Assembly (NCBI GenBank): GCA_947626435.1
Contig: CANQSB010000002.1
Location: forward strand, 124,001-188,000
Length of the DNA: 64,000 nucleotides
Direction: 5' to 3'
DNA from: an uncultured Lachnospiraceae bacterium
GTDB taxonomy: Bacteria; Bacillota; Clostridia; Lachnospirales; Lachnospiraceae
In this document: one piece after another, positions 1 to 64,000 of the stretch
How the letters are laid out: each line of letters starts with the position of its first letter
Numbering within the stretch: the stretch's first letter is position 1
Notes under the pieces: generated by a model
Seen by the model: only the letters and a program-made list of their open reading frames with translations
What the model was told of the DNA's origin: nothing
Database searches by the model: none
Made by a program: the position numbers and the translations under genes

Positions 1-2
1 TT

Positions 3-1133
3 GATGACGCAAAAAATAAATTAAAAGATAAAGAAGCTGAATACGCGGCGTTGAAAGAAGAGTACGATTATAATGATGATGTTGACGATATTAAGGATTA
101 CGCCGAGGATTTAGCTGAACAGGCAAAGAATAAGGCAAATGAACTTTCTGAAAAAGCGGAGGAGAAAATGCAGGATATGCTTCAAAATCAAGCATCGCAG
201 ACAAGCTTTTCCGGAATGACGCAGGAGCAGCTTATAGCTTCAGATCCTGAATTAAAAAAGTTGAGTGAGGAAGCAAACGACCTTTCCCAGCAGGCAAGTG
301 ATGCCGCTACGCGCTACCAAAACGCGGCGACGGAGGACGCTACGATTCAGGCGGAGATTAAAGGCTATAAGCAGCAGATTAGCGCCTATGAGACAACCAT
401 AGAAAGCTACCAGGATGCCGTTGACAAATCATATGAAGGCTACAGCCAGCAGGTAGTGGCGCAGGACATCCAGAATGGCGAGCTGCGCGAGGACAGCAGG
501 CAGCTTTCGGAGAACAATATCAACAGCGCACAGCTCCAAGTCGAGCAGGCGCGGGAAAACCTTGAAAATTACACTATTACGGCGACGATATCAGGCGTTA
601 TAGAAGCGGTAAATATAGATGTCCATGACTTTGCCTCATCAAACAATCCCGCCTTTGTCATTTCCAATAAGGATACGATGGTTGCAACATATTATGTGAG
701 CGAGGATGTGCGCAACACATTTTCCATAGGGCAGAAGATAACGATTACAAAGGATGATAAGACCTATGAGGGAGAAGTCATAGAAATAGGCAGCGCGGTA
801 GATTCGACTACGGGGCTTTTCCGCGTGAAGGCAAGCGTCAAGGGCGATGCGTCAAATTTGCTGTCAGGCACAAGGGCGACAGTCACCACCGACACTTACC
901 ATGAGAATAATGCGCTCATCATACCATATGACGCCGTATATTATGACGGCACGCAGGCGTATGTATATACCGTAGTGGACGACAAAGCGCAGAGAACCGA
1001 TATAACCACTGGCTTATATGATATTGATAATATAGTAGTGACTGACGGACTCACAAAGGATGACCTTGTGATCACCACATGGTCGGCTCAGCTGCGCGAG
1101 GGCGTTGCTGTTTCTGTCAGCGAAAGCGAATAG
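3..1133 (+). CDS. HlyD/AcrA-family efflux adaptor (5'-truncated by window edge)
   Basis: Periplasmic-adaptor-type subunit (membrane fusion protein) of an RND efflux system; in a Gram-positive cell it would sit on the outer face of the membrane beside the pump. The frame is open to the left edge, so the true start lies outside the window and the TTG at 51 is not the start; 376 codons are visible. About the first 180 visible residues are Lys/Glu/Ala/Gln-rich heptad-like coiled coil, followed by the lipoyl half-motif (ITATISGVIEAVNI) and beta-barrel segments ending near LIIPYDAVYYDG, the usual order in this family. The pump gene starts 14 bases after its stop, so the two form an operon. The substrate cannot be deduced. 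Confidence 0.85.
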   Translation, partial: DDAKNKLKDKEAEYAALKEEYDYNDDVDDIKDYAEDLAEQAKNKANELSEKAEEKMQDMLQNQASQTSFSGMTQEQLIASDPELKKLSEEANDLSQQASDAATRYQNAATEDATIQAEIKGYKQQISAYETTIESYQDAVDKSYEGYSQQVVAQDIQNGELREDSRQLSENNINSAQLQVEQARENLENYTITATISGVIEAVNIDVHDFASSNNPAFVISNKDTMVATYYVSEDVRNTFSIGQKITITKDDKTYEGEVIEIGSAVDSTTGLFRVKASVKGDASNLLSGTRATVTTDTYHENNALIIPYDAVYYDGTQAYVYTVVDDKAQRTDITTGLYDIDNIVVTDGLTKDDLVITTWSAQLREGVAVSVSESE

Positions 1134-1147
1134 GGAGGCGGGACAAG

Positions 1148-4100
1148 ATGAACTCCTTGACAAAATTAGCATTAAAAAGACCTGTTTCCGCATTATTGAT
1201 TGTGCTTGCGCTTGCCGTATTCGGTGTGAGCTCGCTTTTTGGCTTCAAGCTTGAGCTTACCCCTGATATGGAGCTGCCGATGCTTTTCGTGCTTACAATG
1301 TATCAGGGCGGCGATCCTGAGACGACTCAGAAGCTTGTCACAGAGATAATAGAGGATTCAGGCAAGACGCTTGCGGGTGTTGATTCCATAGATTCCCAGA
1401 CTACGGCGAATATGTCGATGGTAATGTTTTCCTATGATTACGGCACTGATATAGATGAGGCGTATTCTGACTTGCGCAGCGCTCTTGACACAGTTTCGCT
1501 GCAGCTTCCAGATGATGCGACAGACCCTGTCATCGTGGAGATGAATATGGACGCTCAGGATGTCATGACTTTGTCAGTCACTACGACGGGCGATACTGAT
1601 GTGTTTGCGTTTGTGGAGGATGAGATTATACCCGAGCTTGACCGGGTGGCGGACATAGCGGACACCTCGGTTACGGGCGGACAAGGTGAATATATAAAAA
1701 TAGAACTGCACAAGGATAAAATGCAGCAGTATGGCTTGTCAATGTCTGATATCTCTACATATATCGCCACTACGGATTTTGCCATACCCATAGGCAGCGT
1801 CAATCAGGGCTCGCAGTCCGTCAGCGCTTCAGCCTCTTCAAAGCCTGAAAATCTGATAGATTTGCAAAACACGCCGCTGTTTACAAACAGGGGCAGCGTA
1901 ATCACTCTTTCGGATATAGCTACGGTTACGATGGCGACAAACGATTACAGCAGCATCAGCCGTTTCAATGGCAATGACAGCATAAGCATAGGTATTGCCA
2001 AGACGCAGAGCGCAGGTACGGTAAATGTATCGCGCGAGGTCAAAAAAATCATTGAAAAAGTTTCAGGGCTGAATCCCGCCGTACAGATAGCTGTAGCTTA
2101 CGATGCGGCGGACAGTATCATTTCATCGTTGAGCTCTGTCGGACAGACGCTTGTGCTTGGCGTGTTGTTTTCGATGCTTATACTTTTCATCTTTTTCGGC
2201 GACATCAAGGCGAGTCTTATAGTGGGCAGCTCCATGCCTATTTCGCTGTTGGCCACGCTGATTTTTATGAGCTTTGCGGGCTTTTCACTTAATATAGTGA
2301 CAATGGGCGCGCTCGTAATTGCCATAGGTATGATGGTTGACTCGTCAATCGTCGTGCTTGAAAGCTGTTTCAGGATAAAGGACGAAGAACCCGACTTCAA
2401 GACGGCGGCGCTCGTCGGCACAAAGGTCGTAGGGCAGTCGGTATGCGCCTCCACAATCACGACGGTGGTGGTTTATCTTCCGCTTGCGATAATGGATGGA
2501 CTGGCGGGGCAGATTTTTTCCGAGCTGGGCTATACTATCATCATAGCTATGCTTTCTTCACTTATAGTCGCACTCACGCTGATACCGATTTTCTTCTGGA
2601 AATATAAGCCAAAGGAGAAGAAGGACACAATCGTAAACAAGGCGCTTGCCAAAATAGGCCATGGCTACAAGACGCTGCTAAAGCACATCATGCTCAAAAA
2701 GAAGACGGTTATGCTTGTTTCGGTCGCGTTGCTTGTGATTGCGTTTATGCTTGCGGGACAGCTTGATCAGGAGCTTATGTCGGCTACTGGTCTGGACAAT
2801 GTGAGCATCACAGTTGAACAGCGCAGCGGCACGAGGCTTGAGGTAATAGATGAAAATATCAAGCCGATAGAGCAGATGGTAATAGATGACCCTGATTTTG
2901 ACGGCTGCAATGTCTCCATCAGCGGCTCTACGGCGACTATCACGGCGTATCCGTCGGCAGTTACGGACAAGACCGTGACAGAGCTTGTTGACATATACAA
3001 TGAAAAGCTAAGCGGTACTACGAATATGAGTGTTATAGTCACCGCGTCAGGCAGCGGCATGACTTCAATGCTCAGCGTGGGCGCTTCGACTGAGGTAGAC
3101 CTTGGCGGCGACAATCTTGACGACTTAAAGACAGCCGCAAGACAGGTGGAGCAGATTATGCTTGCTACGCCCGGCGTAATAAAAGCGTCGAGTGACCTGA
3201 CATCGGGCGCGTCACAGGCAAAAATACAGATAGACCCTTTAAAGTGCATGAATATGGGGCTTACGGCGGTGCAGGTGGCAAGCCAGATGTACAATGCCAG
3301 CAGCGGTATAGAAGTCATGCAGATGAACATAGGGACAGAGGAGTATTCTGTCATGCTTGAGTTCCCAAAGGGCAGCTATGATGAGATGAGCCAGCTTCTT
3401 AATCTTGAGATAAACACGCAGTTTGGCATGATTACAGTTGATGATGTGGCGGAGGCGGTCTATTCTGACGTGCCCGAGACGCTGGTTAGGAGCAATGGCA
3501 AATATCAGGTAGCAGTCACGGCATACACCACGGATGCCGAAAAGTTCAACGCGCAGAACGCAATCAACGAGGCAGTGGCAGCGGCACAGTTCCCGGAAGG
3601 CGTGGCGCAGACGGAAAGCCTTATGATAGAGATGATGATGGAGGAATTCCAGTCTATCGGTGTAGCGATTCTGACCGCGGTATTTTTGATTTTCCTTGTT
3701 ATGGCAATGCAGTTTGAGTCGCCGAGATTTTCGCTGATGGTTATGCTGAGTATACCGTTCAGCCTTATCGGTTCATTTTTCCTGCTGTTTATCACAGGCT
3801 CGACGCTGAATATGACCTCGATGATGGGCGTGCTGATGCTTGTCGGAATAGTCGTAAACAACGGTATTCTGTATGTAGACACGACTAACCAGCTAAAGGA
3901 AAATATGCCGTTAAACGATGCGCTTATGGAGAGCGGCAGCATTCGTCTGCGGCCTATCCTTATGACAACGCTCACCACCATACTTTCGATGATACCGATG
4001 ATATTTACTCAAAACGAAAACGCGGCGATGATGAAAGGAATGTCGCTTATCATTATCGGCGGCCTTATCACCTCCACGCTGCTGATTCTGCTTTTGCTTC

Positions 4101-4225
4101 CAAGCTTTTATCTGCTTATGAGCAAACAGGGCAGGCGTGAGGCAAAAGAGAGAAGACGCATGAAACGCGAGGCAAGACGAGAAAGAAAAGGCAAGGGAAA
4201 TAAGGAAAAAGAAAACAAAAAATAA
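1148..4225 (+). CDS. RND-family efflux pump (AcrB/SwrC type)
   Basis: Inner-membrane RND transporter of 1025 residues, the normal length for the family, with an N-terminal membrane helix (KRPVSALLIVLALAVFGVSS), two large extracytoplasmic loops and two blocks of five to six hydrophobic helices (around residues 335-500 and 850-1010). The ATG at 1148 is preferred over upstream in-frame codons that overlap the adaptor because GGGAGGCGGG lies just before it. The helix-4 proton-relay position reads GMMVDSSIVV, so one Asp (about residue 398) is kept but its usual second Asp is Ser; the helix-10 segment reads GIVVNNGIL without the AcrB lysine. The C-terminus is a Lys/Arg-rich cytoplasmic tail. No TolC-like gene is present, as expected without an outer membrane. 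Confidence 0.9.
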   Translation: MNSLTKLALKRPVSALLIVLALAVFGVSSLFGFKLELTPDMELPMLFVLTMYQGGDPETTQKLVTEIIEDSGKTLAGVDSIDSQTTANMSMVMFSYDYGTDIDEAYSDLRSALDTVSLQLPDDATDPVIVEMNMDAQDVMTLSVTTTGDTDVFAFVEDEIIPELDRVADIADTSVTGGQGEYIKIELHKDKMQQYGLSMSDISTYIATTDFAIPIGSVNQGSQSVSASASSKPENLIDLQNTPLFTNRGSVITLSDIATVTMATNDYSSISRFNGNDSISIGIAKTQSAGTVNVSREVKKIIEKVSGLNPAVQIAVAYDAADSIISSLSSVGQTLVLGVLFSMLILFIFFGDIKASLIVGSSMPISLLATLIFMSFAGFSLNIVTMGALVIAIGMMVDSSIVVLESCFRIKDEEPDFKTAALVGTKVVGQSVCASTITTVVVYLPLAIMDGLAGQIFSELGYTIIIAMLSSLIVALTLIPIFFWKYKPKEKKDTIVNKALAKIGHGYKTLLKHIMLKKKTVMLVSVALLVIAFMLAGQLDQELMSATGLDNVSITVEQRSGTRLEVIDENIKPIEQMVIDDPDFDGCNVSISGSTATITAYPSAVTDKTVTELVDIYNEKLSGTTNMSVIVTASGSGMTSMLSVGASTEVDLGGDNLDDLKTAARQVEQIMLATPGVIKASSDLTSGASQAKIQIDPLKCMNMGLTAVQVASQMYNASSGIEVMQMNIGTEEYSVMLEFPKGSYDEMSQLLNLEINTQFGMITVDDVAEAVYSDVPETLVRSNGKYQVAVTAYTTDAEKFNAQNAINEAVAAAQFPEGVAQTESLMIEMMMEEFQSIGVAILTAVFLIFLVMAMQFESPRFSLMVMLSIPFSLIGSFFLLFITGSTLNMTSMMGVLMLVGIVVNNGILYVDTTNQLKENMPLNDALMESGSIRLRPILMTTLTTILSMIPMIFTQNENAAMMKGMSLIIIGGLITSTLLILLLLPSFYLLMSKQGRREAKERRRMKREARRERKGKGNKEKENKK

Positions 4226-4293
4226 ACAAAATTTTGCATAATGATTTTTTAAAAAATCCATATACTACTCATATTGACTGAAAAATCTATATT

Positions 4294-4320
4294 TGCCGCT
4301 GCTTTATTAAGGCGGCGGCA
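4294..4320 (+). terminator. Hairpin after the RND operon, terminator-like
   Basis: A 10-bp stem (4294-4303 with 4311-4320, including two G-T pairs) closes a 7-base loop downstream of the pump gene. The following T run is interrupted (gatatttgcatttt), so termination would be weak; it may also act in the spoIVB leader. Confidence 0.4.
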
Positions 4321-4393
4321 GATATTTGCATTTTGCCGTTTTTAAGAAAAGCCGTAAGGCATTTTACGCGAAACAGAAGGTAGTGGTATTGGA

Positions 4394-5638
4394 TTGAATA
4401 TTAAAAAACGTTATATTTTATTTTTATATATATTTCTCGGCTTCGCTATAGGTTTGTTCTGTTGGGCGACATACGCGCATTACCAAAACGCCGTTCCCGA
4501 AAAAATCAGGATAAAGGCAGGCACAAGCGAGGAAATAAATTTAAAAGTTCCCGCTTCAGGAGTGATAAGCACAGACTCGGAAACAGTGCTTTCACTAAAC
4601 CAGCCCGTCACAATAGTGGCAGGCGAAAATATAAGCTCATACGAGCTGCAGCTCAAACTTTTCGGCGTGCTGCCCCTCAAAAATATAGACATAGAGGTAA
4701 TAGAAAACACATACCTCACCCCCGTAGGCAGACCCATCGGCATATATGTGAAAACGCAAGGCGTACTCGTCATAGACACAGGCAGCTTTGTAGGCGCGGA
4801 CGGCATAGAGCACGCCCCGTCGCAGTACAAACTCCAGTCAGGCGACTACCTTACGGCAATGGATGGCATCCCCATCACAGACAAGCGCCAAATACAACAG
4901 TATGTATCGGACAGCGGCGGAACAGAAATAATATTCCAAGTATCAAGAAACGATGCCGTCATAGAAGTCAAAGTCACTCCCGAGCCCGATGAAAACAATT
5001 CCTATAAAATAGGCACTTGGCTCCGCGACAGCGCCCAAGGCATAGGCACAATGACCTACATCGACTCGCAAAACCGCTTCGGCGCGTTAGGACATGGCAT
5101 AAACGACATAGACACAGGCGAACTCCTGCAATTAGGCAACGGACTCCTATATCATACAGACATAGTAGCAGTAAAACGAGGCGAAAAAGGCACACCCGGC
5201 GAACTGACAGGCGTTATAGAATATAAATCGGAACAAGTATCAGGCGTTATCATTGACAACACGGCAGAAGGCATATACGGCGTAGCCAACGCCAAACTAC
5301 TCTCCGAACTTTCCGAAGAAAACACTGCCCTCCCCGTAGCCCTAAAACAAGAAGTAACCACAGGCTACGCCCAAATACTATGCGCAATAGACGGCATACC
5401 GCACTACTACGACATAGAAATAACACACCTGAATATAGGCGAAGAAACCATAAACAGACAAATATCCCTAAGAGTCACAGACCCCGAACTCCTGGAAATG
5501 ACAGGCGGCATAGTCCAAGGCATGAGCGGCGCCCCCATAGTCCAAAACAACAAACTAATAGGCGCCGTCACCCACGTCCTAGTCCAAGACGCCACCAAAG
5601 GCTACGGCATATTCATAGAAGACATGCTGGAACATTAA
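4394..5638 (+). CDS. spoIVB: SpoIVB sporulation signalling serine protease
   Basis: Secreted forespore protease that triggers pro-sigma-K processing across the intermembrane space by cleaving SpoIVFA. The 414-residue product has an N-terminal membrane anchor (about residues 7-28), a PDZ-like domain (about 105-200, with the loop LQSGDYLTAMDGIPI) and a C-terminal S55 peptidase domain with the conserved His in ALGHGI, a TDP segment, and the nucleophile Ser in GMSGAPI. The start is TTG with AGAAGG about a dozen bases upstream, so the exact start is not firm. Codon use in the second half is strikingly rich in C-ending and CTA/GTA codons compared with the window as a whole. The presence of sigK four genes downstream fits a sporulation role. 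Confidence 0.92.
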   Translation: MNIKKRYILFLYIFLGFAIGLFCWATYAHYQNAVPEKIRIKAGTSEEINLKVPASGVISTDSETVLSLNQPVTIVAGENISSYELQLKLFGVLPLKNIDIEVIENTYLTPVGRPIGIYVKTQGVLVIDTGSFVGADGIEHAPSQYKLQSGDYLTAMDGIPITDKRQIQQYVSDSGGTEIIFQVSRNDAVIEVKVTPEPDENNSYKIGTWLRDSAQGIGTMTYIDSQNRFGALGHGINDIDTGELLQLGNGLLYHTDIVAVKRGEKGTPGELTGVIEYKSEQVSGVIIDNTAEGIYGVANAKLLSELSEENTALPVALKQEVTTGYAQILCAIDGIPHYYDIEITHLNIGEETINRQISLRVTDPELLEMTGGIVQGMSGAPIVQNNKLIGAVTHVLVQDATKGYGIFIEDMLEH

Positions 5639-5656
5639 TCATGCAAAGAAAAAGTA

Positions 5657-5822
5657 GCCGGAGCAGGGGAATATACCCCATGAAGACCCTTGGAAGGCGT
5701 CGGCACTTAGCAAAATAAGCTGTAAAAGCGTAGCTCCTTTTACAGCGTCATTGAGCTTAGTGTCCGCTACGCTTTCCACAGCGGGAGCGAGGTCTGAATG
5801 GGGTATATTCCCCTGCTCCGGC
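5657..5822. repeat. Structured dispersed repeat, copy A
   Basis: A 166-bp intergenic element between spoIVB and lepA. Its 25-base ends (5657-5681 and 5798-5822) are perfect inverted complements. Inside lie a 10-bp hairpin (5719-5728 with 5737-5746, loop CGTAGCTC) and an intermediate imperfect stem (around 5691-5712 with 5753-5777). Copy B at 20392-20558 has the same architecture and orientation, and the differences between copies are compensated in the stems. The element is either a small non-autonomous mobile element or a structured RNA. The minus strand is open in one frame in both copies, which I regard as incidental. Confidence 0.85.
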
Positions 5823-5888
5823 GGACGGACAGATATACTTTTTTCTACAAACAACAAATAATAACCCCAGGAAGGACTGATACCCAAT

Positions 5889-7703
5889 ATGTCACAAATC
5901 CCTCAAACCCACATCCGCAACTTCTGCATAGTAGCCCACATAGACCACGGCAAATCCACCCTAGCCGACCGAATTATAGAAAAAACCGGCCTCCTCACAA
6001 GCCGCGAAATGCAAGAACAAGTCCTAGACAACATGGACTTGGAACGCGAACGCGGCATCACAATAAAAGCCCAGGCAGTCCGCACAGTATACAAAGCCCA
6101 AGACGGCAACGAATACATCTTCAACCTAATAGACACCCCGGGCCATGTAGACTTCAACTACGAAGTAAGCCGCGCCCTAGCCGCCTGCGACGGCGCAATA
6201 CTCGTAGTCGATGCAGCTCAAGGCATAGAAGCCCAAACCCTCGCCAACGTCTACCTGGCCCTAGACCACGACCTGGACGTATTCCCCGTAATCAATAAAA
6301 TCGACCTCCCCAGTGCCCGCCCCGACTGGGTAAAAAACGAAATAGAAGACGTCATCGGTATAGAAGCGCAGGACGCTCCCCTCATATCGGCAAAAAACGG
6401 CGTAGGAATCGAAGAAGTGCTTGAAGCAATAGTACATAAAATCCCCGCCCCCGGCGGCAACCCGTCTAATCCACTCCAGGCCCTAATCTTTGACTCCGTT
6501 TACGATTCATACAAAGGCGTAATCGTATTCTGCCGCATTATGGAAGGCAGAGTGGCAAAGGGGACAAAGATAAAAATGCTTGCCACAGGCGCGACAGCGG
6601 AAGTCGTTGAAGTCGGCTATTTCGGCGCAGGGCAGTTAATCCCCTGCGAAGAACTCTCCGCAGGCATGGTAGGCTACCTTACAGCCTCCATAAAGAATGT
6701 AAAGGATACCACAGTAGGCGATACAGTTACGGATGCCGACAGACCATGCGCAAGTCCCCTGCCCGGATACAAAAAAGTACAGTCAATGGTATATTGCGGA
6801 CTATATCCCGCAGACGGCGCAAAATATCCTGACCTTAGAGATGCCCTGGAAAAACTCCAGCTAAACGACGCGTCATTATTCTATGAACCGGAAACCTCAG
6901 TAGCTCTTGGCTTTGGCTTTCGCTGCGGATTTTTAGGACTGCTTCACCTTGAAATCATACAGGAGCGCTTAGAAAGAGAATACAACCTTGACTTAGTCAC
7001 CACAGCTCCGGGTGTAGTCTATAGGGTTTACAAGACAAGCGGCGAAATGATAGAGCTTACGAATCCGTCCAATCTGCCCGACCCGTCGGAAATAGCATAT
7101 ATGGAGGAGCCGATAGTGAATGCCGAGATAATGGTGACGACAGAGTTTATCGGTTCCATAATGGAGCTTTGTCAGGAGCGGCGCGGCAGATATGTCAGCA
7201 TGGAGTACGTCGAGGAGACAAGGGCAGTCCTCAAATACGAACTTCCGCTAAATGAAATAATCTACGATTTCTTTGATGCGCTCAAATCCCGCTCGAGAGG
7301 CTACGCATCTTTTGACTACGACTTAAAAGGCTATGAAAAATCAGAGCTCGTCAAGCTCGACATCCTCATAAATAAGGAGGAAGTAGACGCGCTTTCATTT
7401 ATAGTGCATAAAGAATCCGCCTACGAGCGCGGCAGAAAAATGTGTGAAAAGCTAAAAGATGAAATACCACGACACCTGTTTGAGATACCGATTCAGGCGG
7501 CGGTAGGCGGCAAAGTCATAGCGCGCGAGACAGTAAAGGCAATGCGCAAGGATGTGCTCGCAAAGTGCTACGGCGGTGATATCACCCGCAAGAAAAAGCT
7601 TCTTGAAAAACAGAAAGAAGGCAAGAAGCGCATGCGCCAGATAGGAAACGTCGAGATACCGCAGAAGGCGTTTATGGCAGTCCTAAAGCTTGACAACGAA
7701 TAA
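5889..7703 (+). CDS. lepA: Elongation factor 4 (LepA) GTPase
   Basis: Ribosome-associated translational GTPase that back-translocates or remodels stalled ribosomes. The 604 residues match the family length. The G1 motif AHIDHGKST (about residues 16-24), G3 DTPGH (about 81-85) and G4 NKID (about 136-139) are intact, and the LepA-specific C-terminal domain ends in [15 protein letters not shown] followed by the basic tail. The start ATG follows AGGAAGG at a rather long spacing. hemW follows after about 100 bases, a common lepA-hemW arrangement in Firmicutes. The first 600 or so bases have an unusual A+C-rich coding strand, while the second half has ordinary codon use. Confidence 0.97.
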
Positions 7704-7807
7704 TGCCGGACAGTCCCCAAAAGAAAATAGCCGACAAATAACATAGGCAGTAAAAAAGAACAGAAGCAAAGCACAATAATCCACAATAATCATAGGAGGG
7801 ATAGGAT

Positions 7808-8953
7808 ATGCAGACTCTCGGAGTTTATATTCATATCCCTTTTTGTGTGCGAAAATGCGTATATTGCGATTTCCTCTCAGCGCCCGCGACGCGGGAAACG
7901 CAAAGATTATATGTCGAAGCACTCAAAAAGGAAATAAGGGAAAATGCCGGTCTTTATACGGAATATACAGTGGAAACAATATTTTTCGGCGGCGGCACGC
8001 CGTCATTATTGAAAGGAGGACATATAAAAGATATTTTAAGCACATTAAAAATATACTATAAAGTTTCCCAAAATGCGGAAATAACGCTTGAAGCAAACCC
8101 AAAGACCACAGACTTAAAAAAACTCTGCGCACTAAGGGCAGCAGGCATAAACCGTCTGAGCATAGGGCTCCAGTCAGCAGATGACAGGGAGCTAAAAATA
8201 CTGGGGCGTATTCATACTTATGAAGATTTTCTGCAGACATACGGCGACGCGAGAGCCGCAGGCTTTGGCAATATAAACGTTGACCTTATTTCCGCGCTGC
8301 CGTCACAGACGCTTGAAAGTTGGATAAATACTCTTGAAAAAGCGGTATCGCTAACCCCGCCGCCCGAGCACATATCAGCCTACAGCCTGATTGTGGAGGA
8401 AGGCACGCCGCTGTATGAGCATTTGGAGCAGTTCCCCCCCATTCCTGACGAGGAAACAGAGCGCCAGATGTATTACGAAACAAAGCGCATTTTGGAAAGA
8501 CATGGCTATGAGCGCTACGAAATATCAAACTATGCAAAGCAAGGCTGTGAAAGCCGCCACAACCGCATATACTGGCAGCGGGGGATATCACACACGCACG
8601 ATTACGTGGGCTTTGGCTTGGGCGCGTCGTCAACCGTCGGAAACAGCCGCTGGAAAAATACTTCTGATATGTCGCTATATCTTAGTAACAGTGCAAATAT
8701 AAAAGAGGATCAGCAGACGCTTTCAGAAAACGATTTAATGGAGGAATTTGTATTTCTGGGGCTGCGTATGACGGCGGGCATATCAGCGGCGGAATTTCAC
8801 AGGACATTTCAAAAAAATATTGAGGATATTTACAGGGAGCCTATAGAAAAATGGGTTTCACAGGGACTTCTTGCGCGGGACGGCGACATTATACGCCTTA
8901 CGGACAAGGGGCTTGACTTTAGCAACACTGTCTTTGCGGATTTTATTCTGTAG
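7808..8953 (+). CDS. hemW: HemW-type radical SAM protein (heme chaperone)
   Basis: Radical SAM enzyme of the HemN/HemW family; true HemW proteins carry heme rather than oxidise coproporphyrinogen. The iron-sulfur cluster cysteines are C13, C17 and C20 in the CX3CX2C motif (PFCVRKCVYCDF), followed by the GGGTPS SAM-binding segment and the C-terminal HemN domain (from about residue 285). HemN's extra N-terminal region is missing, which favours HemW over an oxygen-independent coproporphyrinogen oxidase. The start ATG has GGAGGGATAGG upstream, and the 381-residue length is normal. It lies directly after lepA. Confidence 0.92.
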   Translation: MQTLGVYIHIPFCVRKCVYCDFLSAPATRETQRLYVEALKKEIRENAGLYTEYTVETIFFGGGTPSLLKGGHIKDILSTLKIYYKVSQNAEITLEANPKTTDLKKLCALRAAGINRLSIGLQSADDRELKILGRIHTYEDFLQTYGDARAAGFGNINVDLISALPSQTLESWINTLEKAVSLTPPPEHISAYSLIVEEGTPLYEHLEQFPPIPDEETERQMYYETKRILERHGYERYEISNYAKQGCESRHNRIYWQRGISHTHDYVGFGLGASSTVGNSRWKNTSDMSLYLSNSANIKEDQQTLSENDLMEEFVFLGLRMTAGISAAEFHRTFQKNIEDIYREPIEKWVSQGLLARDGDIIRLTDKGLDFSNTVFADFIL

Positions 8954-9019
8954 TGGATAGGCACTTAAAAAACGTTTTTCACATAGAATATTAGAAATAA
9001 AGTCCGCGGGGGGCGTTCC

Positions 9020-9679
9020 TTGAAGACCTTCGAGCAACCATTATCAATGCAGGAGGAAGGCGAATATCTGGCGCTAATGCACGGCGAGGATAAAGAAGCA
9101 GCCCATAGGGCGCGGCAAATTCTGATAGAAAGAAATCTGCGGCTTGTGGCGCATGTGGCAAAAAAGTACGCAGGCAGCGGCGAGGATATGGAGGACTTGA
9201 TATCAATAGGCACGATAGGACTTATAAAGGCGGTAAACACCTTTAATGCCCAAAAAGGCAGCCGTCTTGCGACATACGCTGCAAGATGCATAGACAACGA
9301 GCTTTTGATGATGTTTCGGGTGCGCAAAAAAATAACGAGGGAAATATCGCTTTATGAGCCGATTGGTACGGATAAGGAGGGCAATGAGATAAACCTGCTC
9401 GACATCTGCGAGCAGGAACAGAGCGACATAGTCGAGGACATGGACACAGCCGCCAAAATCAAATGCCTCTCAAAGCTCATAGACGAAAAACTCGACAGCA
9501 GGGAGCGCCAGATAATAAAGCTGCGTTACGGCGTACTGAACGGCATTAATGACGACAGTGAGATGACGCAAAGAGATATCGGGAAACTCCTGGGCATTTC
9601 CCGAAGCTATGTTTCCCGAATAGAAAAAAAGGCGCTCGGCAAGTTAAAAATCGGACTGCAGGAGGCAAAGCTGTATTAA
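9020..9679 (+). CDS. sigK: Sporulation RNA polymerase sigma factor SigK
   Basis: Late mother-cell sigma factor. Region 1.2/2 is evident in ERNLRLVAHVAKKY, EDLISIGTIGLIKAV and RLATYAARCIDNE, and region 4.2 in TQRDIGKLLGISRSYVSRIEKKAL. The segment PIGTDKEGNEINLLDI is typical of SigE/SigK, and the short N-terminus (KTFEQPLSMQEEGEYL) resembles SigK just past its pro-sequence. The likely start is TTG with a G-rich stretch before it; an ATG at 9050 is the alternative. It encodes 219 residues and is not interrupted by a skin-like element. A sequence CATAGAAT at 8982-8989 resembles a sigma-E -10 box, but no matching -35 box is seen. SigE is the main alternative. Confidence 0.82.
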   Translation: MKTFEQPLSMQEEGEYLALMHGEDKEAAHRARQILIERNLRLVAHVAKKYAGSGEDMEDLISIGTIGLIKAVNTFNAQKGSRLATYAARCIDNELLMMFRVRKKITREISLYEPIGTDKEGNEINLLDICEQEQSDIVEDMDTAAKIKCLSKLIDEKLDSRERQIIKLRYGVLNGINDDSEMTQRDIGKLLGISRSYVSRIEKKALGKLKIGLQEAKLY

Positions 9680-9774
9680 TTTTTTGTATCTTTTGGCATA
9701 TGACGATGCCCGTGGCTATGCAGTGTTCAAGAAGTACGGGCAATAAGGAAAAAAGAGAAAAAGTTATTTGGAGA

Positions 9775-9806
9775 GAAGTCAGCGCTTTTACGGCTGGCTT
9801 CTTTTT
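9775..9806 (+). terminator. Rho-independent terminator after sigK
   Basis: A 9-bp stem (9775-9783 with 9793-9801, one G-T pair) and a 9-base loop are followed by TTTTT. Its position about 95 bases after the sigK stop fits sigK termination. Confidence 0.75.
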
Positions 9807-9811
9807 ATTAT

Positions 9812-9997
9812 GCAGATGCTGCGCATATTTATGAAAAAGCTGAATTAAAAAATATGCGGCAAGTGAATGACCTGCGCACAAAATGCAAAAAAAGGAAGAT
9901 AAAGGTAGATAAAAATGGAAAAGAGATATATACTTATAATGTAAAGAACCAGCTGACTGGCAGGAAGTCTGAAAATTTACAAATAATATTATTTTGA
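9812..9997 (+). pseudogene. Rhs/YD-repeat toxin remnant, copy 1
   Basis: An open stretch with no plausible start, in which the stretch VDKNGKEIYTYNVKNQLTG is a YD-repeat signature of Rhs/WapA polymorphic toxins, followed by a stop at 9995. The part before 9871 (reading ADAAHIYEKAELKNMRQ) is unique to this copy; the part after it is repeated exactly at 11938. In another frame, just downstream, FDYSFDINGSIRSS resumes and runs straight into the immunity gene. The simplest reading is a decayed toxin 3' end with a frameshift. This accounts for most of the 370-base gap between sigK and the first immunity gene. Confidence 0.5.
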
Positions 9998-10060
9998 CTA
10001 TTCCTTTGATATTAATGGCAGTATCAGGAGTAGTAGATTGGAGATTGATATGAGAGAAGT
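9871..10060 (+). repeat. 190-bp direct repeat, copy 1 (immunity cassette boundary)
   Basis: Identical base for base to 11938-12127. It covers the YD-repeat remnant, the ribosome binding site GGAG, the start ATG and the first codons (Met-Arg-Glu-Val) of the downstream immunity gene. Identity stops abruptly inside the fourth codon, where the two immunity genes diverge completely. Confidence 0.97.
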
Positions 10061-10508
10061 GTTTAGTAATATAAGTAAATCATTGACAAGAGAAGATATA
10101 GAAACAATGGAATCAGAGTTAGGCATCACGTTACCAGATAGCTTTATTGATCATTATTTAGTTTATAATGGCGGGATTCCGTCTAAGCCATATTTTTATT
10201 CAGAAGAAGAAGATGTAGAAACGGAGATTCAGATATTTTCACCGATAAAATATGGTTTCAAGGATTTGGATTTAAGAACAGTTGAGCAAAAGTATGTTCT
10301 TTTCAAGGAAAAGTATAATGTGATGTGCCGTTATCTGCCTTTTGCAAATGACTATGGCTCAAATCAAATCTGTATAAATTTAGATAACGGAAAGGTATAT
10401 ATTGTATATATGGATATTGGCGAATTGGATCAAAAGTGCTTTCAGTTTCTTGCAAATGATTTTAGTGAATTTTTGAACGGATTGTCAGAGGAGAGTGTAG
10501 ACGATTAG
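10050..10508 (+). CDS. SUKH (SMI1/KNR4)-family orphan immunity protein
   Basis: A 152-residue acidic cytosolic protein. The pattern is SMI1/KNR4-like: an N-terminal helix (REDIETMESELGITLPDSF), a YLVYNGG turn, then LPFANDYGSNQICINL and a strand ending IVYMD, the usual SUKH order. SUKH proteins neutralise nuclease and other toxins of polymorphic (Rhs/WapA/LXG) systems. ATG 10050 is chosen because GGAG sits six bases before it; a TTG at 10038 is in frame but lacks such a site. No toxin gene is adjacent, so this is an orphan immunity gene next to toxin remnants. Confidence 0.72.
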   Translation: MREVFSNISKSLTREDIETMESELGITLPDSFIDHYLVYNGGIPSKPYFYSEEEDVETEIQIFSPIKYGFKDLDLRTVEQKYVLFKEKYNVMCRYLPFANDYGSNQICINLDNGKVYIVYMDIGELDQKCFQFLANDFSEFLNGLSEESVDD

Positions 10509-10530
10509 TCCTATGGCAGGATAACACAGG

Positions 10531-10614
10531 GCGCGGTACGGCTATAATGCCAGAAACAAAAGCATCCTAGTGCGTGACGGCGAGGGAGAAAATGTGTTGG
10601 GTGGTAATTTATGA
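10531..10614 (+). pseudogene. Second short Rhs-like remnant
   Basis: After the SUKH gene one frame reads ARYGYNARNKSILVRDGEG and ends at a stop at 10612. YGYNARNKSI resembles a YD-repeat unit. The fragment is only 27 codons long with no start, so it is at best a scrap of a toxin core. Confidence 0.3.
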
Positions 10615-10654
10615 GACATGCTGATAAACTTTGACGGTTTCCTTCAATTTATTC

Positions 10655-10684
10655 TTTACAACCCCACAACTATAACGGTATAAT
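10655..10684 (+). promoter_or_regulatory. Predicted sigma-A promoter for the nuclease-like gene
   Basis: TTTACA, 18 bases, TATAAT, located 37 bases before the next start codon. The -10 box matches consensus exactly. Confidence 0.6.
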
Positions 10685-10721
10685 AAACTTGACAAAACAA
10701 AATTCACCAAAGGAGCACTGA

Positions 10722-11699
10722 ATGGCAGAAAATAAAACAAAAGAAACAACCCCTAGGAAAAACGCAAACACCCATACCAAGCCCAGAAAACTGCAGTGGC
10801 ATCCCGCTTTCGGGGCAGCGCTTGAAATGGAGTTTATAAAGGAAAAAGACAGCCTTACCATCAAAAGGGAGCACTTGCTAAATATGAAGCCGTTGCAGGT
10901 AGATTGTCTTGTAGTAAAGAAAGTAAAGGGCATAGTCCTTGAAAATGAGATAGGAAAATTCTTTAAAGAACACAACATTATAGAATACAAATCAGCCAAA
11001 GCCGCGCTGTCAATAGACACAGTATCAAAGGTACAGGCATACGCCTATTTATACAAGGCATACGGAGGGAGCGTTGACAGAATAAGATTTGACGAGATAA
11101 CAGCCACCCTGATACGGGAGTCAAGACCAGAGGCGCTGTTCAGATATCTTGATAAAAACGGCTACAGGGTATCAAACCCATACGGCGGCATATACTACAT
11201 AGAAAGCGGCTTTAATATCCCCACCCAGATAATCGTGGGGAGCGAGCTGGACAGCAGAGAGCATGAATGGCTGCACCTGCTTTCAGGCAGGGTGACAAAG
11301 CAGGAGATGGCGCATGCCATAGAGTATTCCAGAAACACGGAAAGTCAGGAAGAAAGAAACCTGATAGATGCCATATTTGAAGTAAGCGTATCAGCAAATA
11401 AAGAGGTAGTCGAAGAACTGGTGAGAGGAGATGAGACTATGTGCCAGGCACTGATGGAGATAATGAAACCGAAGATTGATGAAATAGTGAATACGGCGGT
11501 ACTACAGGAACGCAGGAAGACCGTCGAACGCGTAGAGAAGGAAATAACCGAACGCGTAGAAAGGGAAACCGCCGAACGCACAATAAAGGCAGCAGTTAAA
11601 AGCCTGCGCCGTTTTAATGCCAGTGATGCAGACATTAAAACAGCACTGGTGGAGGATTACGGCATATCAGAGCAGGAGGCTCTCTTGTATTTGAAATAA
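10722..11699 (+). CDS. PD-(D/E)XK/Rpn-like putative nuclease
   Basis: A 325-residue soluble protein resembling a family common in Lachnospiraceae that is annotated as Rpn-like or PD-(D/E)XK transposase/nuclease-related. Supporting sequence: LENEIGKFFKEHNIIEYKS at about residues 68-87 (an E...EYK motif like a nuclease core), followed by a conserved-looking region around YAYLYKAYGG. The C-terminus is a charged helix built from 8-residue repeats (ERVEKEIT, ERVERETA) encoded by 24-bp tandem repeats at 11526-11573, then a short helical end (ISEQEALLYLK). The start ATG follows AAAGGAGC. It has its own promoter and terminator and lies between the two 190-bp repeats, so it may be cargo. Catalytic activity is not established. 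Confidence 0.55.
   Translation: MAENKTKETTPRKNANTHTKPRKLQWHPAFGAALEMEFIKEKDSLTIKREHLLNMKPLQVDCLVVKKVKGIVLENEIGKFFKEHNIIEYKSAKAALSIDTVSKVQAYAYLYKAYGGSVDRIRFDEITATLIRESRPEALFRYLDKNGYRVSNPYGGIYYIESGFNIPTQIIVGSELDSREHEWLHLLSGRVTKQEMAHAIEYSRNTESQEERNLIDAIFEVSVSANKEVVEELVRGDETMCQALMEIMKPKIDEIVNTAVLQERRKTVERVEKEITERVERETAERTIKAAVKSLRRFNASDADIKTALVEDYGISEQEALLYLK
11526..11573 (+). repeat. Two tandem 24-bp units inside the nuclease-like gene
   Basis: GAACGCGTAGA-initiated units start at 11526 and 11550, and a degenerate third begins at 11574. They encode Glu/Arg-rich 8-residue helical repeats; unit number may vary between strains. Confidence 0.7.
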
Positions 11700-11713
11700 A
11701 ATAAAGTATATTC

Positions 11714-11757
11714 AAAAAGAAGCCAACACAATTTTACTATGTGTCTGGCTTCTTTTT
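11714..11757. terminator. Bidirectional terminator after the nuclease-like gene
   Basis: GAAGCCA (11719-11725) pairs with TGGCTTC (11746-11752) and ACACA with TGTGT inside, flanked by A5 and T5. It lies 15 bases after the stop codon. Confidence 0.75.
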
Positions 11758-11809
11758 ATTGCGTGTCCAGCATAGGCAAAGTCCGACTGGTGAAAGACCG
11801 TAACACGCC

Positions 11810-12064
11810 TTGGCAGCGAAAAGCGCCAATGAGAGTTTAGAATGCCTTTTGCCCCATAGCATGAGTTTGACATCAGAAATGGGGTTGCCTCTGCGGTTTA
11901 GATGTAAGGAATTTCAACAGATAAAATGCAGCTGCGGCCTGCGCACAAAATGCAAAAAAAGGAAGATAAAGGTAGATAAAAATGGAAAAGAGATATATAC
12001 TTATAATGTAAAGAACCAGCTGACTGGCAGGAAGTCTGAAAATTTACAAATAATATTATTTTGA
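11810..12064 (+). pseudogene. Rhs/YD-repeat remnant, copy 2
   Basis: An 84-codon open stretch. The first 40 or so codons (to about 11937) are unrelated to anything I recognise and Cys-rich; the rest is the same YD-repeat segment (IYTYNVKNQLTG) as copy 1, inside the 190-bp direct repeat. No credible start or ribosome binding site is seen. Together with the terminator at 11714-11757 it fills the 417-base gap before the second immunity gene; bases 11758-11809 hold nothing recognisable. Confidence 0.45.
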
Positions 12065-12127
12065 CTATTCCTTTGATATTAATGGCAGTATCAGGAGTAG
12101 TAGATTGGAGATTGATATGAGAGAAGT
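11938..12127 (+). repeat. 190-bp direct repeat, copy 2 (immunity cassette boundary)
   Basis: Exact copy of 9871-10060, same orientation, 2067 bp apart. It supplies the ribosome binding site, start codon and first residues of the Imm22-like gene. Homologous recombination between the copies would delete the SUKH gene and the nuclease-like gene. Confidence 0.97.
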
Positions 12128-12539
12128 TGATTTTGTGGATGCTACATATAACAATGACGATTATATGTCAGTATTTATAGGGGTATGTGAATCAGAAAGT
12201 TTGCTTGAAGAATATATGGAATTAGATTATGATTTATTAGATGACTACTGTATAGGATTTGAATTAGGGGTTGATTTTGGAATCAATACATATGATGAGG
12301 ACTTTATGGTCAGAGTGGTACATGATAAAAGTTCCACTGATATTGATGAAGTCTTTAAGGATGCAGAGGTGTTTGACCTTTCGATATTAAAAAAACAGTA
12401 TCCCAATGGATTTGATCAGCCGTATAATGCGGTAGTGGTGATTGGGCGAATGAAGTATGAGGGAGATATTACAGAAGTCCATAATGAGAAATTCGGATAT
12501 TTCAAGTTTTTAGGTATCTTTAATGAAGAATCTGCCTAG
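12117..12539 (+). CDS. Imm22-like orphan immunity protein
   Basis: A 140-residue, very acidic cytosolic protein. The pattern VFIGVCESESLLEEYMELDY, then FELGVDFGINTYDEDF and a late YNAVVVIGRMKYEGD / YFKFLGIF, matches the Imm22 (DUF4284) layout of a short strand, an acidic helix, a YDEDF motif and C-terminal strands. Imm22 proteins are predicted to protect against nuclease-type polymorphic toxins. The start ATG 12117 has GGAG six bases upstream, inside the direct repeat. As with the SUKH gene, no toxin gene is attached. The TAG stop is followed in the same frame by another coding remnant. Confidence 0.6.
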   Translation: MREVDFVDATYNNDDYMSVFIGVCESESLLEEYMELDYDLLDDYCIGFELGVDFGINTYDEDFMVRVVHDKSSTDIDEVFKDAEVFDLSILKKQYPNGFDQPYNAVVVIGRMKYEGDITEVHNEKFGYFKFLGIFNEESA

Positions 12540-12836
12540 ACACCGACTGAAAGGAAGGCAGTAATAACGGTGGATACCTCTAAAGTTTGCTCGGGTACGA
12601 TTGTTACCCACAAGGCGTTTGGCGCAGGGCAGGTCAAAGGAGTCGATGGAGGTATCATTGTCGTCTCCTTTGGGGGCGAGGATAAAAAATTCCAGTTCCC
12701 CGGCGCTTTTGAGGAGGGTTTCCTAAAATTGGACGAGAAATAAAAATCCCTTTGGGACAAATGGCGCATTATCCGAGATAAACAGGTCAAAGACAATGAA
12801 TACAAGCATTTCAAAACGATAATCTCAGATAATTAG
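12540..12836 (+). pseudogene. Decayed coding fragment after the Imm22-like gene
   Basis: Directly after the immunity stop, and in the same frame, codons read TERKAVITVDTSKV and then a compact domain (GTIVTHKAFGAGQVKGVDGG, VSFGGEDKKFQFPGAF) to a stop at 12741. The frame then continues LWDKWRIIRDKQVKDNEYK to a stop at 12834. The first block resembles a small beta-barrel tail found at the C-terminus of larger Lachnospiraceae proteins; I cannot name the parent. It lacks a convincing start (a GTG at 12570 has no ribosome binding site). It accounts for the 305 bases between the Imm22-like and ATPase genes. Confidence 0.45.
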
Positions 12837-12844
12837 AGACTAGC

Positions 12845-14059
12845 TCAATTCCACTCGCTGGCGGTCAGAAAATCCCGAATATTCCTATGCTTTATTCCAT
12901 TTCGGCTCATGTCAATCTCGTCCATCGTAACGACATATTTAGGAAAATTGTCCCGTATCAGGTCGTAAACGCCAAATTCCCGCATAACAGTATCTTCCGA
13001 GGCAAGCAGATAGGCAACTTGAACATAGAGCTTTTCATTACGCTTATGGCAGACAAAATCAATTTCCCTGTTCCCATATCTGCCTACTGTTACCTTGTAT
13101 CCACGCCTAAGAAGCTCCATGTAAACAATATTTTCAAGAATTAGGTTGATGTCACGCATATTCCCGCCAAACACAGCCTCTCTGATGCCGTGGTCGGCAA
13201 TATAGTATTTTTCATTTGATGCGAGTATCTGCTTACCCTGCAAATCCTCCCTTTTGACCTGATAAAGAAAGTATGCGTCGCAGCAGTATTTGATATAGTT
13301 CAACACAGTCTCTGCCGCTACAGTACGCTGCTCGCTTTTTAGAAACTTTACAAGTGATGTTGCGGAGAAGGCAGTCCCGACATTTGCCATTGCATAGGCA
13401 ATTATCCGTTCCAGCAGATCGATATCGCGTACCTTGTTCCGCTTGACAATATCCTTGAGCTGGACAGAATTAAAAACATCTGTCAGGTACTGTTGGGACG
13501 GTTCCTCGGCATAGTGAAGGTTTGCAAGATACGGCATTCCGCCGGACATCAGATACTTTTGAAAACATTGCTGCACCGTAGCGTCTGAGTCGACCGTATG
13601 ATAAAGCTTCAAAAACTCAGAGAAGGAAAACGGATAAATCACAAATTCCACATACCGCCCGCCGAGGTACGTCGCAAGCTCCCCCGACAGGAGTTTTGCG
13701 TTTGAGCCAGTGATGTAAATATCACAGTCGAGGGAGATGCGCAGAGAATTGACACACTTCTCCCAGCCCTCAACCTCCTGAATTTCATCAAAAAACAGAT
13801 ATACTTTCCCTTCAATGTCTTTTGCCCTTTTCAGGATTTCTTCGTGAAGCGTATTTGCAGTAAGAATACGTGAGTTCCTCATATCCTCAAAATTAATTGA
13901 GATAAAATGTCCAGCCGAGATGCCTGATTCAGTCAGTTCCTCCTTTATCAGCTCCAGCATGACAGATTTTCCGCTTCGCCTTATTCCAGTCATGACTTTG
14001 ATAAGGTCATTCCCGATAAATGGACGGATACGGCTCATATAGGTTTCACGTTTAATCAT
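12845..14059 (-). CDS. AAA ATPase with DUF4143 domain
   Basis: A 404-residue protein of the AAA_14 plus DUF4143 family, widespread and often multicopy in gut anaerobes; no biochemical function is established, and it is sometimes grouped with defence or toxin-antitoxin-like accessory genes. The Walker A motif GIRRSGKS (about residues 25-32) and Walker B YLFFDEIQEV (about 100) lie in the N-terminal half, and the DUF4143 region with restriction-nuclease-like residues (REIDFVCHKRNEKLYVQV) lies in the C-terminal third. The start at 14059 is chosen because AAGGGGAT precedes it at good spacing; an upstream ATG at 14101 lacks one. It is the only long minus-strand gene of the island. Confidence 0.88.
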   Translation of the reverse strand: MIKRETYMSRIRPFIGNDLIKVMTGIRRSGKSVMLELIKEELTESGISAGHFISINFEDMRNSRILTANTLHEEILKRAKDIEGKVYLFFDEIQEVEGWEKCVNSLRISLDCDIYITGSNAKLLSGELATYLGGRYVEFVIYPFSFSEFLKLYHTVDSDATVQQCFQKYLMSGGMPYLANLHYAEEPSQQYLTDVFNSVQLKDIVKRNKVRDIDLLERIIAYAMANVGTAFSATSLVKFLKSEQRTVAAETVLNYIKYCCDAYFLYQVKREDLQGKQILASNEKYYIADHGIREAVFGGNMRDINLILENIVYMELLRRGYKVTVGRYGNREIDFVCHKRNEKLYVQVAYLLASEDTVMREFGVYDLIRDNFPKYVVTMDEIDMSRNGIKHRNIRDFLTASEWN

Positions 14060-14168
14060 GAAAATCATCCCCTTTTTGTAAGTATTTTTAGTATATGCCA
14101 AATATAGTGGAAAATCAAGGCAATTATCAGAATTTTATAATATATAACTTATAAATTTAAATCTTTAA

Positions 14169-14279
14169 CACAAATTAGAGATTATAGGAGATGTTTTAAA
14201 GCCTGCGCTTTCGTACAGCATTGTGCCGAATAAACATTCATGCGTTAAGTATGTGGAGAATGTTATGGTTTTGTATTAA
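14169..14279 (+). other. Possible gene scrap in the 333-base gap before comM
   Basis: Between the ATPase start and comM one frame reads IGDVLKPALSYSIVPNKHSC and ends KYVENVMVLY-stop, with no start codon. The composition looks coding-like, but I recognise no family. Otherwise the gap is AT-rich with promoters for the flanking genes. Confidence 0.2.
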
Positions 14280-14314
14280 TTTTTACATTTCAAACGCTAT
14301 TTTTCCCAAAAATA

Positions 14315-14343
14315 TTGTCAATATGAAAACTTTGTGATATAAA
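14315..14343 (+). promoter_or_regulatory. Predicted sigma-A promoter of comM
   Basis: TTGTCA, 17 bases, TATAAA, 49 bases before the comM start. Spacing and both boxes are close to consensus. Confidence 0.65.
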
Positions 14344-14392
14344 TACCAATTACAGGCTGAAAATTTTTACGCATCAACGAAAGGAGCAGTTA

Positions 14393-15916
14393 ATGTACAG
14401 CAGAGTTATCACAGGGACAATATACGGAATAGGCAGCCGCCTTGCATATGTCGAAACCGACTGTTCAAAAGGCATGCCAAGCTTTGAGATGGTAGGACAG
14501 CTAAGCGGAGAGGTAAAGGAGGCAAAGGAGCGTGTCCGCGTATCGCTTAAAAATGCAGGCATGGAGATACCGCCCGCGCGTCTCACAGTGAGCATATCTC
14601 CCGCGGATATGCGCAAGGAAGGCGCATCATATGATTTGCCGATAGCCATAGGCATACTCATTTCGCTGGGACACCTTGATGGGCAGCAGGTAAAGGACAC
14701 ACTCATCATAGGCGAGTTGGGGCTTAACGGCGAGGTCAAGGCAGTAAAAGGCGTGCTTCCCATAGTGCAGAGGGCAAAGGAGGAGGGCATAAAATGCTGT
14801 ATTCTGCCAAGCGCAAACGCAGGTGAAGGCGCAATTATAGAGGGCATAGACATAATAGGAGTAAATGATTTAAAACAGACAATAGCTTATCTTTCTGAGA
14901 ATAGCCAAGGCAGGGCGCAGATGATAAAACCCGCAAAAGCCGCCCCTGAAGGGCTTGACGCAGATGAGTACGACGTTGATTTTTCAGAGATAAGCGGGCA
15001 GGAAAATGTAAAGCGCGCGGCGGAGATAGCGGCGGCAGGCTTTCACCATATGCTTATGATAGGACCTCCCGGCTCTGGCAAGACCATGATAGCAAAGCGC
15101 ATACCTACGATTTTGCCAAGTCTTACAAGGGAGGAGGGCTTGGAAGTATCGTCAATATACAGCGTAGCGGGGCTGCTTGACGACAAACGCGCATTAATAA
15201 GGACACGACCTTTTCTAAATCCGCATCACACCATATCGGAGCAGGCGCTCGCAGGCGGCGGACGCATACCAAAGCCTGGGCTTATATCGCTTGCGCACAG
15301 AGGAGTCCTGTTTATGGACGAGCTTCCCGAATTTAAGAAAAACACGCTGGAAATATTACGCCAGCCGCTTGAAGACAAAAAAATACATATAGCGCGCACA
15401 TACGCAAGCTACACGTACCCCTCCGATTTTATGCTTGTGGCGGCAATGAATCCATGCCCATGCGGGTATTTCCCTGATAGAAACAGGTGCAAATGCTCAT
15501 ACACAGACGTAAAACGCTATGTGTCAAAAATATCAGGACCTATAATGGACAGGATAGACCTTACGGTGGAGGCGCCAAAGGTGGAAATAAAACAGCTTTC
15601 AGCGGCTAAAAAGACGGAGAGCAGCAAATCAATAAAGGCGCGTGTTGAAAAAGCGCGTGTCCGCCAGCTTGAGCGCTTTGAGGGTACACGCTACCGATTC
15701 AATGCCGAGCTTGGCGTGGAGGACATAAAAAAATACTGTCAGCTCGGCACAAAGGAGCAGGAGCTTATAGAGCAGATTTTTAATGTAATGAATCTTTCCG
15801 CCAGAGTGTACCACAAGCTTATAAAAGTGGCACGCACCATAGCGGATTTGGACGGCAGCGGCAAAATAACCACCGACCATATAAGCGAGGCAGTAGGCTA
15901 TCGCATAACAATGTAA
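14393..15916 (+). CDS. comM: YifB/ComM-family Mg-chelatase-like AAA ATPase
   Basis: Hexameric helicase-like ATPase; ComM homologues promote branch migration during natural transformation and recombination. It has 507 residues, the usual size: an N-terminal ribosomal-S5-like ChlI domain (about 1-165, GMPSFEMVGQ and PARLTVSISPAD), an AAA core with Walker A GPPGSGKT (about 225) and Walker B VLFMDELPEF (about 305), a CPCGYFPD / CKCSY cysteine-containing loop, and the C-terminal Mg-chelatase helical domain. The ATG follows AAAGGAGC. dprA begins 38 bases downstream, which supports a DNA-uptake/recombination role. Confidence 0.93.
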   Translation: MYSRVITGTIYGIGSRLAYVETDCSKGMPSFEMVGQLSGEVKEAKERVRVSLKNAGMEIPPARLTVSISPADMRKEGASYDLPIAIGILISLGHLDGQQVKDTLIIGELGLNGEVKAVKGVLPIVQRAKEEGIKCCILPSANAGEGAIIEGIDIIGVNDLKQTIAYLSENSQGRAQMIKPAKAAPEGLDADEYDVDFSEISGQENVKRAAEIAAAGFHHMLMIGPPGSGKTMIAKRIPTILPSLTREEGLEVSSIYSVAGLLDDKRALIRTRPFLNPHHTISEQALAGGGRIPKPGLISLAHRGVLFMDELPEFKKNTLEILRQPLEDKKIHIARTYASYTYPSDFMLVAAMNPCPCGYFPDRNRCKCSYTDVKRYVSKISGPIMDRIDLTVEAPKVEIKQLSAAKKTESSKSIKARVEKARVRQLERFEGTRYRFNAELGVEDIKKYCQLGTKEQELIEQIFNVMNLSARVYHKLIKVARTIADLDGSGKITTDHISEAVGYRITM

Positions 15917-15954
15917 AAAATATACACATTATTAATAGAAGAAATGGAAAATAT

Positions 15955-17079
15955 ATGAATATAAATGAAGAAAAAATATATGCATGCTGGCTTGACACAG
16001 GACTTGAATTTGCTCGTGCAAAAAAGCGTCTCCTGCTCAAAGCGGCAGGCTCTGCAAGACAGGCGTACAGCTTAGTCGTAAACAGCGCTTCCGGTATGCT
16101 TGAGGCAGTGATAGGCGCACAGGACGGCAGGAAGCTTACACAGTATCTAAAAACAATCACACCGCAGGGACTTGGCGAACTGCTTGAAGAAAAAAATATC
16201 AAATACACGTATTTTATGGAAAACGATTATCCACAAAAATTTGTGGACATACCCGACGCGCCATTTGGCATATTTTATAAGGGAGAGCTTGCGGATGAAA
16301 ACACATCTTCCGTCGCCGTCATAGGTTCAAGAAAATGCAGCGAGTACGGCAGGTACATGGCGAAGGAAATTTCAGGCGGACTAGCCGCGCGCGGCATAAA
16401 TATTGTCAGTGGCATGGCGCTTGGCATAGACGGCATAGCACAGGGCGCCGCCATAGATGCCGGCGGCAGAACATACGGCGTGCTCGGATGCGGGGCGGAT
16501 TATATTTATCCCGCGTCGAACGAAGAACTTTATTATAAAATTATCAAAAACGGCGCAATAATATCAGAGTACGCACCTGGAACAACGCCGCAGAAATGGC
16601 TGTTTCCGATGCGCAACCGCTTAATCAGCGCGCTTTCTGATGTGGTCATAGTGATAGAGGCAAACGAAAAGAGCGGCACTTTCAGTACGGTAGATATGGC
16701 GCTTGAACAAGGCAGAGAAGTATACGCCGTCCCCGGCAGATGTACAGACCGTATGAGTACAGGCTGCAACAAGCTTTTGAGACAGGGGGCGGGGCTGGTG
16801 ACTTCGGCAGAGGACATAATATGCGACATGGGATGGCGGGACAAGCTAAATCCCGCCCACAGACAAAGCGACAAAACAAAAGCTTATCTCTCACAGCCTG
16901 CAAAAGACATATACGAAGTGCTTGACATTATGCCGCTTACACAGGACGACATAATTGCGCTTCTTCAAAAAAAGGGCAAAAGCTACGCCGCAGACCAAGT
17001 GTCAAGAGCGCTGTGCGAGCTGGAATTAAGGCAGGCGGCGCTGAAAATAAACGGCGGCTACCGGCTAATGAAATCATGA
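15955..17079 (+). CDS. dprA: DNA processing protein DprA
   Basis: Single-strand DNA-binding RecA loader in transformation. The 374 residues comprise an N-terminal SAM-like region (1-65), the Rossmann core (GSRKCSEYGRYMAKEISG, GMALGIDGIAQGAA, LGCGADYIYP and NEKSGTFSTVDMALEQGREV) and a C-terminal winged-helix DprA domain (about 305-374, PLTQDDIIALLQKKGKS). The ATG at 15955 has GAAATGGAAAAT before it, a weak site. It is probably co-transcribed with comM, and topA follows as in many Firmicutes. Confidence 0.95.
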   Translation: MNINEEKIYACWLDTGLEFARAKKRLLLKAAGSARQAYSLVVNSASGMLEAVIGAQDGRKLTQYLKTITPQGLGELLEEKNIKYTYFMENDYPQKFVDIPDAPFGIFYKGELADENTSSVAVIGSRKCSEYGRYMAKEISGGLAARGINIVSGMALGIDGIAQGAAIDAGGRTYGVLGCGADYIYPASNEELYYKIIKNGAIISEYAPGTTPQKWLFPMRNRLISALSDVVIVIEANEKSGTFSTVDMALEQGREVYAVPGRCTDRMSTGCNKLLRQGAGLVTSAEDIICDMGWRDKLNPAHRQSDKTKAYLSQPAKDIYEVLDIMPLTQDDIIALLQKKGKSYAADQVSRALCELELRQAALKINGGYRLMKS

Positions 17080-17149
17080 CGATTCAAATTTATGCGGACG
17101 AGATTTCACATTGAATTTGACGAATAAAAAAATTTTTATATAATTTTAC

Positions 17150-17178
17150 TTGCAACTGAGTAAAGATTAGTTTATATT
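17150..17178 (+). promoter_or_regulatory. Predicted sigma-A promoter of topA
   Basis: TTGCAA, 17 bases, TATATT, ending 51 bases before the topA start. Confidence 0.55.
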
Positions 17179-17229
17179 ATAGCTTATCGTGCATGGCACA
17201 TAATATATCAAAACAAGGGGCGCTGTATT

Positions 17230-19305
17230 ATGGCAAAGTATTTAGTAATAGTGGAGTCACCCGCAAAGGTAAAGACAATCAAGAAGTTTCTGGGAGCAAA
17301 TTATGAGGTAATGGCGAGCAACGGACATGTGCGCGACATGCCCAAAAGCCAGCTCGGCTTTGACGCTGCAAACGATTACGAACCCAAATATATAACGATA
17401 CGCGGCAAGGGCGACATCCTTGCAAAGCTTAGAAAAGAAGTAAAGAAAGCCGAAAAAATATATCTCGCGACCGACCCTGACCGCGAAGGAGAGGCAATAT
17501 CATGGCATCTGTATATAGCGCTCAAGCTTGAGGACAAAAAAGTATACCGCATAACCTTCAACGAGATAACTAAAAACGCCGTAAAGGAATCGCTCAAAAA
17601 TCCGCGTGAGATAGACATGAGCTTAGTAGACGCGCAGCAGGCAAGGCGTATGCTCGACAGAATGGTAGGATATAGAATTTCGCCGCTTTTGTGGGCAAAA
17701 ATAAAAAGAGGACTTAGCGCAGGACGCGTACAGTCGGTAGCGCTTCGCATCATATGCGACAGAGAGGAAGAAATAAACGCCTTTATCCCCGAAGAATACT
17801 GGACGCTCGACGCTGCCATCAGCATAAAAGGCGAAAAAAAGCCGCTCATAGCCAAATACTACGGCATAGGCGACAAAAAGCAGGACATTACATCGCAGGA
17901 GCAGATGGACCGGATACTAAACGAGCTGAAAAACGCCGAATTTAAGGTAACGGACATCAAAAAAGGCGAGCGCGTGAAAAAAGCCCCGCTTGCGTTTACG
18001 ACCTCTACGCTGCAGCAGGAGGCAAGCAAGTCGCTCAATTTTTCCACACAGAAGACGATGAGGATTGCGCAGCAGCTCTATGAGGGAGTAGAGCTAAAGG
18101 GACAAGGCACAGTAGGTCTTATCACATATTTGAGGACCGATTCCGCCAGAGTGTCAGACGAAGCGCTGGCAAGCTCAAAGCAGTATATAATATCGGCTTA
18201 TGGCGCGCAGTACGCGACAGACGACGTCAGGGAAAAGAAAAAGGATCAGAAGATACAGGACGCTCACGAGGCAATCCGCCCCACCGACATAAACAATACC
18301 CCCGCCGCGGTAAAGGATTCGCTAAGCCGTGACCAATTCAGGCTGTACCAGCTTATATGGAAACGCTTTACCGCAAGCCGCATGGCAAACGCTAAGTATG
18401 AGACTACCTCTGTCAAGATAAGTGCGGGAAATCACAGGTTTACAGTGTCAGCGTCAAAGCTTGCGTTTGACGGTTTCATGAGCGTGTACAAGGACGACGA
18501 CGATGAAAGCGGCGACATGAATAAGCTGGCTAAGGATATCACCAAGAGCACCAAGCTTACAGTGGAGAGCCTTGATCCAAAACAGCATTTCACTCAGCCG
18601 CCCGCTCATTATACGGAAGCTTCGCTTGTCCGCGCCCTTGAAGAACTCGGCATAGGACGCCCGAGCACATACGCCCCCACAATCACGACAATACTGGCAA
18701 GACGCTATGTAGTCAAGGAGGACAAAAATCTCTATGTGTCCGAGCTTGGCGAGGTAGTCAACAATATGATGAAAGACGCTTTTCCCTCAATAGTGGACGT
18801 CAATTTTACGGCAAACCTCGAGGCACTTTTGGATAAAGTGGAGGAAGGCTCGATAGACTGGAAGACAGTCGTTTCCAATTTTTACCCCGACCTTGACGAG
18901 GCTGTAAAAAAAGCCGAGAAAGAGCTTGAAGAAGTCGAGATTGCAGATGAAGTCACAGATGAAAAATGCGATATATGCGGCAAAAACATGGTAATAAAAT
19001 ACGGACCTCATGGCAAATTCCTTGCATGCCCCGGTTTCCCCGAATGCAGGAATACCAAGCCCTACTATGAAAAAATCGGCGTTTCCTGCCCCAAGTGCGG
19101 CAAAGAGATTGTAATACGCAAGACAAAAAAAGGCAGAAAATATTACGGCTGCGAAGCCATCCCGGAATGCGACTTCATGGTATGGCAACGCCCGTCAAAA
19201 GAAAAGTGCGACAAATGTGGCGGCATAATGCTTATAAAAGGCAATAAGCTCGTCTGCGTGAATGAGCAGTGCGGCAATGTAAAGACAGTAAATTCACAAA
19301 ATTAA
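17230..19305 (+). CDS. topA: DNA topoisomerase I
   Basis: Type IA topoisomerase relaxing negative supercoils. The 691 residues contain a Toprim domain (VESPAKVKTIKKFLG with Glu9; acidic motif DPDREGEA at about 80-87), the catalytic Tyr in YLRTDSAR (about residue 300), and three C-terminal four-cysteine zinc ribbons (from CDICG at about 579, CPKCG at about 620 and CDKCG at about 661). The dprA-topA-codY order is a common Firmicutes arrangement. The start ATG follows AAGGGGCGC. Confidence 0.97.
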   Translation: MAKYLVIVESPAKVKTIKKFLGANYEVMASNGHVRDMPKSQLGFDAANDYEPKYITIRGKGDILAKLRKEVKKAEKIYLATDPDREGEAISWHLYIALKLEDKKVYRITFNEITKNAVKESLKNPREIDMSLVDAQQARRMLDRMVGYRISPLLWAKIKRGLSAGRVQSVALRIICDREEEINAFIPEEYWTLDAAISIKGEKKPLIAKYYGIGDKKQDITSQEQMDRILNELKNAEFKVTDIKKGERVKKAPLAFTTSTLQQEASKSLNFSTQKTMRIAQQLYEGVELKGQGTVGLITYLRTDSARVSDEALASSKQYIISAYGAQYATDDVREKKKDQKIQDAHEAIRPTDINNTPAAVKDSLSRDQFRLYQLIWKRFTASRMANAKYETTSVKISAGNHRFTVSASKLAFDGFMSVYKDDDDESGDMNKLAKDITKSTKLTVESLDPKQHFTQPPAHYTEASLVRALEELGIGRPSTYAPTITTILARRYVVKEDKNLYVSELGEVVNNMMKDAFPSIVDVNFTANLEALLDKVEEGSIDWKTVVSNFYPDLDEAVKKAEKELEEVEIADEVTDEKCDICGKNMVIKYGPHGKFLACPGFPECRNTKPYYEKIGVSCPKCGKEIVIRKTKKGRKYYGCEAIPECDFMVWQRPSKEKCDKCGGIMLIKGNKLVCVNEQCGNVKTVNSQN

Positions 19306-19374
19306 TAGAATATTTTGCTAAAAGTCAAAAATTTATTGAATTGTTAAGAAAGATTGAAAAATTGACGCAAACTA

Positions 19375-19403
19375 TTGAAAAACAAACCTCATTATGGTAA
19401 AAT
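19375..19403 (+). promoter_or_regulatory. Predicted sigma-A promoter of codY
   Basis: TTGAAA, 17 bases, TAAAAT, 63 bases upstream of the chosen codY start. Confidence 0.55.
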
Positions 19404-19466
19404 TTACAATATAAACTGCAACTTTTACACAATTTTTGTATGGATTTACGAAATTGGAGGTTTGCC

Positions 19467-20255
19467 ATGAGCAGTGTACAGCTATTAGATAAGACAAGAA
19501 AAATAGGAAAGCTTTTACACAACAACAATTCAAGCAAAGTAGTATTCAATGACATATGCACAGTCATACGCGACATAGTCAGCTCCAATGTCTTGGTTAT
19601 TAGTAAAAAAGGCAAAGTATTGGGCGTAGGATATTGCGAAGGCGTAGATGTGCTCAGGGAACTCGTAAACAACACAGTAGGCGGTTTTATAGACCCGGTG
19701 CTGAACGAGCGGCTCTTAGGCGTGCTTTCCACCAAAGAAAACGTCAACTTGGAGACACTCGGCTTTGAAAGCTCCGACATACGCAAATTCCAAGCCGTCA
19801 TCACTCCCATAGAGATAGCAGGCGAGCGCCTTGGCACGCTCTTTATATACAAATGCGGCGAACAGTACGATATAGACGACATCATCCTCTGCGAATACGG
19901 CGTGACAGTCGTAGGTCTCGAGATGCTCAGATCAGTCAGCGAAGAAAGCGCGGAAGAAAGTCGCAAAGTGGCAGTAGTAAAATCCGCCATATCCACCCTC
20001 TCATTTTCAGAAATGGAGGCAATCACCCACATATTCGATGAGCTGAACGGTACGGAAGGCATCCTCGTAGCCAGCAAAATAGCCGACCGCGTAGGCATCA
20101 CCCGCAGCGTCATAGTCAACGCCCTCCGCAAATTCGAAAGCGCAGGCGTGATAGAATCCCGCTCATCAGGCATGAAAGGCACCTACATCAAAGTCCTAAA
20201 CGACGTAGTCTTCGAAGAAGTAGAAGCCCTAAAACACCAACTAAGCAAATCCTAG
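19467..20255 (+). CDS. codY: Global nutritional regulator CodY
   Basis: GTP- and branched-chain-amino-acid-responsive repressor. The 262 residues hold an N-terminal GAF domain (about 1-155) and the C-terminal winged helix-turn-helix with the family signature ASKIADRVGITRSVIVNALR and the wing SRSSGMKGTYIKVLN. The ATG at 19467 is preferred over 19440 because TTGGAGG sits at the right distance. It lies directly upstream of the flagellar operon, as in Bacillus, where CodY also represses fla/che; that control here is inference. The last 200 bases share the A+C-rich codon bias seen around the structured repeat. Confidence 0.96.
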   Translation: MSSVQLLDKTRKIGKLLHNNNSSKVVFNDICTVIRDIVSSNVLVISKKGKVLGVGYCEGVDVLRELVNNTVGGFIDPVLNERLLGVLSTKENVNLETLGFESSDIRKFQAVITPIEIAGERLGTLFIYKCGEQYDIDDIILCEYGVTVVGLEMLRSVSEESAEESRKVAVVKSAISTLSFSEMEAITHIFDELNGTEGILVASKIADRVGITRSVIVNALRKFESAGVIESRSSGMKGTYIKVLNDVVFEEVEALKHQLSKS

Positions 20256-20391
20256 AAAAAGTTATTAGTAATCAGCCCAATCCTAAATTTAACAAATTAA
20301 AAAACAGACCAACAAAAATAACAAAAGGAAATCAAAACATAAAAAGTTTCAAATAAATAAAAACAACAACACAAGTTTATTACAACAACCG

Positions 20392-20558
20392 GCCCGAACA
20401 GGGAAATATATCTCATGAAGACCCTTGGGAAGCGTCGGCGCTTAGCGAAATAAGCTGCAAAAGCGTAGCTCCTTTTGCAGCGCAATTGAGCTTAGTGTCC
20501 GCTACGCTTCCCACCGAGCGCAAGCGGGTCTGAATGAGATATATTTCCCTGTTCGGGC
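20392..20558. repeat. Structured dispersed repeat, copy B
   Basis: A 167-bp element between codY and flgB, same orientation as copy A (5657-5822). The 25-base ends (20392-20416 and 20534-20558) are perfect inverted complements; the inner hairpin is 20454-20463 with 20472-20481, and the loop CGTAGCTC is identical to that of copy A. Five differences in the terminal arm and one in the inner hairpin are each matched by a change in the pairing partner. It occupies a third of the 495-base gap here; the rest is A-rich sequence and the flgB promoter. Confidence 0.85.
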
Positions 20559-20633
20559 GTCCTCCATCAAAACCCCCAAAGTCTATCTTAAAATTCTCCC
20601 AAAACCCCCTCATAAACAAAACAAAAATAATAC

Positions 20634-20661
20634 TTGAAATATTTCAAAAATAATCTATAAT
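20634..20661 (+). promoter_or_regulatory. Predicted fla/che operon promoter with palindromic operator
   Basis: TTGAAA, 16 bases, TATAAT, 90 bases before flgB. The -35 box is the left half of a perfect 14-base palindrome, TTGAAATATTTCAA (20634-20647), a candidate repressor site. No c-di-GMP (GEMM) riboswitch was recognised in the leader. Confidence 0.6.
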
Positions 20662-20750
20662 AAAATAAGGACAAAGTGTATATTTATGTTTAAAAACCAA
20701 AAAATATTAATTTCACATCAAATTTCACACTAAAATTAGGAGGATTGCAT

Positions 20751-21143
20751 ATGTTAGGAGCAACAAACGTATTTGACTATATCAACGTCATGAGCAAGAC
20801 AATGGATGCCGCAGTCATGCGCCAAGAGCTAATTAACAATAACCTTGCCAACGTCAATACCCCGGACTATAAACGCAAAGACATACGCTTTGAGACCGAG
20901 CTAAAGAACGCATTCGTCCGCGCAAACGGCGACAGCACGGATGCCAAAGTCAAAGACATCGAGCTTGAATCACTCACCCCGAAGACCTACATAGACTATT
21001 CCGAGCTTTCATACAGATACGACGGCAACAACGTGGACATAGACACCGAAAACGCAATATCCGCCGAAAACCAAATCAAGTACAACGCACTTGTGGATTT
21101 GGTAAATATGAATTTTTCAATGCTCCAGACAGTAATGAAGTAA
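20751..21143 (+). CDS. flgB: Flagellar proximal rod protein FlgB
   Basis: Inner rod component and first gene of the operon. It has 130 residues, the family length. The N-terminal rod signature RQELINNNLANVNTPDYKRKDIRFE and the C-terminal heptad region (IKYNALVDLVNMNFSMLQTV) form the D0 coiled coil. ATG 20751 lies seven bases after AGGAGG; the TTG two codons upstream is not needed. flgC follows after 73 bases. Confidence 0.95.
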   Translation: MLGATNVFDYINVMSKTMDAAVMRQELINNNLANVNTPDYKRKDIRFETELKNAFVRANGDSTDAKVKDIELESLTPKTYIDYSELSYRYDGNNVDIDTENAISAENQIKYNALVDLVNMNFSMLQTVMK

Positions 21144-21216
21144 AAATAAAATAAATCAAAAAACAGCAACAATACAATATAACCCAATAAGACAAACAAA
21201 AGGACGGAGGTAAATT

Positions 21217-21711
21217 ATGGGACTATTTACAGCCTTTGACATAAGCGCATCAGGTATGACCGCGGAGAGATACCGCATGGACATATCCTCTCAAAACCTT
21301 GCAAACGCCAACACCACAAGGACGGAAGACGGCGGCGGATATGTCAGGAAGGTAGTGACCTTTGAAGAAAAAACCAACATAAAAAACAGGAATTTTTCTC
21401 ATATGCTCGACACCGCGTTCAGCAACCTCTCAGGCAGACCGCTCGGACAGCTTAACTCAGCCAAGCTTTCAAGTCCGGGACAAGGCGTAAAGATAGGCGG
21501 ACTGTACGAGGACACATGGACGGAAGAAACCATGGCATATGACCCCGAGCATCCTGACGCTGACGAAAACGGCTACGTGCATTATTCAAACGTAAATGTT
21601 ATTACAGAGATGACAAACATGATAGACGCATCACGCGGCTATGATGCCAACCAGGCAGCCTTTGAGGCATCAAAGTCAATGATGCTCAAAGGACTTGAAA
21701 TGAATAAATAA
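21217..21711 (+). CDS. flgC: Flagellar proximal rod protein FlgC
   Basis: Rod component of 164 residues. The N-terminal flg_bb_rod motif (ISASGMTAERYRMDISSQNL, ANANT) and the C-terminal YVHYSNVNVITEMTNMIDAS / AFEASKSMM segments are complete. GGACGGAGG precedes the ATG. It assembles with FlgB, FlgF/G and FliE between the MS ring and hook. Confidence 0.96.
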   Translation: MGLFTAFDISASGMTAERYRMDISSQNLANANTTRTEDGGGYVRKVVTFEEKTNIKNRNFSHMLDTAFSNLSGRPLGQLNSAKLSSPGQGVKIGGLYEDTWTEETMAYDPEHPDADENGYVHYSNVNVITEMTNMIDASRGYDANQAAFEASKSMMLKGLEMNK

Positions 21712-21725
21712 ACAGGAGGCTCATA

Positions 21726-22070
21726 ATGACTATCACACCCGCAAACGATATAAAAAGCTTATATAACGTAAGCTCTGATGCAATCAAGAATACACTGAAT
21801 AAAACCACAGACACGGACACAGCCAAGACCACGGGCGATTCAAGCCTCTTTGGCTCCATTTTCAACGCGGCGGTAAGCAACATAAACGACACAAATGTTT
21901 TACTGTCAGATATGGAGAACGAAGAATTGAAATGGTCCATGGGCATCACGGAAAACCCTCACGACTTGACCGTAGCGGTAGGCAAGGCGCAGACAGCCTT
22001 CACCTATACGACGGCGCTCAGAGATAAGCTTCTTGAAGCATACCGCGAGATTATGCAGATACAGATATAA
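21726..22070 (+). CDS. fliE: Flagellar hook-basal body protein FliE
   Basis: MS ring-rod adaptor, 114 residues. The C-terminal signature (PHDLTVAVGKAQTAFTYTTA, LRDKLLEAYREIMQIQI) is diagnostic. The ribosome binding site AGGAGG is eight bases from the ATG, and the gene starts 14 bases after flgC. Confidence 0.95.
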   Translation: MTITPANDIKSLYNVSSDAIKNTLNKTTDTDTAKTTGDSSLFGSIFNAAVSNINDTNVLLSDMENEELKWSMGITENPHDLTVAVGKAQTAFTYTTALRDKLLEAYREIMQIQI

Positions 22071-22108
22071 TCGCTTCGATTTGATTTCGTAAGAAGGAGA
22101 TACTTCAA

Positions 22109-23719
22109 ATGGTTGACAAGTTATTAGAATTTGGCAAGAAGCTTTTGGAGAGATTCAAGGAATGGTGGAACAAATTTCAGCCTAAGCAAAAGACCGTTAT
22201 TATAGGGATAGGCGTTGCCATACTGCTTGCCGTGGGAATATTGGTATTCGTGCTCACCCGAAAGGTATACGTGCCAATCGCCACGGCGGAGAATGCACAG
22301 GAAGGCGCGCTGATTAAAAGCTTGCTTGACGAAAACGGCTACGATTACAACATGAGCTCCGACGGCTTGAGTTTTGAAGTCCTCAAAAAACAGGAGGGCG
22401 ACGCAAACCTGCTTCTTGGTTCGAATTTCATAGCTACGAACACATATACGATAGACAACGTGCTTGAGGGCAGCTTCTCAACGACGGAAGCCGACAAGCA
22501 GAAGCGGTACATAGTCCTTATACAGACAAACCTTGAAAATGACATAATGCGTATGCCCGCAGTCAAGTCCGCGACCGTCACTATAGACGTGCCGGAGGAC
22601 AACGGCACGCTCATAGCTCAAAATCGCGAGAGTTATGCCGGCATTATGTTGGAATTGAACGAAGGCGAAAAATTTACGCAGGAAAATGCGGCGGCAATCG
22701 CAAGGTTCGCGGCGACAGGATTGGGCAATGACACTACCGACAATATAACGATTACGGATATAGACGGCACAATCTGGTTTCCGGTAGAAGAGACGGCATC
22801 GCAGTTTGACAAAGCGGAAACCATGATGATGTACAAACAGGATGCCGAAAGCCTCATCAAAAACGAGGTTCAGAATGTCCTGCTCGGCACGGGCGAGTAC
22901 AATCAAATCAAAGTTGCGGCAAACGTGATTATGGACTTTTCCGAGAGAGAGATTACGGAGCACAGGTATTCCGTGCCAGACGGCATGGATCAGGGATTGT
23001 ATTCGCACACAGAGGAATACAGGTCGAATGCCACTGACGGCATAGGCGGCGTACCGGGTACGGATTCAAATTCCGAAACGGATGTCCTGATTGACGAGTC
23101 CACAGGTACCAATACGTCTACATATGAAGCAAAGCGCGATTATCTTCCCGACGAAACGATAACGAACGAGAAGCCGCAGGTCGGCACGATAGTATATGAT
23201 GACAGTACGGTGTCGGTAGCGGCTATCAGGTACAGAGTAATCCGCGAGGAAGACGTCAGGCTTCAGGGCTACCTTGACGGCATCACATGGGAGGAGTATA
23301 AGCTCGCCAATGACGTCAGGACACAGCTTGAAGTAAATGATGATTTTATAGATCTTGTGGCAAACGCGGTCGGCGTACCGGACAGCAATGTTAGCATTGT
23401 CGCGTTTGAAGAAGTGCAGTTTGTAGATGCCGTAGAGGAGAGAGTCGAGCTTAAAGACATCATCCAAATCATACTCATCATAATCATCCTTGTACTCTTG
23501 GGGTTCGTAGTATTTATGAGCCTGCGTACCAAGAGAGAAGTCGAGGAGGAGGAAGAACTCTCTGTCGAAGATCTGCTGCAGACCAGCAAGGAGGAGCTTG
23601 AAAGCATAGAGACGGAGCAGAAGTCCGAGGCAAGGAAGCTCATAGAGAACTTCGTGGAAGAAAATCCGGAGGCGGTTGCTACGCTTTTGAGGAACTGGCT
23701 TGACGAAGACTGGGGGTAA
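22109..23719 (+). CDS. fliF: Flagellar MS-ring protein FliF
   Basis: Forms the membrane MS ring. The 536 residues have a transmembrane helix near residues 28-49 (KTVIIGIGVAILLAVGILVF), ring-building YscJ-like domains, a disordered Thr/Ser-rich region (about 300-340), a second helix (about 452-473, IIQIILIIIILVLLGFVVF) and a C-terminal cytoplasmic tail (AVATLLRNWLDED) that binds FliG. AGAAGGAGA precedes the ATG. Confidence 0.97.
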   Translation: MVDKLLEFGKKLLERFKEWWNKFQPKQKTVIIGIGVAILLAVGILVFVLTRKVYVPIATAENAQEGALIKSLLDENGYDYNMSSDGLSFEVLKKQEGDANLLLGSNFIATNTYTIDNVLEGSFSTTEADKQKRYIVLIQTNLENDIMRMPAVKSATVTIDVPEDNGTLIAQNRESYAGIMLELNEGEKFTQENAAAIARFAATGLGNDTTDNITITDIDGTIWFPVEETASQFDKAETMMMYKQDAESLIKNEVQNVLLGTGEYNQIKVAANVIMDFSEREITEHRYSVPDGMDQGLYSHTEEYRSNATDGIGGVPGTDSNSETDVLIDESTGTNTSTYEAKRDYLPDETITNEKPQVGTIVYDDSTVSVAAIRYRVIREEDVRLQGYLDGITWEEYKLANDVRTQLEVNDDFIDLVANAVGVPDSNVSIVAFEEVQFVDAVEERVELKDIIQIILIIIILVLLGFVVFMSLRTKREVEEEEELSVEDLLQTSKEELESIETEQKSEARKLIENFVEENPEAVATLLRNWLDEDWG

Positions 23720-23725
23720 ACATTA

Positions 23726-24736
23726 ATGGCAGAAAAAGATGAATTAAAAGGCATACAGAAAGCGGCTATACTTTTGATAGCTCTTGGACCTGAAAAGTCA
23801 TCCCTTATATTTAAGCACTTAAAAGAGGACGAAATCGAGGATTTAACTCTTGAGATTGCCAATACCAAGAGCGTCACTCCCAGCGTCAAGGAGAAGGTCA
23901 TAAACGAATTTTACGAGGTCTGTCTTGCCCAGCAGTATATCGCCGAAGGCGGTATCGGCTATGCCAAAGAGCTTTTGGAGAAGGCTCTCGGCGCGGACAA
24001 GGCGCTTGATGTTATCGGCAAGCTTACCGCATCATTACAGGTTAAGCCGTTTGAGTTTGTAAAAAAGACGGATGCTTCACAGCTCTTAAACTTTATACAG
24101 GACGAACATCCGCAGACCATCGCCCTTATACTGTCTTATCTTTCGGCAGGACAGGCGGCATCTATTCTTGGCGCGCTGGTGCCTGAAAAGCAGGCTGACG
24201 TCGCAAGGCGTATAGCCACTATGGACAGGACCAGCCCTGACGTCATCAAGGAGGTTGAGAGGGTGCTTGAGTCAAAGCTTTCATCGCTTGTCAATCAGGA
24301 TTACACGATTATCGGCGGCGTAGACGCGGTAGTAGAGATATTAAATACGGTAGACCGAGGCACGGAGAAGCATATCATGGAGACCTTGGAGATGGAGGAG
24401 CCCGAGCTTGCGGACGAAATCAGAAAGAAGATGTTCGTATTCGAGGATATCCTGCTTTTGGACGACAGAGCCATCCAGCGAGTGCTCAGGGACGTGGACA
24501 ACAACGACCTTGCCATTGCCTGCAAAGGTTCAAACGAAGAAGTTCAAAACGCTATCTTTGGCAATATGTCGAAGCGTCTTGCTGAGATGATAAAGGAAGA
24601 TATGGAATTTATGGGTCCTGTCAGAATGAAGGACGTTGAGGAAGCGCAGCAGAAGATAGTTAATATTATCAGGAAGCTTGAGGACTCTGGCGAAATTGTT
24701 ATTTCCAGAGGCGGAGGTGACGAGATAGTTGTCTAG
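23726..24736 (+). CDS. fliG: Flagellar motor switch protein FliG
   Basis: Rotor protein of the C-ring that contacts MotA. The 336 residues show the N-terminal FliF-binding domain (KAAILLIALGPEKSSLIFKHL), the EHPQTIALILSYL middle motif, and the C-terminal torque helix with charged residues (EDILLLDDRAIQRVLRDVD). It starts six bases after fliF; the 3' end overlaps fliH by eight bases, consistent with translational coupling. Confidence 0.97.
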   Translation: MAEKDELKGIQKAAILLIALGPEKSSLIFKHLKEDEIEDLTLEIANTKSVTPSVKEKVINEFYEVCLAQQYIAEGGIGYAKELLEKALGADKALDVIGKLTASLQVKPFEFVKKTDASQLLNFIQDEHPQTIALILSYLSAGQAASILGALVPEKQADVARRIATMDRTSPDVIKEVERVLESKLSSLVNQDYTIIGGVDAVVEILNTVDRGTEKHIMETLEMEEPELADEIRKKMFVFEDILLLDDRAIQRVLRDVDNNDLAIACKGSNEEVQNAIFGNMSKRLAEMIKEDMEFMGPVRMKDVEEAQQKIVNIIRKLEDSGEIVISRGGGDEIVV

Positions 24737-25652
24737 GAACAGCGTATTGAAATCAGGCTGGGTGATAGTCAACCCAAGTGATACAAAAATTATAGATTCC
24801 AACGCGCTTGCAGAGCAGAAGCTCAAAGAGATGTCCGCGAAGCTTGCAAAGGAATACGGTGAAGAACCGGAATTTATGGAAGGCTTTATGAGCGGTTTGA
24901 ATGCCGTAAAGGTATCCGAGCTAATCAAAGACGAGAACATAAATATAATTGGCGGCGTGGATTCTGACGAACCTGAGGCGGATACCCCCATACAGGAGCA
25001 GTCCGGTGCGGTGTCAAAGCAGGCGGAGGAGCTTATCGCTGAGGCACAGTCACAGATTGAGACAATGAAAAAAGAAGCCCTGATTGAAATAGACCAGGCA
25101 AGAGAGCAGGCATACGAGGACGCGAAGGCGGAAGGCTATCAGGCAGGATTAGAGCAAGGCAGAAGTGAAGGCTTCGAACAGGGGCACAAGGACGGTCTTG
25201 AGAGCGTGTCGGAGGAGCGTGAGCGCGTATTTGCGGAGGCGGCTCAAAAAATCGCCATGGTAGAGAAAGAGTATCAGCAAAAGCTTGATGAGCTTGAGCC
25301 GAGGTTTATAGACACTCTCACAAGGATTTACGAGCATATTTTTCATGTAAGCTTTAAAAATTCAAGGGAGCTCATAGTATACCTCATTCAAAACACGATG
25401 AGGAATATTGAAGGCAGTGACAATTATCTTATCCATGTTTCAAAAGAAGATTATCCCTTTGCGAGTATGCAGAAAAGGGAGCTGATTAAGAATACCAATA
25501 TTTCCGTTGATGATATAGAGATTATCGAAGATTCCACAATGGGCAAAAACGAATGTATGATAGAGACAGGCAACGGTGTCTTTGATTGCAGCCTTGGCAC
25601 GCAGTTGGAGGCGTTAAACGAGCAGTTGAGATTATTGTCTTATCAGCCATAA
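24729..25652 (+). CDS. fliH: Flagellar export regulator FliH
   Basis: Negative regulator and stator of the export ATPase FliI. The 307 residues have a long charged coiled coil with the glycine-spaced repeats typical of FliH (AKAEGYQAGLEQGRSEGFEQ, about 140-165) and a C-terminal V-ATPase-E-like domain. The start is TTG overlapping the fliG stop, with GGAGGTGA at suitable spacing. It precedes its partner fliI. Confidence 0.88.
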   Translation: MSRNSVLKSGWVIVNPSDTKIIDSNALAEQKLKEMSAKLAKEYGEEPEFMEGFMSGLNAVKVSELIKDENINIIGGVDSDEPEADTPIQEQSGAVSKQAEELIAEAQSQIETMKKEALIEIDQAREQAYEDAKAEGYQAGLEQGRSEGFEQGHKDGLESVSEERERVFAEAAQKIAMVEKEYQQKLDELEPRFIDTLTRIYEHIFHVSFKNSRELIVYLIQNTMRNIEGSDNYLIHVSKEDYPFASMQKRELIKNTNISVDDIEIIEDSTMGKNECMIETGNGVFDCSLGTQLEALNEQLRLLSYQP

Positions 25653-25689
25653 TTATTTTAGCCGCCTATAGGCGTCAAGGGAGATTTAT

Positions 25690-27012
25690 ATGGAAACGGC
25701 TATATCCTTTGATAAATATTTGACAGCGTTAAATAAATCATATTTCAAAAAACTTGGCAAGGTTGAAAACGTAGTCGGGCTTACGATTGAGTCCGCAGGT
25801 CCCGATGCCAAGATGGGCGACCTTTGCAAGATATACACGGACAATGAAAAGAAAAACGGCATACTTGCGGAGGTTGTGGGTTTTAAAGACAAAAAAACAC
25901 TTCTTATGCCCTACGAAGAAACGGAGGGTATCGGTCTTGGGTGCATGGTGGAGAATATGAATTATCCCCTCAGCGTATCCGTCGGTGACAGTCTGCTTGG
26001 CAAGACTTTGGACGGTCTTGGCAGGTGTATTGACGGTTTTGTGCCGGACGCGCACACAATCAAGAGATATCCCCTCGAAGCGCCCCCGCCGGACCCTATG
26101 AGCAGGACTATTATCAGCGAAGTGCTGCCGCTGGGTGTCAAGGCGGTTGACGGGCTAATCACGGTAGGCAAGGGACAGAGAATAGGAATTTTTGCAGGCT
26201 CAGGCGTAGGCAAGTCTACGCTTATGGGCATGTTTGCGCGCAATACCAAGGCGGACATAAACGTTATAGCTCTTATAGGGGAGCGCGGCAGAGAGGTCAG
26301 GGAGTTTATAGAGAGGGACTTAGGCGAGGAAGGCATGCGCCGTTCCATAGTGGTAGTGGCGACCTCGGATAAGCCGGCGCTGGAGCGCAATAAGGCGGCG
26401 AAGACCGCGACCGCGATAGCGGAGTATTTTAGGGATCAGGGCAAGGACGTACTTTTGATGATGGATTCCCTCACGCGTTTTTCGATGGCACAGAGGGAAA
26501 TAGGGCTTGCCAGCGGCGAGCCGCCTGTCACAAGAGGTTATCCGCCCAGCGTATATTCGGAGATGCCAAAGCTTTTGGAGAGAGCCGGTTGTTCCGAAAA
26601 GGGCTCTATCACGGGACTTTATACGGTGCTTGTAGAGGGCGAGGATTTCAACGAGCCTATATGCGACACGGCACGAAGCATTCTTGACGGACATATAATG
26701 CTTACAAGGAAGCTTGCCAATAGAAACCATTATCCCGCGGTAGACGTGCTGCAGAGCATATCAAGATGTATGTCGATGATTGTTTCAAAAGAGCACAAAG
26801 CGGCGGCGGGCAAGTTAAAGAATATAATGGCTACTTACAATGAGGCGGAAGACCTGATAAATATCGGCGCCTACAAAAAAGGCAGCAACCCCGGCATTGA
26901 CAGAGCCATCAGTAAGATAGATGAGGTAAATGAATATCTGCTGCAGTCAACGGATGACAAATTTACTTTTGAGGAATCAATAGAGCTGCTGGAAGGACTT
27001 TTCACTGATTAA
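25690..27012 (+). CDS. fliI: Flagellar export ATPase FliI
   Basis: F1-beta-like ATPase of the flagellar type III secretion system. The 440 residues include Walker A in GIFAGSGVGKSTLMG (about 168-182), GERGREVREFIE, Walker B VLLMMDSLTRF and the ARxGxxxGxPP-type segment (ASGEPPVTRGYPPSVYSEMP) that separates FliI from F-type ATPases. AAGGGAG precedes the ATG. Confidence 0.97.
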   Translation: METAISFDKYLTALNKSYFKKLGKVENVVGLTIESAGPDAKMGDLCKIYTDNEKKNGILAEVVGFKDKKTLLMPYEETEGIGLGCMVENMNYPLSVSVGDSLLGKTLDGLGRCIDGFVPDAHTIKRYPLEAPPPDPMSRTIISEVLPLGVKAVDGLITVGKGQRIGIFAGSGVGKSTLMGMFARNTKADINVIALIGERGREVREFIERDLGEEGMRRSIVVVATSDKPALERNKAAKTATAIAEYFRDQGKDVLLMMDSLTRFSMAQREIGLASGEPPVTRGYPPSVYSEMPKLLERAGCSEKGSITGLYTVLVEGEDFNEPICDTARSILDGHIMLTRKLANRNHYPAVDVLQSISRCMSMIVSKEHKAAAGKLKNIMATYNEAEDLINIGAYKKGSNPGIDRAISKIDEVNEYLLQSTDDKFTFEESIELLEGLFTD

Positions 27013-27026
27013 AGGTGGGGATTTTT

Positions 27027-27485
27027 ATGGCGGTTTTCAGATACAAGATGCAGAGTATTCTTGATATCAAGGAAAAGCTGGAGGACAAGGCAAAGCAGGA
27101 TTTTGCGGCGGCGAATATGCGTTATGACGCGGAGAAACAGAAGCTTGAGGAGCTTCAGCGGCGCAGACGTTTTTATCTGGATGAGGGCGTGAAGCTTAGG
27201 ATGGAGCTTATAGACGTCAGAAAAATCCGCGAAAACAAAATGGCTACCCTCAAGATGGAGGATTATATCCGCGCGCAGATGATAGAAGTAAACAAGGCGG
27301 CGCAGGCGGTCGAGAAGGCGCGTATAGTCTTGGAGGAGCTTATGAAGGAACGCAAAGCTCATGAAAAGCTGAAAGAAAATGCTTTCCAGGATTTTTTGAA
27401 GGAAGAAATGGCGATAGAAAGCAGAGCGATAGACGAGCTCACTACATACACCCATGGGCAAAAGATGTTGGACGAAAAGACGTGA
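27027..27485 (+). CDS. fliJ: Flagellar export chaperone FliJ
   Basis: A 152-residue, almost entirely helical coiled-coil protein that activates the FliI ring and recycles export chaperones. The N-terminal YKMQSILDIKEKLEDKAKQD pattern is typical. ATG 27027 lies after AGGTGGGG; a GTG at 27015 is in frame but overlaps that site. Identification rests on position directly after fliI and on the coiled-coil pattern. Confidence 0.88.
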   Translation: MAVFRYKMQSILDIKEKLEDKAKQDFAAANMRYDAEKQKLEELQRRRRFYLDEGVKLRMELIDVRKIRENKMATLKMEDYIRAQMIEVNKAAQAVEKARIVLEELMKERKAHEKLKENAFQDFLKEEMAIESRAIDELTTYTHGQKMLDEKT

Positions 27486-27543
27486 GAAATTGAGCCAATA
27501 AGGCGGCATTATTAGGGCTGCTAAAGCGGTATGGAGGAATATT

Positions 27544-28422
27544 ATGGCACGAAAAAATGAAAATCTTAGCCCTGACGCACCAGAGGCACAGCTCAAACAG
27601 ATAAAGGCAGACCAAAAGCAGTTTAGAAAAGAGCAGAAGAATCAAAAAAAAGAGGCGAGAAAGCGGGCAAAGGAGCTTGAAAATCAGGAAAGAGAGCTTG
27701 ATGAGCAGATAGACGGCACAAACGCGTCCGTTGTCATAGTGACTATATTTATAATATTTATATGGCTTGGAATATTAATTCTGCTCGTAAAGATGGACGT
27801 GGGCGGATTTGGTTCAAATGTCTTGAAACCGATATTGCAGGATATTCCTGTCGTGAATAAGATATTGCCGTCAGAATCGGCTACTGAGACGCATAATCAG
27901 GAGGCGTACGGAGGCTACAGCAGCCTGCGCGAAGCGGTAGACGAGATAGATCGCCTGAATACGCAGCTTGAGCAGGCGCAAAATACAAATAAAACCTATT
28001 CGGAGCAGATAGAGGCGCTTAGCTCCGAGGTAGAGAGGTTAAAGACCTTTGAGGATAAACAGGTAGAGTTTCAGCGCATACTTGAGGATTTTTATGAGGA
28101 GGTAGTCTACGCTGAAAACGGTCCGGGAGCTGAGGAATACCGCAAGTATTATGAGGAGATAGATCCTGAATCGGCGCAGGCTCTTTATAAGCAGGTAGTT
28201 CAGAGCACGGAGACAGACAAAGCGATGGAGTCATTTGCCGATACATATGGCAATATGGAGGCGGCGGACGCGGCGGCAATTTTCAATACCATGACGGATG
28301 ACCTTGAATTGGTGGCGGATATTCTCACGGCGCTTGACAAGGAAAGCCGAGGCGCCATTATGGCGGAGATGGACCCCGCGATAGCGGCAAGAGTTACCAG
28401 AATTATGAACCCTAACTCTTAA
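27544..28422 (+). CDS. MotE-like MgtE-N-domain flagellar protein
   Basis: A 292-residue protein placed like Bacillus ylxF between fliJ and fliK. A Lys/Glu/Gln-rich cytoplasmic N-terminus (1-60) is followed by one membrane helix (about 62-83, SVVIVTIFIIFIWLGILILL), a coiled coil (about 130-185) and a C-terminal MgtE-N/MotE-like helical module (MEAADAAAIFNTMTDDLELV, ILTALDKESRGAIMAEMDP). MotE proteins chaperone stator MotC in alpha-proteobacteria; in Firmicutes the function is not settled. TGGAGG precedes the ATG. Confidence 0.75.
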   Translation: MARKNENLSPDAPEAQLKQIKADQKQFRKEQKNQKKEARKRAKELENQERELDEQIDGTNASVVIVTIFIIFIWLGILILLVKMDVGGFGSNVLKPILQDIPVVNKILPSESATETHNQEAYGGYSSLREAVDEIDRLNTQLEQAQNTNKTYSEQIEALSSEVERLKTFEDKQVEFQRILEDFYEEVVYAENGPGAEEYRKYYEEIDPESAQALYKQVVQSTETDKAMESFADTYGNMEAADAAAIFNTMTDDLELVADILTALDKESRGAIMAEMDPAIAARVTRIMNPNS

Positions 28423-28527
28423 TTTTTGGCTGAAAATAGCCGATATAATTAGTGTAATCGCAGAATAATCAATCTGCATTACTATAAAAGGCATGTACCT
28501 TGAAAATTTAAGAGAGGAGGAATGACA

Positions 28528-30081
28528 ATGACGAGTACAGCCGTAAACAATTCGGTTTTTCAGACGGCTCGGATAGCGGCAACGACAGGCAAAGCGCAGA
28601 AGTCGGGAGACATAAACCAAAATTTTGGCGATGTTTTCAACACTGCGGGTAAAAATCTACAGCAGTCCGACACACAGCAGACACAGACTAAGCGGACGGT
28701 CAATGCTGACAAGGCATCAAATCCGGTCGGGAAAGAAAGCGCGGCGTCCCAAAATCTGGAAAAAACCGAAAACATTGAAAATACGGATGTAGCAGACAAG
28801 ACACAAGCCACCGTACAGGAGGCGGAACCGATTGACGAGGAATTGGCGGAAGAAGTTAATGAAGCGGTAAAGCAGATAATCGAAAAGCTGAAAAAGATAC
28901 TTGGCATTTCTGATGATGAGCTTATGAACGCATTGGAAAGCTTGGGCATGCAGCCGATTGATTTGCTGAATTCAGAGCTTATGCCACAGCTTCTGTCAGC
29001 TATTACAGGAGAGGACGTTATCACACTTGTTGCTGATGAGAGCATGTACACGGCGCTTAATGAGCTAATCGGCACAGTGGACGAGACGGCAGCGGAGCTT
29101 ATGCGGAGCACGGGTTTGACGGAAGATGAGCTTGACGCGGTGATATCACAGCTAAAAGAAATTTCGCTGAATATGGATGAACCGACAGCCGAGCTTCAAA
29201 TTCAGACGCAGACATCGTCGAATGATGAACAAACGCCTGCTGCAGATGTGCAAGGGAAAGAAGAAAAGGATACTCAAATGATGCCTGTGGCAGAGAATGA
29301 GGAAGCACAGGAAACGGGACCGGAGATTGTAGTAGAGGATAAGACTACTCTAAAGGCGAATACAAACGCAAATACGGCTTCAAATGAGCAGCCTCTTTCA
29401 GAAGAGAAACGAACAGAGACTATTGCGGTCGAGGAAAAAAAGCCTGCAGACAGCAAAGACGGTCATTCAAATGCAAAGAGCTTTGAAAATCATCAAAACG
29501 CTTTCGACCAGAGCAGTCAAAACAATCAAAACAAGCTTGATACCACGGTAGAGGTAGTACCGGAAGCAAAGACGCAGAGTTATATTTCCGAGAGCACCTA
29601 TGACATCATCAGGCAGCTTGCCGACACAGTCAAAATACTGAGGACAGAGCAGCTTACACAGATGGAAATGCAGCTTCACCCCGCAAGCCTTGGTACTGTC
29701 AATGTATCGCTGACCACGAAAGGCGGCGCGCTTACGGCAGAGTTTATCACGCAGAACGAGGCAGTAAAAGCGGCAATCGAAGCTCAGGCAGTACAGCTTC
29801 GTGAAAATCTGGAACAGCAGGGCATAAAGGTGGAGGCAGTCGAGGTATCGGTAGCAAGCCACCAGATGGAGAAAAACCTTGACCAGAATGGTCAGGAACA
29901 GCGCGGCGCGGAACAGCAGGAAACACAGCGCGTACAGGGACAGCGCAGGCGCAGCATCAATTTCAATTCCTTTGAAAACGGAGAGGAGCTTGCAGGCGAA
30001 TATGACGGCGCGGACGATGCTACACGCATTGCAATGGAAATGATGTCTATGAACGGAGCATCAATGGATTTGTTGGCATAA
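28528..30081 (+). CDS. fliK: Flagellar hook-length control protein FliK
   Basis: Secreted molecular ruler that stops hook growth. The 517 residues comprise a long Gln/Glu/Asn/Thr-rich low-complexity N-terminal part and the conserved C-terminal flg_hook domain (about 355-450) with LTQMEMQLHPASLGTVNVSL and LRENLEQQGIKVEAVEVSV. ATG 28528 is chosen because AGAGGAGG is seven bases upstream; the ATG two codons earlier is too close. flgD follows. Confidence 0.9.
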   Translation: MTSTAVNNSVFQTARIAATTGKAQKSGDINQNFGDVFNTAGKNLQQSDTQQTQTKRTVNADKASNPVGKESAASQNLEKTENIENTDVADKTQATVQEAEPIDEELAEEVNEAVKQIIEKLKKILGISDDELMNALESLGMQPIDLLNSELMPQLLSAITGEDVITLVADESMYTALNELIGTVDETAAELMRSTGLTEDELDAVISQLKEISLNMDEPTAELQIQTQTSSNDEQTPAADVQGKEEKDTQMMPVAENEEAQETGPEIVVEDKTTLKANTNANTASNEQPLSEEKRTETIAVEEKKPADSKDGHSNAKSFENHQNAFDQSSQNNQNKLDTTVEVVPEAKTQSYISESTYDIIRQLADTVKILRTEQLTQMEMQLHPASLGTVNVSLTTKGGALTAEFITQNEAVKAAIEAQAVQLRENLEQQGIKVEAVEVSVASHQMEKNLDQNGQEQRGAEQQETQRVQGQRRRSINFNSFENGEELAGEYDGADDATRIAMEMMSMNGASMDLLA

Positions 30082-30117
30082 ACTGAGATTATAAGATAAA
30101 GAGAGGAGATGAAGGTT

Positions 30118-31026
30118 ATGGCAGGTTTAGTAGCGCCTATAGATGATGATGGAAACATAGTCACAAAGACGGATTCGGGCAATTCGCTCACCAAGAGAGG
30201 CAAGGGCGGCAATGTAGTCGACAGTGACACTTTTCTTACATTGTTAGTGGCTGAAATGCAAAATCAAGATCCGCTGGAGCCTACAAGCAATACCGAGTGG
30301 GTATCGCAGTACGCTACATTTACTCAGGTACAGCAGTTGTCTGAAATGGGCGACGCGATGGATCAGCTCAGGGCAAACAGCATGGTAGGCAAGGAAGTAG
30401 TCATGAAAGTGACAAATGAGTCTACCGGTGAGGTAAGCTACAAGGATGGCATAGTTGAATATGTACTCAATGAGAACGGTAAGACAATGCTTGTCATTGA
30501 CGGCGAGAAGTACAGCATTGATGATTTAGACAGCGTGCTTAGTGACGAATATTCAGAGGCTCTTGGTAAATACAGAGAGTGGACGGCAAAACTCAGCGCA
30601 CTTCCAAGCTTACAGTTCCTTACAGAGCAGTACGAAGGCGCACTCAAAGAGCTGTTTGACGACTACTATGCCATGGACGAATATCAGCAGAGCTTTATGC
30701 AGCAGTACGCGGGCGATGATTTGGCGCTGTTTCAGCAGTATCTTGCCAAATTGCAGCTTTACGGCATTGAGTTTGAAGTGCCTGACGAGGACGCGGCTGA
30801 CAAGCAGACTACGCTTGACGATATTCTTGACAGCTTCAACAAAAAAATGGACGACATACTCGAAAAGCTTAATTCACTTACAGGCACAGGCAGCACTGAC
30901 GATGTCGAAAATGCAGAAGGCGACGGCGTAGAGGACGCAGACGAGACAGACGACGCCGAAAAAGTTGAGGGTTCAGAGGAAACAGGAGAAACAGAAGAAG
31001 ATGGGAACGCATCTGAGGAGGGGTAA
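30118..31026 (+). CDS. flgD: Flagellar hook capping protein FlgD
   Basis: Scaffold that caps the growing hook. The N-terminal domain is unmistakable (VDSDTFLTLLVAEMQNQDPL, EPTSNTEWVSQYATFTQVQQ), as is the following MVGKEVVMKV. The usual C-terminal immunoglobulin domain is not evident; instead there is a helical Gln/Tyr-rich stretch (about 145-220) and a Glu/Asp/Gly tail (about 260-302), which makes the protein about 302 residues, long for Firmicutes. ATG 30118 has GAGGAG nine bases before it. Confidence 0.9.
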   Translation: MAGLVAPIDDDGNIVTKTDSGNSLTKRGKGGNVVDSDTFLTLLVAEMQNQDPLEPTSNTEWVSQYATFTQVQQLSEMGDAMDQLRANSMVGKEVVMKVTNESTGEVSYKDGIVEYVLNENGKTMLVIDGEKYSIDDLDSVLSDEYSEALGKYREWTAKLSALPSLQFLTEQYEGALKELFDDYYAMDEYQQSFMQQYAGDDLALFQQYLAKLQLYGIEFEVPDEDAADKQTTLDDILDSFNKKMDDILEKLNSLTGTGSTDDVENAEGDGVEDADETDDAEKVEGSEETGETEEDGNASEEG

Positions 31027-31028
31027 TT

Positions 31029-31427
31029 ATGAACGTAAGCGGCAATCAATACCTTTCCATAGAACAGCTTCGCGACCAGTATTTTAAACAGCAAAAGCAG
31101 AGTCAGAATAATGCCGCGCCGGAAGGACTAAGTTTTGAGGAAATACTTCAAAAACACCAGACGGTGCAGAAAAGTGAAGTAAAATTTTCAAAACACGCCA
31201 CAAACAGGCTAAGCGACAGAAATATAGAACTGACAGCAAAGCAGTTGGAAAGGCTTAATGACGGTACGAGAAAGGCGGAAGCAAAGGGCATAAAAGAGTC
31301 ATTGGTGCTTGTTGATAAGCTTGCCTTTATCGTAAACACAAAAAACAACACAGTAATAACAGCAATGGACCAGACAGAAACGGATGACAACATATTTACA
31401 AATATTGACGGCGCCGTAATTATTTAG
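31029..31427 (+). CDS. TIGR02530-type flagellar operon protein
   Basis: A 132-residue cytosolic protein in the position between flgD and flgE occupied by this conserved family in Bacillus and Clostridia. The C-terminal two-thirds carry the signature (FSKHATNRLSDRNIELT, LVLVDKLAFIVNTKNNTVIT, IFTNIDGAVII). The exact role is unknown; a hook-assembly role is inferred from position. It begins two bases after the flgD stop, so translation is coupled. Confidence 0.85.
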   Translation: MNVSGNQYLSIEQLRDQYFKQQKQSQNNAAPEGLSFEEILQKHQTVQKSEVKFSKHATNRLSDRNIELTAKQLERLNDGTRKAEAKGIKESLVLVDKLAFIVNTKNNTVITAMDQTETDDNIFTNIDGAVII

Positions 31428-31517
31428 CAGGCCGGACCTTACAGGAGGCTTGAAATGTTCCCGAATGACAGAGGGAACGCGCGGCACGATTATTAGAGTT
31501 TAGGAGGTCACTTAATT

Positions 31518-33596
31518 ATGATGAGAGCACTTTTCTCTGGTGTATCAGGCTTAAAGTCACACCAGACAAGAATGGACGTTATCGGTAACAACATTGCAAA
31601 CGTTAATACGACAGGCTTCAAGGCTAAGAGGCTTAATTTCGCTGATATGCTTTATCAGACCACGCAGGCGGGTTCTGCGTCAAATACTGAGACACAGCGC
31701 GGCGGTATCAATCCCAGACAGATAGGTCTTGGCGTAAAAACGGGCGCTATCAATACATCAATCACGACAGAGGGCGCAAGCCAGTCAACAGGCAATCCTT
31801 TTGATTTAAAGCTTACGGGCGAGGCATTTTTTATCGTGAGTGACGGCACAAATACATACTATACGAGGGACGGATCGTTTGACGTGGACGATGCGGGATA
31901 TCTTGTAATGGCGAATACGGGCTATACGGTATTAGGTTGGACGCTGCCTGAAGCGGCGGAGAATGATGAGACCGCTACCATAGTGCAAGGCGCTACGGTA
32001 AGCCCTATCAATGTAAAGCAGTTTACGTCATACAACCCGGGGGCAAGTACAGGCGCATATTTCTCAGGTATCATTGATAAGAATGATAAGAACCTTCTCA
32101 CGGATACGGGCAGGCAGGTTAATCTGCAGTTTTATGATAAGATGGGTTATGAGTTTAACCTGAAGTTTGGTATTAAGCCTGTGGAGAACACTGGTAATAC
32201 TACGAGGGATGTTACTACGCAGGAGAGATACTATGATTTTGTTTCTACTGCGACCGTTTCATCAAATTTATATACTGTGGACAATTCTAATGTGACATAT
32301 AAAAAGACGAATGCTTCTGGGGAAACTGTAGATTATAAGTCAAGCTCTCTTGCGGGATTGGATGAGGCTATTAATGAGCTCGCTGAAAAAGCTCATCAAG
32401 CGGGTGTGAATGAAAGTATTATAGTGACATCTACAGTATCTGGAAATGAAATGACATTAACTTGCAGTTATAAAGATTTAAACGGTAGCACTGTTACAAT
32501 TTCAGATACAGTATCAATATCAACTAAGGATGAGGAATATGCATTTACAAATTGGAATAAGGCAAGGGTTGAAGTGCATTTTGATGGTCGCTTGGGATAT
32601 TCAACAAGTCCAAGTGGTGATCCACTGATAGATATATCGGAAGAAGCACTGGCAGCTCTGCTTGGTGATAGAGGTAAAATTCCTCCTGTGGTGGATACGA
32701 CGACCACCACGAGCGTTGCCATTCCCAATATCCGCATCACGGAAAAAAGATATACCGATGAAAATGGCGATGAACAGGTGGAGCGCACGATAGAAGTAGA
32801 GACGGCTGCGGCAACTGACACGGATGCAGCAACATATCGGGACATTACCGATGATTTGAATTATTCAGATTTGAGTTCGCTGCTTGCACAGATAGACCCC
32901 CGAATAATGCCATCCGAAACCACGACAGAAACTACTAGAGCAGGCGGATATATGCCGGGAGAGTATAAACTAAAGCTTTTAGGAATGACGGATTCCACAG
33001 GCGCTACAGTTGATATTTCTAATCTGGGAGATGTGGAATATGACTTGGTATATAACACTGACAATGGACTATTTTCATATGTAGGTTCGGAAGGCAATGA
33101 TACATTTACGCTTGATTTGGGTAGTATAAATGCTCAGGGTAACTTTGAATCTCTGACAATCGACATGTCCGATACCAAAAATGTAGACAACGAAGGCAAG
33201 TGTACCCTTGAAGGTCTCAGAAGTGACGGACGCAAGGATGGCAAGTGGACCGGCGTGTCAATCAGTACGGACGGCACAGTTACAGTCAACTACAGCAACG
33301 GCATGACAAGGGATATCGCGCAGATTGCGGTAGCAACCTTTGGCAACGCGATGGGACTTGAAAACGCGGGCGATAATCTGTACGAAGAAAGCCAGAGCTC
33401 AGGCGAGCCGAGCATAGTGGACATCGCCGCAAGCGGCACAGGCTACATGACAAGCGGCGTGCTTGAGATGAGTAACGTAGACCTCTCGCAGGAGTTCACG
33501 GAGATGATTACCACGCAGAGAGGCTTCCAGGCAAACAGCCGTATAATCACCACGTCAGACTCAATCCTTGAGGAGCTCGTAAATCTCAAGAGATAA
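31518..33596 (+). CDS. flgE: Flagellar hook protein FlgE
   Basis: Main hook subunit. The 692 residues exceed the common 400-470 range. The N-terminal D0/D1 (MMRALFSGVSGLKSHQTRMD, VIGNNIANVNTTGFKAKR) and C-terminal D0 (SNVDLSQEFTEMITTQRGFQ) are highly conserved; the extra length is a Thr/Ser/Asp-rich surface domain in the middle (about residues 235-480). Bases around 32240-32680 are AT-richer and use different codons from the ends, as if replaced or fast-evolving. TAGGAGG precedes the tandem ATG codons. A terminator follows immediately. Confidence 0.96.
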   Translation: MMRALFSGVSGLKSHQTRMDVIGNNIANVNTTGFKAKRLNFADMLYQTTQAGSASNTETQRGGINPRQIGLGVKTGAINTSITTEGASQSTGNPFDLKLTGEAFFIVSDGTNTYYTRDGSFDVDDAGYLVMANTGYTVLGWTLPEAAENDETATIVQGATVSPINVKQFTSYNPGASTGAYFSGIIDKNDKNLLTDTGRQVNLQFYDKMGYEFNLKFGIKPVENTGNTTRDVTTQERYYDFVSTATVSSNLYTVDNSNVTYKKTNASGETVDYKSSSLAGLDEAINELAEKAHQAGVNESIIVTSTVSGNEMTLTCSYKDLNGSTVTISDTVSISTKDEEYAFTNWNKARVEVHFDGRLGYSTSPSGDPLIDISEEALAALLGDRGKIPPVVDTTTTTSVAIPNIRITEKRYTDENGDEQVERTIEVETAAATDTDAATYRDITDDLNYSDLSSLLAQIDPRIMPSETTTETTRAGGYMPGEYKLKLLGMTDSTGATVDISNLGDVEYDLVYNTDNGLFSYVGSEGNDTFTLDLGSINAQGNFESLTIDMSDTKNVDNEGKCTLEGLRSDGRKDGKWTGVSISTDGTVTVNYSNGMTRDIAQIAVATFGNAMGLENAGDNLYEESQSSGEPSIVDIAASGTGYMTSGVLEMSNVDLSQEFTEMITTQRGFQANSRIITTSDSILEELVNLKR

Positions 33597-33610
33597 CATA
33601 ATCAATAACT

Positions 33611-33643
33611 AAAAAGCCCACACCTCAAAAGTGTGGGCTTTTT
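33611..33643 (+). terminator. Strong terminator after flgE, inside the fla operon
   Basis: A 13-bp perfect stem (33611-33623 with 33631-33643), 7-base loop and T5. It separates the rod/hook genes from flbD-motA and the rest. Confidence 0.9.
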
Positions 33644-33684
33644 ATGGGATATCAGTACTTGCTTTAGGCAGGAGGCGCAACAAA

Positions 33685-33936
33685 ATGATAGAACTCACAA
33701 AAATTAACGGCGTGAAGATATTGGTAAATTCAAATTTAATAGAAACAATAGAGGAAACGCCCGACACGGTCATAAATTTAACTACCGGAAAAATAATAAT
33801 TGTAAAAGAAAGTAGACAAGACATAAAAAATCTTGTAAAATTAACTAGGCGGGAATATTTTAAAAAAATTTTTGACGGAGAGTTGATTCCGTATAATGAC
33901 AAAAGCCCTGACGAGCAGCCTCCAAAAGCCCCATAA
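33685..33936 (+). CDS. flbD: FlbD-family flagellar protein
   Basis: An 83-residue protein of the FlbD/SwrD (YlzI) family: MIELTKINGVKILVNSNLIE, then IETIEETPDTVINLTTGKII and VKESRQDI. In Bacillus the homologue SwrD increases motor torque through stator levels; it is not a transcription factor like Caulobacter FlbD. ATG 33685 follows GGAGGCGC; upstream in-frame codons lie within the terminator. It precedes motA, as in Bacillus relatives. Confidence 0.9.
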   Translation: MIELTKINGVKILVNSNLIETIEETPDTVINLTTGKIIIVKESRQDIKNLVKLTRREYFKKIFDGELIPYNDKSPDEQPPKAP

Positions 33937-33970
33937 GTTGATATAATTATAGAAATTATTCAGAAAATTG

Positions 33971-33999
33971 TTGCAATTTATGTGTTCTTAAAGTATTAT
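33971..33999 (+). promoter_or_regulatory. Predicted promoter upstream of motA
   Basis: TTGCAA, 17 bases, TATTAT, 65 bases before motA in a 128-base spacer. No sigma-D type GCCGATAA box is seen there. Confidence 0.4.
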
Positions 34000-34064
34000 A
34001 GATGTATAGGTAAAATGGACATAGGCAGAATTATGTTCAAAATTCAAAGGGGTGTGTTTGAAAA

Positions 34065-34868
34065 ATGGATATAGCGTCTTTAGTTGGACTGATTTTGTGC
34101 TTTGTGCTGGTTTTGTATGGCATGTTCGACTCTGCGGGCGGCAGTATGAGCGGTTTGTTTTATTTCCTAAGCCTGCCTTCGGCGCTGATTACGTTCGGCG
34201 GCGCAGCTTTTGCGACAATGGCATCAGTCAGCATGGCGAATTTCGTAGGCGGTCTAAAGAGCATAGGCTTGATGTTTAAGGCTCAGAATGAAAATGTTCC
34301 CGAGATGATTAAAAAGATTATCGAACTTTCAAACGTAGCCCGAAAAGAAGGTCTTCTCTCGCTTGAAGAAGCGGCAGGCAGCCTTGAAGACGAATTTATG
34401 AAAAAAGGCATAATGCTTATTGTAGACGGTACTGACCCCGAGCTTGTAAGGGCGATTATGGAGACGGACTTAAACAGCATAGAGGAGCGCCATAAGCTAA
34501 GGTCGGGCTTTTGGGACACTCTCGGCGCGATGGGTCCTGCATGGGGTATGATTGGTACGCTTGTCGGACTTATCTGTATGCTTAACAACATGTCTGACCC
34601 TACGACCATCGGTCCCAAGATGGGTGTTGCGCTGATTACGACGTTCTACGGCTCGATGCTTGCAAACTGGGTATGTACGCCGGCTTCAAACAAGCTTCAG
34701 GCAAACAACGCGGTAGAGATACAGGCGAAGGCGATTATGATAGAGGGACTTCTCTCGATACAGGCAGGAGAGAACCCGAGAGTTATAGAGGAGAAGTTAA
34801 AGTCCTTCCTTGCACCCAGTGAGCGAACAAGCTCTGAGGAAGGCGCGGCCGGCGGAGGTGAAGCTTAA
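34065..34868 (+). CDS. motA: Flagellar stator protein MotA
   Basis: Proton-channel stator subunit. The 267 residues have four membrane helices (about 4-24, 30-50, 150-170, 185-205) and the large cytoplasmic loop that touches FliG (VARKEGLLSLEEAAGSLEDE). The helix 3-4 region GPAWGMIGTLVGLICML and MGVALITTFYGSMLANWV is typical. The stop TAATG overlaps the motB start by one base. Confidence 0.96.
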   Translation: MDIASLVGLILCFVLVLYGMFDSAGGSMSGLFYFLSLPSALITFGGAAFATMASVSMANFVGGLKSIGLMFKAQNENVPEMIKKIIELSNVARKEGLLSLEEAAGSLEDEFMKKGIMLIVDGTDPELVRAIMETDLNSIEERHKLRSGFWDTLGAMGPAWGMIGTLVGLICMLNNMSDPTTIGPKMGVALITTFYGSMLANWVCTPASNKLQANNAVEIQAKAIMIEGLLSIQAGENPRVIEEKLKSFLAPSERTSSEEGAAGGGEA

Positions 34869-35770
34869 TGGCAAAGAAAAAAGAGGAATTCAAGCTCCCA
34901 CCCGGTACTCCGGCGCCATGGATGAGCACTTTCTCGGACATGATGACGTTGCTTATGTGCTTCTTCGTGCTTTTGTTTTCAATGTCGACTGTTGATGCGG
35001 AAAAGTTTAAGGAAGTGGCAAAGAGCTTTCAGTCGACCTTCAGCATTTTCCAAGGCGGCGCGCAGGCAATAGGCGACGGTATACTCGTGAGCGCGGGCGT
35101 AAGTCAGTTAAACCAGCTTGACGAATACATAAATTCCACAGGACGGACGGCGGATTCGGACGTCACTACCAATGAGATGAAGGAAAGCACTGCCAAAAAC
35201 GCTATGACAGAGCAGATGAAGGAAGCGGCGGAAGCGCTTGGCATGACGAAAGAGGAGATAGAGCAGCTTGAAGAATCAATGGCGCAGCTCGAGGCAGAGA
35301 AGCTTATGCTTTCGGAAGAGCTTGCGGAGAACATAGAGGAGTCGCTTTCGGAGAGCATGATGAGCGACATAGTGGATGTCGAGTTTACGGGCGATTATGT
35401 GCTGCTCACCCTTGACGGGGCGTTTCTGTTTGATTCCGGTAGGGCGGACTTGAAGGCGGATGCTATTCCAGTACTTGACAAGATTGGCGTACTGCTTACC
35501 AAATATGCCGATTCCGACATTGAGATAGAAGGTCATACGGATTCGGTGCCGCTGAACGGCGGACGCTATGAAAACAACGACGTACTCAGCAGCTACAGGG
35601 CTTTGGCGGTATTTGACTATCTGGTTGAACATTCGGCTATTGACCCAAGCGTGGTTAAACATTCCGGCAGAGGCGAATATGTGCCGATAGCGGACAATTC
35701 TACCCCGGAGGGCAGAGCCAAAAACAGACGCGTGGAGATAAAGATATACAATTCATTAAGCTCATATTAA
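34868..35770 (+). CDS. motB: Flagellar stator protein MotB
   Basis: Peptidoglycan-anchored stator subunit of 300 residues. The single membrane helix follows the plug region and carries the channel aspartate in TFSDMMTLLMCFFVLLFSMS (about residues 18-37). A coiled coil lies at about 105-165 and the OmpA-like peptidoglycan-binding domain at about 180-300 (IEIEGHTDSVPLNGG, YRALAVFDYLV, GRAKNRRVEI). Translational coupling to motA is indicated by the ATGA-type overlap. Confidence 0.96.
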   Translation: MAKKKEEFKLPPGTPAPWMSTFSDMMTLLMCFFVLLFSMSTVDAEKFKEVAKSFQSTFSIFQGGAQAIGDGILVSAGVSQLNQLDEYINSTGRTADSDVTTNEMKESTAKNAMTEQMKEAAEALGMTKEEIEQLEESMAQLEAEKLMLSEELAENIEESLSESMMSDIVDVEFTGDYVLLTLDGAFLFDSGRADLKADAIPVLDKIGVLLTKYADSDIEIEGHTDSVPLNGGRYENNDVLSSYRALAVFDYLVEHSAIDPSVVKHSGRGEYVPIADNSTPEGRAKNRRVEIKIYNSLSSY

Positions 35771-35835
35771 GCAGTGGGCGTTAAAGCGTGAATTTTAGAA
35801 TAAAGAGCCGCTAAAACGGCAGAGGAGAGAAAAAA

Positions 35836-36366
35836 ATGAAACGTAATTTATTGTCAATTATCATTTTGGCGCTGTTGGTGGTCAACGTGGTGCTGACGGC
35901 TATTATGATGGTGAGCGTGTCAAGCGCGTCAAGAAAGACGTCAGAGCTTGCGGAAAGCATTCTGACGACGCTTGATTTGGAGATAAACGGCGTGCCGGCG
36001 TCAGAGCAGGTGAGCGGGGTATCTATGGAGGATACGGCGGTTTATACCATATCAGGCACAGAGGGAGCGGACTTGAATATACCGCTTAAGGTCGGCGAGG
36101 ACGGCAATACTCATTACGCTGTCGGCAAGGTATCGCTTTCAATGGACACCACACATGAGGATTACGCAAAATACGGCGCCGCCGAAACGATGGATTCGAG
36201 AGTAGGGCTTATGAGCGATATAGTGTACAGCGTAATCGGCAAGTATACTAAGGAAGAAATGCAGGCTGATTCGGCTGCGGTTAAGCAGGAAATCCTTTCG
36301 GAAATTCAGGAATTGTTTAATTCTGATTTTATATACAGCGTGTCATACAGCTTTTTGTTCTCATAA
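35836..36366 (+). CDS. fliL: Flagellar basal body-associated protein FliL
   Basis: A 176-residue bitopic membrane protein with an N-terminal helix (NLLSIIILALLVVNVVLTAI, about 3-23) and a periplasmic FliL domain (NIPLKVGEDGNTHYAVGKVS, YAKYGAAETMDSRVGLMSDI). FliL supports stator function. AGAGGAGAG precedes the ATG. The motB-fliL-fliM order is standard for clostridia. Confidence 0.88.
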   Translation: MKRNLLSIIILALLVVNVVLTAIMMVSVSSASRKTSELAESILTTLDLEINGVPASEQVSGVSMEDTAVYTISGTEGADLNIPLKVGEDGNTHYAVGKVSLSMDTTHEDYAKYGAAETMDSRVGLMSDIVYSVIGKYTKEEMQADSAAVKQEILSEIQELFNSDFIYSVSYSFLFS

Positions 36367-36447
36367 GGGTCGCCTCATACTATTGCAGAGGGATGATTAC
36401 CGGGAGGCGGAGCATTAAAAAACAGACCGCAGGGGGTGGTTAGCGAA

Positions 36448-37428
36448 ATGGGTGACGTGCTTTCTCAAAGCGAGATAGACAGCTTGCTCGCAGCGCTTAG
36501 CAGCGGCGAGCTTGATGTGCAGGATATGCAGGAAAAGGACGAAAGACAGGTTAAAAACTACGACTTTAGCCGTCCTGCAAAATTCTCAAAAGAGCATTTG
36601 AGAACCTTGAATATGATATTTGACCATTATGGAAGACTTTTATCGACCAATCTGCCCGTATATTTGAGAAAAAACGTGCAGGTAAACGTGGCAAGTTCAG
36701 AGACGGTTACATTTGCGGAGTTTTCAAACGCGCTGTCGAATCCGGTGCTGCTTACGGTAGTTAATTTTTCGCCGATGCCGGGCTCTATCATAATGGAGTT
36801 GACGAGCGGGCTTGGATACGCTATTATAGATAGGATGTTGGGCGGCAGAGGAGAAGCGTTGGAGAAGCCGCGAGACTTTTCAGAGATAGAGATGGGCATT
36901 ATAGAGCGGATAATGGTTATCTGTATGCAATTGCTTAGAGAACCTTGGAAAAATGTTGCGGATGTCAACCCATATCTGGAAAGGATAGAAACAAATCCGC
37001 AGTTTGCACAGATTATTTCACCAAGCGACATGGTGGCGCTAGTCACTATGAACATCAAGATAGGTGATGTAGAGGGTCTTATGAATGTGTGTCTGCCATT
37101 CTTTACACTTGAAAACGTTATGGACAGATTAAATACCAAGTTTTGGTATTCGAGCCTGCAGAAAGTTGATGATGAGGATTACGAGCAGTTTATTGAGACA
37201 ATGGTGCGCAGGGTTGATGTGCCTGTCAAGGCAGTGCTTGGCAAGAGCGTCATAACAGTAAATGATTTTGTAAATATACAAGTGGGCGACATCATAAGGC
37301 TTGATTCACACGTTGAAGACGAGCTTGACGTCTACGTCGGAAACATTAAAAAATTCACTGCTGTTCCGGGTGCGAGCAAAGAGTCGTATGCTGTAAGAAT
37401 AACATCAGTGAACAGGGAGGAGGAATAA
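36448..37428 (+). CDS. fliM: Flagellar motor switch protein FliM
   Basis: C-ring switch protein that binds phospho-CheY. The 326 residues have the N-terminal CheY-binding motif (LSQSEIDSLLAALSSGEL), the CheC-like middle domain (PGSIIMELTSGLGYAIIDRM, LGGRGE) and a C-terminal FliN-like domain (VNDFVNIQVGDIIRLD). ATG 36448 follows AGGGGGTGG; the upstream GTG lies within that site. Confidence 0.96.
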   Translation: MGDVLSQSEIDSLLAALSSGELDVQDMQEKDERQVKNYDFSRPAKFSKEHLRTLNMIFDHYGRLLSTNLPVYLRKNVQVNVASSETVTFAEFSNALSNPVLLTVVNFSPMPGSIIMELTSGLGYAIIDRMLGGRGEALEKPRDFSEIEMGIIERIMVICMQLLREPWKNVADVNPYLERIETNPQFAQIISPSDMVALVTMNIKIGDVEGLMNVCLPFFTLENVMDRLNTKFWYSSLQKVDDEDYEQFIETMVRRVDVPVKAVLGKSVITVNDFVNIQVGDIIRLDSHVEDELDVYVGNIKKFTAVPGASKESYAVRITSVNREEE

Positions 37429-37432
37429 GACA

Positions 37433-38674
37433 ATGGACGGTATGTTGTCGCAAGATGAAATAAATGCGTTGCTAAACGGCGTTGACTTATCCGCGAGTGA
37501 TAGCAGTGCAGATACAACCACAGCCGCATCCGCAGGAGACGCAGAAGAAGAACTTACCGACGTAGAGAAAGATGCGATTGGAGAGGTAGCCAACATAAGC
37601 ATGGGCACTTCTGCCACGACGCTGTACTCATTGGTAAATAGAAAGGTTAATATTACAACGCCTGTTGTCGAAATGTGTACTTGGGGGGATGTAATGCAGG
37701 ACTACGAAAAGCCCTGTGTGTTCATCCAGATAAAGTATACGGTAGGACTAAACGGCACTAATATATTGGTTTTGAAGGAGCATGACGTAAAGGTTATCAC
37801 TGACCTGATGATGGGCGGTGATGGCACAAATGTGGATGGTGAGCTTAGCGAACTTCATCTGAGCGCCATTTCAGAGGCAATGAATCAGATGATGGGTTCG
37901 GCTTCGACGTCATTGTCATCAATGCTTGGCAAGACTATAGACATAAGTCCGCCAGAGGCAAGTCTTGTGGATTTGCAGACAAAAGAGCCAAGAGAGCTTT
38001 CGCCTTTCCTGGAAGACAGATTTGTAAAAGTTACTTTCCGTATGCAGATTGACGAATTGGTAGATTCGAAGCTGATGCAGCTATATCCATATGATTTTGC
38101 CAAGTCAATATATGATGTATTTATGCAGAATCAATTGGGAGTATCGCCTGCCGAGGCGGCGCCGGCTCCTGCCCCCGCGGCACCGACACCGGCACCCGCA
38201 GCGCCGACGCCAACACCTGTTCCGACACCGGCACCGGCAGCTCCGACAATGGATATGAATGCCATGGGCGGTATGCAGCAGCAAATGGGAATGCCTCAGA
38301 TGGGCTACGGTATGCCTCCACAGATGGGAATGCCGCAGATGGGCATGCCTCAAATGCAAATGGGTTACGGTATGCCGAATATGAGCATACAGCCCGCGCA
38401 GTTCCAAAATTTCTCAGCGCCGCAGGGTGAGATGGTAAGCGCCGAGAGCATTGGACTCATCAAGGATGTGCCGCTGGAAGTGACTGTAGAGCTTGGCAGG
38501 ACGAGTAAATCTATTTCAGATATTCTCGAATTTGCACCGGGTACTATCATAGAGCTTGACAAGATAGCAGGCGAGCCCATAGACGTGCTTGTAAACGGCA
38601 AGTTTGTCGCTAAGGGCGAGGTAGTGGTTATCGAAGAAAGCTTCGGTGTAAGGATTATGGAGATTATAAAATAA
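37433..38674 (+). CDS. fliY: Flagellar motor switch phosphatase FliY
   Basis: Gram-positive FliN fused to a CheC-type phospho-CheY phosphatase. The 413 residues begin with a CheY-binding peptide (LSQDEINALLNGVDLS), followed by the phosphatase domain with two active helices (DAIGEVANISMGTSATTL and LHLSAISEAMNQMMGSA) and a C-terminal FliN/SpoA domain (about 340-413). The linker is unusual: a Pro/Ala/Thr tract (about 240-275) then a Met/Gly/Gln/Pro-rich repeat (about 280-325). It starts four bases after fliM. Confidence 0.95.
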   Translation: MDGMLSQDEINALLNGVDLSASDSSADTTTAASAGDAEEELTDVEKDAIGEVANISMGTSATTLYSLVNRKVNITTPVVEMCTWGDVMQDYEKPCVFIQIKYTVGLNGTNILVLKEHDVKVITDLMMGGDGTNVDGELSELHLSAISEAMNQMMGSASTSLSSMLGKTIDISPPEASLVDLQTKEPRELSPFLEDRFVKVTFRMQIDELVDSKLMQLYPYDFAKSIYDVFMQNQLGVSPAEAAPAPAPAAPTPAPAAPTPTPVPTPAPAAPTMDMNAMGGMQQQMGMPQMGYGMPPQMGMPQMGMPQMQMGYGMPNMSIQPAQFQNFSAPQGEMVSAESIGLIKDVPLEVTVELGRTSKSISDILEFAPGTIIELDKIAGEPIDVLVNGKFVAKGEVVVIEESFGVRIMEIIK

Positions 38675-38712
38675 AAAGCTATAAATCTTGTTTGTAGAAA
38701 GGAAAGAAAAAT

Positions 38713-39075
38713 ATGGCAAAGAGAATACTTATTGTTGATGATGCAGCTTTCATGCGAATGATGATTAAGGACATTCTTACAAAGAATGGCTATGAAATCG
38801 CAGCGGAAGCAGAAAATGGCAAGATCGCGGTTGACAAATATAAAGAGGCATCGCCTGACCTTACGCTTCTTGACATTACCATGCCCGAGATGGATGGTAT
38901 TCAGGCGTTGAAAGCTATAAAGGCAGTGGATCCGGGCGCAAACGTCATTATGTGTTCCGCGATGGGACAGCAGGCGATGGTTATCGAGGCTATCCAGTCA
39001 GGAGCAAAGGACTTTATCGTTAAGCCGTTCCAGGCGGAGCGTGTTTTAGAGGCGGTCAAGAAGGTAGTAGGTTAA
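38713..39075 (+). CDS. cheY: Chemotaxis response regulator CheY
   Basis: A single receiver domain, 120 residues. The phosphoacceptor is D54 (LTLLDITMPEMDG), the acidic pocket D9/D10 (IVDDAAFMR), and the conserved Thr/Ser and Lys are in MCSAMGQQ and FIVKPF. It carries the signal from CheA to FliM/FliY. The stop overlaps the fliO start (TAATG). Confidence 0.97.
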   Translation: MAKRILIVDDAAFMRMMIKDILTKNGYEIAAEAENGKIAVDKYKEASPDLTLLDITMPEMDGIQALKAIKAVDPGANVIMCSAMGQQAMVIEAIQSGAKDFIVKPFQAERVLEAVKKVVG

Positions 39076-39416
39076 TGGACAGAGCCGAGTCCATAGGACA
39101 GCTTTTGACTGTATTTCTGATATTTATATTTGTGTTGGTGCTTACTTATTTTGCAACGAAATTTACCGCGGGTCTCCAAAAAAACAGGATGACCGGAGCA
39201 AACGTGGAGATTTTGGAGACCGTAAAGATAGCGCCAACCAAGTATATTCAGATTGTCCGAATAGGAGAAAAATATTTTTCTTATGTAGTATGCAAAGATA
39301 CAGTCACTTTGCTTGGAGAACTGTCAGCAGATGATATTTCTGTGCCCGAAAAGGGCGGCAATGCAGCAAACAATATGAGTTTCAAGGATATTCTGGAAAA
39401 ATTCAAAAAGCAGTAG
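39075..39416 (+). CDS. fliO: Flagellar biosynthesis protein FliO
   Basis: A 113-residue bitopic protein that helps assemble the FliP ring. It has an N-terminal helix (QLLTVFLIFIFVLVLTYFAT) and a cytoplasmic domain (VEILETVKIAPTKYIQIVRI, GEKYFSYVVCKDTVTLLGEL) typical of FliO/FliZ. It is coupled to cheY by a one-base overlap and precedes fliP. Confidence 0.88.
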   Translation: MDRAESIGQLLTVFLIFIFVLVLTYFATKFTAGLQKNRMTGANVEILETVKIAPTKYIQIVRIGEKYFSYVVCKDTVTLLGELSADDISVPEKGGNAANNMSFKDILEKFKKQ

Positions 39417-39508
39417 AGCTATTTTTTAGTAGTTTGGACTGCTTTTAATTGTTAAAAGGGATTGTTGTGTCAAGCCGGACAGTAATGTTAAAAAGGTATG
39501 ATTTGCAT

Positions 39509-40414
39509 ATGAAGATTAAAGGCGGGGAATACAATATTAAGCATGAGCTGAAAAAACTTGGCTGTATGCTTATTATGGTATTTATTATTCTGTTGGCTGA
39601 TGCCGCGGTAGTATTTGCAGCCTCTGATGATGATGGCGCGGAGGCACAGCATTATCTTGACAGAGATAATACTGAGGAAAACAGGACGAATATCAATGAT
39701 CCGGGCACTGCCGAGACAGCGGAGGATTTAAAGGAATTAAATATAGCAAATAGCCTGACTATTACCTATGACGGCGGCAATGGGGAGCTAAACGGCATGC
39801 TCAGGATTTTGATTATCCTGACGGCGATTGCGATACTGCCGATTTTGCTTATTACGCTCACCTCGTTTACGCGTATACTGATAGTTCTTCACTTTACGCG
39901 ACAGGCGCTGAATACGCAGTCGGCGCCGCCCAATCAGGTGCTGATTGCAATTGCATTGTTTCTTACGTTTTATATAATGCAGCCCGTATTCGGTGAGATT
40001 TATACCAATGCCCTGGTGCCCTATGATGCCGGTGAGATTACTACGGCTGAGGCGTTTGACGCGGCTGTTAAGCCTCTGAGGGAGTTTATGCTTGAAGAGG
40101 CGCTTATTAAGGATATTGACGTGTTTATGCAGCTTTCCGATACTCCATGGGACGGGGAGAATATGGATTTGGTGCCTACTACGGTGCTTATTCCCGCGTT
40201 TATCATAGGGGAGCTGCGGCAGGCGTTTATTATAGGCTTTATAATATATATTCCGTTTATTGTGCTTGATATGGTGGTTGCTTCGGTGCTTATGAGTATG
40301 GGTATGATGATGCTTCCGCCTACGACTATTTCAATGCCGTTCAAGATTTTGCTGTTTGTCCTTGCGGACGGATGGAATCTTGTGATTGTGGAGCTGATAA
40401 AGACGTTTCTTTGA
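39509..40414 (+). CDS. fliP: Flagellar export gate protein FliP
   Basis: Core of the export gate (with FliQ and FliR). It has a cleavable signal-like N-terminus (MLIMVFIILLADAAVVFA), then the conserved membrane body (LTSFTRILIVLHFTRQALNT, APPNQVLIAIALFLTFYIM, GMMMLPPTTISMPFKILLF). The start is uncertain: ATG 39509 (301 residues) gives a normal signal peptide, but GTG 39467 has a better placed AAAGGG site and would add 14 residues. Confidence 0.93.
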   Translation: MKIKGGEYNIKHELKKLGCMLIMVFIILLADAAVVFAASDDDGAEAQHYLDRDNTEENRTNINDPGTAETAEDLKELNIANSLTITYDGGNGELNGMLRILIILTAIAILPILLITLTSFTRILIVLHFTRQALNTQSAPPNQVLIAIALFLTFYIMQPVFGEIYTNALVPYDAGEITTAEAFDAAVKPLREFMLEEALIKDIDVFMQLSDTPWDGENMDLVPTTVLIPAFIIGELRQAFIIGFIIYIPFIVLDMVVASVLMSMGMMMLPPTTISMPFKILLFVLADGWNLVIVELIKTFL

Positions 40415-40437
40415 CAGAGCAGAGGAGGAGTGCTTGA

Positions 40438-40707
40438 ATGACTGTAGAGGTAGTTTCCGATATGATGCGTGACGCGCTGTTTTTGGTATTAAAGACTGCC
40501 GCGCCTCCGCTTCTGGTATCGCTTGTCATAGGTCTGATAGTGAGTATTTTTCAAACTGTTACGTCCATACAGGAGCAGACGCTTACCTTTGTGCCAAAGG
40601 TTGTGGGTATATTTTTGACACTTATGCTTTTGGGGCATTGGATACTCACTACCATAGTGAATTATATGACTGAGCTGTGGGGAAATTTTTCGCTTTATAT
40701 CAGGTAA
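40438..40707 (+). CDS. fliQ: Flagellar export gate protein FliQ
   Basis: An 89-residue protein with two membrane helices separated by a charged loop (LLVSLVIGLIVSIFQTVTSI, QEQTLTFVPKVVGIFLTLML), the exact FliQ layout. AGAGGAGG precedes the ATG. Confidence 0.96.
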   Translation: MTVEVVSDMMRDALFLVLKTAAPPLLVSLVIGLIVSIFQTVTSIQEQTLTFVPKVVGIFLTLMLLGHWILTTIVNYMTELWGNFSLYIR

Positions 40708-40724
40708 AGGGGCAGTTTGCATAG

Positions 40725-41507
40725 ATGGTTGATATGTCTTTTTCCATGTCCGAGCTTGAATTATTCCTTTTAGTTTTTGTGAGGATAGCAAGCTTCGTGT
40801 TTGTGGCTCCTTTTTTCAGTACGAGAGGAGTACCTAATATTGTTAAAATTTCAACAAGTATTTTTGTGGCTTATATAATGTACAGCTTTGGAGTGCCGCA
40901 CGAGCTTCCGGAGTACGGTACAGTGTGGGGCTACGCGATAATAGTGATAAAGGAAGTGTCAGTGGGGCTTTTGATTGGTCTGGTGTCGCAGCTGTGTACT
41001 TCCATTGTTTTATTTGCGGGAAGAATTATTGATATGGAGATAGGCATGTCCATGGCGAGTGTATTTGACCCTACGACAAATGAGCAGTCGTCAATTACAG
41101 GCATGATCTTGCAGTATGGTACGCTGCTTATCTTCTATATAACAGGGCTTCACCGCTTTTTTTTGCAGGCTTTGATGGAAACGTATACGCTTATCCCAAT
41201 AGCGGGCGTGAAATTCAACATGGATAAGCTGCTTTCGTCACTCATTGCTTTCCTGAGTGACTATATCACTATTGGCTTCAGGATATGTCTGCCGGTGTTT
41301 GCGGCTATCACTCTTATGAATGTTGTGCTGGGACTGCTTGCCAAGCTCGCGCCGCAGATGAATATGTTTTCCGTCGGCATACAGCTAAAGCTTTTAGCGG
41401 GGCTTGGCGTGCTGCTGCTTGCGATTACGATGCTGCCAATCGTCGCTAATTACATTTCTGATCAGATGAGGCATATGATTGTGTCCGTGGTGGAGGGAAT
41501 GATGTGA
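40725..41507 (+). CDS. fliR: Flagellar export gate protein FliR
   Basis: A 260-residue polytopic protein with the family motifs FVFVAPFFSTRGVPNIVKIS and IDMEIGMSMASVFDPTTNEQ. The stop TGA overlaps the flhB GTG start, as expected for FliR-FlhB partners (fused in some clostridia, separate here). Confidence 0.96.
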   Translation: MVDMSFSMSELELFLLVFVRIASFVFVAPFFSTRGVPNIVKISTSIFVAYIMYSFGVPHELPEYGTVWGYAIIVIKEVSVGLLIGLVSQLCTSIVLFAGRIIDMEIGMSMASVFDPTTNEQSSITGMILQYGTLLIFYITGLHRFFLQALMETYTLIPIAGVKFNMDKLLSSLIAFLSDYITIGFRICLPVFAAITLMNVVLGLLAKLAPQMNMFSVGIQLKLLAGLGVLLLAITMLPIVANYISDQMRHMIVSVVEGMM

Positions 41508-42613
41508 TTTTGGAGTTAAATTTACAGTTTTTCGCGGACGGTCCGGGCGGTGAAAAGACAGAGGAGCCTACAGCCAAAAAGAAAGCTGACACCAGAAAAG
41601 AGGGCAAAGTTCCCAAGAGCAAGGAGCTTTCAAATGCGGTAGACTTAATTGCGCTGTTTTTGATATTACGCTTTTGGATTGGGACTATGGGCAGCCGTTT
41701 GAAGGGGATTTTTGAAAATATATATGGCAAATTTTCGGATTATACGCTGCTGTGGGGCGGAAATATAAATATCAAGGATTATGACGTGCTTTTCAAGGGC
41801 GTGTTTGTCGACATGCTGATTTTGCTGCTGCCGTTTTTCGTCATTGGAATAATAATAGCAGTCCTTATCAACATGCTTCAGTTTAGCTTCAAGATATCTA
41901 CTAAGCCATTACAGCCAAAGTTTAGCAAGCTCAACCCGTTGTCGGGCTTTAAGCGGATTTTTTCCGTGGATAAGCTGGTGGAGCTTTTGAAATCCATTGT
42001 TAAGATTATTATTATCGGCTATGTAGTGTATTCGACGATAAAGGATGACTGGCGTTATTTGTTTCAATTTTATTCCATGCCGTTTAATCAGGCGCTTTCC
42101 GTGATTTACAGCGTCATTATAAATACGGGGCTTAGAATTTCTTTTGTTTACCTTATAGTGGCGTTTCTTGACCTCATATATCAGAGGCGCAAGTTTAATA
42201 AAGACATCAAGATGACCAAGCAGGAGGTAAAGGACGAGTACAAGAACGCGGAAGGAGATCCTCAGATTAAAGGTAAGATCCGCAGCAAGATGCGTGAGGC
42301 TTCGCAGCGCCGCATGATGCAGGATGTTCCCAAGGCGGACGTGGTAATTACAAACCCGACGCATTACGCGGTGGCGATACGGTACGACCCGACCGAGGCG
42401 CCTGCGCCGGTAGTGCTTGCCAAGGGCGCTGACTATATAGCGCAAAAGATTAAGGAAATAGCCAAGGAAAATAATGTCGAGATAGTAGAGAACAAACCGC
42501 TTGCCCGTATGCTCTATGCAAATGTCGACATAGGGCAGGAGGTGCCGCCGGAGCTTTATCAGGCAGTGGCGGAGGTGCTTGCCATGGTTTATAAGCTGCA
42601 AGGCAGAATATAA
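41504..42613 (+). CDS. flhB: Flagellar export switch protein FlhB
   Basis: Export apparatus protein that changes substrate specificity after self-cleavage. The 369 residues have four membrane helices and a C-terminal cytoplasmic domain with the intact NPTH cleavage site (VVITNPTHYAVAIRYDP). The N-terminus reads EKTEEPTAKKKADTRKEGKV, the family signature. The start is GTG with GGAGGG six bases upstream, overlapping the end of fliR. Confidence 0.97.
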   Translation: MILELNLQFFADGPGGEKTEEPTAKKKADTRKEGKVPKSKELSNAVDLIALFLILRFWIGTMGSRLKGIFENIYGKFSDYTLLWGGNINIKDYDVLFKGVFVDMLILLLPFFVIGIIIAVLINMLQFSFKISTKPLQPKFSKLNPLSGFKRIFSVDKLVELLKSIVKIIIIGYVVYSTIKDDWRYLFQFYSMPFNQALSVIYSVIINTGLRISFVYLIVAFLDLIYQRRKFNKDIKMTKQEVKDEYKNAEGDPQIKGKIRSKMREASQRRMMQDVPKADVVITNPTHYAVAIRYDPTEAPAPVVLAKGADYIAQKIKEIAKENNVEIVENKPLARMLYANVDIGQEVPPELYQAVAEVLAMVYKLQGRI

Positions 42614-42658
42614 GTATTTCAAATATAAAAATTTCGGCTGTAATTTTGAAAATTTTTA

Positions 42659-42694
42659 TGTACAAATTGTACAAATTATGCGATAATTTATAAA
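42659..42694 (+). promoter_or_regulatory. Possible promoter/operator before flhA
   Basis: TTGTAC, 16 bases, TATAAA. The -35 box overlaps two TGTACA palindromes spaced by three bases (42659-42673). This lies in the 167-base flhB-flhA spacer, the longest in the second half of the operon. Confidence 0.35.
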
Positions 42695-42780
42695 AGCGTA
42701 TTTCATATGCGTATTTTTGTGTGCAATAATTTTTTGCCGCGGACACAAGGGTGTCTTTCTTCAAGGGAGGGAACAAAAGC

Positions 42781-44810
<2,030 letters not shown>

Positions 44811-44814
<4 letters not shown>

Positions 44815-46217
44815 TAATTAAGAAATTTCAGGGAAAAACAAAAGAGGACGCGCTTGAGGCGGCAAAAAAGGAGCTGGGCGAAGACATTGTGGAGATGAAC
44901 GTCAAGATGGTCAAGCCCAAGGGACTTTTGAGTTTTTTAAAGAGTTCAAAGGTAGAGGTGACTGTCGCAAAGGAAGACGACAATGACAAGTACGGCATAG
45001 CGTCAGACGGCAATGACACAAAGAAGGAAACGCAGTATGAGGGCGTGAAGGTGACTTTGAGCCAAAGCGGCGGTAATGCTGCGCCGTTAAAAAAGCCGGA
45101 TCCAATGACGGACGCAAAATCCGTAGGACAAGCTGTTGCGGAGGTGCTTGCCGCATTTCCACCGCAAAATGAGGCGAAGCCGAGGACGGCTTCTGCAATG
45201 AGCGAGACAAAAAATGATACAAAAGGCGTGGCGGCGGAGACGCTTATAGCGGAAAACAATGCCGAGAGCGCTAAGAGCGGCGCCAACAATATAGAAGAAA
45301 AGCTTGACAATCTGCAGAATCTTTTGGAAAAGCAGATTTCACAGCAGCAGGATTCCAAGTCCGCATCGGACGACGCGAAGCAGGACGAGGAGGGCAAGAA
45401 GGAGGAGAACAAGGACAGGATTAATTTTCTGCGTCTTCTCTATAGCAAGATGACGGACAACGAGATAAACGAAAAGTACGCGAAAGAGATTATTGATGAT
45501 ATAGATAAGGTTTGCAAGCCTGACGTGACGCTTGACTATATGCTTTCGGAGATATACCAGAGAATGATTTTGAAGCTTGGCAAGCCGTTTGTGATGGACG
45601 AAAATACGGGAAAAGGTCCCAAGGTGGTATTTTTTGTAGGTCCTACAGGCGTGGGTAAGACTACTACGATAGCCAAGATTGCATCCTCTTACAGGGTAGA
45701 GCACAAAAAAAAGGTAGCGCTTTTGACTGCGGACACTTACAGGATAGCGGCGGCTGAGCAGCTTCGCACATATGCGAATATCCTTGAGGTACCGTTCAGG
45801 GTCGTGTATACGGTCAGAGAGATAGAGGCGGCTATAGAGGATTTTAGGGAATATGACTATATACTGGTAGATACCACAGGTCATTCACCAAACAACGAGG
45901 CGCAGTGCGAGAATATGAGTGACCTTATTAGCTCGGTCGACGACAAAGCGGATAAAGAGGTATTTTTGGTGTTGTCCGCTTCCACGAAATACAAGGATTT
46001 GATGAAAACGGCTGATATTTATAAAGAGATTGCGGAGTATAAGCTTATATTTACCAAGCTTGACGAGACCTCTACGCTGGGCAACATATACAACCTGAAG
46101 CTTTATACCGGAGCTATGCTTTCATATGTCACCTGTGGGCAAAACGTCCCTGATGATATTGAATATTTTAATCCGCAGGCTACGGTGAAGCAGCTGCTTG
46201 GGGGCAAAAAACATTAA
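44811..46217 (+). CDS. flhF: Flagellar SRP-like GTPase FlhF
   Basis: SRP-family GTPase controlling flagellar placement. The 468 residues comprise a basic/acidic N-terminal B domain with a long Ala/Lys/Asp-rich linker (about 60-205), then the NG domain with P-loop GPTGVGKTTTIAKIA (about 279-293) and DTTGHSPNN. FlhF normally has DTAGR/DTPG at the last position; here it is DTTGH. It is coupled to flhA and followed by its activator flhG. Confidence 0.95.
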
Positions 46218-46285
46218 GAAACTCTGAAATAGGGAATTGACTGAAGACGCAAATGGATTTGAAGGCACAACTTGGGGGAGATTTT

Positions 46286-47170
46286 ATGGACCAGGCGGAA
46301 CAATTAAGAAACGTAATAAAGATGAATCCTGCGCCAAGACCCTTAGCGAGAGTCATTACAGTGACGAGCGGCAAGGGAGGCGTCGGTAAATCAAATACAT
46401 CAATAAACCTTGCCTGTCAGTTCAAGAGACTTGGGCAGAGGGTTATCATTCTTGACGCTGATTTTGGGCTTGCCAATATAGAGATTATGTTTGGAACTGT
46501 TCCTAAATACAATCTGTCTGATTTGATTTATCAGGGAAAAGGCATTATGGATATCATAACGTGGGGTCCTATGGACATAGGATTTATTTCGGGAGGTTCA
46601 GGCATATCGAGCCTGTCGAATTTGAGTCGTGATTATCTTAATTATATAGTGCAAAACCTGTCGAAGCTCGATGCGGCGGCGGACATTATCATTATAGATA
46701 CCGGCGCGGGCATTTCGGACGCCGTGCTTGATTTTTTGGTGGCAAGCGGGGAGATATTGGTGATAGCTACGCCTGAGCCAACGTCAATTACAGACTCATA
46801 TTCTCTGTTGAAGGCGTTAAATCAGCACCCCGGATATTCGCGGGATGAGCTGATGATAAAGGTAGTCGCGAACAAGGTAGCGGATGAGATAGAAGGAGAG
46901 GCGCTTTTCAACAAGCTAAACAGTGTGGTAAACAGATACCTTAACATGCCCATATCATATCTTGGAGCCATACCTCAGGACCGCCGTTTGGAGGAGGCTG
47001 TCATGCAGCAGATGCCTGTCAGTATGCAGAGCCCTAACTCAAAGTCTGCCATAGCTTTTGAGAAAATGGCGTATGTGCTTATGGATAAGGAATATGACAA
47101 GTCTGTGGTTAAGCGCGGGATGTCGGCATTTTTTTCACATATTATGGTGGGAAATAAAAAGATGGGCTGA
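46286..47170 (+). CDS. flhG: MinD-like ATPase FlhG (YlxH)
   Basis: Deviant Walker A ATPase controlling flagellar number and stimulating FlhF. The 294 residues contain TSGKGGVGKSNTSINLA (about 28-44), IILDADFGLANIEIMFG and IIIDTGAGISDAVLDF. The N-terminus MDQAEQLRNVI resembles the DQA motif that activates FlhF. ATG 46286 lies five bases after GGGGGAG; an ATG at 46253 lacks a site. Confidence 0.94.
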   Translation: MDQAEQLRNVIKMNPAPRPLARVITVTSGKGGVGKSNTSINLACQFKRLGQRVIILDADFGLANIEIMFGTVPKYNLSDLIYQGKGIMDIITWGPMDIGFISGGSGISSLSNLSRDYLNYIVQNLSKLDAAADIIIIDTGAGISDAVLDFLVASGEILVIATPEPTSITDSYSLLKALNQHPGYSRDELMIKVVANKVADEIEGEALFNKLNSVVNRYLNMPISYLGAIPQDRRLEEAVMQQMPVSMQSPNSKSAIAFEKMAYVLMDKEYDKSVVKRGMSAFFSHIMVGNKKMG

Positions 47171-47215
47171 TGACAGTCCGTGATTAGTCGTTGAATCGGC
47201 GGAATGAGAGGAATA

Positions 47216-47959
47216 ATGATAGAAAAGTTCATTTCAGCGGGAGATAAAGTCGAAATGAAGTCCACGGTAGAAGTGGTGCTTCCCGACGGCACAAAAGGAA
47301 TAAGGCTTTACAAGACGAGCATATATGACGTGCTTGACGACGGAAAGCTTGAGATAGTGATGCCCATGGAGCAGACGCGGCTTGTCCTGCTGCCTGTAGG
47401 CGGTGAGTATGACGTATGCTTCTTTTCACATGGGGGCATGTATAAGGCTGACGTGAGGATTGTGGATAGACAGAAGATAAACGGCACATATATACTTTTG
47501 GCGGAAATGCTCACCAATCTTCACAAGTATCAGCGCAGGGAATATTACAGGTTTAACTGCATAATTGAAATGGAGGCAAGGGAGCTTTCAAGACATGAAA
47601 TAGATATTTTCAGCGGCGCCGTCGAACCCGAGGACGAATCGGACGAAGTGATAGAGGAAAAGGAAATGCAGAGGGGCGTCATAGTGGATATAAGCGGCGG
47701 TGGGCTTAGGTTCGTGTCGCGCAGGCAGTACGACAGCAGTTCTACGATTCTTTTGTGTTTTAAGCTTCCCATAAAGCATAGGGAGAAACCCTTTACGCTT
47801 GCAGCGCGGGTGATTCTGTCAAAAGAGATAGAAAATCGTGTGAATGAATATGAAAATCGCGTGAAATTTGTTTACATAAATAATCAGACAAGAGAGGAAA
47901 TTATCAAATATATATTTGATGAGGAACGAAAAAACAGAAAAAATGGGAAAGGTAGCTGA
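47216..47959 (+). CDS. YcgR-like PilZ domain protein
   Basis: Probable c-di-GMP-responsive flagellar brake. The 247 residues have an N-terminal YcgR-like beta domain (about 1-95) and a C-terminal PilZ domain carrying the ligand motif RREYYR (about 105) and DISGGGLRF (D/NxSxxG, about 160). An acidic insertion (EDESDEVIEEKE) separates the two motifs. ATG 47204 is an alternative start; neither has an ideal ribosome binding site. It lies between flhG and cheB, as in many clostridia. Confidence 0.88.
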   Translation: MIEKFISAGDKVEMKSTVEVVLPDGTKGIRLYKTSIYDVLDDGKLEIVMPMEQTRLVLLPVGGEYDVCFFSHGGMYKADVRIVDRQKINGTYILLAEMLTNLHKYQRREYYRFNCIIEMEARELSRHEIDIFSGAVEPEDESDEVIEEKEMQRGVIVDISGGGLRFVSRRQYDSSSTILLCFKLPIKHREKPFTLAARVILSKEIENRVNEYENRVKFVYINNQTREEIIKYIFDEERKNRKNGKGS

Positions 47960-47964
47960 ATATT

Positions 47965-49053
47965 ATGGCAATTCAGAAAAAAATCTTAGTAGTTGATGAC
48001 TCTGCACTCATGAGAAGGGTTATGTGTGATATAATAAACTCAGATGAGCGGTTTCAGGTCGTAGAGCAGGCGTTTGACGGGGAAGCGGCATACAAGCTTC
48101 TCAAGGAAAATCAGTACGACGGCGTAGTGCTCGACGTAAATATGCCAAAAATAAACGGCATACAGCTTATGCGCATGTTGCAGAAGGACAAAATACGCAC
48201 GCGCATCATGATGGCGAGTACGGATACGAGAGAGGGAGCGACGGTCACTATGGAGGCGCTTGACTTAGGCGCGATAGATTTCATAGAGAAGCCCGCAAAT
48301 ATTCTCTACCTAAAGGGCGATGAGTTCAAGAGCCGTTTCCTTGAAAAGCTGCAGGCGGTAGTGACGAGCAGACAGACGAACATCTCCACTAGCGCTATAG
48401 TTCCCAAGCAGAAGCAGGAGGAGAGTACGCAGAAGCTCGTATCTATCGTGAGGAAAAGCCAGCCGTCAGTCGGAGGTCAGAAGCTTGTCGCGATTGCGTG
48501 CTCTACGGGTGGGCCCAAAGCGCTTCAGAGCGTAGTGCCAAGGCTTCCTGCCGAGCTTGCGGCTCCCGTACTTATCGTACAGCATATGCCCAAGGGCTTT
48601 ACGCAGTCGCTTGCGGAGCGCCTTGACAGTATGAGCAGGATAAGCGTCAAGGAGGCGGCGGAGGGTGACGTGCTTGAAAACGGCAAGGTGTATATCGCCA
48701 TGGGAGGCAAGCATATGCAGGTTGTCACAAGGGGCGGCAAGGCAGTCATTACATATACCGACGAGCCACCCAGAGAAGGCGTCAAGCCATGTGCCAACTA
48801 TATGTACGAGTCCCTTAGAAACAGCAGCTACTCTCAGATAGTGTGCGTCGTAATGACGGGCATGGGCGCGGACGGCACCAAAGGAATCGTGAATTTGGAA
48901 GCAGCAAAAAAAATACACGTCATTGCACAGGATGAAGCTACATCAACCGTATACGGCATGCCGAAGAGCATAGCTGCTACAGGGCTGGTAAATCAAGTCG
49001 TTGCGCTTGATGACGTGGCACAGGAAATTATAATGAATGTGGGGGTTAAGTAG
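47965..49053 (+). CDS. cheB: Chemotaxis methylesterase/deamidase CheB
   Basis: Adaptation enzyme with an N-terminal receiver (D57 in VVLDVNMPKING, acidic pair D11/D12) and a C-terminal methylesterase with Ser in ACSTGGPKAL, His in LIVQHMPKGF and Asp in MTGMGADG. It has 362 residues. It demethylates chemoreceptors; the matching methyltransferase gene cheR is not in this window. Confidence 0.97.
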   Translation: MAIQKKILVVDDSALMRRVMCDIINSDERFQVVEQAFDGEAAYKLLKENQYDGVVLDVNMPKINGIQLMRMLQKDKIRTRIMMASTDTREGATVTMEALDLGAIDFIEKPANILYLKGDEFKSRFLEKLQAVVTSRQTNISTSAIVPKQKQEESTQKLVSIVRKSQPSVGGQKLVAIACSTGGPKALQSVVPRLPAELAAPVLIVQHMPKGFTQSLAERLDSMSRISVKEAAEGDVLENGKVYIAMGGKHMQVVTRGGKAVITYTDEPPREGVKPCANYMYESLRNSSYSQIVCVVMTGMGADGTKGIVNLEAAKKIHVIAQDEATSTVYGMPKSIAATGLVNQVVALDDVAQEIIMNVGVK

Positions 49054-49054
49054 A

Positions 49055-51190
49055 ATGGATACAAGTCAATATCTTGAGATTTTCCTCGATGAAACAAAAG
49101 AGCACTTACAAAATCTGAACACCCAGATTATGGATTTGGAGCAGAATCCTGAAAACATGGACACTATCAATGAAATATTCAGGGCTGCCCACTCGCTTAA
49201 GGGTATGGCGGGCACTATGGGTTACAAGAGGATGCAGAACCTTACCCATGACATGGAGAACGTATTCTCCGAGGTAAGGAATGGCACCTTTAAGGTACAG
49301 CCTGATATGATTGACGTGCTCTTTAGATGCCTTGATGCGTTGGAGGAATATCTGGCGAACATCCAGCAGACGACCGAGGAGGGTACGAACGACAACGAAG
49401 AGCTGATTAAAATATTGAATGATATTTTAAAGAATAATGGCGAAGTGAAGCCGTCGTCAGACATGTCAGCTCCCGCTGATAATAAGGCGGAGCAGTCTGC
49501 GGCTGATACGGCAGCGGGCGATGCTTCGGGGGCAAATCGTGAGAAATGGCATGACATAAAGATTGGCGATACTGAGAAAATGCTTATCGAGAAGGCAAAC
49601 AGCGAGGGGCTTAAGGTATACGGCGTATCCGTATATGTAGAGGAAGCCTGCGTATTAAAGGCGGCAAGGGCATTCCTCGTATTCAAGGCTCTCGAAAAGC
49701 TCGGCGAGATTATCGTATCTTCTCCTACGGCTCAGGATATTGAGGATGAGAAGTTTGAACTTTCATTCAGCCTTATATTCATATCAGGCAATACGAGGGA
49801 CGAAGTAATTGCGGCGATTAAGAGCGTATCCGAGATTGAGGAGGCGCTTTGCGAGGAATACAAGGTAGAGGCGCCTGCACAGGCGGCAGCGCCCGAGCCG
49901 GAAAAGCAGGACGTGAAATCAGCGGAAACAAAGCCCGCGGCAGCAGCGCCTGCAGCGGCTCCCAAGGCAGCGCCCGCGGCGAGCGCAAAGCCTGCTGCAT
50001 CCGGAGGCGCAAACAAGCCTGCGGCTAAGCCCGTAGTAAACAGGACGGTCAGAGTAGACATAGAGAAGCTTGACAACCTTATGAACCTCGTGAGCGAGCT
50101 TATTATAGCCAAAAACTCACTCGTAGCTGCTACGGCTGCAGAAGGCAAGGACAACAACAGCGCAGTGAATGAGCAGATTGAGTACCTTGAGAGCGTCACC
50201 ACCAACCTCCATGAATCAGTCATGAAAGTGCGAATGGTGCCTATCGAGAGCGTAGTAGCCAAGTTCCCTCGTATGATAAGAGACCTGTCAAAGAAGCTTG
50301 ACAAAAAGATGGAGCTGTACATGACAGGTGAGGACACGGAGCTTGACCGTACCGTTGTTGACGAGATTGGCGATCCTCTTATGCATATGCTTAGAAACTC
50401 AGCAGACCACGGACTCGAGCCGAATGACGTCAGAGTTGCAAACGGCAAGCCCGAGGTTGGCTCTATCTTCCTCGACGCGTACCAGGACGGCAACAATGTT
50501 GTGATTTCCGTAAGGGACGACGGCGGCGGAGTTAATATTGAGGCCGTAAAGAACAAAGCTATCGAACGCGGCACGATTACTCCCGAGCAGGCGGAGAACA
50601 TGACGGAGAAAGAAGTCATCGACCTTCTGTTCCTGCCGAGTTTCTCTACCGCAAAGAAAGTGTCGGACGTATCAGGACGAGGCGTAGGTCTTGACGTCGT
50701 TAAGTCAAAGATTGAGTCGTTAAGCGGCGAGGTAGAGGTAAAGAACAAATTTGGCGAGGGCTCGTCATGGATTATCAGACTTCCGCTTACGCTTGCCATC
50801 ATACAGGCGTTGATGGTAGTTGTCGGCGATGAGAAGTACGCCATAGCTCTCGGCTCCATCCAGACTATCGAGGATGTTTCGCCAAGCGACATCAAGCTTG
50901 TACAGGCGAAAGAGGTTATACACATACGTGGCACTGTTATTCCTATCATCAGACTTAACAAGGTGCTTGATATTGAGTCAACGGCTGATGAGAGCAAGAA
51001 TCTTACCGTTATAATCGTAAAGAAAGGCGACAAGCAGGCGGGCTTGGTAGTGGATGAGCTTATCGGACAGCAGGAGGTTGTTATCAAGTCCATGGGCAAG
51101 TACATCAAGGTTCCCAAGATTATTAGCGGCGCTACTATTTTAGGTAACGGCGATGTGGCTCTTATCTTAGATGCCAACGCATTGATTTAA
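49055..51190 (+). CDS. cheA: Chemotaxis histidine kinase CheA
   Basis: Central kinase, 711 residues. P1 Hpt domain with phosphoacceptor H46 (FRAAHSLKGMAGTMG); P2 response-regulator-binding domain (about 168-275); Ala/Pro/Lys-rich linker (about 280-325); P3 dimerisation helices; P4 ATPase with LMHMLRNSADHGLE (N box), DDGGG and GRGVGLDVV; P5 CheW-like domain to the end. ATG 49055 follows GGGGGT, one base after the cheB stop. Confidence 0.97.
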   Translation: MDTSQYLEIFLDETKEHLQNLNTQIMDLEQNPENMDTINEIFRAAHSLKGMAGTMGYKRMQNLTHDMENVFSEVRNGTFKVQPDMIDVLFRCLDALEEYLANIQQTTEEGTNDNEELIKILNDILKNNGEVKPSSDMSAPADNKAEQSAADTAAGDASGANREKWHDIKIGDTEKMLIEKANSEGLKVYGVSVYVEEACVLKAARAFLVFKALEKLGEIIVSSPTAQDIEDEKFELSFSLIFISGNTRDEVIAAIKSVSEIEEALCEEYKVEAPAQAAAPEPEKQDVKSAETKPAAAAPAAAPKAAPAASAKPAASGGANKPAAKPVVNRTVRVDIEKLDNLMNLVSELIIAKNSLVAATAAEGKDNNSAVNEQIEYLESVTTNLHESVMKVRMVPIESVVAKFPRMIRDLSKKLDKKMELYMTGEDTELDRTVVDEIGDPLMHMLRNSADHGLEPNDVRVANGKPEVGSIFLDAYQDGNNVVISVRDDGGGVNIEAVKNKAIERGTITPEQAENMTEKEVIDLLFLPSFSTAKKVSDVSGRGVGLDVVKSKIESLSGEVEVKNKFGEGSSWIIRLPLTLAIIQALMVVVGDEKYAIALGSIQTIEDVSPSDIKLVQAKEVIHIRGTVIPIIRLNKVLDIESTADESKNLTVIIVKKGDKQAGLVVDELIGQQEVVIKSMGKYIKVPKIISGATILGNGDVALILDANALI

Positions 51191-51222
51191 TCTGATTTGT
51201 ATGGAAAGGCAGGTTATAAAAC

Positions 51223-51720
51223 ATGGATGAAGTAAAGGTAATGGACGAGCAAAAGCGCAATGAAAGCTTAAACCGTCCTGTAGAAAGGGACACCACCCAG
51301 TATATAGTCACTCAGCTTGGCAACGAGCAGTACGGCATTGACATTAAATATATTTCAAATATCGTAAGAATGCAGAAAATTACGCGCGTACCCAAGGTAT
51401 ATGGATACATCAAGGGAGTTATCAATCTTCGCGGCGAGGTAATTCCGACTATAAGCCTCAGGCTTAAAATGGGACTGCCCGAAGACGAGATAACCAAAAA
51501 GACAAGGATAATCATTTTAAAGCTTGAGCAGCATGAGTCAATAGGCGTGCTTGTTGATGAGGTAAAAGAGGTTGTCACACTTGATGACGAACATGTTGAA
51601 AGAGTATCCTATGATAAGGATGATAAGGCAAAGTTTTTGAGCGGAGTAGGCAAATATGACGGCAAGCTCATTTCTCTGCTTGATATTACCGCAGTATTAT
51701 CTGATGTCGTAGATGCGTAA
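51223..51720 (+). CDS. cheW: Chemotaxis adaptor CheW
   Basis: Couples receptors to CheA. The 165 residues have a CheW domain from about residue 25 (YIVTQLGNEQYGIDIKYISN, VPKVYGYIKGVINLRGEVIP). A short hydrophilic N-terminal extension precedes it; ATG 51241 is an alternative start. Confidence 0.95.
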   Translation: MDEVKVMDEQKRNESLNRPVERDTTQYIVTQLGNEQYGIDIKYISNIVRMQKITRVPKVYGYIKGVINLRGEVIPTISLRLKMGLPEDEITKKTRIIILKLEQHESIGVLVDEVKEVVTLDDEHVERVSYDKDDKAKFLSGVGKYDGKLISLLDITAVLSDVVDA

Positions 51721-51747
51721 AGCCGTGAGAAAGGTTTAGGTTGATTG

Positions 51748-52368
51748 ATGGCTGAAAATGTTAGCTTTGAAAAAGTAACGAAAGAATATTATGACGTATT
51801 GAAGGAACTTGGAAACATCGGGGCAGGCAACGCTACGACGGCGCTTGCCCAGATGCTCCAATGCAAGGTAGACATGAAGGTGCCGCAGGTAAGGCTTCTT
51901 GACTTCAAGGACGTGGGCGAGGCTATGGGAGGCGAGGAGCAGATAGTGATAGGTATCTATCTGGCGGTAGAGGGCGATATCACGGGCAGTATAATGTTTG
52001 TGCTTGAGCGAAGCGCAGGCAAGGCTCTTGTATCAAAGCTTATGGGAATGCCCGCTACCGAGGGCGATTTTACCGAGATGGAGATTTCCGCGCTAAAAGA
52101 GATAGGAAATATCATCACCGGCGCTTACCTCAATTCGCTGGCACAGCTCACAAACCTTAAAATGCTTCCTTCTATTCCGGATTTGAACGTTGACATGCTG
52201 AATGCTATTCTCAGCGTGCCGGCGATTGAATTTGGCATTATGGGGGATCAGATTTTGTTAATTCAGACGGTGTTCACAGATGATGTTGATTTGAATGGAT
52301 ATTTTATATTGATGCCGGATTTGGAATCATATGCAAAAATGCTGGGGGCGCTTGGATTGACAATATAG
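51748..52368 (+). CDS. cheC: CheY-phosphatase CheC
   Basis: Phospho-CheY phosphatase that also binds CheD. The 206 residues carry two phosphatase helices (LKELGNIGAGNATTALAQML and EISALKEIGNIITGAYLNSL), each with the E...N pair. AAAGGTTTAGG precedes the ATG. The immediate cheD neighbour matches their known complex. Confidence 0.96.
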   Translation: MAENVSFEKVTKEYYDVLKELGNIGAGNATTALAQMLQCKVDMKVPQVRLLDFKDVGEAMGGEEQIVIGIYLAVEGDITGSIMFVLERSAGKALVSKLMGMPATEGDFTEMEISALKEIGNIITGAYLNSLAQLTNLKMLPSIPDLNVDMLNAILSVPAIEFGIMGDQILLIQTVFTDDVDLNGYFILMPDLESYAKMLGALGLTI

Positions 52369-52410
52369 CTGTATATCTATCTGTATATCTGTATGGAAGG
52401 AAATAAAGGT

Positions 52411-52896
52411 ATGGCAAATATTGTAAAAGTAGGAATGGCAGACCTGAACGTCTGCAAAAGTCCCGACGGTCTTACTACCTTGGGGCTTGGTTCTTGCGTT
52501 GGCATATGCATAAGGGATCCTGTGGCAAAGATAGGCGGCATGGCGCATGCTATGCTGCCTGACAGCACACAGATAGCCAACAACGTGAACAGAGCCAAGT
52601 TTGCCGATACGGGTATAGATGATTTAGTTAAAAAAATGATTGCGATGGGGGGCAAAAAGGCACGCTTTGAAGCTAAGATAGCGGGAGGAGCGCAGATGTT
52701 TGCTTTTCAAAACAAGTCAGATATGGTTAGGGTAGGCGACAGAAACGTGGAGGCAAGCAAAAAGAAGCTAAAGGAGCTTGGCATACCTCTAAAGGCTGAG
52801 GATACGGGACTTAATTACGGTCGCACGATTATTTTTTATCCTGAAACGGGAGCCTTGGTTATCCGTTCGGCAGGAAAGCCTGAAAAGACGATTTGA
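52411..52896 (+). CDS. cheD: Chemoreceptor glutamine deamidase CheD
   Basis: Deamidates receptor glutamines and enhances CheC. The 161 residues have the catalytic Cys in LGLGSCVGICIRDP and His in GGMAHAMLP, with the Thr in the expected later strand. ATG 52411 is preferred over 52393, since GGAAGGA lies between them. Confidence 0.95.
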   Translation: MANIVKVGMADLNVCKSPDGLTTLGLGSCVGICIRDPVAKIGGMAHAMLPDSTQIANNVNRAKFADTGIDDLVKKMIAMGGKKARFEAKIAGGAQMFAFQNKSDMVRVGDRNVEASKKKLKELGIPLKAEDTGLNYGRTIIFYPETGALVIRSAGKPEKTI

Positions 52897-52935
52897 AGTC
52901 TGTATTGAGCCGCTAAAGCGGTATGGGGGATTGAA

Positions 52936-53352
52936 ATGGGAAATAAGGTAAGGCTTATAACACCGTTTTTGATGCTGCTTGCGGGGGCAGTGGCTTCGAT
53001 AATTATGTATATAAGGGATTTTGAGCTTGTAGATATGCTTTGGAGACTCTTGATAGTGCTTTTGGTGTTTTATGTGATAGGCGACGTCATCAGATACATA
53101 TATGCCGCCATAAGACCCAGAATCATAACTCAGGACATTGATTACAGTGATTTCATTCCGCTGTCAATATTTAATACTGATGAGACGGGAAAAGTAAGAG
53201 CTTTCGAGGATGCTGATGAAAGCGAGGAGGTTGACACCGGAGCTTTTGTCGCGGCAGGCTTTGAAGCGGGAATGGCGGCGAAAGAGAATAACGGCGGGGA
53301 AGAAGAATATTCGGAGGAGGATTTGCAGGAGTACTCTGACGATGGCGAATAA
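52936..53352 (+). CDS. Uncharacterised two-helix membrane protein of the che operon
   Basis: I do not recognise a named family. The 138 residues start with two hydrophobic helices (about 7-24, FLMLLAGAVASIIMYI, and 33-55, MLWRLLIVLLVFYVIGDVIR), followed by a short basic stretch and a Glu/Asp-rich cytoplasmic tail (EEYSEEDLQEYSDDGE). It is locked between cheD and sigD with 30-40 base spacers and its own GGGGGA site, so co-expression with the motility genes is very likely. A small hairpin, CCGCTAAAGCGG, precedes its ribosome binding site. Confidence 0.8.
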   Translation: MGNKVRLITPFLMLLAGAVASIIMYIRDFELVDMLWRLLIVLLVFYVIGDVIRYIYAAIRPRIITQDIDYSDFIPLSIFNTDETGKVRAFEDADESEEVDTGAFVAAGFEAGMAAKENNGGEEEYSEEDLQEYSDDGE

Positions 53353-53385
53353 GGTTTTGCACAATAACTTAAATGGGGGAACAAG

Positions 53386-54156
53386 ATGAACGATACAGAG
53401 CGCAAAAGGCTTTGGGAGGACTATGCCCGACTAAAGACGACGGAGCTTAGGGAAAAGCTCATTCTTGAATACGCACCATTAGTAAAGGTAGTTGCAGGGC
53501 GGCTTAGCATGTATCTGGGCTATAATGTTGAATATGAGGATTTGGTGAGTTCAGGCGTTTTTGGGCTTATAGATGCGATTGATAAGTTTGATATCGGCAA
53601 AGAGGTTAAGTTTGAAACCTACGCGAGCCTGCGCATACGCGGAGCGATACTCGACCAGATAAGGAAGATGGATTGGATTCCGCGTACCATAAGGCAGCGG
53701 CAGCGGCAGATTGAGAATGCCATGAAGGAGCTTGAGCAGAGCTATGGCAGACCCGCTACGGACGAGGAGCTTGCAAGGCACATCGGTATTACTGATGATG
53801 AGCTTCTCGAATGGCAAAATCAGGCAAAGGCGGAAAATGTAATTTCACTCAACGAATACATTGAGCAGGGAAATGATATTTCGGCTGATAAGGCTTCTGG
53901 CGTGGGAAACGCATATGACGCGCCTGAAAGGGTCGTGGAGATAGGCGAGCTTAAACAGGTGCTCGGAGAGGCGCTTGAACTTTTGACTGAAAAAGAAAAA
54001 AAGGTGATTCTTTTATATTATTATGAGGAGCTTACGTTAAAGGAAATAAGCCAGGTGCTTGAGGTAACGGAATCACGCGTATCACAGCTTCACACGAAGG
54101 CGCTTCAAAAGATGAAGACTAAGATGGGAGGTTATATGGGACTGCTGCACAGGTAG
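53386..54156 (+). CDS. sigD: Flagellar sigma factor SigD (FliA/WhiG family)
   Basis: Directs late flagellar and autolysin genes. The 256 residues show region 2 (LVKVVAGRLSMYLGYNVEYE, FGLIDAIDKFDIGKEVKFET, RIRGAILDQIRKMDWIPRTI, the FliA-specific pattern), region 3 and region 4.2 (YYYEELTLKEISQVLEVTES, RVSQLHTKAL). GGGGGA precedes the ATG. The cheD-...-sigD-...-swrB-like-rpsB order is shared with Bacillus. The anti-sigma gene flgM is not here. Confidence 0.96.
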   Translation: MNDTERKRLWEDYARLKTTELREKLILEYAPLVKVVAGRLSMYLGYNVEYEDLVSSGVFGLIDAIDKFDIGKEVKFETYASLRIRGAILDQIRKMDWIPRTIRQRQRQIENAMKELEQSYGRPATDEELARHIGITDDELLEWQNQAKAENVISLNEYIEQGNDISADKASGVGNAYDAPERVVEIGELKQVLGEALELLTEKEKKVILLYYYEELTLKEISQVLEVTESRVSQLHTKALQKMKTKMGGYMGLLHR

Positions 54157-54213
54157 CTTTTGGCGGCAGGCGTCAATATACGAAAACAGATAGTTAAATG
54201 GGGGGATTTCTGA

Positions 54214-55803
54214 ATGAATGGGTATTTTCAAATTCAGATTAATCAAAATGGCGTAAGCGTATTGCTGTCTCCTCCGATTGGAGAGGGAGAAAAGATACGC
54301 GCAAGTGAATTGAAGGAATACTTGGACAGGATAGGCGTTCCTTATGATACAAAGGCAATTAACTCCGCACTTCACGATTTAGGCGAGGAGGAGGTTGCTC
54401 TTTTTTTAACACCTATGAAGCTCGCTCCGGTAGATGAAAAGTGTACGCTGGATGTTTCATACGATAAGATGTCGGCGACGCTCAGGCTGTTTCCGCCAAG
54501 TGCGGGCGGCGCTCCTATCACGAAGGCGCATATAATGGATATGCTTCAAAGGACAAAGGTCAAAGCGGGCATAGACGAAGCGGCAATCAGAGAGCTGCTT
54601 GAAAACAAGGTCTACTGCACTGATGTTATTGTGGCGAAAGGCAAGCTTCCGACAGCGGGCAGAGATGCGTTAATATCATATTATTTTGACACAGATAATT
54701 CAGCGCGTCCTGAACTGAAAGAGGATGGAAGCGTAGATTTCTTTAAGCTGAACAATCTTCACCATTGTACCAAGGGGCAGGTGCTTGCGGAGATAATACC
54801 CGAAGAAAAGGGCGAGGACGGAATCGATGTGTTTGGCACAGTTATGCCGGCAAGAGAGGTGAAGTCAATAAAAGTTCCTCATGGCAGGAATATAGAGCTG
54901 TCGGAGGATGGACTTAAATATATAAGCATGGTAGACGGCCATGCGATGCTGATAGAGGGCACGATATTCGTATCGGATGTATACAGTGTTGAAAATGTTA
55001 GTACAGCGACAGGAAATATTGAATATCATGGCGATGTGGATGTGAGAGGAAATGTCTGCGAAAACTTTAGCATAAAGACAGACGGCAATGTATTTGTGGG
55101 CGGCGTTGTTGAGGGCGCGACTATCGAAGCAGGCGGCAATATCATAATAGCGCGCGGCATGCATGGTCAAAATAAAGGCAGCCTAAAGGCGGGCGGCAAT
55201 ATTATAGCCAAATTCATATCTGCCGCACAGGTCGAGGCGGAAGGCTTTGTCGAGGCGGAGCAGATTTTAAATGCCAAGGTGACGGCAGGCACATATGTAA
55301 ATGCCGAGGCAGGCAAGGGGCTTATCACAGGTGGCAGGATAGTAGCAAAAAAAGCGGTGAACGTCAAAAACGCGGGCTCTCCGATGGGCGCGTCGACAAT
55401 ACTTGAGGTGGGCTGTGACCCCGAAGCAAAGAAAAGGCTTACTGCGCTTCAAAAGAGCGTGGGCGAGAAATCAAGGGCGATACCTCAAATGAAAAAAGTA
55501 ATCGAGGAGACGGCTAGGAAGCTTAAATCGGGAATGGCGCTGTCGCAGGAGCAGCTAAAAAACGCGAGGATGCTTCAGGTGACGCTTGCGGAATCCCAGA
55601 AGCAGGTTCAGGAGGAGCTGAAAGAAATAGAAAAGCTTGACAGTCTGCTTAAAGGCGACGACCATGCCCACATAGACATAAGAGGCACAATGTATCAGGG
55701 CGTGAACGTGAGCATATCCGGAGCGATTATGACGGTAAAGAATGAATATACATATTGCAGGCTGATTAAAAAAGGAGCGGATGTAGCCTCTACAAATTTG
55801 TAG
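54214..55803 (+). CDS. FapA-domain protein (DUF342)
   Basis: A 529-residue cytosolic protein with the FapA/DUF342 pattern: an N-terminal region (about 1-160), then a right-handed beta-helix-like tract (about 255-390; DVRGNVCENFSIKTDGNVFV, GGNIIIARGMHGQNKG, GGRIVAKKAV) and a C-terminal coiled coil (about 400-480) before a final beta segment. Bacillus relatives (YlxA-like/DUF342 proteins) are linked to polar or motility functions, but the biochemical role is unknown. It lies directly after sigD. Confidence 0.85.
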   Translation: MNGYFQIQINQNGVSVLLSPPIGEGEKIRASELKEYLDRIGVPYDTKAINSALHDLGEEEVALFLTPMKLAPVDEKCTLDVSYDKMSATLRLFPPSAGGAPITKAHIMDMLQRTKVKAGIDEAAIRELLENKVYCTDVIVAKGKLPTAGRDALISYYFDTDNSARPELKEDGSVDFFKLNNLHHCTKGQVLAEIIPEEKGEDGIDVFGTVMPAREVKSIKVPHGRNIELSEDGLKYISMVDGHAMLIEGTIFVSDVYSVENVSTATGNIEYHGDVDVRGNVCENFSIKTDGNVFVGGVVEGATIEAGGNIIIARGMHGQNKGSLKAGGNIIAKFISAAQVEAEGFVEAEQILNAKVTAGTYVNAEAGKGLITGGRIVAKKAVNVKNAGSPMGASTILEVGCDPEAKKRLTALQKSVGEKSRAIPQMKKVIEETARKLKSGMALSQEQLKNARMLQVTLAESQKQVQEELKEIEKLDSLLKGDDHAHIDIRGTMYQGVNVSISGAIMTVKNEYTYCRLIKKGADVASTNL

Positions 55804-55866
55804 GGGCTATTGCCTTTTTTGAAAAAATATATTATTATAAAACAGAAAATGAAGGGAGGCATCCGT

Positions 55867-56178
55867 ATGGCAATCAGTCCGGTATTGTTAAATGGTTCTA
55901 TTCAGCAGACGGATAATATTCTGCATAATCAGACGAAGATGGCGGAAAAGGGCGTAGTGGATCAGGGCAACATCCATGTTCAAGAGGTAAAAAAAGAACA
56001 GGAGAGGGCAAGAACCGTCATACAGTCAGAGCAGTCGAAGCTTATGGAGGAGCGTTTTGACGCAAAGGAAAAAGGGCACAACGGCTATTACGGCGACGGT
56101 GGCAAGCGGCGCAAAAGCACAAAGAGCGACGGCAAGGTGGTAAATAAGGCTGAGGGCGGCTTTGATATGAAAATATAA
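55867..56178 (+). CDS. Small uncharacterised hydrophilic motility-operon protein
   Basis: A 103-residue, highly charged protein with no membrane segment. The N-terminus (ISPVLLNGSIQQTDNIL) looks structured, the middle is helical and Gln/Glu/Arg-rich (VQEVKKEQERARTVIQSEQS), and the C-terminus is Lys/Gly/Ser-rich and probably disordered. ATG 55867 has AAGGGAGGC at perfect spacing; the upstream in-frame start at 55810 lacks one. I cannot name the family; its place between the fapA-like and swrB-like genes suggests a motility role. Confidence 0.72.
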   Translation: MAISPVLLNGSIQQTDNILHNQTKMAEKGVVDQGNIHVQEVKKEQERARTVIQSEQSKLMEERFDAKEKGHNGYYGDGGKRRKSTKSDGKVVNKAEGGFDMKI

Positions 56179-56207
56179 GGCTTTATATCGGAAGGATATG
56201 ATATTTG

Positions 56208-57323
56208 ATGAATTGGATTGAAATTGTGCTGCTCATATTGGGAGCGGGCGCTTTTGTCGTGAGCTTTCTTGTTTCGGGCAAGTCCCGGGAGGATAAGGAA
56301 GCCAGACGGATAGATGAGGATATTATAAGGGATATTATAGACAAGGAGCTTTCGGAGGCGAAAGAGCGCATTTCAGGGGTAATAGACGAGACGCTCGAAT
56401 ACGCCGTTGAAAAGACGGAGCGGGCGAGCGAGCGTATTTCCAATGAAAAGATAATGGCTATAAGCGAGTATTCAGAGACGGTGCTCTCGGATATAAATAA
56501 GTCGCATCAGGAAGTAATGTTTTTGTACGATATGCTGAATGACAAGCATAACAACCTAAAGGAAACGATAAAGCATGTGGATAAGACGGCAAAGGAGGCG
56601 CAGGAGGCGGCTGACGCGGCCGCGCTTGCCCTGGCTGCCAAAGCGAAAGAGGATGCCGAGGCGAAAGAAAAGGAGCAGAGAAACATGGCTCTTGAACGTG
56701 CGGCGCAGGACAAAGCGGCGCGTGAAAAGGAGCTTGCCCGCAGGCAGATGGCAAGGCTTATCCTGCCTATGCAGCAGGAGCTCCCCATGTACCACTCAAA
56801 TGACGCGAGGATTGACAGGCAGGCGCTTCTGCTAAACCGGCACAGGCAGGCTCAGGACGGCTTCGGCGGTGGTCAGGGAGAGCTTAGACCGCTTGTGGTA
56901 AAAAGTGTGGAGGTGCTTCCGTCAGAAGTTATTCCTTCGGTGGATATGAAGCCTGCAGCCGCTTCCAATGCTGAACGCGTGGGCGCTGTGGATTTGCAGA
57001 CGCTTGGCGCACATTCTGAAAATCTAAAGGTGGTGGATGCAAAGCCGGCGGATTTAAGACAGGTGGAGGTGTATTCGTTTGCCGAGCAGGCGCCGAGGGT
57101 GGAAAGACCAGTCAAAAAAGAGGCGCAGCTTCAGACCGGCGTTAATATGGGCGGCATCATGGGTTCTGCCGCGGCGGGAACGGACGACGGCAATGACAAT
57201 AATAATGACAGAATACTTAAATTGCACAAGGAGGGTATGTCGAATGTCGATATAGCCAAGGAGCTTGGACTTGGGGTAGGCGAGGTTAAGCTTGTCATCA
57301 ATTTGTTTAAGGGGGCAGTCTGA
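56208..57323 (+). CDS. SwrB-like protein (DUF6115 type)
   Basis: A 371-residue bitopic protein: an N-terminal membrane helix (MNWIEIVLLILGAGAFVVSF), a long coiled coil (about 25-180, Ala/Glu/Lys-rich) and a C-terminal helix-turn-helix-like segment (ILKLHKEGMSNVDIAKELGL, GVGEVKLVINLF). This is the architecture of SwrB (YlxL), which in Bacillus sits at the same place (sigD ... swrB, rpsB) and activates flagellar type III export through FliM/FliY. The middle (about 185-300) is low-complexity and longer than Bacillus SwrB. Orthology is inferred from architecture plus synteny. Confidence 0.7.
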   Translation: MNWIEIVLLILGAGAFVVSFLVSGKSREDKEARRIDEDIIRDIIDKELSEAKERISGVIDETLEYAVEKTERASERISNEKIMAISEYSETVLSDINKSHQEVMFLYDMLNDKHNNLKETIKHVDKTAKEAQEAADAAALALAAKAKEDAEAKEKEQRNMALERAAQDKAAREKELARRQMARLILPMQQELPMYHSNDARIDRQALLLNRHRQAQDGFGGGQGELRPLVVKSVEVLPSEVIPSVDMKPAAASNAERVGAVDLQTLGAHSENLKVVDAKPADLRQVEVYSFAEQAPRVERPVKKEAQLQTGVNMGGIMGSAAAGTDDGNDNNNDRILKLHKEGMSNVDIAKELGLGVGEVKLVINLFKGAV

Positions 57324-57329
57324 TTTATT

Positions 57330-58028
57330 ATGAAGCTTAAATTTTATTTGCGCGGGCTGGGCATAGGTATCCTTGTGACTTGGATTATTATGAGCATCGT
57401 AAACCACAACAAGGTGGAGGCGGCAAAGGAGCAGCTCAGGGCGGCTTACGAGCGGCAGGAGGTTGAATGGGTCTTTGCGGATGAAGCTTCGACAGACGGT
57501 GAGACTGAGACTGCATCGGAAGCATTGGCGGCGGACGACGAGACGCAGGAGCCCGTCATAGTGAGAGAGAATGAGGAGACTGCTGCGGCATCAGAAGAGG
57601 AAGAGGAAAGCTGGAGCGTAAGCGATAGTGACGGTACGGATGTGAATGACGGTGATATTGCGGATGATATAAATGAAGCCGGCGTGCAGAATGTAGACGA
57701 TGGAGAAGATAACGCCGGGAATGTAGGTGCGGATAATGGTGACGGATTAGACAGTGCGGATAATGAAGCCGGCGGGCAGGATGATGATGTCGTGATAGTC
57801 GGCTATGAGGTTGACAGGGACAGTATAGAGATAGTGGTGTCGGCGGGCGACGATTCGGGGACGGTGTCGAGGAAGCTTTATAATGCCGGGATAGTGGACA
57901 GCGCTTCGGAGTTTGACGCGTATCTTATGCAGCATGGGTATGACAAGCGGATAAATAAAGGGACTAAGGTGATATACGAGGATGACAGTTGGCAGGAGAT
58001 CGCGGAGAAGCTGACGGCGATGGATTAA
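57330..58028 (+). CDS. MltG-like N-domain membrane protein without a lyase domain
   Basis: A 232-residue protein with an N-terminal helix (YLRGLGIGILVTWIIMSIVN), an Asp/Glu/Asn/Gly-rich low-complexity stretch (about 50-145), and a C-terminal LysM-like module (VVSAGDDSGTVSRKLYNAGI, VDSASEFDAYL, INKGTKVIYEDDSWQEIAEK) that resembles the region preceding the catalytic core of MltG/YceG. The catalytic lyase domain is absent, so it cannot be a full transglycosylase. It is the last gene before the operon terminator. Confidence 0.72.
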   Translation: MKLKFYLRGLGIGILVTWIIMSIVNHNKVEAAKEQLRAAYERQEVEWVFADEASTDGETETASEALAADDETQEPVIVRENEETAAASEEEEESWSVSDSDGTDVNDGDIADDINEAGVQNVDDGEDNAGNVGADNGDGLDSADNEAGGQDDDVVIVGYEVDRDSIEIVVSAGDDSGTVSRKLYNAGIVDSASEFDAYLMQHGYDKRINKGTKVIYEDDSWQEIAEKLTAMD

Positions 58029-58034
58029 ATTTCT

Positions 58035-58063
58035 AAAAAACCTATTGAAAAATAGGTTTTTTT
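58035..58063 (+). terminator. Terminator of the fla/che operon
   Basis: A 12-bp stem AAAAAACCTATT / AATAGGTTTTTT with a GAAA tetraloop, followed by a T run, directly after the last operon gene. Confidence 0.88.
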
Positions 58064-58149
58064 GTGTTAAAATCCATATGTTGCGGTGTGTTTACGGCAC
58101 ATGGCGACAGTAACAATAAAATTCACGTCTGCCGATTTGCGGTCCATGC

Positions 58150-58216
58150 CCATTTTACGCTCGGGTAGTCCGCGGGGAGGAAGCAGGCGGAAGTGCGGTA
58201 AATCCGCGGAAAATGG
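58150..58216 (+). promoter_or_regulatory. Candidate structured leader of rpsB-tsf
   Basis: CCATTTT (58150-58156) can pair with AAAATGG (58210-58216), and TCCGCGG (58169-58175) with CCGCGGA (58204-58210), ending at the Shine-Dalgarno GGAGG. S2 operons are often autoregulated through such leaders; the fold here is my own reading and matches no family I can name with certainty. Confidence 0.35.
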
Positions 58217-58225
58217 AGGTAAAAT

Positions 58226-58975
58226 ATGAGCGTTATTTCAATGAAGCAGTTATTGGAGGCAGGTGTTCATTTTGGACACCAGACAAGAAGATGGAACCCT
58301 AAGATGGCTCCTTACATCTTCACGGAGAGAAACGGCATCTACATTATCGACCTGCAGAAATCCGTAGTAAAGGTTGATGAGGCTTACAGGGCGGTTTCGG
58401 ACATCGTGGCTAATGGCGGCACGATTCTTTTCGTAGGCACGAAGAAGCAGGCGCAGGACGCTGTCCGCACAGAGGCTGAACGCTGCGGCATGTTCTATGT
58501 AAACGAGAGATGGCTCGGCGGCATGCTTACCAACTTCAAGACTATCAGAAGCAGAATTGCAAGGCTCAGAGAGATTGAGAGAATGTCAGAGGACGGCACA
58601 TTTGACGTACTTCCCAAGAAGGAAGTTATCCAGCTTAAGAAAGAGTGGGATAAGCTTGAGAGGAACCTTGGCGGCATCAAGAATATGACAAAGGTGCCTG
58701 ATGTTATCTTCGTAGTAGACCCCAAGAAGGAGAGAATCTGCGTACAGGAGGCTCACATATTGGGCATTCCCCTTATCGGCATCGCTGATACGAACTGCGA
58801 CCCCGAGGAGCTTGATTATGTTATCCCGGGTAATGATGACGCCATCAGGGCGGTTAAGCTTATTGTTTCCGCTATGGCTGATGCCGTTGTTGAGGCTAAG
58901 CAGGGCGAGATTATTGCGGATGAAGAAGATTCGGATGCTGACATGGAGCAGGAAGCAGAGGAAAGCGCGGAGTAA
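58226..58975 (+). CDS. rpsB: 30S ribosomal protein S2
   Basis: Small-subunit protein needed for S1 docking. The 249 residues carry the family start [20 protein letters not shown] and [20 protein letters not shown], then [19 protein letters not shown], with an acidic C-terminal tail. TGGAGG precedes the ATG. It is paired with tsf as in nearly all bacteria. Confidence 0.98.
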
Positions 58976-59011
58976 TTTTTATAAATATGGATTATTAGGA
59001 GGTTTAATATA

Positions 59012-59941
59012 ATGGCTATCACAGCAGCAATGGTAAAAGAGCTGAGAGAGATGACCGGTGCAGGCATGATGGACTGCAAGAAGGCTCTTAACGAGACAAA
59101 CGGCAATATGGAGGAGGCTGTTGAGTTCCTTAGAAAGAACGGGCAGGCAAAGGCAGAGAAGAAAGCTGGCAGGATTGCGGCAGAGGGTCTTTGCAAGGTG
59201 CTTGTAGAGGGTAATACGGCGGCGGTAGTAGAGGTAAACTCTGAGACGGACTTTGTCGCAAAGAACGAGGAGTTTCAGAAGTTTGTTGCGTCAGTGGCTA
59301 AGCAGGCGCTTGCCACATCTTCATCAGATATAGACGCGTTCCTTGCGGAGCAGTGGAATGAGGACACATCTAAGACTGTAAAGGAAGCGTTGGTTGAGAA
59401 GATTGCGGTTATCGGCGAGAATCTTACTATCAGAAGATTTGAGAAGGTTACGGCTGATAACGGCTGCGTGGTTTCATATACGCATGGCGGCGGCAGAATC
59501 GGCGTTATCGTGGAGGCTGACACTGATGTAGTGAACGACAATATAAAGGAAGCACTTGTAAATCTTGCCATGCAGGTTGCGGCGCTCAGCCCGAAGTATG
59601 TTTCACCTGACGAGATTTCAGAGGAATACAAGGCTCATGAGAGAGAAATTATCGCTGAGCAGATTAAGAATGACCCCAAGATGGAAGGCAAGCCCGAAAA
59701 GGTTATTGATGGCGCTGTAAACGGTCGTCTTAACAAAGAACTGAAGGAGATTTGCCTTGTTGAGCAGGTATATGTCAAGGCTGAGGATGGCAAGCAGACT
59801 GTTAAGCAGTATATCGACAAGGTGGCAAAGGACAATTCCGCTAAGCTTTCTGTCAAGAGATTTGTGCGTTTTGAGACAGGCGAAGGCATTGAGAAGAAGC
59901 AGGAGAATTTTGCTGAGGAAGTTGCGGCACAGATGAAATAG
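59012..59941 (+). CDS. tsf: Elongation factor Ts
   Basis: Nucleotide exchange factor for EF-Tu. The 309 residues begin with the UBA-like domain (VKELREMTGAGMMDCKKALN) and contain the TDFVAKNEEF motif. AGGAGG precedes the ATG, 36 bases after rpsB. Confidence 0.98.
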   Translation: MAITAAMVKELREMTGAGMMDCKKALNETNGNMEEAVEFLRKNGQAKAEKKAGRIAAEGLCKVLVEGNTAAVVEVNSETDFVAKNEEFQKFVASVAKQALATSSSDIDAFLAEQWNEDTSKTVKEALVEKIAVIGENLTIRRFEKVTADNGCVVSYTHGGGRIGVIVEADTDVVNDNIKEALVNLAMQVAALSPKYVSPDEISEEYKAHEREIIAEQIKNDPKMEGKPEKVIDGAVNGRLNKELKEICLVEQVYVKAEDGKQTVKQYIDKVAKDNSAKLSVKRFVRFETGEGIEKKQENFAEEVAAQMK

Positions 59942-59955
59942 CGGAAGCAATGAAT

Positions 59956-60000
59956 AAAAACCCTTGCAAATAGCGATTATACGCTGTAGGCAAGGGTTTT
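59956..60000. terminator. Bidirectional terminator between tsf and asnA
   Basis: CCCTTGC (59961-59967) pairs with GCAAGGG (59990-59996), flanked by A and T runs on both sides; AGCG/CGCT forms an inner stem. It serves the converging tsf and asnA transcripts. Confidence 0.8.
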
Positions 60001-60131
60001 ATTTGTGATGATGAGTTGTCGCACTAAATATTTTTTATGCAAGATATGTTGCTGATATATCATTTGTTAATATCTTGTTATATGTTTTATTTGGTACGAC
60101 AATATCATTGTTTTATGGAAAGATGAGTTAT

Positions 60132-61142
60132 TTACAGTAATTGTATACCCCTTTTTTCACATTCGGCTGTAGCCTCATCAGTCCATATTGAGGACTGGAC
60201 TTCGCCGATATGCGCTTTTCTGAGGAAAAACATGCATATGCGCGACTGTCCGATGCCGCCGCCTATTGTGTAGGGGAGCTGTTCGTCTATTATTGCTTTT
60301 TGGTAGGGGAGCTTGGCGCGCTCGGGGCAGCCTGCTTTTTCAAGCTGTGACAGGAGTGATTCTTTGTCGACGCGTATTCCCATTGATGACAGCTCAAGCG
60401 CGATGTCAAGTACAGGATAATATACGACTATGTCGCAGTTGAGCGCCCAGTCGTCGTAGTCGGGAGCGCGTCCGTCGTGTGGCTTGCTGTCTGAGAGCTT
60501 ATCGCCTATCTGCATAATGCATGCCGCACCCTTTGCCTTTGCGATATAGTATTCGCGTTCCTTTGGAGTGTAGTCGGGGAAGATTTCCTCTAATTCGGTG
60601 GTGGTTATGAAAAAGATATCGTCGGGCAGCAGTTCGTCTATGTAATCGTATTGGATAGCCATAAATTTTTCAGTGTTTTTTAGGCATTTATATACGTCTT
60701 TCACTGTTGACTTTAAGGTGTCGAGGGTGCGCGCTTCCTTGTCGATGATTTTTTCCCAATCCCACTGGTCTACGAATATCGAGTGGATATTGTCGGTTTC
60801 CTCGTCGCGGCGTATGGCGTTCATATCAGTGTATATGCCCTCGCCAAGAGTGAAGCCGTATTTTTTGAGCGCGTAGCGTTTCCACTTGGCAAGCGACTGT
60901 ACGACCTCCGCTTGTCTGCCGTCCTGTTCCTTTATGTCGAAGGAAACGGGGCGCTCTACACCGTTTAAGTTGTCGTTTAAGCCGGATAGGGGGTCTACGA
61001 AGAGCGGGGCGGATACGCGCTCAAGGTGAAGGTGCTGTGCGAGCTGGTTTTGAAAGAAGTCTTTGACTGTTTTTATCGCTATCTGCGTGTCGTGAAGATT
61101 CAGCGCAGAGCGGTAGTCGTTAGGAATGATTAAGTTTTTCAT
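60132..61142 (-). CDS. asnA: Aspartate-ammonia ligase (asparagine synthetase A)
   Basis: Makes asparagine from aspartate, ammonia and ATP. It is a class II aminoacyl-tRNA-synthetase-like enzyme of 336 residues. Signatures: APLFVDPLSGLNDNLNGVER near the N-terminus, RRDEETDNIHSIFVDQWDWE, and the C-terminal GGGIGQSRICMFFLRKAHIG. CAGGAG precedes the ATG on the minus strand. It is a single gene facing away from the DUF6465 gene. Confidence 0.97.
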   Translation of the reverse strand: MKNLIIPNDYRSALNLHDTQIAIKTVKDFFQNQLAQHLHLERVSAPLFVDPLSGLNDNLNGVERPVSFDIKEQDGRQAEVVQSLAKWKRYALKKYGFTLGEGIYTDMNAIRRDEETDNIHSIFVDQWDWEKIIDKEARTLDTLKSTVKDVYKCLKNTEKFMAIQYDYIDELLPDDIFFITTTELEEIFPDYTPKEREYYIAKAKGAACIMQIGDKLSDSKPHDGRAPDYDDWALNCDIVVYYPVLDIALELSSMGIRVDKESLLSQLEKAGCPERAKLPYQKAIIDEQLPYTIGGGIGQSRICMFFLRKAHIGEVQSSIWTDEATAECEKRGIQLL

Positions 61143-61308
61143 AGTGGTTCTCCTGTTTTATTTGTTTGATAAAATTATCAATTTGATTATGGCACTTTTT
61201 GGGAAGAAAAGCAATAGGGAATGTTGCGCATGGAATGCCTTGTTCGGTCTTACTGTGTTGGTTGTGGGGGCTTTATTTTTATACATATTCGTCAACAAAG
61301 GGGGATGA
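61126..61308 (+). CDS. Possible small membrane protein divergent from asnA
   Basis: A 60-codon frame with two hydrophobic helices (FFIVVLLFYLF and ALFGLTVLVVGALFLYIFV) separated by a basic, Cys-containing loop. Its first 17 bases overlap the asnA start antisense and the rest covers the asnA promoter area, so it may be chance. A shorter form from ATG 61192 is also possible. No good ribosome binding site is seen for either. Confidence 0.28.
   Translation: MIKFFIVVLLFYLFDKIINLIMALFGKKSNRECCAWNALFGLTVLVVGALFLYIFVNKGG
61186..61214 (-). promoter_or_regulatory. Predicted asnA promoter
   Basis: On the minus strand TTGCTT, 17 bases, CATAAT, about 45 bases before asnA. Confidence 0.45.
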
Positions 61309-61354
61309 AAAATTAATCTTTTTGCAACTTTTTCATAAACTTTAGTTAAATAAA

Positions 61355-61383
61355 TTGAAATATATGGATTTATGTGGTATTCT
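61355..61383 (+). promoter_or_regulatory. Predicted promoter of the DUF6465 gene
   Basis: TTGAAA, 17 bases, TATTCT with an upstream TG extension. It leaves a 115-base leader. Confidence 0.5.
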
Positions 61384-61497
61384 AATGATGTAATTTAAAG
61401 GGAGGCATTTTTTGTGAATATAGTGGTAACAATATAATGAGAAATGCTGGCTTATAACAAGTTAAATAATCAGATAAAGTAATAGGAGTGAAATACT

Positions 61498-62007
61498 ATG
61501 GCAAGACCAAAAACAACAGTAACAAAGAAAGCTGAGAAAAAAGCAACTGTAAAGACGGTAAACGCAGCAAAGGCTGAAGAGGCTGCTAAGAGTGTTGAGG
61601 CGGTTAAGGTTGACGATACTGCCGCAAAAGAAACAGTGGCGGCTGCTGAGGCTGGTGAAGAGACTGCAGCAGTAGTAAAGCCTGCTGAAGCTGAAAAAGC
61701 TGAAGTGAAGCCTGTTAAGGAAGCAAAGGAGAAGAAGACAAGGGCTGCAAAAGTAGCAAAGCCTGCTAAGGAAACGGCAGAGAAGAAGACAAGGGCAGCA
61801 AAGGCGCCCTCACAGACGGTTGTTCTGCAGGTAAACGGCAGAGAGGATTTGTCTATGGAGAACCTTATTGACAGAGTGAAGGCGGCTTATGCGGCAGAAG
61901 GTCATTCTGTTGATTCAATTAAGGATATTGAGGTGTATATAAAGCTTAATGAGAATATGGCTTATTATGTAATTGACGGATATGCATCAGGAATCAGCTT
62001 ATACTAA
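61498..62007 (+). CDS. DUF6465 protein with histone H1-like Ala/Lys tail
   Basis: A 169-residue protein of a Lachnospiraceae/Clostridia family of unknown function. Residues 1-105 are an Ala/Lys/Glu/Val-rich, histone-H1-like disordered region including two near-identical KKTRAAK units; the folded C-terminal domain (about 107-169) reads VVLQVNGREDLSMENLIDRV and IEVYIKLNENMAYYVIDGYA. The high Lys/Ala content suggests nucleic-acid or surface binding, but that is inference. It has TAGGAGTG before the ATG, its own promoter and its own terminator. Confidence 0.8.
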   Translation: MARPKTTVTKKAEKKATVKTVNAAKAEEAAKSVEAVKVDDTAAKETVAAAEAGEETAAVVKPAEAEKAEVKPVKEAKEKKTRAAKVAKPAKETAEKKTRAAKAPSQTVVLQVNGREDLSMENLIDRVKAAYAAEGHSVDSIKDIEVYIKLNENMAYYVIDGYASGISLY

Positions 62008-62027
62008 TAAGACTAAGGGTTGAAGAT

Positions 62028-62068
62028 GCCCCGACCAGAATTATAAAAAATCTGTTCGGGGCTATTTT
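62028..62068 (+). terminator. Terminator after the DUF6465 gene
   Basis: GCCCCGA (62028-62034) pairs with TCGGGGC (62056-62062), with inner CAGA/TCTG, followed by a T-rich tract. Confidence 0.78.
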
Positions 62069-62073
62069 AATAA

Positions 62074-62277
62074 TTATTTGCTGACATCATGCGAGAATAC
62101 AAGATTGAGAGTATTGCGTTCTTCTGCAGAAAGATTTGTGAATTGATTTAATATTATCATAATGTCATTTTCCTTTGCCTCACATAACAAATATATGATA
62201 TCCGTCAATTGGGCAATTATGTCTTTCATACGCATATTGTCTATTTTGATTGTTTTGTTTGTGTTTTTGCTGTTCAT
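62074..62277 (-). CDS. Small uncharacterised protein
   Basis: A 67-residue helical protein of unknown function (MKDIIAQLTDIIYLLCEAKE in the middle, LSAEERNTLNLVF near the end). On the minus strand AAAGGA lies six bases before the ATG, and an extended -10 promoter (TGGTATAAT, minus strand of 62321-62329) lies about 45 bases upstream, so expression is plausible. Confidence 0.6.
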   Translation of the reverse strand: MNSKNTNKTIKIDNMRMKDIIAQLTDIIYLLCEAKENDIMIILNQFTNLSAEERNTLNLVFSHDVSK

Positions 62278-62407
62278 AAAAATCCTTTCTAAAATGTGTT
62301 TGTAAATATGTAACTTTGACATTATACCACAGAATTTGGAATTTTATGAATGAAAATAGTCCCAAATTCATACAGAATAGGGACACAAGAGCTAATTTTG
62401 GCAAAAA

Positions 62408-62435
62408 TTGGCAAGAAAATGATAAAAATTATAAA
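62408..62435 (+). promoter_or_regulatory. Predicted promoter of the pyrophosphatase gene
   Basis: TTGGCA, 16 bases, TATAAA, about 24 bases before the start codon. Confidence 0.45.
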
Positions 62436-62458
62436 ATAGGAAGGCTGGTTTTGGCGAT

Positions 62459-64000
62459 ATGGACTCTAATGTGCCTAATAAGAGGTCGGTGTATATTGTA
62501 GGACATAAAAATCCGGATACGGACTCTATCTGTTCGGCGATTGCTTATGCTTATCTGAAAAATAAGTGCAATGACGGCTGTCTGTATATTCCTGCGAGGG
62601 CGGGGCAGATAAATCAGGAGACGCAGTATGTGCTTAATGCGTTCCGCACGGGGGCTCCGATGTATCTTCACGACGTTATGACTGATGTGCGCGATATAGA
62701 TATGAATGAGGTGCAGGGAGTCACTGACGACATATCGCTTTCAAAGGCGTGGCATTTGATGCGCGACCGAGGCGATGTTACGCTGCCTGTTATTGACGGC
62801 GGCAAGCTTACGGGTATCATTACCATCGGCGACATAGCAAATGCTTATATGGATGTTTACGATAACTGTATTTTGTCTACGGCTAAGACTTCTTATAGGA
62901 ATATTCTTGAAACGCTTGACGCCAAGATGATAGTAGGCGATGAGAGCGGATATTTTGACAGCGGGGAAGTGGTGATTGCGACGGCGAATCCTGACGTGCT
63001 TGAGGACTATATACACAACGGCGATATGGTTATTTTGGGCAACCGCTATGAGACGCAGCTCTGCGCCATAGAGATGGGCGCGGCGTGCGTTGTCGTCACT
63101 ATGGGCGCTAAGGTTTCAAAGACGATACAGATATTTGCGAGGGAGCATAACTGCATTATTATAAATACGCCGTATGACACGTTTACCGTGGCGAGGCTTA
63201 TAAACCAGAGTATGCCAATCGGCTTTTTTATGAAAAAGGAAAAGCTTGCGACTTTCAGGATTACCGATAAGACGGAGGATATACGCGCTATCATGAAAAA
63301 GAAGCGCCATCATGATTTTCCTGTGCTTGACGAGGAGGACAATTATGTAGGAATGATTTCCAGACGTAATTTGATGAATTTGAGGAAAAAGAGCCTGATT
63401 TTGGTAGACCACAATGAGCTTTCGCAGACTGTTGACGGCATTGAGTTTGCCGATATTCTGGAGATAGTAGACCATCATAGGATAGGCACTCTTGAGACGG
63501 TGTCACCTGTGTATTTCCGCAATCAGCCGCTTGGCTGTACGGCTACGATTATTTATCAGATGTACCAGGAGAGGGGCGTGGAGATACCCCAGAATATAGC
63601 GGGTCTTATGATGTCGGCAATTCTTTCGGATACGCTTATGTTCCATTCGCCTACTGTCACTGACGTTGACAAGGATGCCGCGAAAAAGCTTGCTGAGATA
63701 TGCGGGGTTGAGATTGAGGAATTTGCGATTGATATGTTTGGTGCGGGGAGCAATCTGAGCGATAAAGACGCGGATAAGATTTTTGAGCAGGATTATAAGA
63801 CGTTTTCCGTGAACGGCTTTAACTTCGGCGTGGGGCAGATTAATTCGATGAACAGTATTGAGCTTGATGAGATTAAGGAGAAGATCGTGCCTTATATAAA
63901 GGAGCAGCTGCCAAGTCTTTCTGTGGATATGTGTTTCTTTATGCTGACGAATATTGTGTATGAAAAGACGGAGCTTTTGTGTTTTGGAGAGAGGGCGCAG
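62459..64000 (+). CDS. ppaC: Mn-dependent inorganic pyrophosphatase with CBS/DRTGG insert (3'-truncated)
   Basis: Family II (DHH) pyrophosphatase of the nucleotide-regulated type. 514 codons are visible and the frame runs off the right edge. The N-terminal metal site is VGHKNPDTDSICSA; CBS motifs follow (LPVIDGGKLTGIITIGDIAN and HDFPVLDEEDNYVGMISRRN) with a DRTGG-like region between them, then the DHH motif EIVDHHRIGTLE, CTATIIYQMY and the DHHA2 domain. CBS-PPases are controlled by AMP/ADP or diadenosine polyphosphates. The start ATG 62459 is tentative; GGAAGG is rather far, and GTG 62471 is possible. Confidence 0.92.
   Translation, partial: MDSNVPNKRSVYIVGHKNPDTDSICSAIAYAYLKNKCNDGCLYIPARAGQINQETQYVLNAFRTGAPMYLHDVMTDVRDIDMNEVQGVTDDISLSKAWHLMRDRGDVTLPVIDGGKLTGIITIGDIANAYMDVYDNCILSTAKTSYRNILETLDAKMIVGDESGYFDSGEVVIATANPDVLEDYIHNGDMVILGNRYETQLCAIEMGAACVVVTMGAKVSKTIQIFAREHNCIIINTPYDTFTVARLINQSMPIGFFMKKEKLATFRITDKTEDIRAIMKKKRHHDFPVLDEEDNYVGMISRRNLMNLRKKSLILVDHNELSQTVDGIEFADILEIVDHHRIGTLETVSPVYFRNQPLGCTATIIYQMYQERGVEIPQNIAGLMMSAILSDTLMFHSPTVTDVDKDAAKKLAEICGVEIEEFAIDMFGAGSNLSDKDADKIFEQDYKTFSVNGFNFGVGQINSMNSIELDEIKEKIVPYIKEQLPSLSVDMCFFMLTNIVYEKTELLCFGERAQ

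What the first reader, a model, noticed from the sequence alone, without database searches (positions are those of the whole stretch)
5657..5822. Two dispersed elements whose stems differ by compensatory changes
Copy A (5657-5822) and copy B (20392-20558) share order, orientation and loops. Their 25-base terminal arms are perfect complements within each copy, yet differ between copies at five arm positions (A: 5660, 5663, 5669, 5676, 5678). Every one is matched at the pairing position (5819, 5816, 5810, 5803, 5801): one G-C to C-G flip and four G-C/A-T exchanges. The inner 10-bp hairpin has a sixth compensated pair (5723-5742, T-A versus C-G at 20458-20477), while its 8-base loop CGTAGCTC is unchanged. 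This is the footprint of selection on a fold, as a structured RNA or a hairpin-dependent mobile element. I recognise no named RNA family.
Basis: seen in the sequence. Interest (0 to 1): 0.82.

Follow-up and report, generated by a model that had tools for sequence, protein, structure and literature searches.

The report
Dispersed giant hairpins skewing neighbouring DNA
Two look-alike hairpins in a gut bacterium belong to an undescribed family of repeated folding elements scattered through gut bacteria of one family, and in one group of species the copies sit at the centre of about two kilobases of DNA whose two strands have drifted apart in composition, hinting that the hairpins attract a strand-specific process.

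Summary
The genome (3.7 Mb) has at least 48 copies. A covariance model finds relatives only in the window's family (Lachnospiraceae by record titles): 45 of 392 genomes of the order. The fold is a variable 25-bp outer stem, a tandem G-A mismatch, a conserved core stem and a GNRA side hairpin. Covariation is overwhelming: 43 of 64 pairs change on both sides within one genome, 58 of 64 across genera, no shuffle of 500 reaching either. G-U exceeds A-C mismatches in the core, so the + strand fold is selected; in the outer stem template-switch correction also contributes. I read it as a non-autonomous dispersed structured element (REP/bcr1-like in behaviour, not shown to belong to either).

Unexpected: in four species of one genus, elements mark the centre of a zone of about 1 kb on each side where the element's + strand is depleted of G and T. 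Next to copies A and B, third codon positions are 91-92% A/C; in relatives without an element there, 33-52%. The sign follows element orientation, not gene direction or background skew. Mechanism unknown; a strand-specific nick or gap with strand-biased repair fits best.

The parts
5657..5822 (+). Copy A, whole element, between the SpoIVB-type peptidase gene (ends 5638) and lepA (starts 5889)
   Evidence: flanking genes by Pfam
5657..5681 (+). Copy A outer stem P1, 5' arm (25 nt, variable between copies, perfect complement of 5798-5822)
5682..5683 (+). Copy A, GA of the tandem G-A internal loop (partner 5796-5797)
   Evidence: alignment
5684..5687 (+). Copy A stem P2, 5' strand (AGAC; partner 5792-5795)
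5691..5716 (+). Copy A core stem P3, 5' side, with U-U mismatch and second tandem G-A position
5719..5746 (+). Copy A inner 10-bp hairpin with 8-nt loop 5729-5736 (CGTAGCTC)
5750..5778 (+). Copy A core stem P3, 3' side
5781..5788 (+). Copy A side hairpin with GNRA loop GGGA (5783-5786)
5798..5822 (+). Copy A outer stem P1, 3' arm
20392..20558 (+). Copy B, whole element, between codY (ends 20255) and a flagellar rod protein gene (ORF from 20745)
20392..20416 (+). Copy B outer stem P1, 5' arm
20518..20525 (+). Copy B side hairpin with GNRA loop GCAA (20520-20523)
20534..20558 (+). Copy B outer stem P1, 3' arm
4501..6900 (.). Strand-composition footprint around copy A: GC skew -0.03 to -0.22 in a mostly positive background; G and T depleted on the element strand
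20101..21900 (.). Strand-composition footprint around copy B: GC skew -0.01 to -0.27; the last quarter of codY has 37/55/6/1 A/C/G/T at third positions

Best explanation
These are two copies of an undescribed family of dispersed, non-coding structured elements (about 130-190 nt), found here only in Lachnospiraceae. Shown: the + strand folds into one long hairpin with a junction; the core and a GNRA-type side hairpin are conserved; the outer stem of about 25 bp is conserved mainly as a near-perfect duplex. Shown: copies lie between the larger genes in any orientation, and many are shared between species. Inferred: they spread as non-autonomous mobile elements recognised through the folded + strand, as single-stranded DNA or RNA, by a factor I did not identify. 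Partly shown: the arms stay complementary by selection on the + strand fold together with template-switch correction of one arm from the other. Shown, mechanism inferred: in one clade of four species the loci carry a strand-specific process that leaves the element strand poor in G and T for about 1 kb on both sides. My preferred mechanism is recurrent strand-specific nicking or gapping at the hairpin, with repair or resynthesis biased to one strand.
For: Copies: 46 blast matches, 40 of them distinct copies; 72 model hits in G000, both-strand hits included; 52 with the broader model. Covariation on an alignment not fitted to the structure: 43 of 64 pairs, 256 double-change cells against a shuffled mean of 56. 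Across genera: 58 of 64 pairs, 408 cells against 102 (alignment fitted to the model). GNRA in 23 of 25 cross-genus copies; in the same 25, G-U 43 cells against A-C 15, other mismatches 33. Gene orientations around 40 own copies: ++16, --11, +-7, -+5, one undetermined. Spread: L023 and L025 carry the same element 1.1 kb apart with different flanks, and the L025 site lacks it in G051; in G052 (22 rows) the commonest base averages 96% in core columns but 81% in outer-stem columns, as if amplified recently. Arm rewriting in L030; in-situ outer-stem double changes 13 transition-type, 10 transversion-type. Footprint: window skew; third positions around 108 elements, 401 ORFs; shift negative for 28 of 31 elements in G017 and 24 of 27 in G051, while 73 element-free gaps average 0.013 with sd 0.138; 15 of 16 in G052; lepA and codY against relatives.
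Against: No transposase or other partner was found: Y1 transposase matches are 0 in G000 and G052, reverse transcriptase matches 0 in G051 and G052. No target-site duplication was seen by eye. Of 28 own copies whose flanks matched a sister-species locus, 27 had an element there, so present activity is uncertain; those loci were fetched because they hold elements, which inflates the figure. The kb footprint is absent or weak in other genera, so it is not intrinsic to the element; those copies may simply be younger. Recent substitutions do not show a raised rate of G to A or T to C: over all sites the 150 bp nearest the element have 13 such changes against 30 in reverse, and at third positions the reverse changes are suppressed instead, which a pure 'more mutation' model does not predict. 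In the own-genome outer stem G-U and A-C mismatches are equal (4 and 4), and in G052 nearly so (4 and 5), so that stem alone does not show strand-specific selection.
Confidence: 0.66

Rival explanations
1. A trans-acting or cis-acting structured RNA family (sRNA or mRNA element) whose copies are functional genes, not mobile DNA.
For: Strong core conservation and covariation, GNRA-type loop and G-U preference; G283 gave a single match.
Against: Up to about 50 copies per genome with no consistent orientation to genes; no U-tract after the hairpin and no promoter-like block in the base tallies of 40-bp flanks (no promoter scan was run); patchy inside the genus, 6 of 38 genomes, one of them (G004) probably a false hit.
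Confidence: 0.22
2. A plain DNA palindrome: the complementary arms are a by-product of replication template switching between inverted repeats, without selection on a fold.
For: Arm rewriting in L030; transversion-type double changes 10 of 23 in the outer stem, equal G-U and A-C there in the own genome; a published precedent that template switching can create and maintain stems (PMC8794818: abstract and section 8).
Against: Non-paired features persist in most copies: tandem G-A loops, U-U mismatch, side hairpin, which arm correction would erase. The core is recognisably conserved in sequence across genera (by eye). G-U exceeds A-C in the inner stems: 22 against 10 own, 23 against 7 cross-genus.
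Confidence: 0.12
3. A conventional MITE: terminal inverted repeats are ends for a DDE transposase.
For: 25-bp terminal inverted repeats, short length, intergenic.
Against: 23 of 25 terminal pairs change on both sides in at least one of 39 own copies and 25 of 25 across genera, which a sequence-reading transposase would hardly allow; no target duplication seen by eye; a long conserved core is not a MITE hallmark.
Confidence: 0.06
4. For the footprint: selection, not mutation, keeps the element strand rich in A and C (for instance to keep flanking single strands unstructured).
For: Within 500 bp of elements A to G and C to T are reduced about twofold while G to A and T to C are not changed detectably, so total third-position change is lower.
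Against: It would need selection on third positions over about 1 kb at dozens of loci, in genes of both orientations; other genera show little of it.
Confidence: 0.25
5. For the footprint: elements insert into regions that were already A/C-skewed.
For: Causality was not observed directly.
Against: At the two loci examined the gradient rises towards the element, and the same genes in relatives without an element there are not so biased; 73 element-free gaps show no such shift.
Confidence: 0.05

Closest known systems
bcr1 and the bcr1-bcr18 repeats of the Bacillus cereus group (passages of PMC6542083; structural details recalled)
   Same: 100-400 bp dispersed repeats in a Gram-positive group, mostly chromosomal, bcr1 averaging 39 per strain; mobile-element features; recalled as folding with compensatory changes
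   Different: Different host family; no shared TTTAT motif noticed here; the outer stem here is variable yet a near-perfect duplex; a kb-scale composition footprint is not among the bcr1 features in those passages
REP / BIME / REPIN elements with RAYT transposases (PMC3116915 abstract; PMC3733652 passages)
   Same: Intergenic hairpins, inverted doublets common (6 of 8 close pairs divergent), lineage-specific amplification
   Different: REPs are 20-40 bp with a GTAG or CGTC tag; here 130-190 nt with a conserved core; no Y1 transposase match in G000 or G052
MRSC-65-2 motif (PMC11109978, section 13)
   Same: Single long stem, strong covariation, often dozens of copies per genome, called a mobile/repeat candidate
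   Different: Over 20,000 members in diverse phyla with a UYCCGG repeat; this family was seen in one bacterial family only and has a branched core
ERIC / NEMIS and similar palindromic repeats (search listing only; otherwise recalled)
   Same: Intergenic imperfect palindromes of about 100-170 bp
   Different: No sequence relation was tested; phylogenetically remote
Vertebrate mitochondrial strand asymmetry (search listing and starts of abstracts only; otherwise recalled)
   Same: One strand rich in A and C, the other in G and T, in a gradient; attributed to time spent single-stranded
   Different: There it is tied to replication of a whole organelle genome; here it is local, about 1 kb on each side of dispersed elements, and not tied to the background skew

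Membership tests
Any Rfam 15 family | covariance-model score above the family's gathering cut-off | tested here: not met
   0 hits in the window. In 7 homologue-bearing loci at E up to 1, nothing above a cut-off falls on an element; one sub-threshold MIR1858 match (30.5 bits against 137) does
REP / REPIN | 20-40 bp palindrome with GTAG or CGTC tag | tested here: not met
   Length 130-190 nt. The three bases before the hairpin are most often C, T, A (25, 23 and 37 of 39)
REP / REPIN | RAYT (Y1) transposase in the genome | tested here: not met
   PF01797: 0 in G000 and G052; present in some genomes without the element, such as G010 and G012
REP / REPIN | inverted doublets as the replicating unit | tested here: inconclusive
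   6 of 8 close pairs in the 20 stretches are divergent; the own copies gave only one such pair within 400 bp
bcr1 type repeats | sequence homology to bcr1-bcr18 | not tested
   The consensus sequences were not to hand
bcr1 type repeats | TTTAT target motif or duplication | tested here: inconclusive
   Flanks listed were looked over by eye only; none noticed
MITE of a DDE transposase | sequence-conserved terminal inverted repeats and target duplication | tested here: not met
   23 of 25 terminal pairs vary on both sides within one genome, 8 of them in only 1 or 2 copies; 25 of 25 across genera; no duplication seen by eye
MRSC-65-2 | presence in diverse phyla and UYCCGG repeat | tested here: inconclusive
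   Members found only in family f1: 11 of 391 genomes of the class. The UYCCGG motif was not searched, and nothing outside the class was searched with the model
Intrinsic terminator | GC-rich stem followed by a T run | tested here: not met
   The eight bases after the stem carry T in 0, 8, 1, 0, 21, 5, 22 and 23 of 39 copies

The most novel reading that the evidence does not exclude
Each element is a programmed strand-specific discontinuity: the folded + strand is repeatedly nicked or gapped (by a structure-reading nuclease or transposase), so that repair on both sides for about a kilobase is directed to one strand. This leaves a chromosome dotted with local, mitochondria-like strand asymmetries. 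The same processing would explain arm-to-arm rewriting and the collapse of copy A's counterpart in G051 to its bare arms.
Probability: 0.3. Interest if true: 0.9.

Novelty: new variant of a known kind. Interest (0 to 1): 0.74.

Why it matters
A structured element family with dozens of copies in some genomes of a major gut family is absent from the Rfam copy used here. Its outer stem and core help to separate two causes of compensatory change, selection and template switching, within one molecule. Most of all, the composition footprint would be a readable record of a strand-specific DNA process at defined chromosomal sites, independent of background skew and gene direction. I know of no bacterial repeat for which this has been reported; the listings of my literature searches showed none. 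It is directly testable in strains that keep or lack a copy at the same gene.

Tried and rejected
Rfam at two thresholds: nothing above cut-off on the element. Viral contigs with an exact core pattern: 0 matches. Partner genes by co-occurrence: Y1 transposase and reverse transcriptase both rejected. MutL, needed for the mismatch-repair version of the model, is present in 7 of 7 genomes with and without elements, so it does not discriminate. Target-site duplications: none seen by eye. Spacers between close inverted pairs: no likeness seen by eye. Replication direction as the cause of the skew: rejected, because the shift has the same sign in positive (23 elements) and negative (36 elements) backgrounds; 10 of 69 elements were not classed. 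Transcription direction: rejected. A polarised substitution count over all sites showed no ongoing bias; the third-position count qualified this. The alignment held 4 reverse-strand rows, so I made it again without those loci. L062 (G004) was judged a false model hit by its fold and sequence. It and L093, L097, L098, L100, L101, L105, L152 and L153 were not given, and L061 missed its cut-off there, so none of these is in the second model.

Dropped rows and dependence: L025 was left out of A1 as the same element as L023. Alignments A2 to A6 are fitted to a model and lean towards its structure; others (A3; A6, A4) rest on such alignments, one search does not. Reverse-strand and duplicate rows (9 of 31) were removed before the A4 count. 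Ortholog pairs reuse 11 own copies in two or more comparisons, and elements pooled include orthologues, so those counts are not independent. The Fisher tests used denominators recomputed from rounded rates.

Full report
Observation. Both copies were read and every stated coordinate checked. The arms, the five compensated positions, the sixth pair and the constant loop are as described. Folding energies beat all 200 shuffles in each case. The window holds no Rfam match at gathering score. Copy A lies between a SpoIVB-type peptidase gene and lepA, copy B between codY and a flagellar rod protein gene (Pfam).

A large family. In the own genome (G000, 3.70 Mb, 98 contigs) blastn gives 46 matches, from which I took 40 distinct copies; one search lists 8 further places. 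Among 39 relatives besides the own genome, blastn found one more carrier. A covariance model from 39 own copies finds 6 of 38 genomes of the genus, own included; one of the six (G004, L062) looks false by its fold. It finds 45 of 392 genomes of the order, all in the window's family; I looked at the sequences of only some of these hits. A second model from 25 diverse copies finds 11 of 391 genomes of the class, again only in that family. Both large searches used stricter filters. Fuller scoring of 19 chosen genomes gives 52 matches in G000, 42 in G017, 42 in G051, 24 in G052, 40 in G317, 42 in G410, 22 in G337, 19 in G323, 11 in G347, 9 in G373, 6 in G110, 4 in G361, 4 in G341, 1 in G283 and none in five; some may be the reverse strand of the same place. 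Record titles of the 87 stretches found by an exact core pattern name Lachnospiraceae assemblies, most labelled Lapin (rabbit), a few from goat rectum, water buffalo or unexplained labels. Contig numbers and lengths suggest that G017, G051 and G052 are Lapin-028 bin75, Lapin-012 bin1 and Lapin-024 bin97.

Anatomy. Outer stem P1 of about 25 bp; a 2x2 loop of tandem G-A (replaced in some copies by a UAAG/CGCA module or by full pairing); a short P2; a core stem P3 with CGUCGG..CUUAG.GA and CGAG.UUAGU..CCG.UACG recurring; an inner hairpin of variable length; and a side hairpin with a GNRA loop (motif reading by eye). GNRA holds in 23 of 25 cross-genus copies, the exceptions being AAAA and AGGA. 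GNRA loops are stable in DNA as well as RNA (PMC8794818, section 8), so this alone does not prove RNA.

Covariation. On the MAFFT alignment of 39 own copies 99.1% of 2490 cells pair, 43 of 64 pairs change on both sides, and no shuffle reaches any of the five measures. Across genera 96.5% of 1385 cells pair, 58 of 64 pairs (fitted alignment). Mismatch type tells the strand: across genera G-U 43 cells against A-C 15. In own copies the excess lies in the inner stems (22 against 10), P1 being 4 against 4. In 39 comparisons of the same locus between species there are 104 double-sided changes between Watson-Crick pairs, 54 one-sided changes and 2 others. In the 33 comparisons with fewer than seven double changes, P1 has 13 transition-type and 10 transversion-type double changes, the inner stems 15 and 3. 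Two processes therefore seem to act: selection on the + strand fold in the core, and in P1 additionally arm-to-arm copying. L030 is a direct example: its 5' inner arm is the near-exact complement of its 3' arm instead of the family sequence.

Context and mobility. The 40 own copies lie between the larger ORFs with no preferred orientation; 14 of the 40 overlap a short ORF of 71-153 aa that I take to be spurious. Weak sequence preference extends about 12 nt on each side of the hairpin, and differs between subfamilies. Spread is inferred from near-identical cores with different surroundings in G052 and from the matching copies L023 and L025. The L025 site lacks the element in G051, the codY site has none there, and the lepA site has only a short hairpin made of the two arms. 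In other genera close pairs are mostly divergent (6 of 8).

The footprint. In the window GC skew is positive nearly throughout but turns negative around copies A and B. The only other longer negative stretch, 12901-14100, coincides with a minus-strand ORF; five isolated bins are slightly negative, -0.007 to -0.034. Over 39 own copies the element strand has 10% G within 20-60 bp and 20-21% at 600-1000 bp, on both sides. In loci of the sister genomes the shift is about -0.25 in both positive and negative backgrounds. It is negative for 28 of 31 elements in G017 and 24 of 27 in G051, while 73 element-free gaps average 0.013. In G052 it is negative in 15 of 16. At third codon positions of antisense genes on the 3' side the element strand goes from 4% G and 8% T within 200 bp to 22-23% and 19-20% beyond 2.2 kb. 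The trend is the same in all four gene-orientation and side classes, but weaker where the gene runs with the element (G 14-16% and T 17-19% near, 27-28% and 22-25% far). For lepA the nearest fifth has A/C/G/T 36/55/5/4 in G000; the 27 genus relatives other than G017 and G051 have 33-49% A plus C there. For codY the nearest quarter has 37/55/6/1 in G000 and 40/57/1/1 in G017, 22/43/22/12 in G051, which lacks the copy, and 37-52% A plus C in the 12 other relatives tabulated. Absence of an element at those loci rests on blastn; of them only L195, L197, L225 and L226 were also searched with the model, without a match. In G051 the lepA footprint persists, weaker (39/44/10/7), beside the arm-only remnant. 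Homologues in other genera show no or only weak local skew: pooled -0.13 and -0.11 within 300 bp against about -0.05 farther off in 29 elements.

Reading the footprint. G to A and T to C on the + strand equal C to T and A to G on the other strand, the pattern ascribed to single-strandedness in mitochondrial genomes (abstract starts; otherwise recalled). Polarised third-position changes at 12 loci show A to G and C to T reduced within 500 bp of elements compared with 1000-1500 bp (rate ratios 0.43 and 0.47, Fisher 0.0018 and 0.00004), while G to A and T to C are not changed detectably (1.13 and 0.86). Over all sites the nearest 150 bp even show more reverse than forward changes, 30 against 13. 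That suggests stronger repair of errors on the + strand or selection against them, more than extra mutation. A nick on the + strand directing mismatch repair to that strand would act on both sides over about a kilobase and independently of replication and transcription. MutL is present, but this remains a hypothesis.

Known families. By behaviour the nearest are bcr1-type repeats, REP/REPIN elements and the MRSC-type motifs. Membership in REP and MITE fails on tested features; bcr1 homology was not tested. Literature searches (listings) and passages of PMC8040213 and PMC11109978 showed no description of this family; it could be among candidates in supplementary tables of those two papers, which I could not read.

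Noticed in passing
L015 (G000 C20), 1692-1755 and 1778-1841: The 3' third of the element is repeated twice more in tandem just downstream of a full copy, near the contig end.
   Followed up: no
L115 6925-7151 and L163 4120-4341: Element copies in sister species are about 55-60 bp longer than usual yet score as full-length.
   Followed up: no
window 10038-12539: Low-GC, strongly skewed island with a SUKH (SMI1/KNR4) protein and an Immunity protein 22 family protein (Pfam), perhaps an immunity-gene cluster.
   Followed up: partly
L087 1726-1891 and L166 4648-4986: A TwoAYGGAY RNA lies beside one homologue and a tmRNA gene beside another (Rfam).
   Followed up: no
L195 (G051), upstream of lepA: A remnant of copy A's counterpart reduced to its two outer arms with a tiny loop: a natural internal deletion.
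   Followed up: yes
L144, L152, L153: Three ruminant-type MAGs carry an element with the same ends and score, probably the same locus in related genomes.
   Followed up: no
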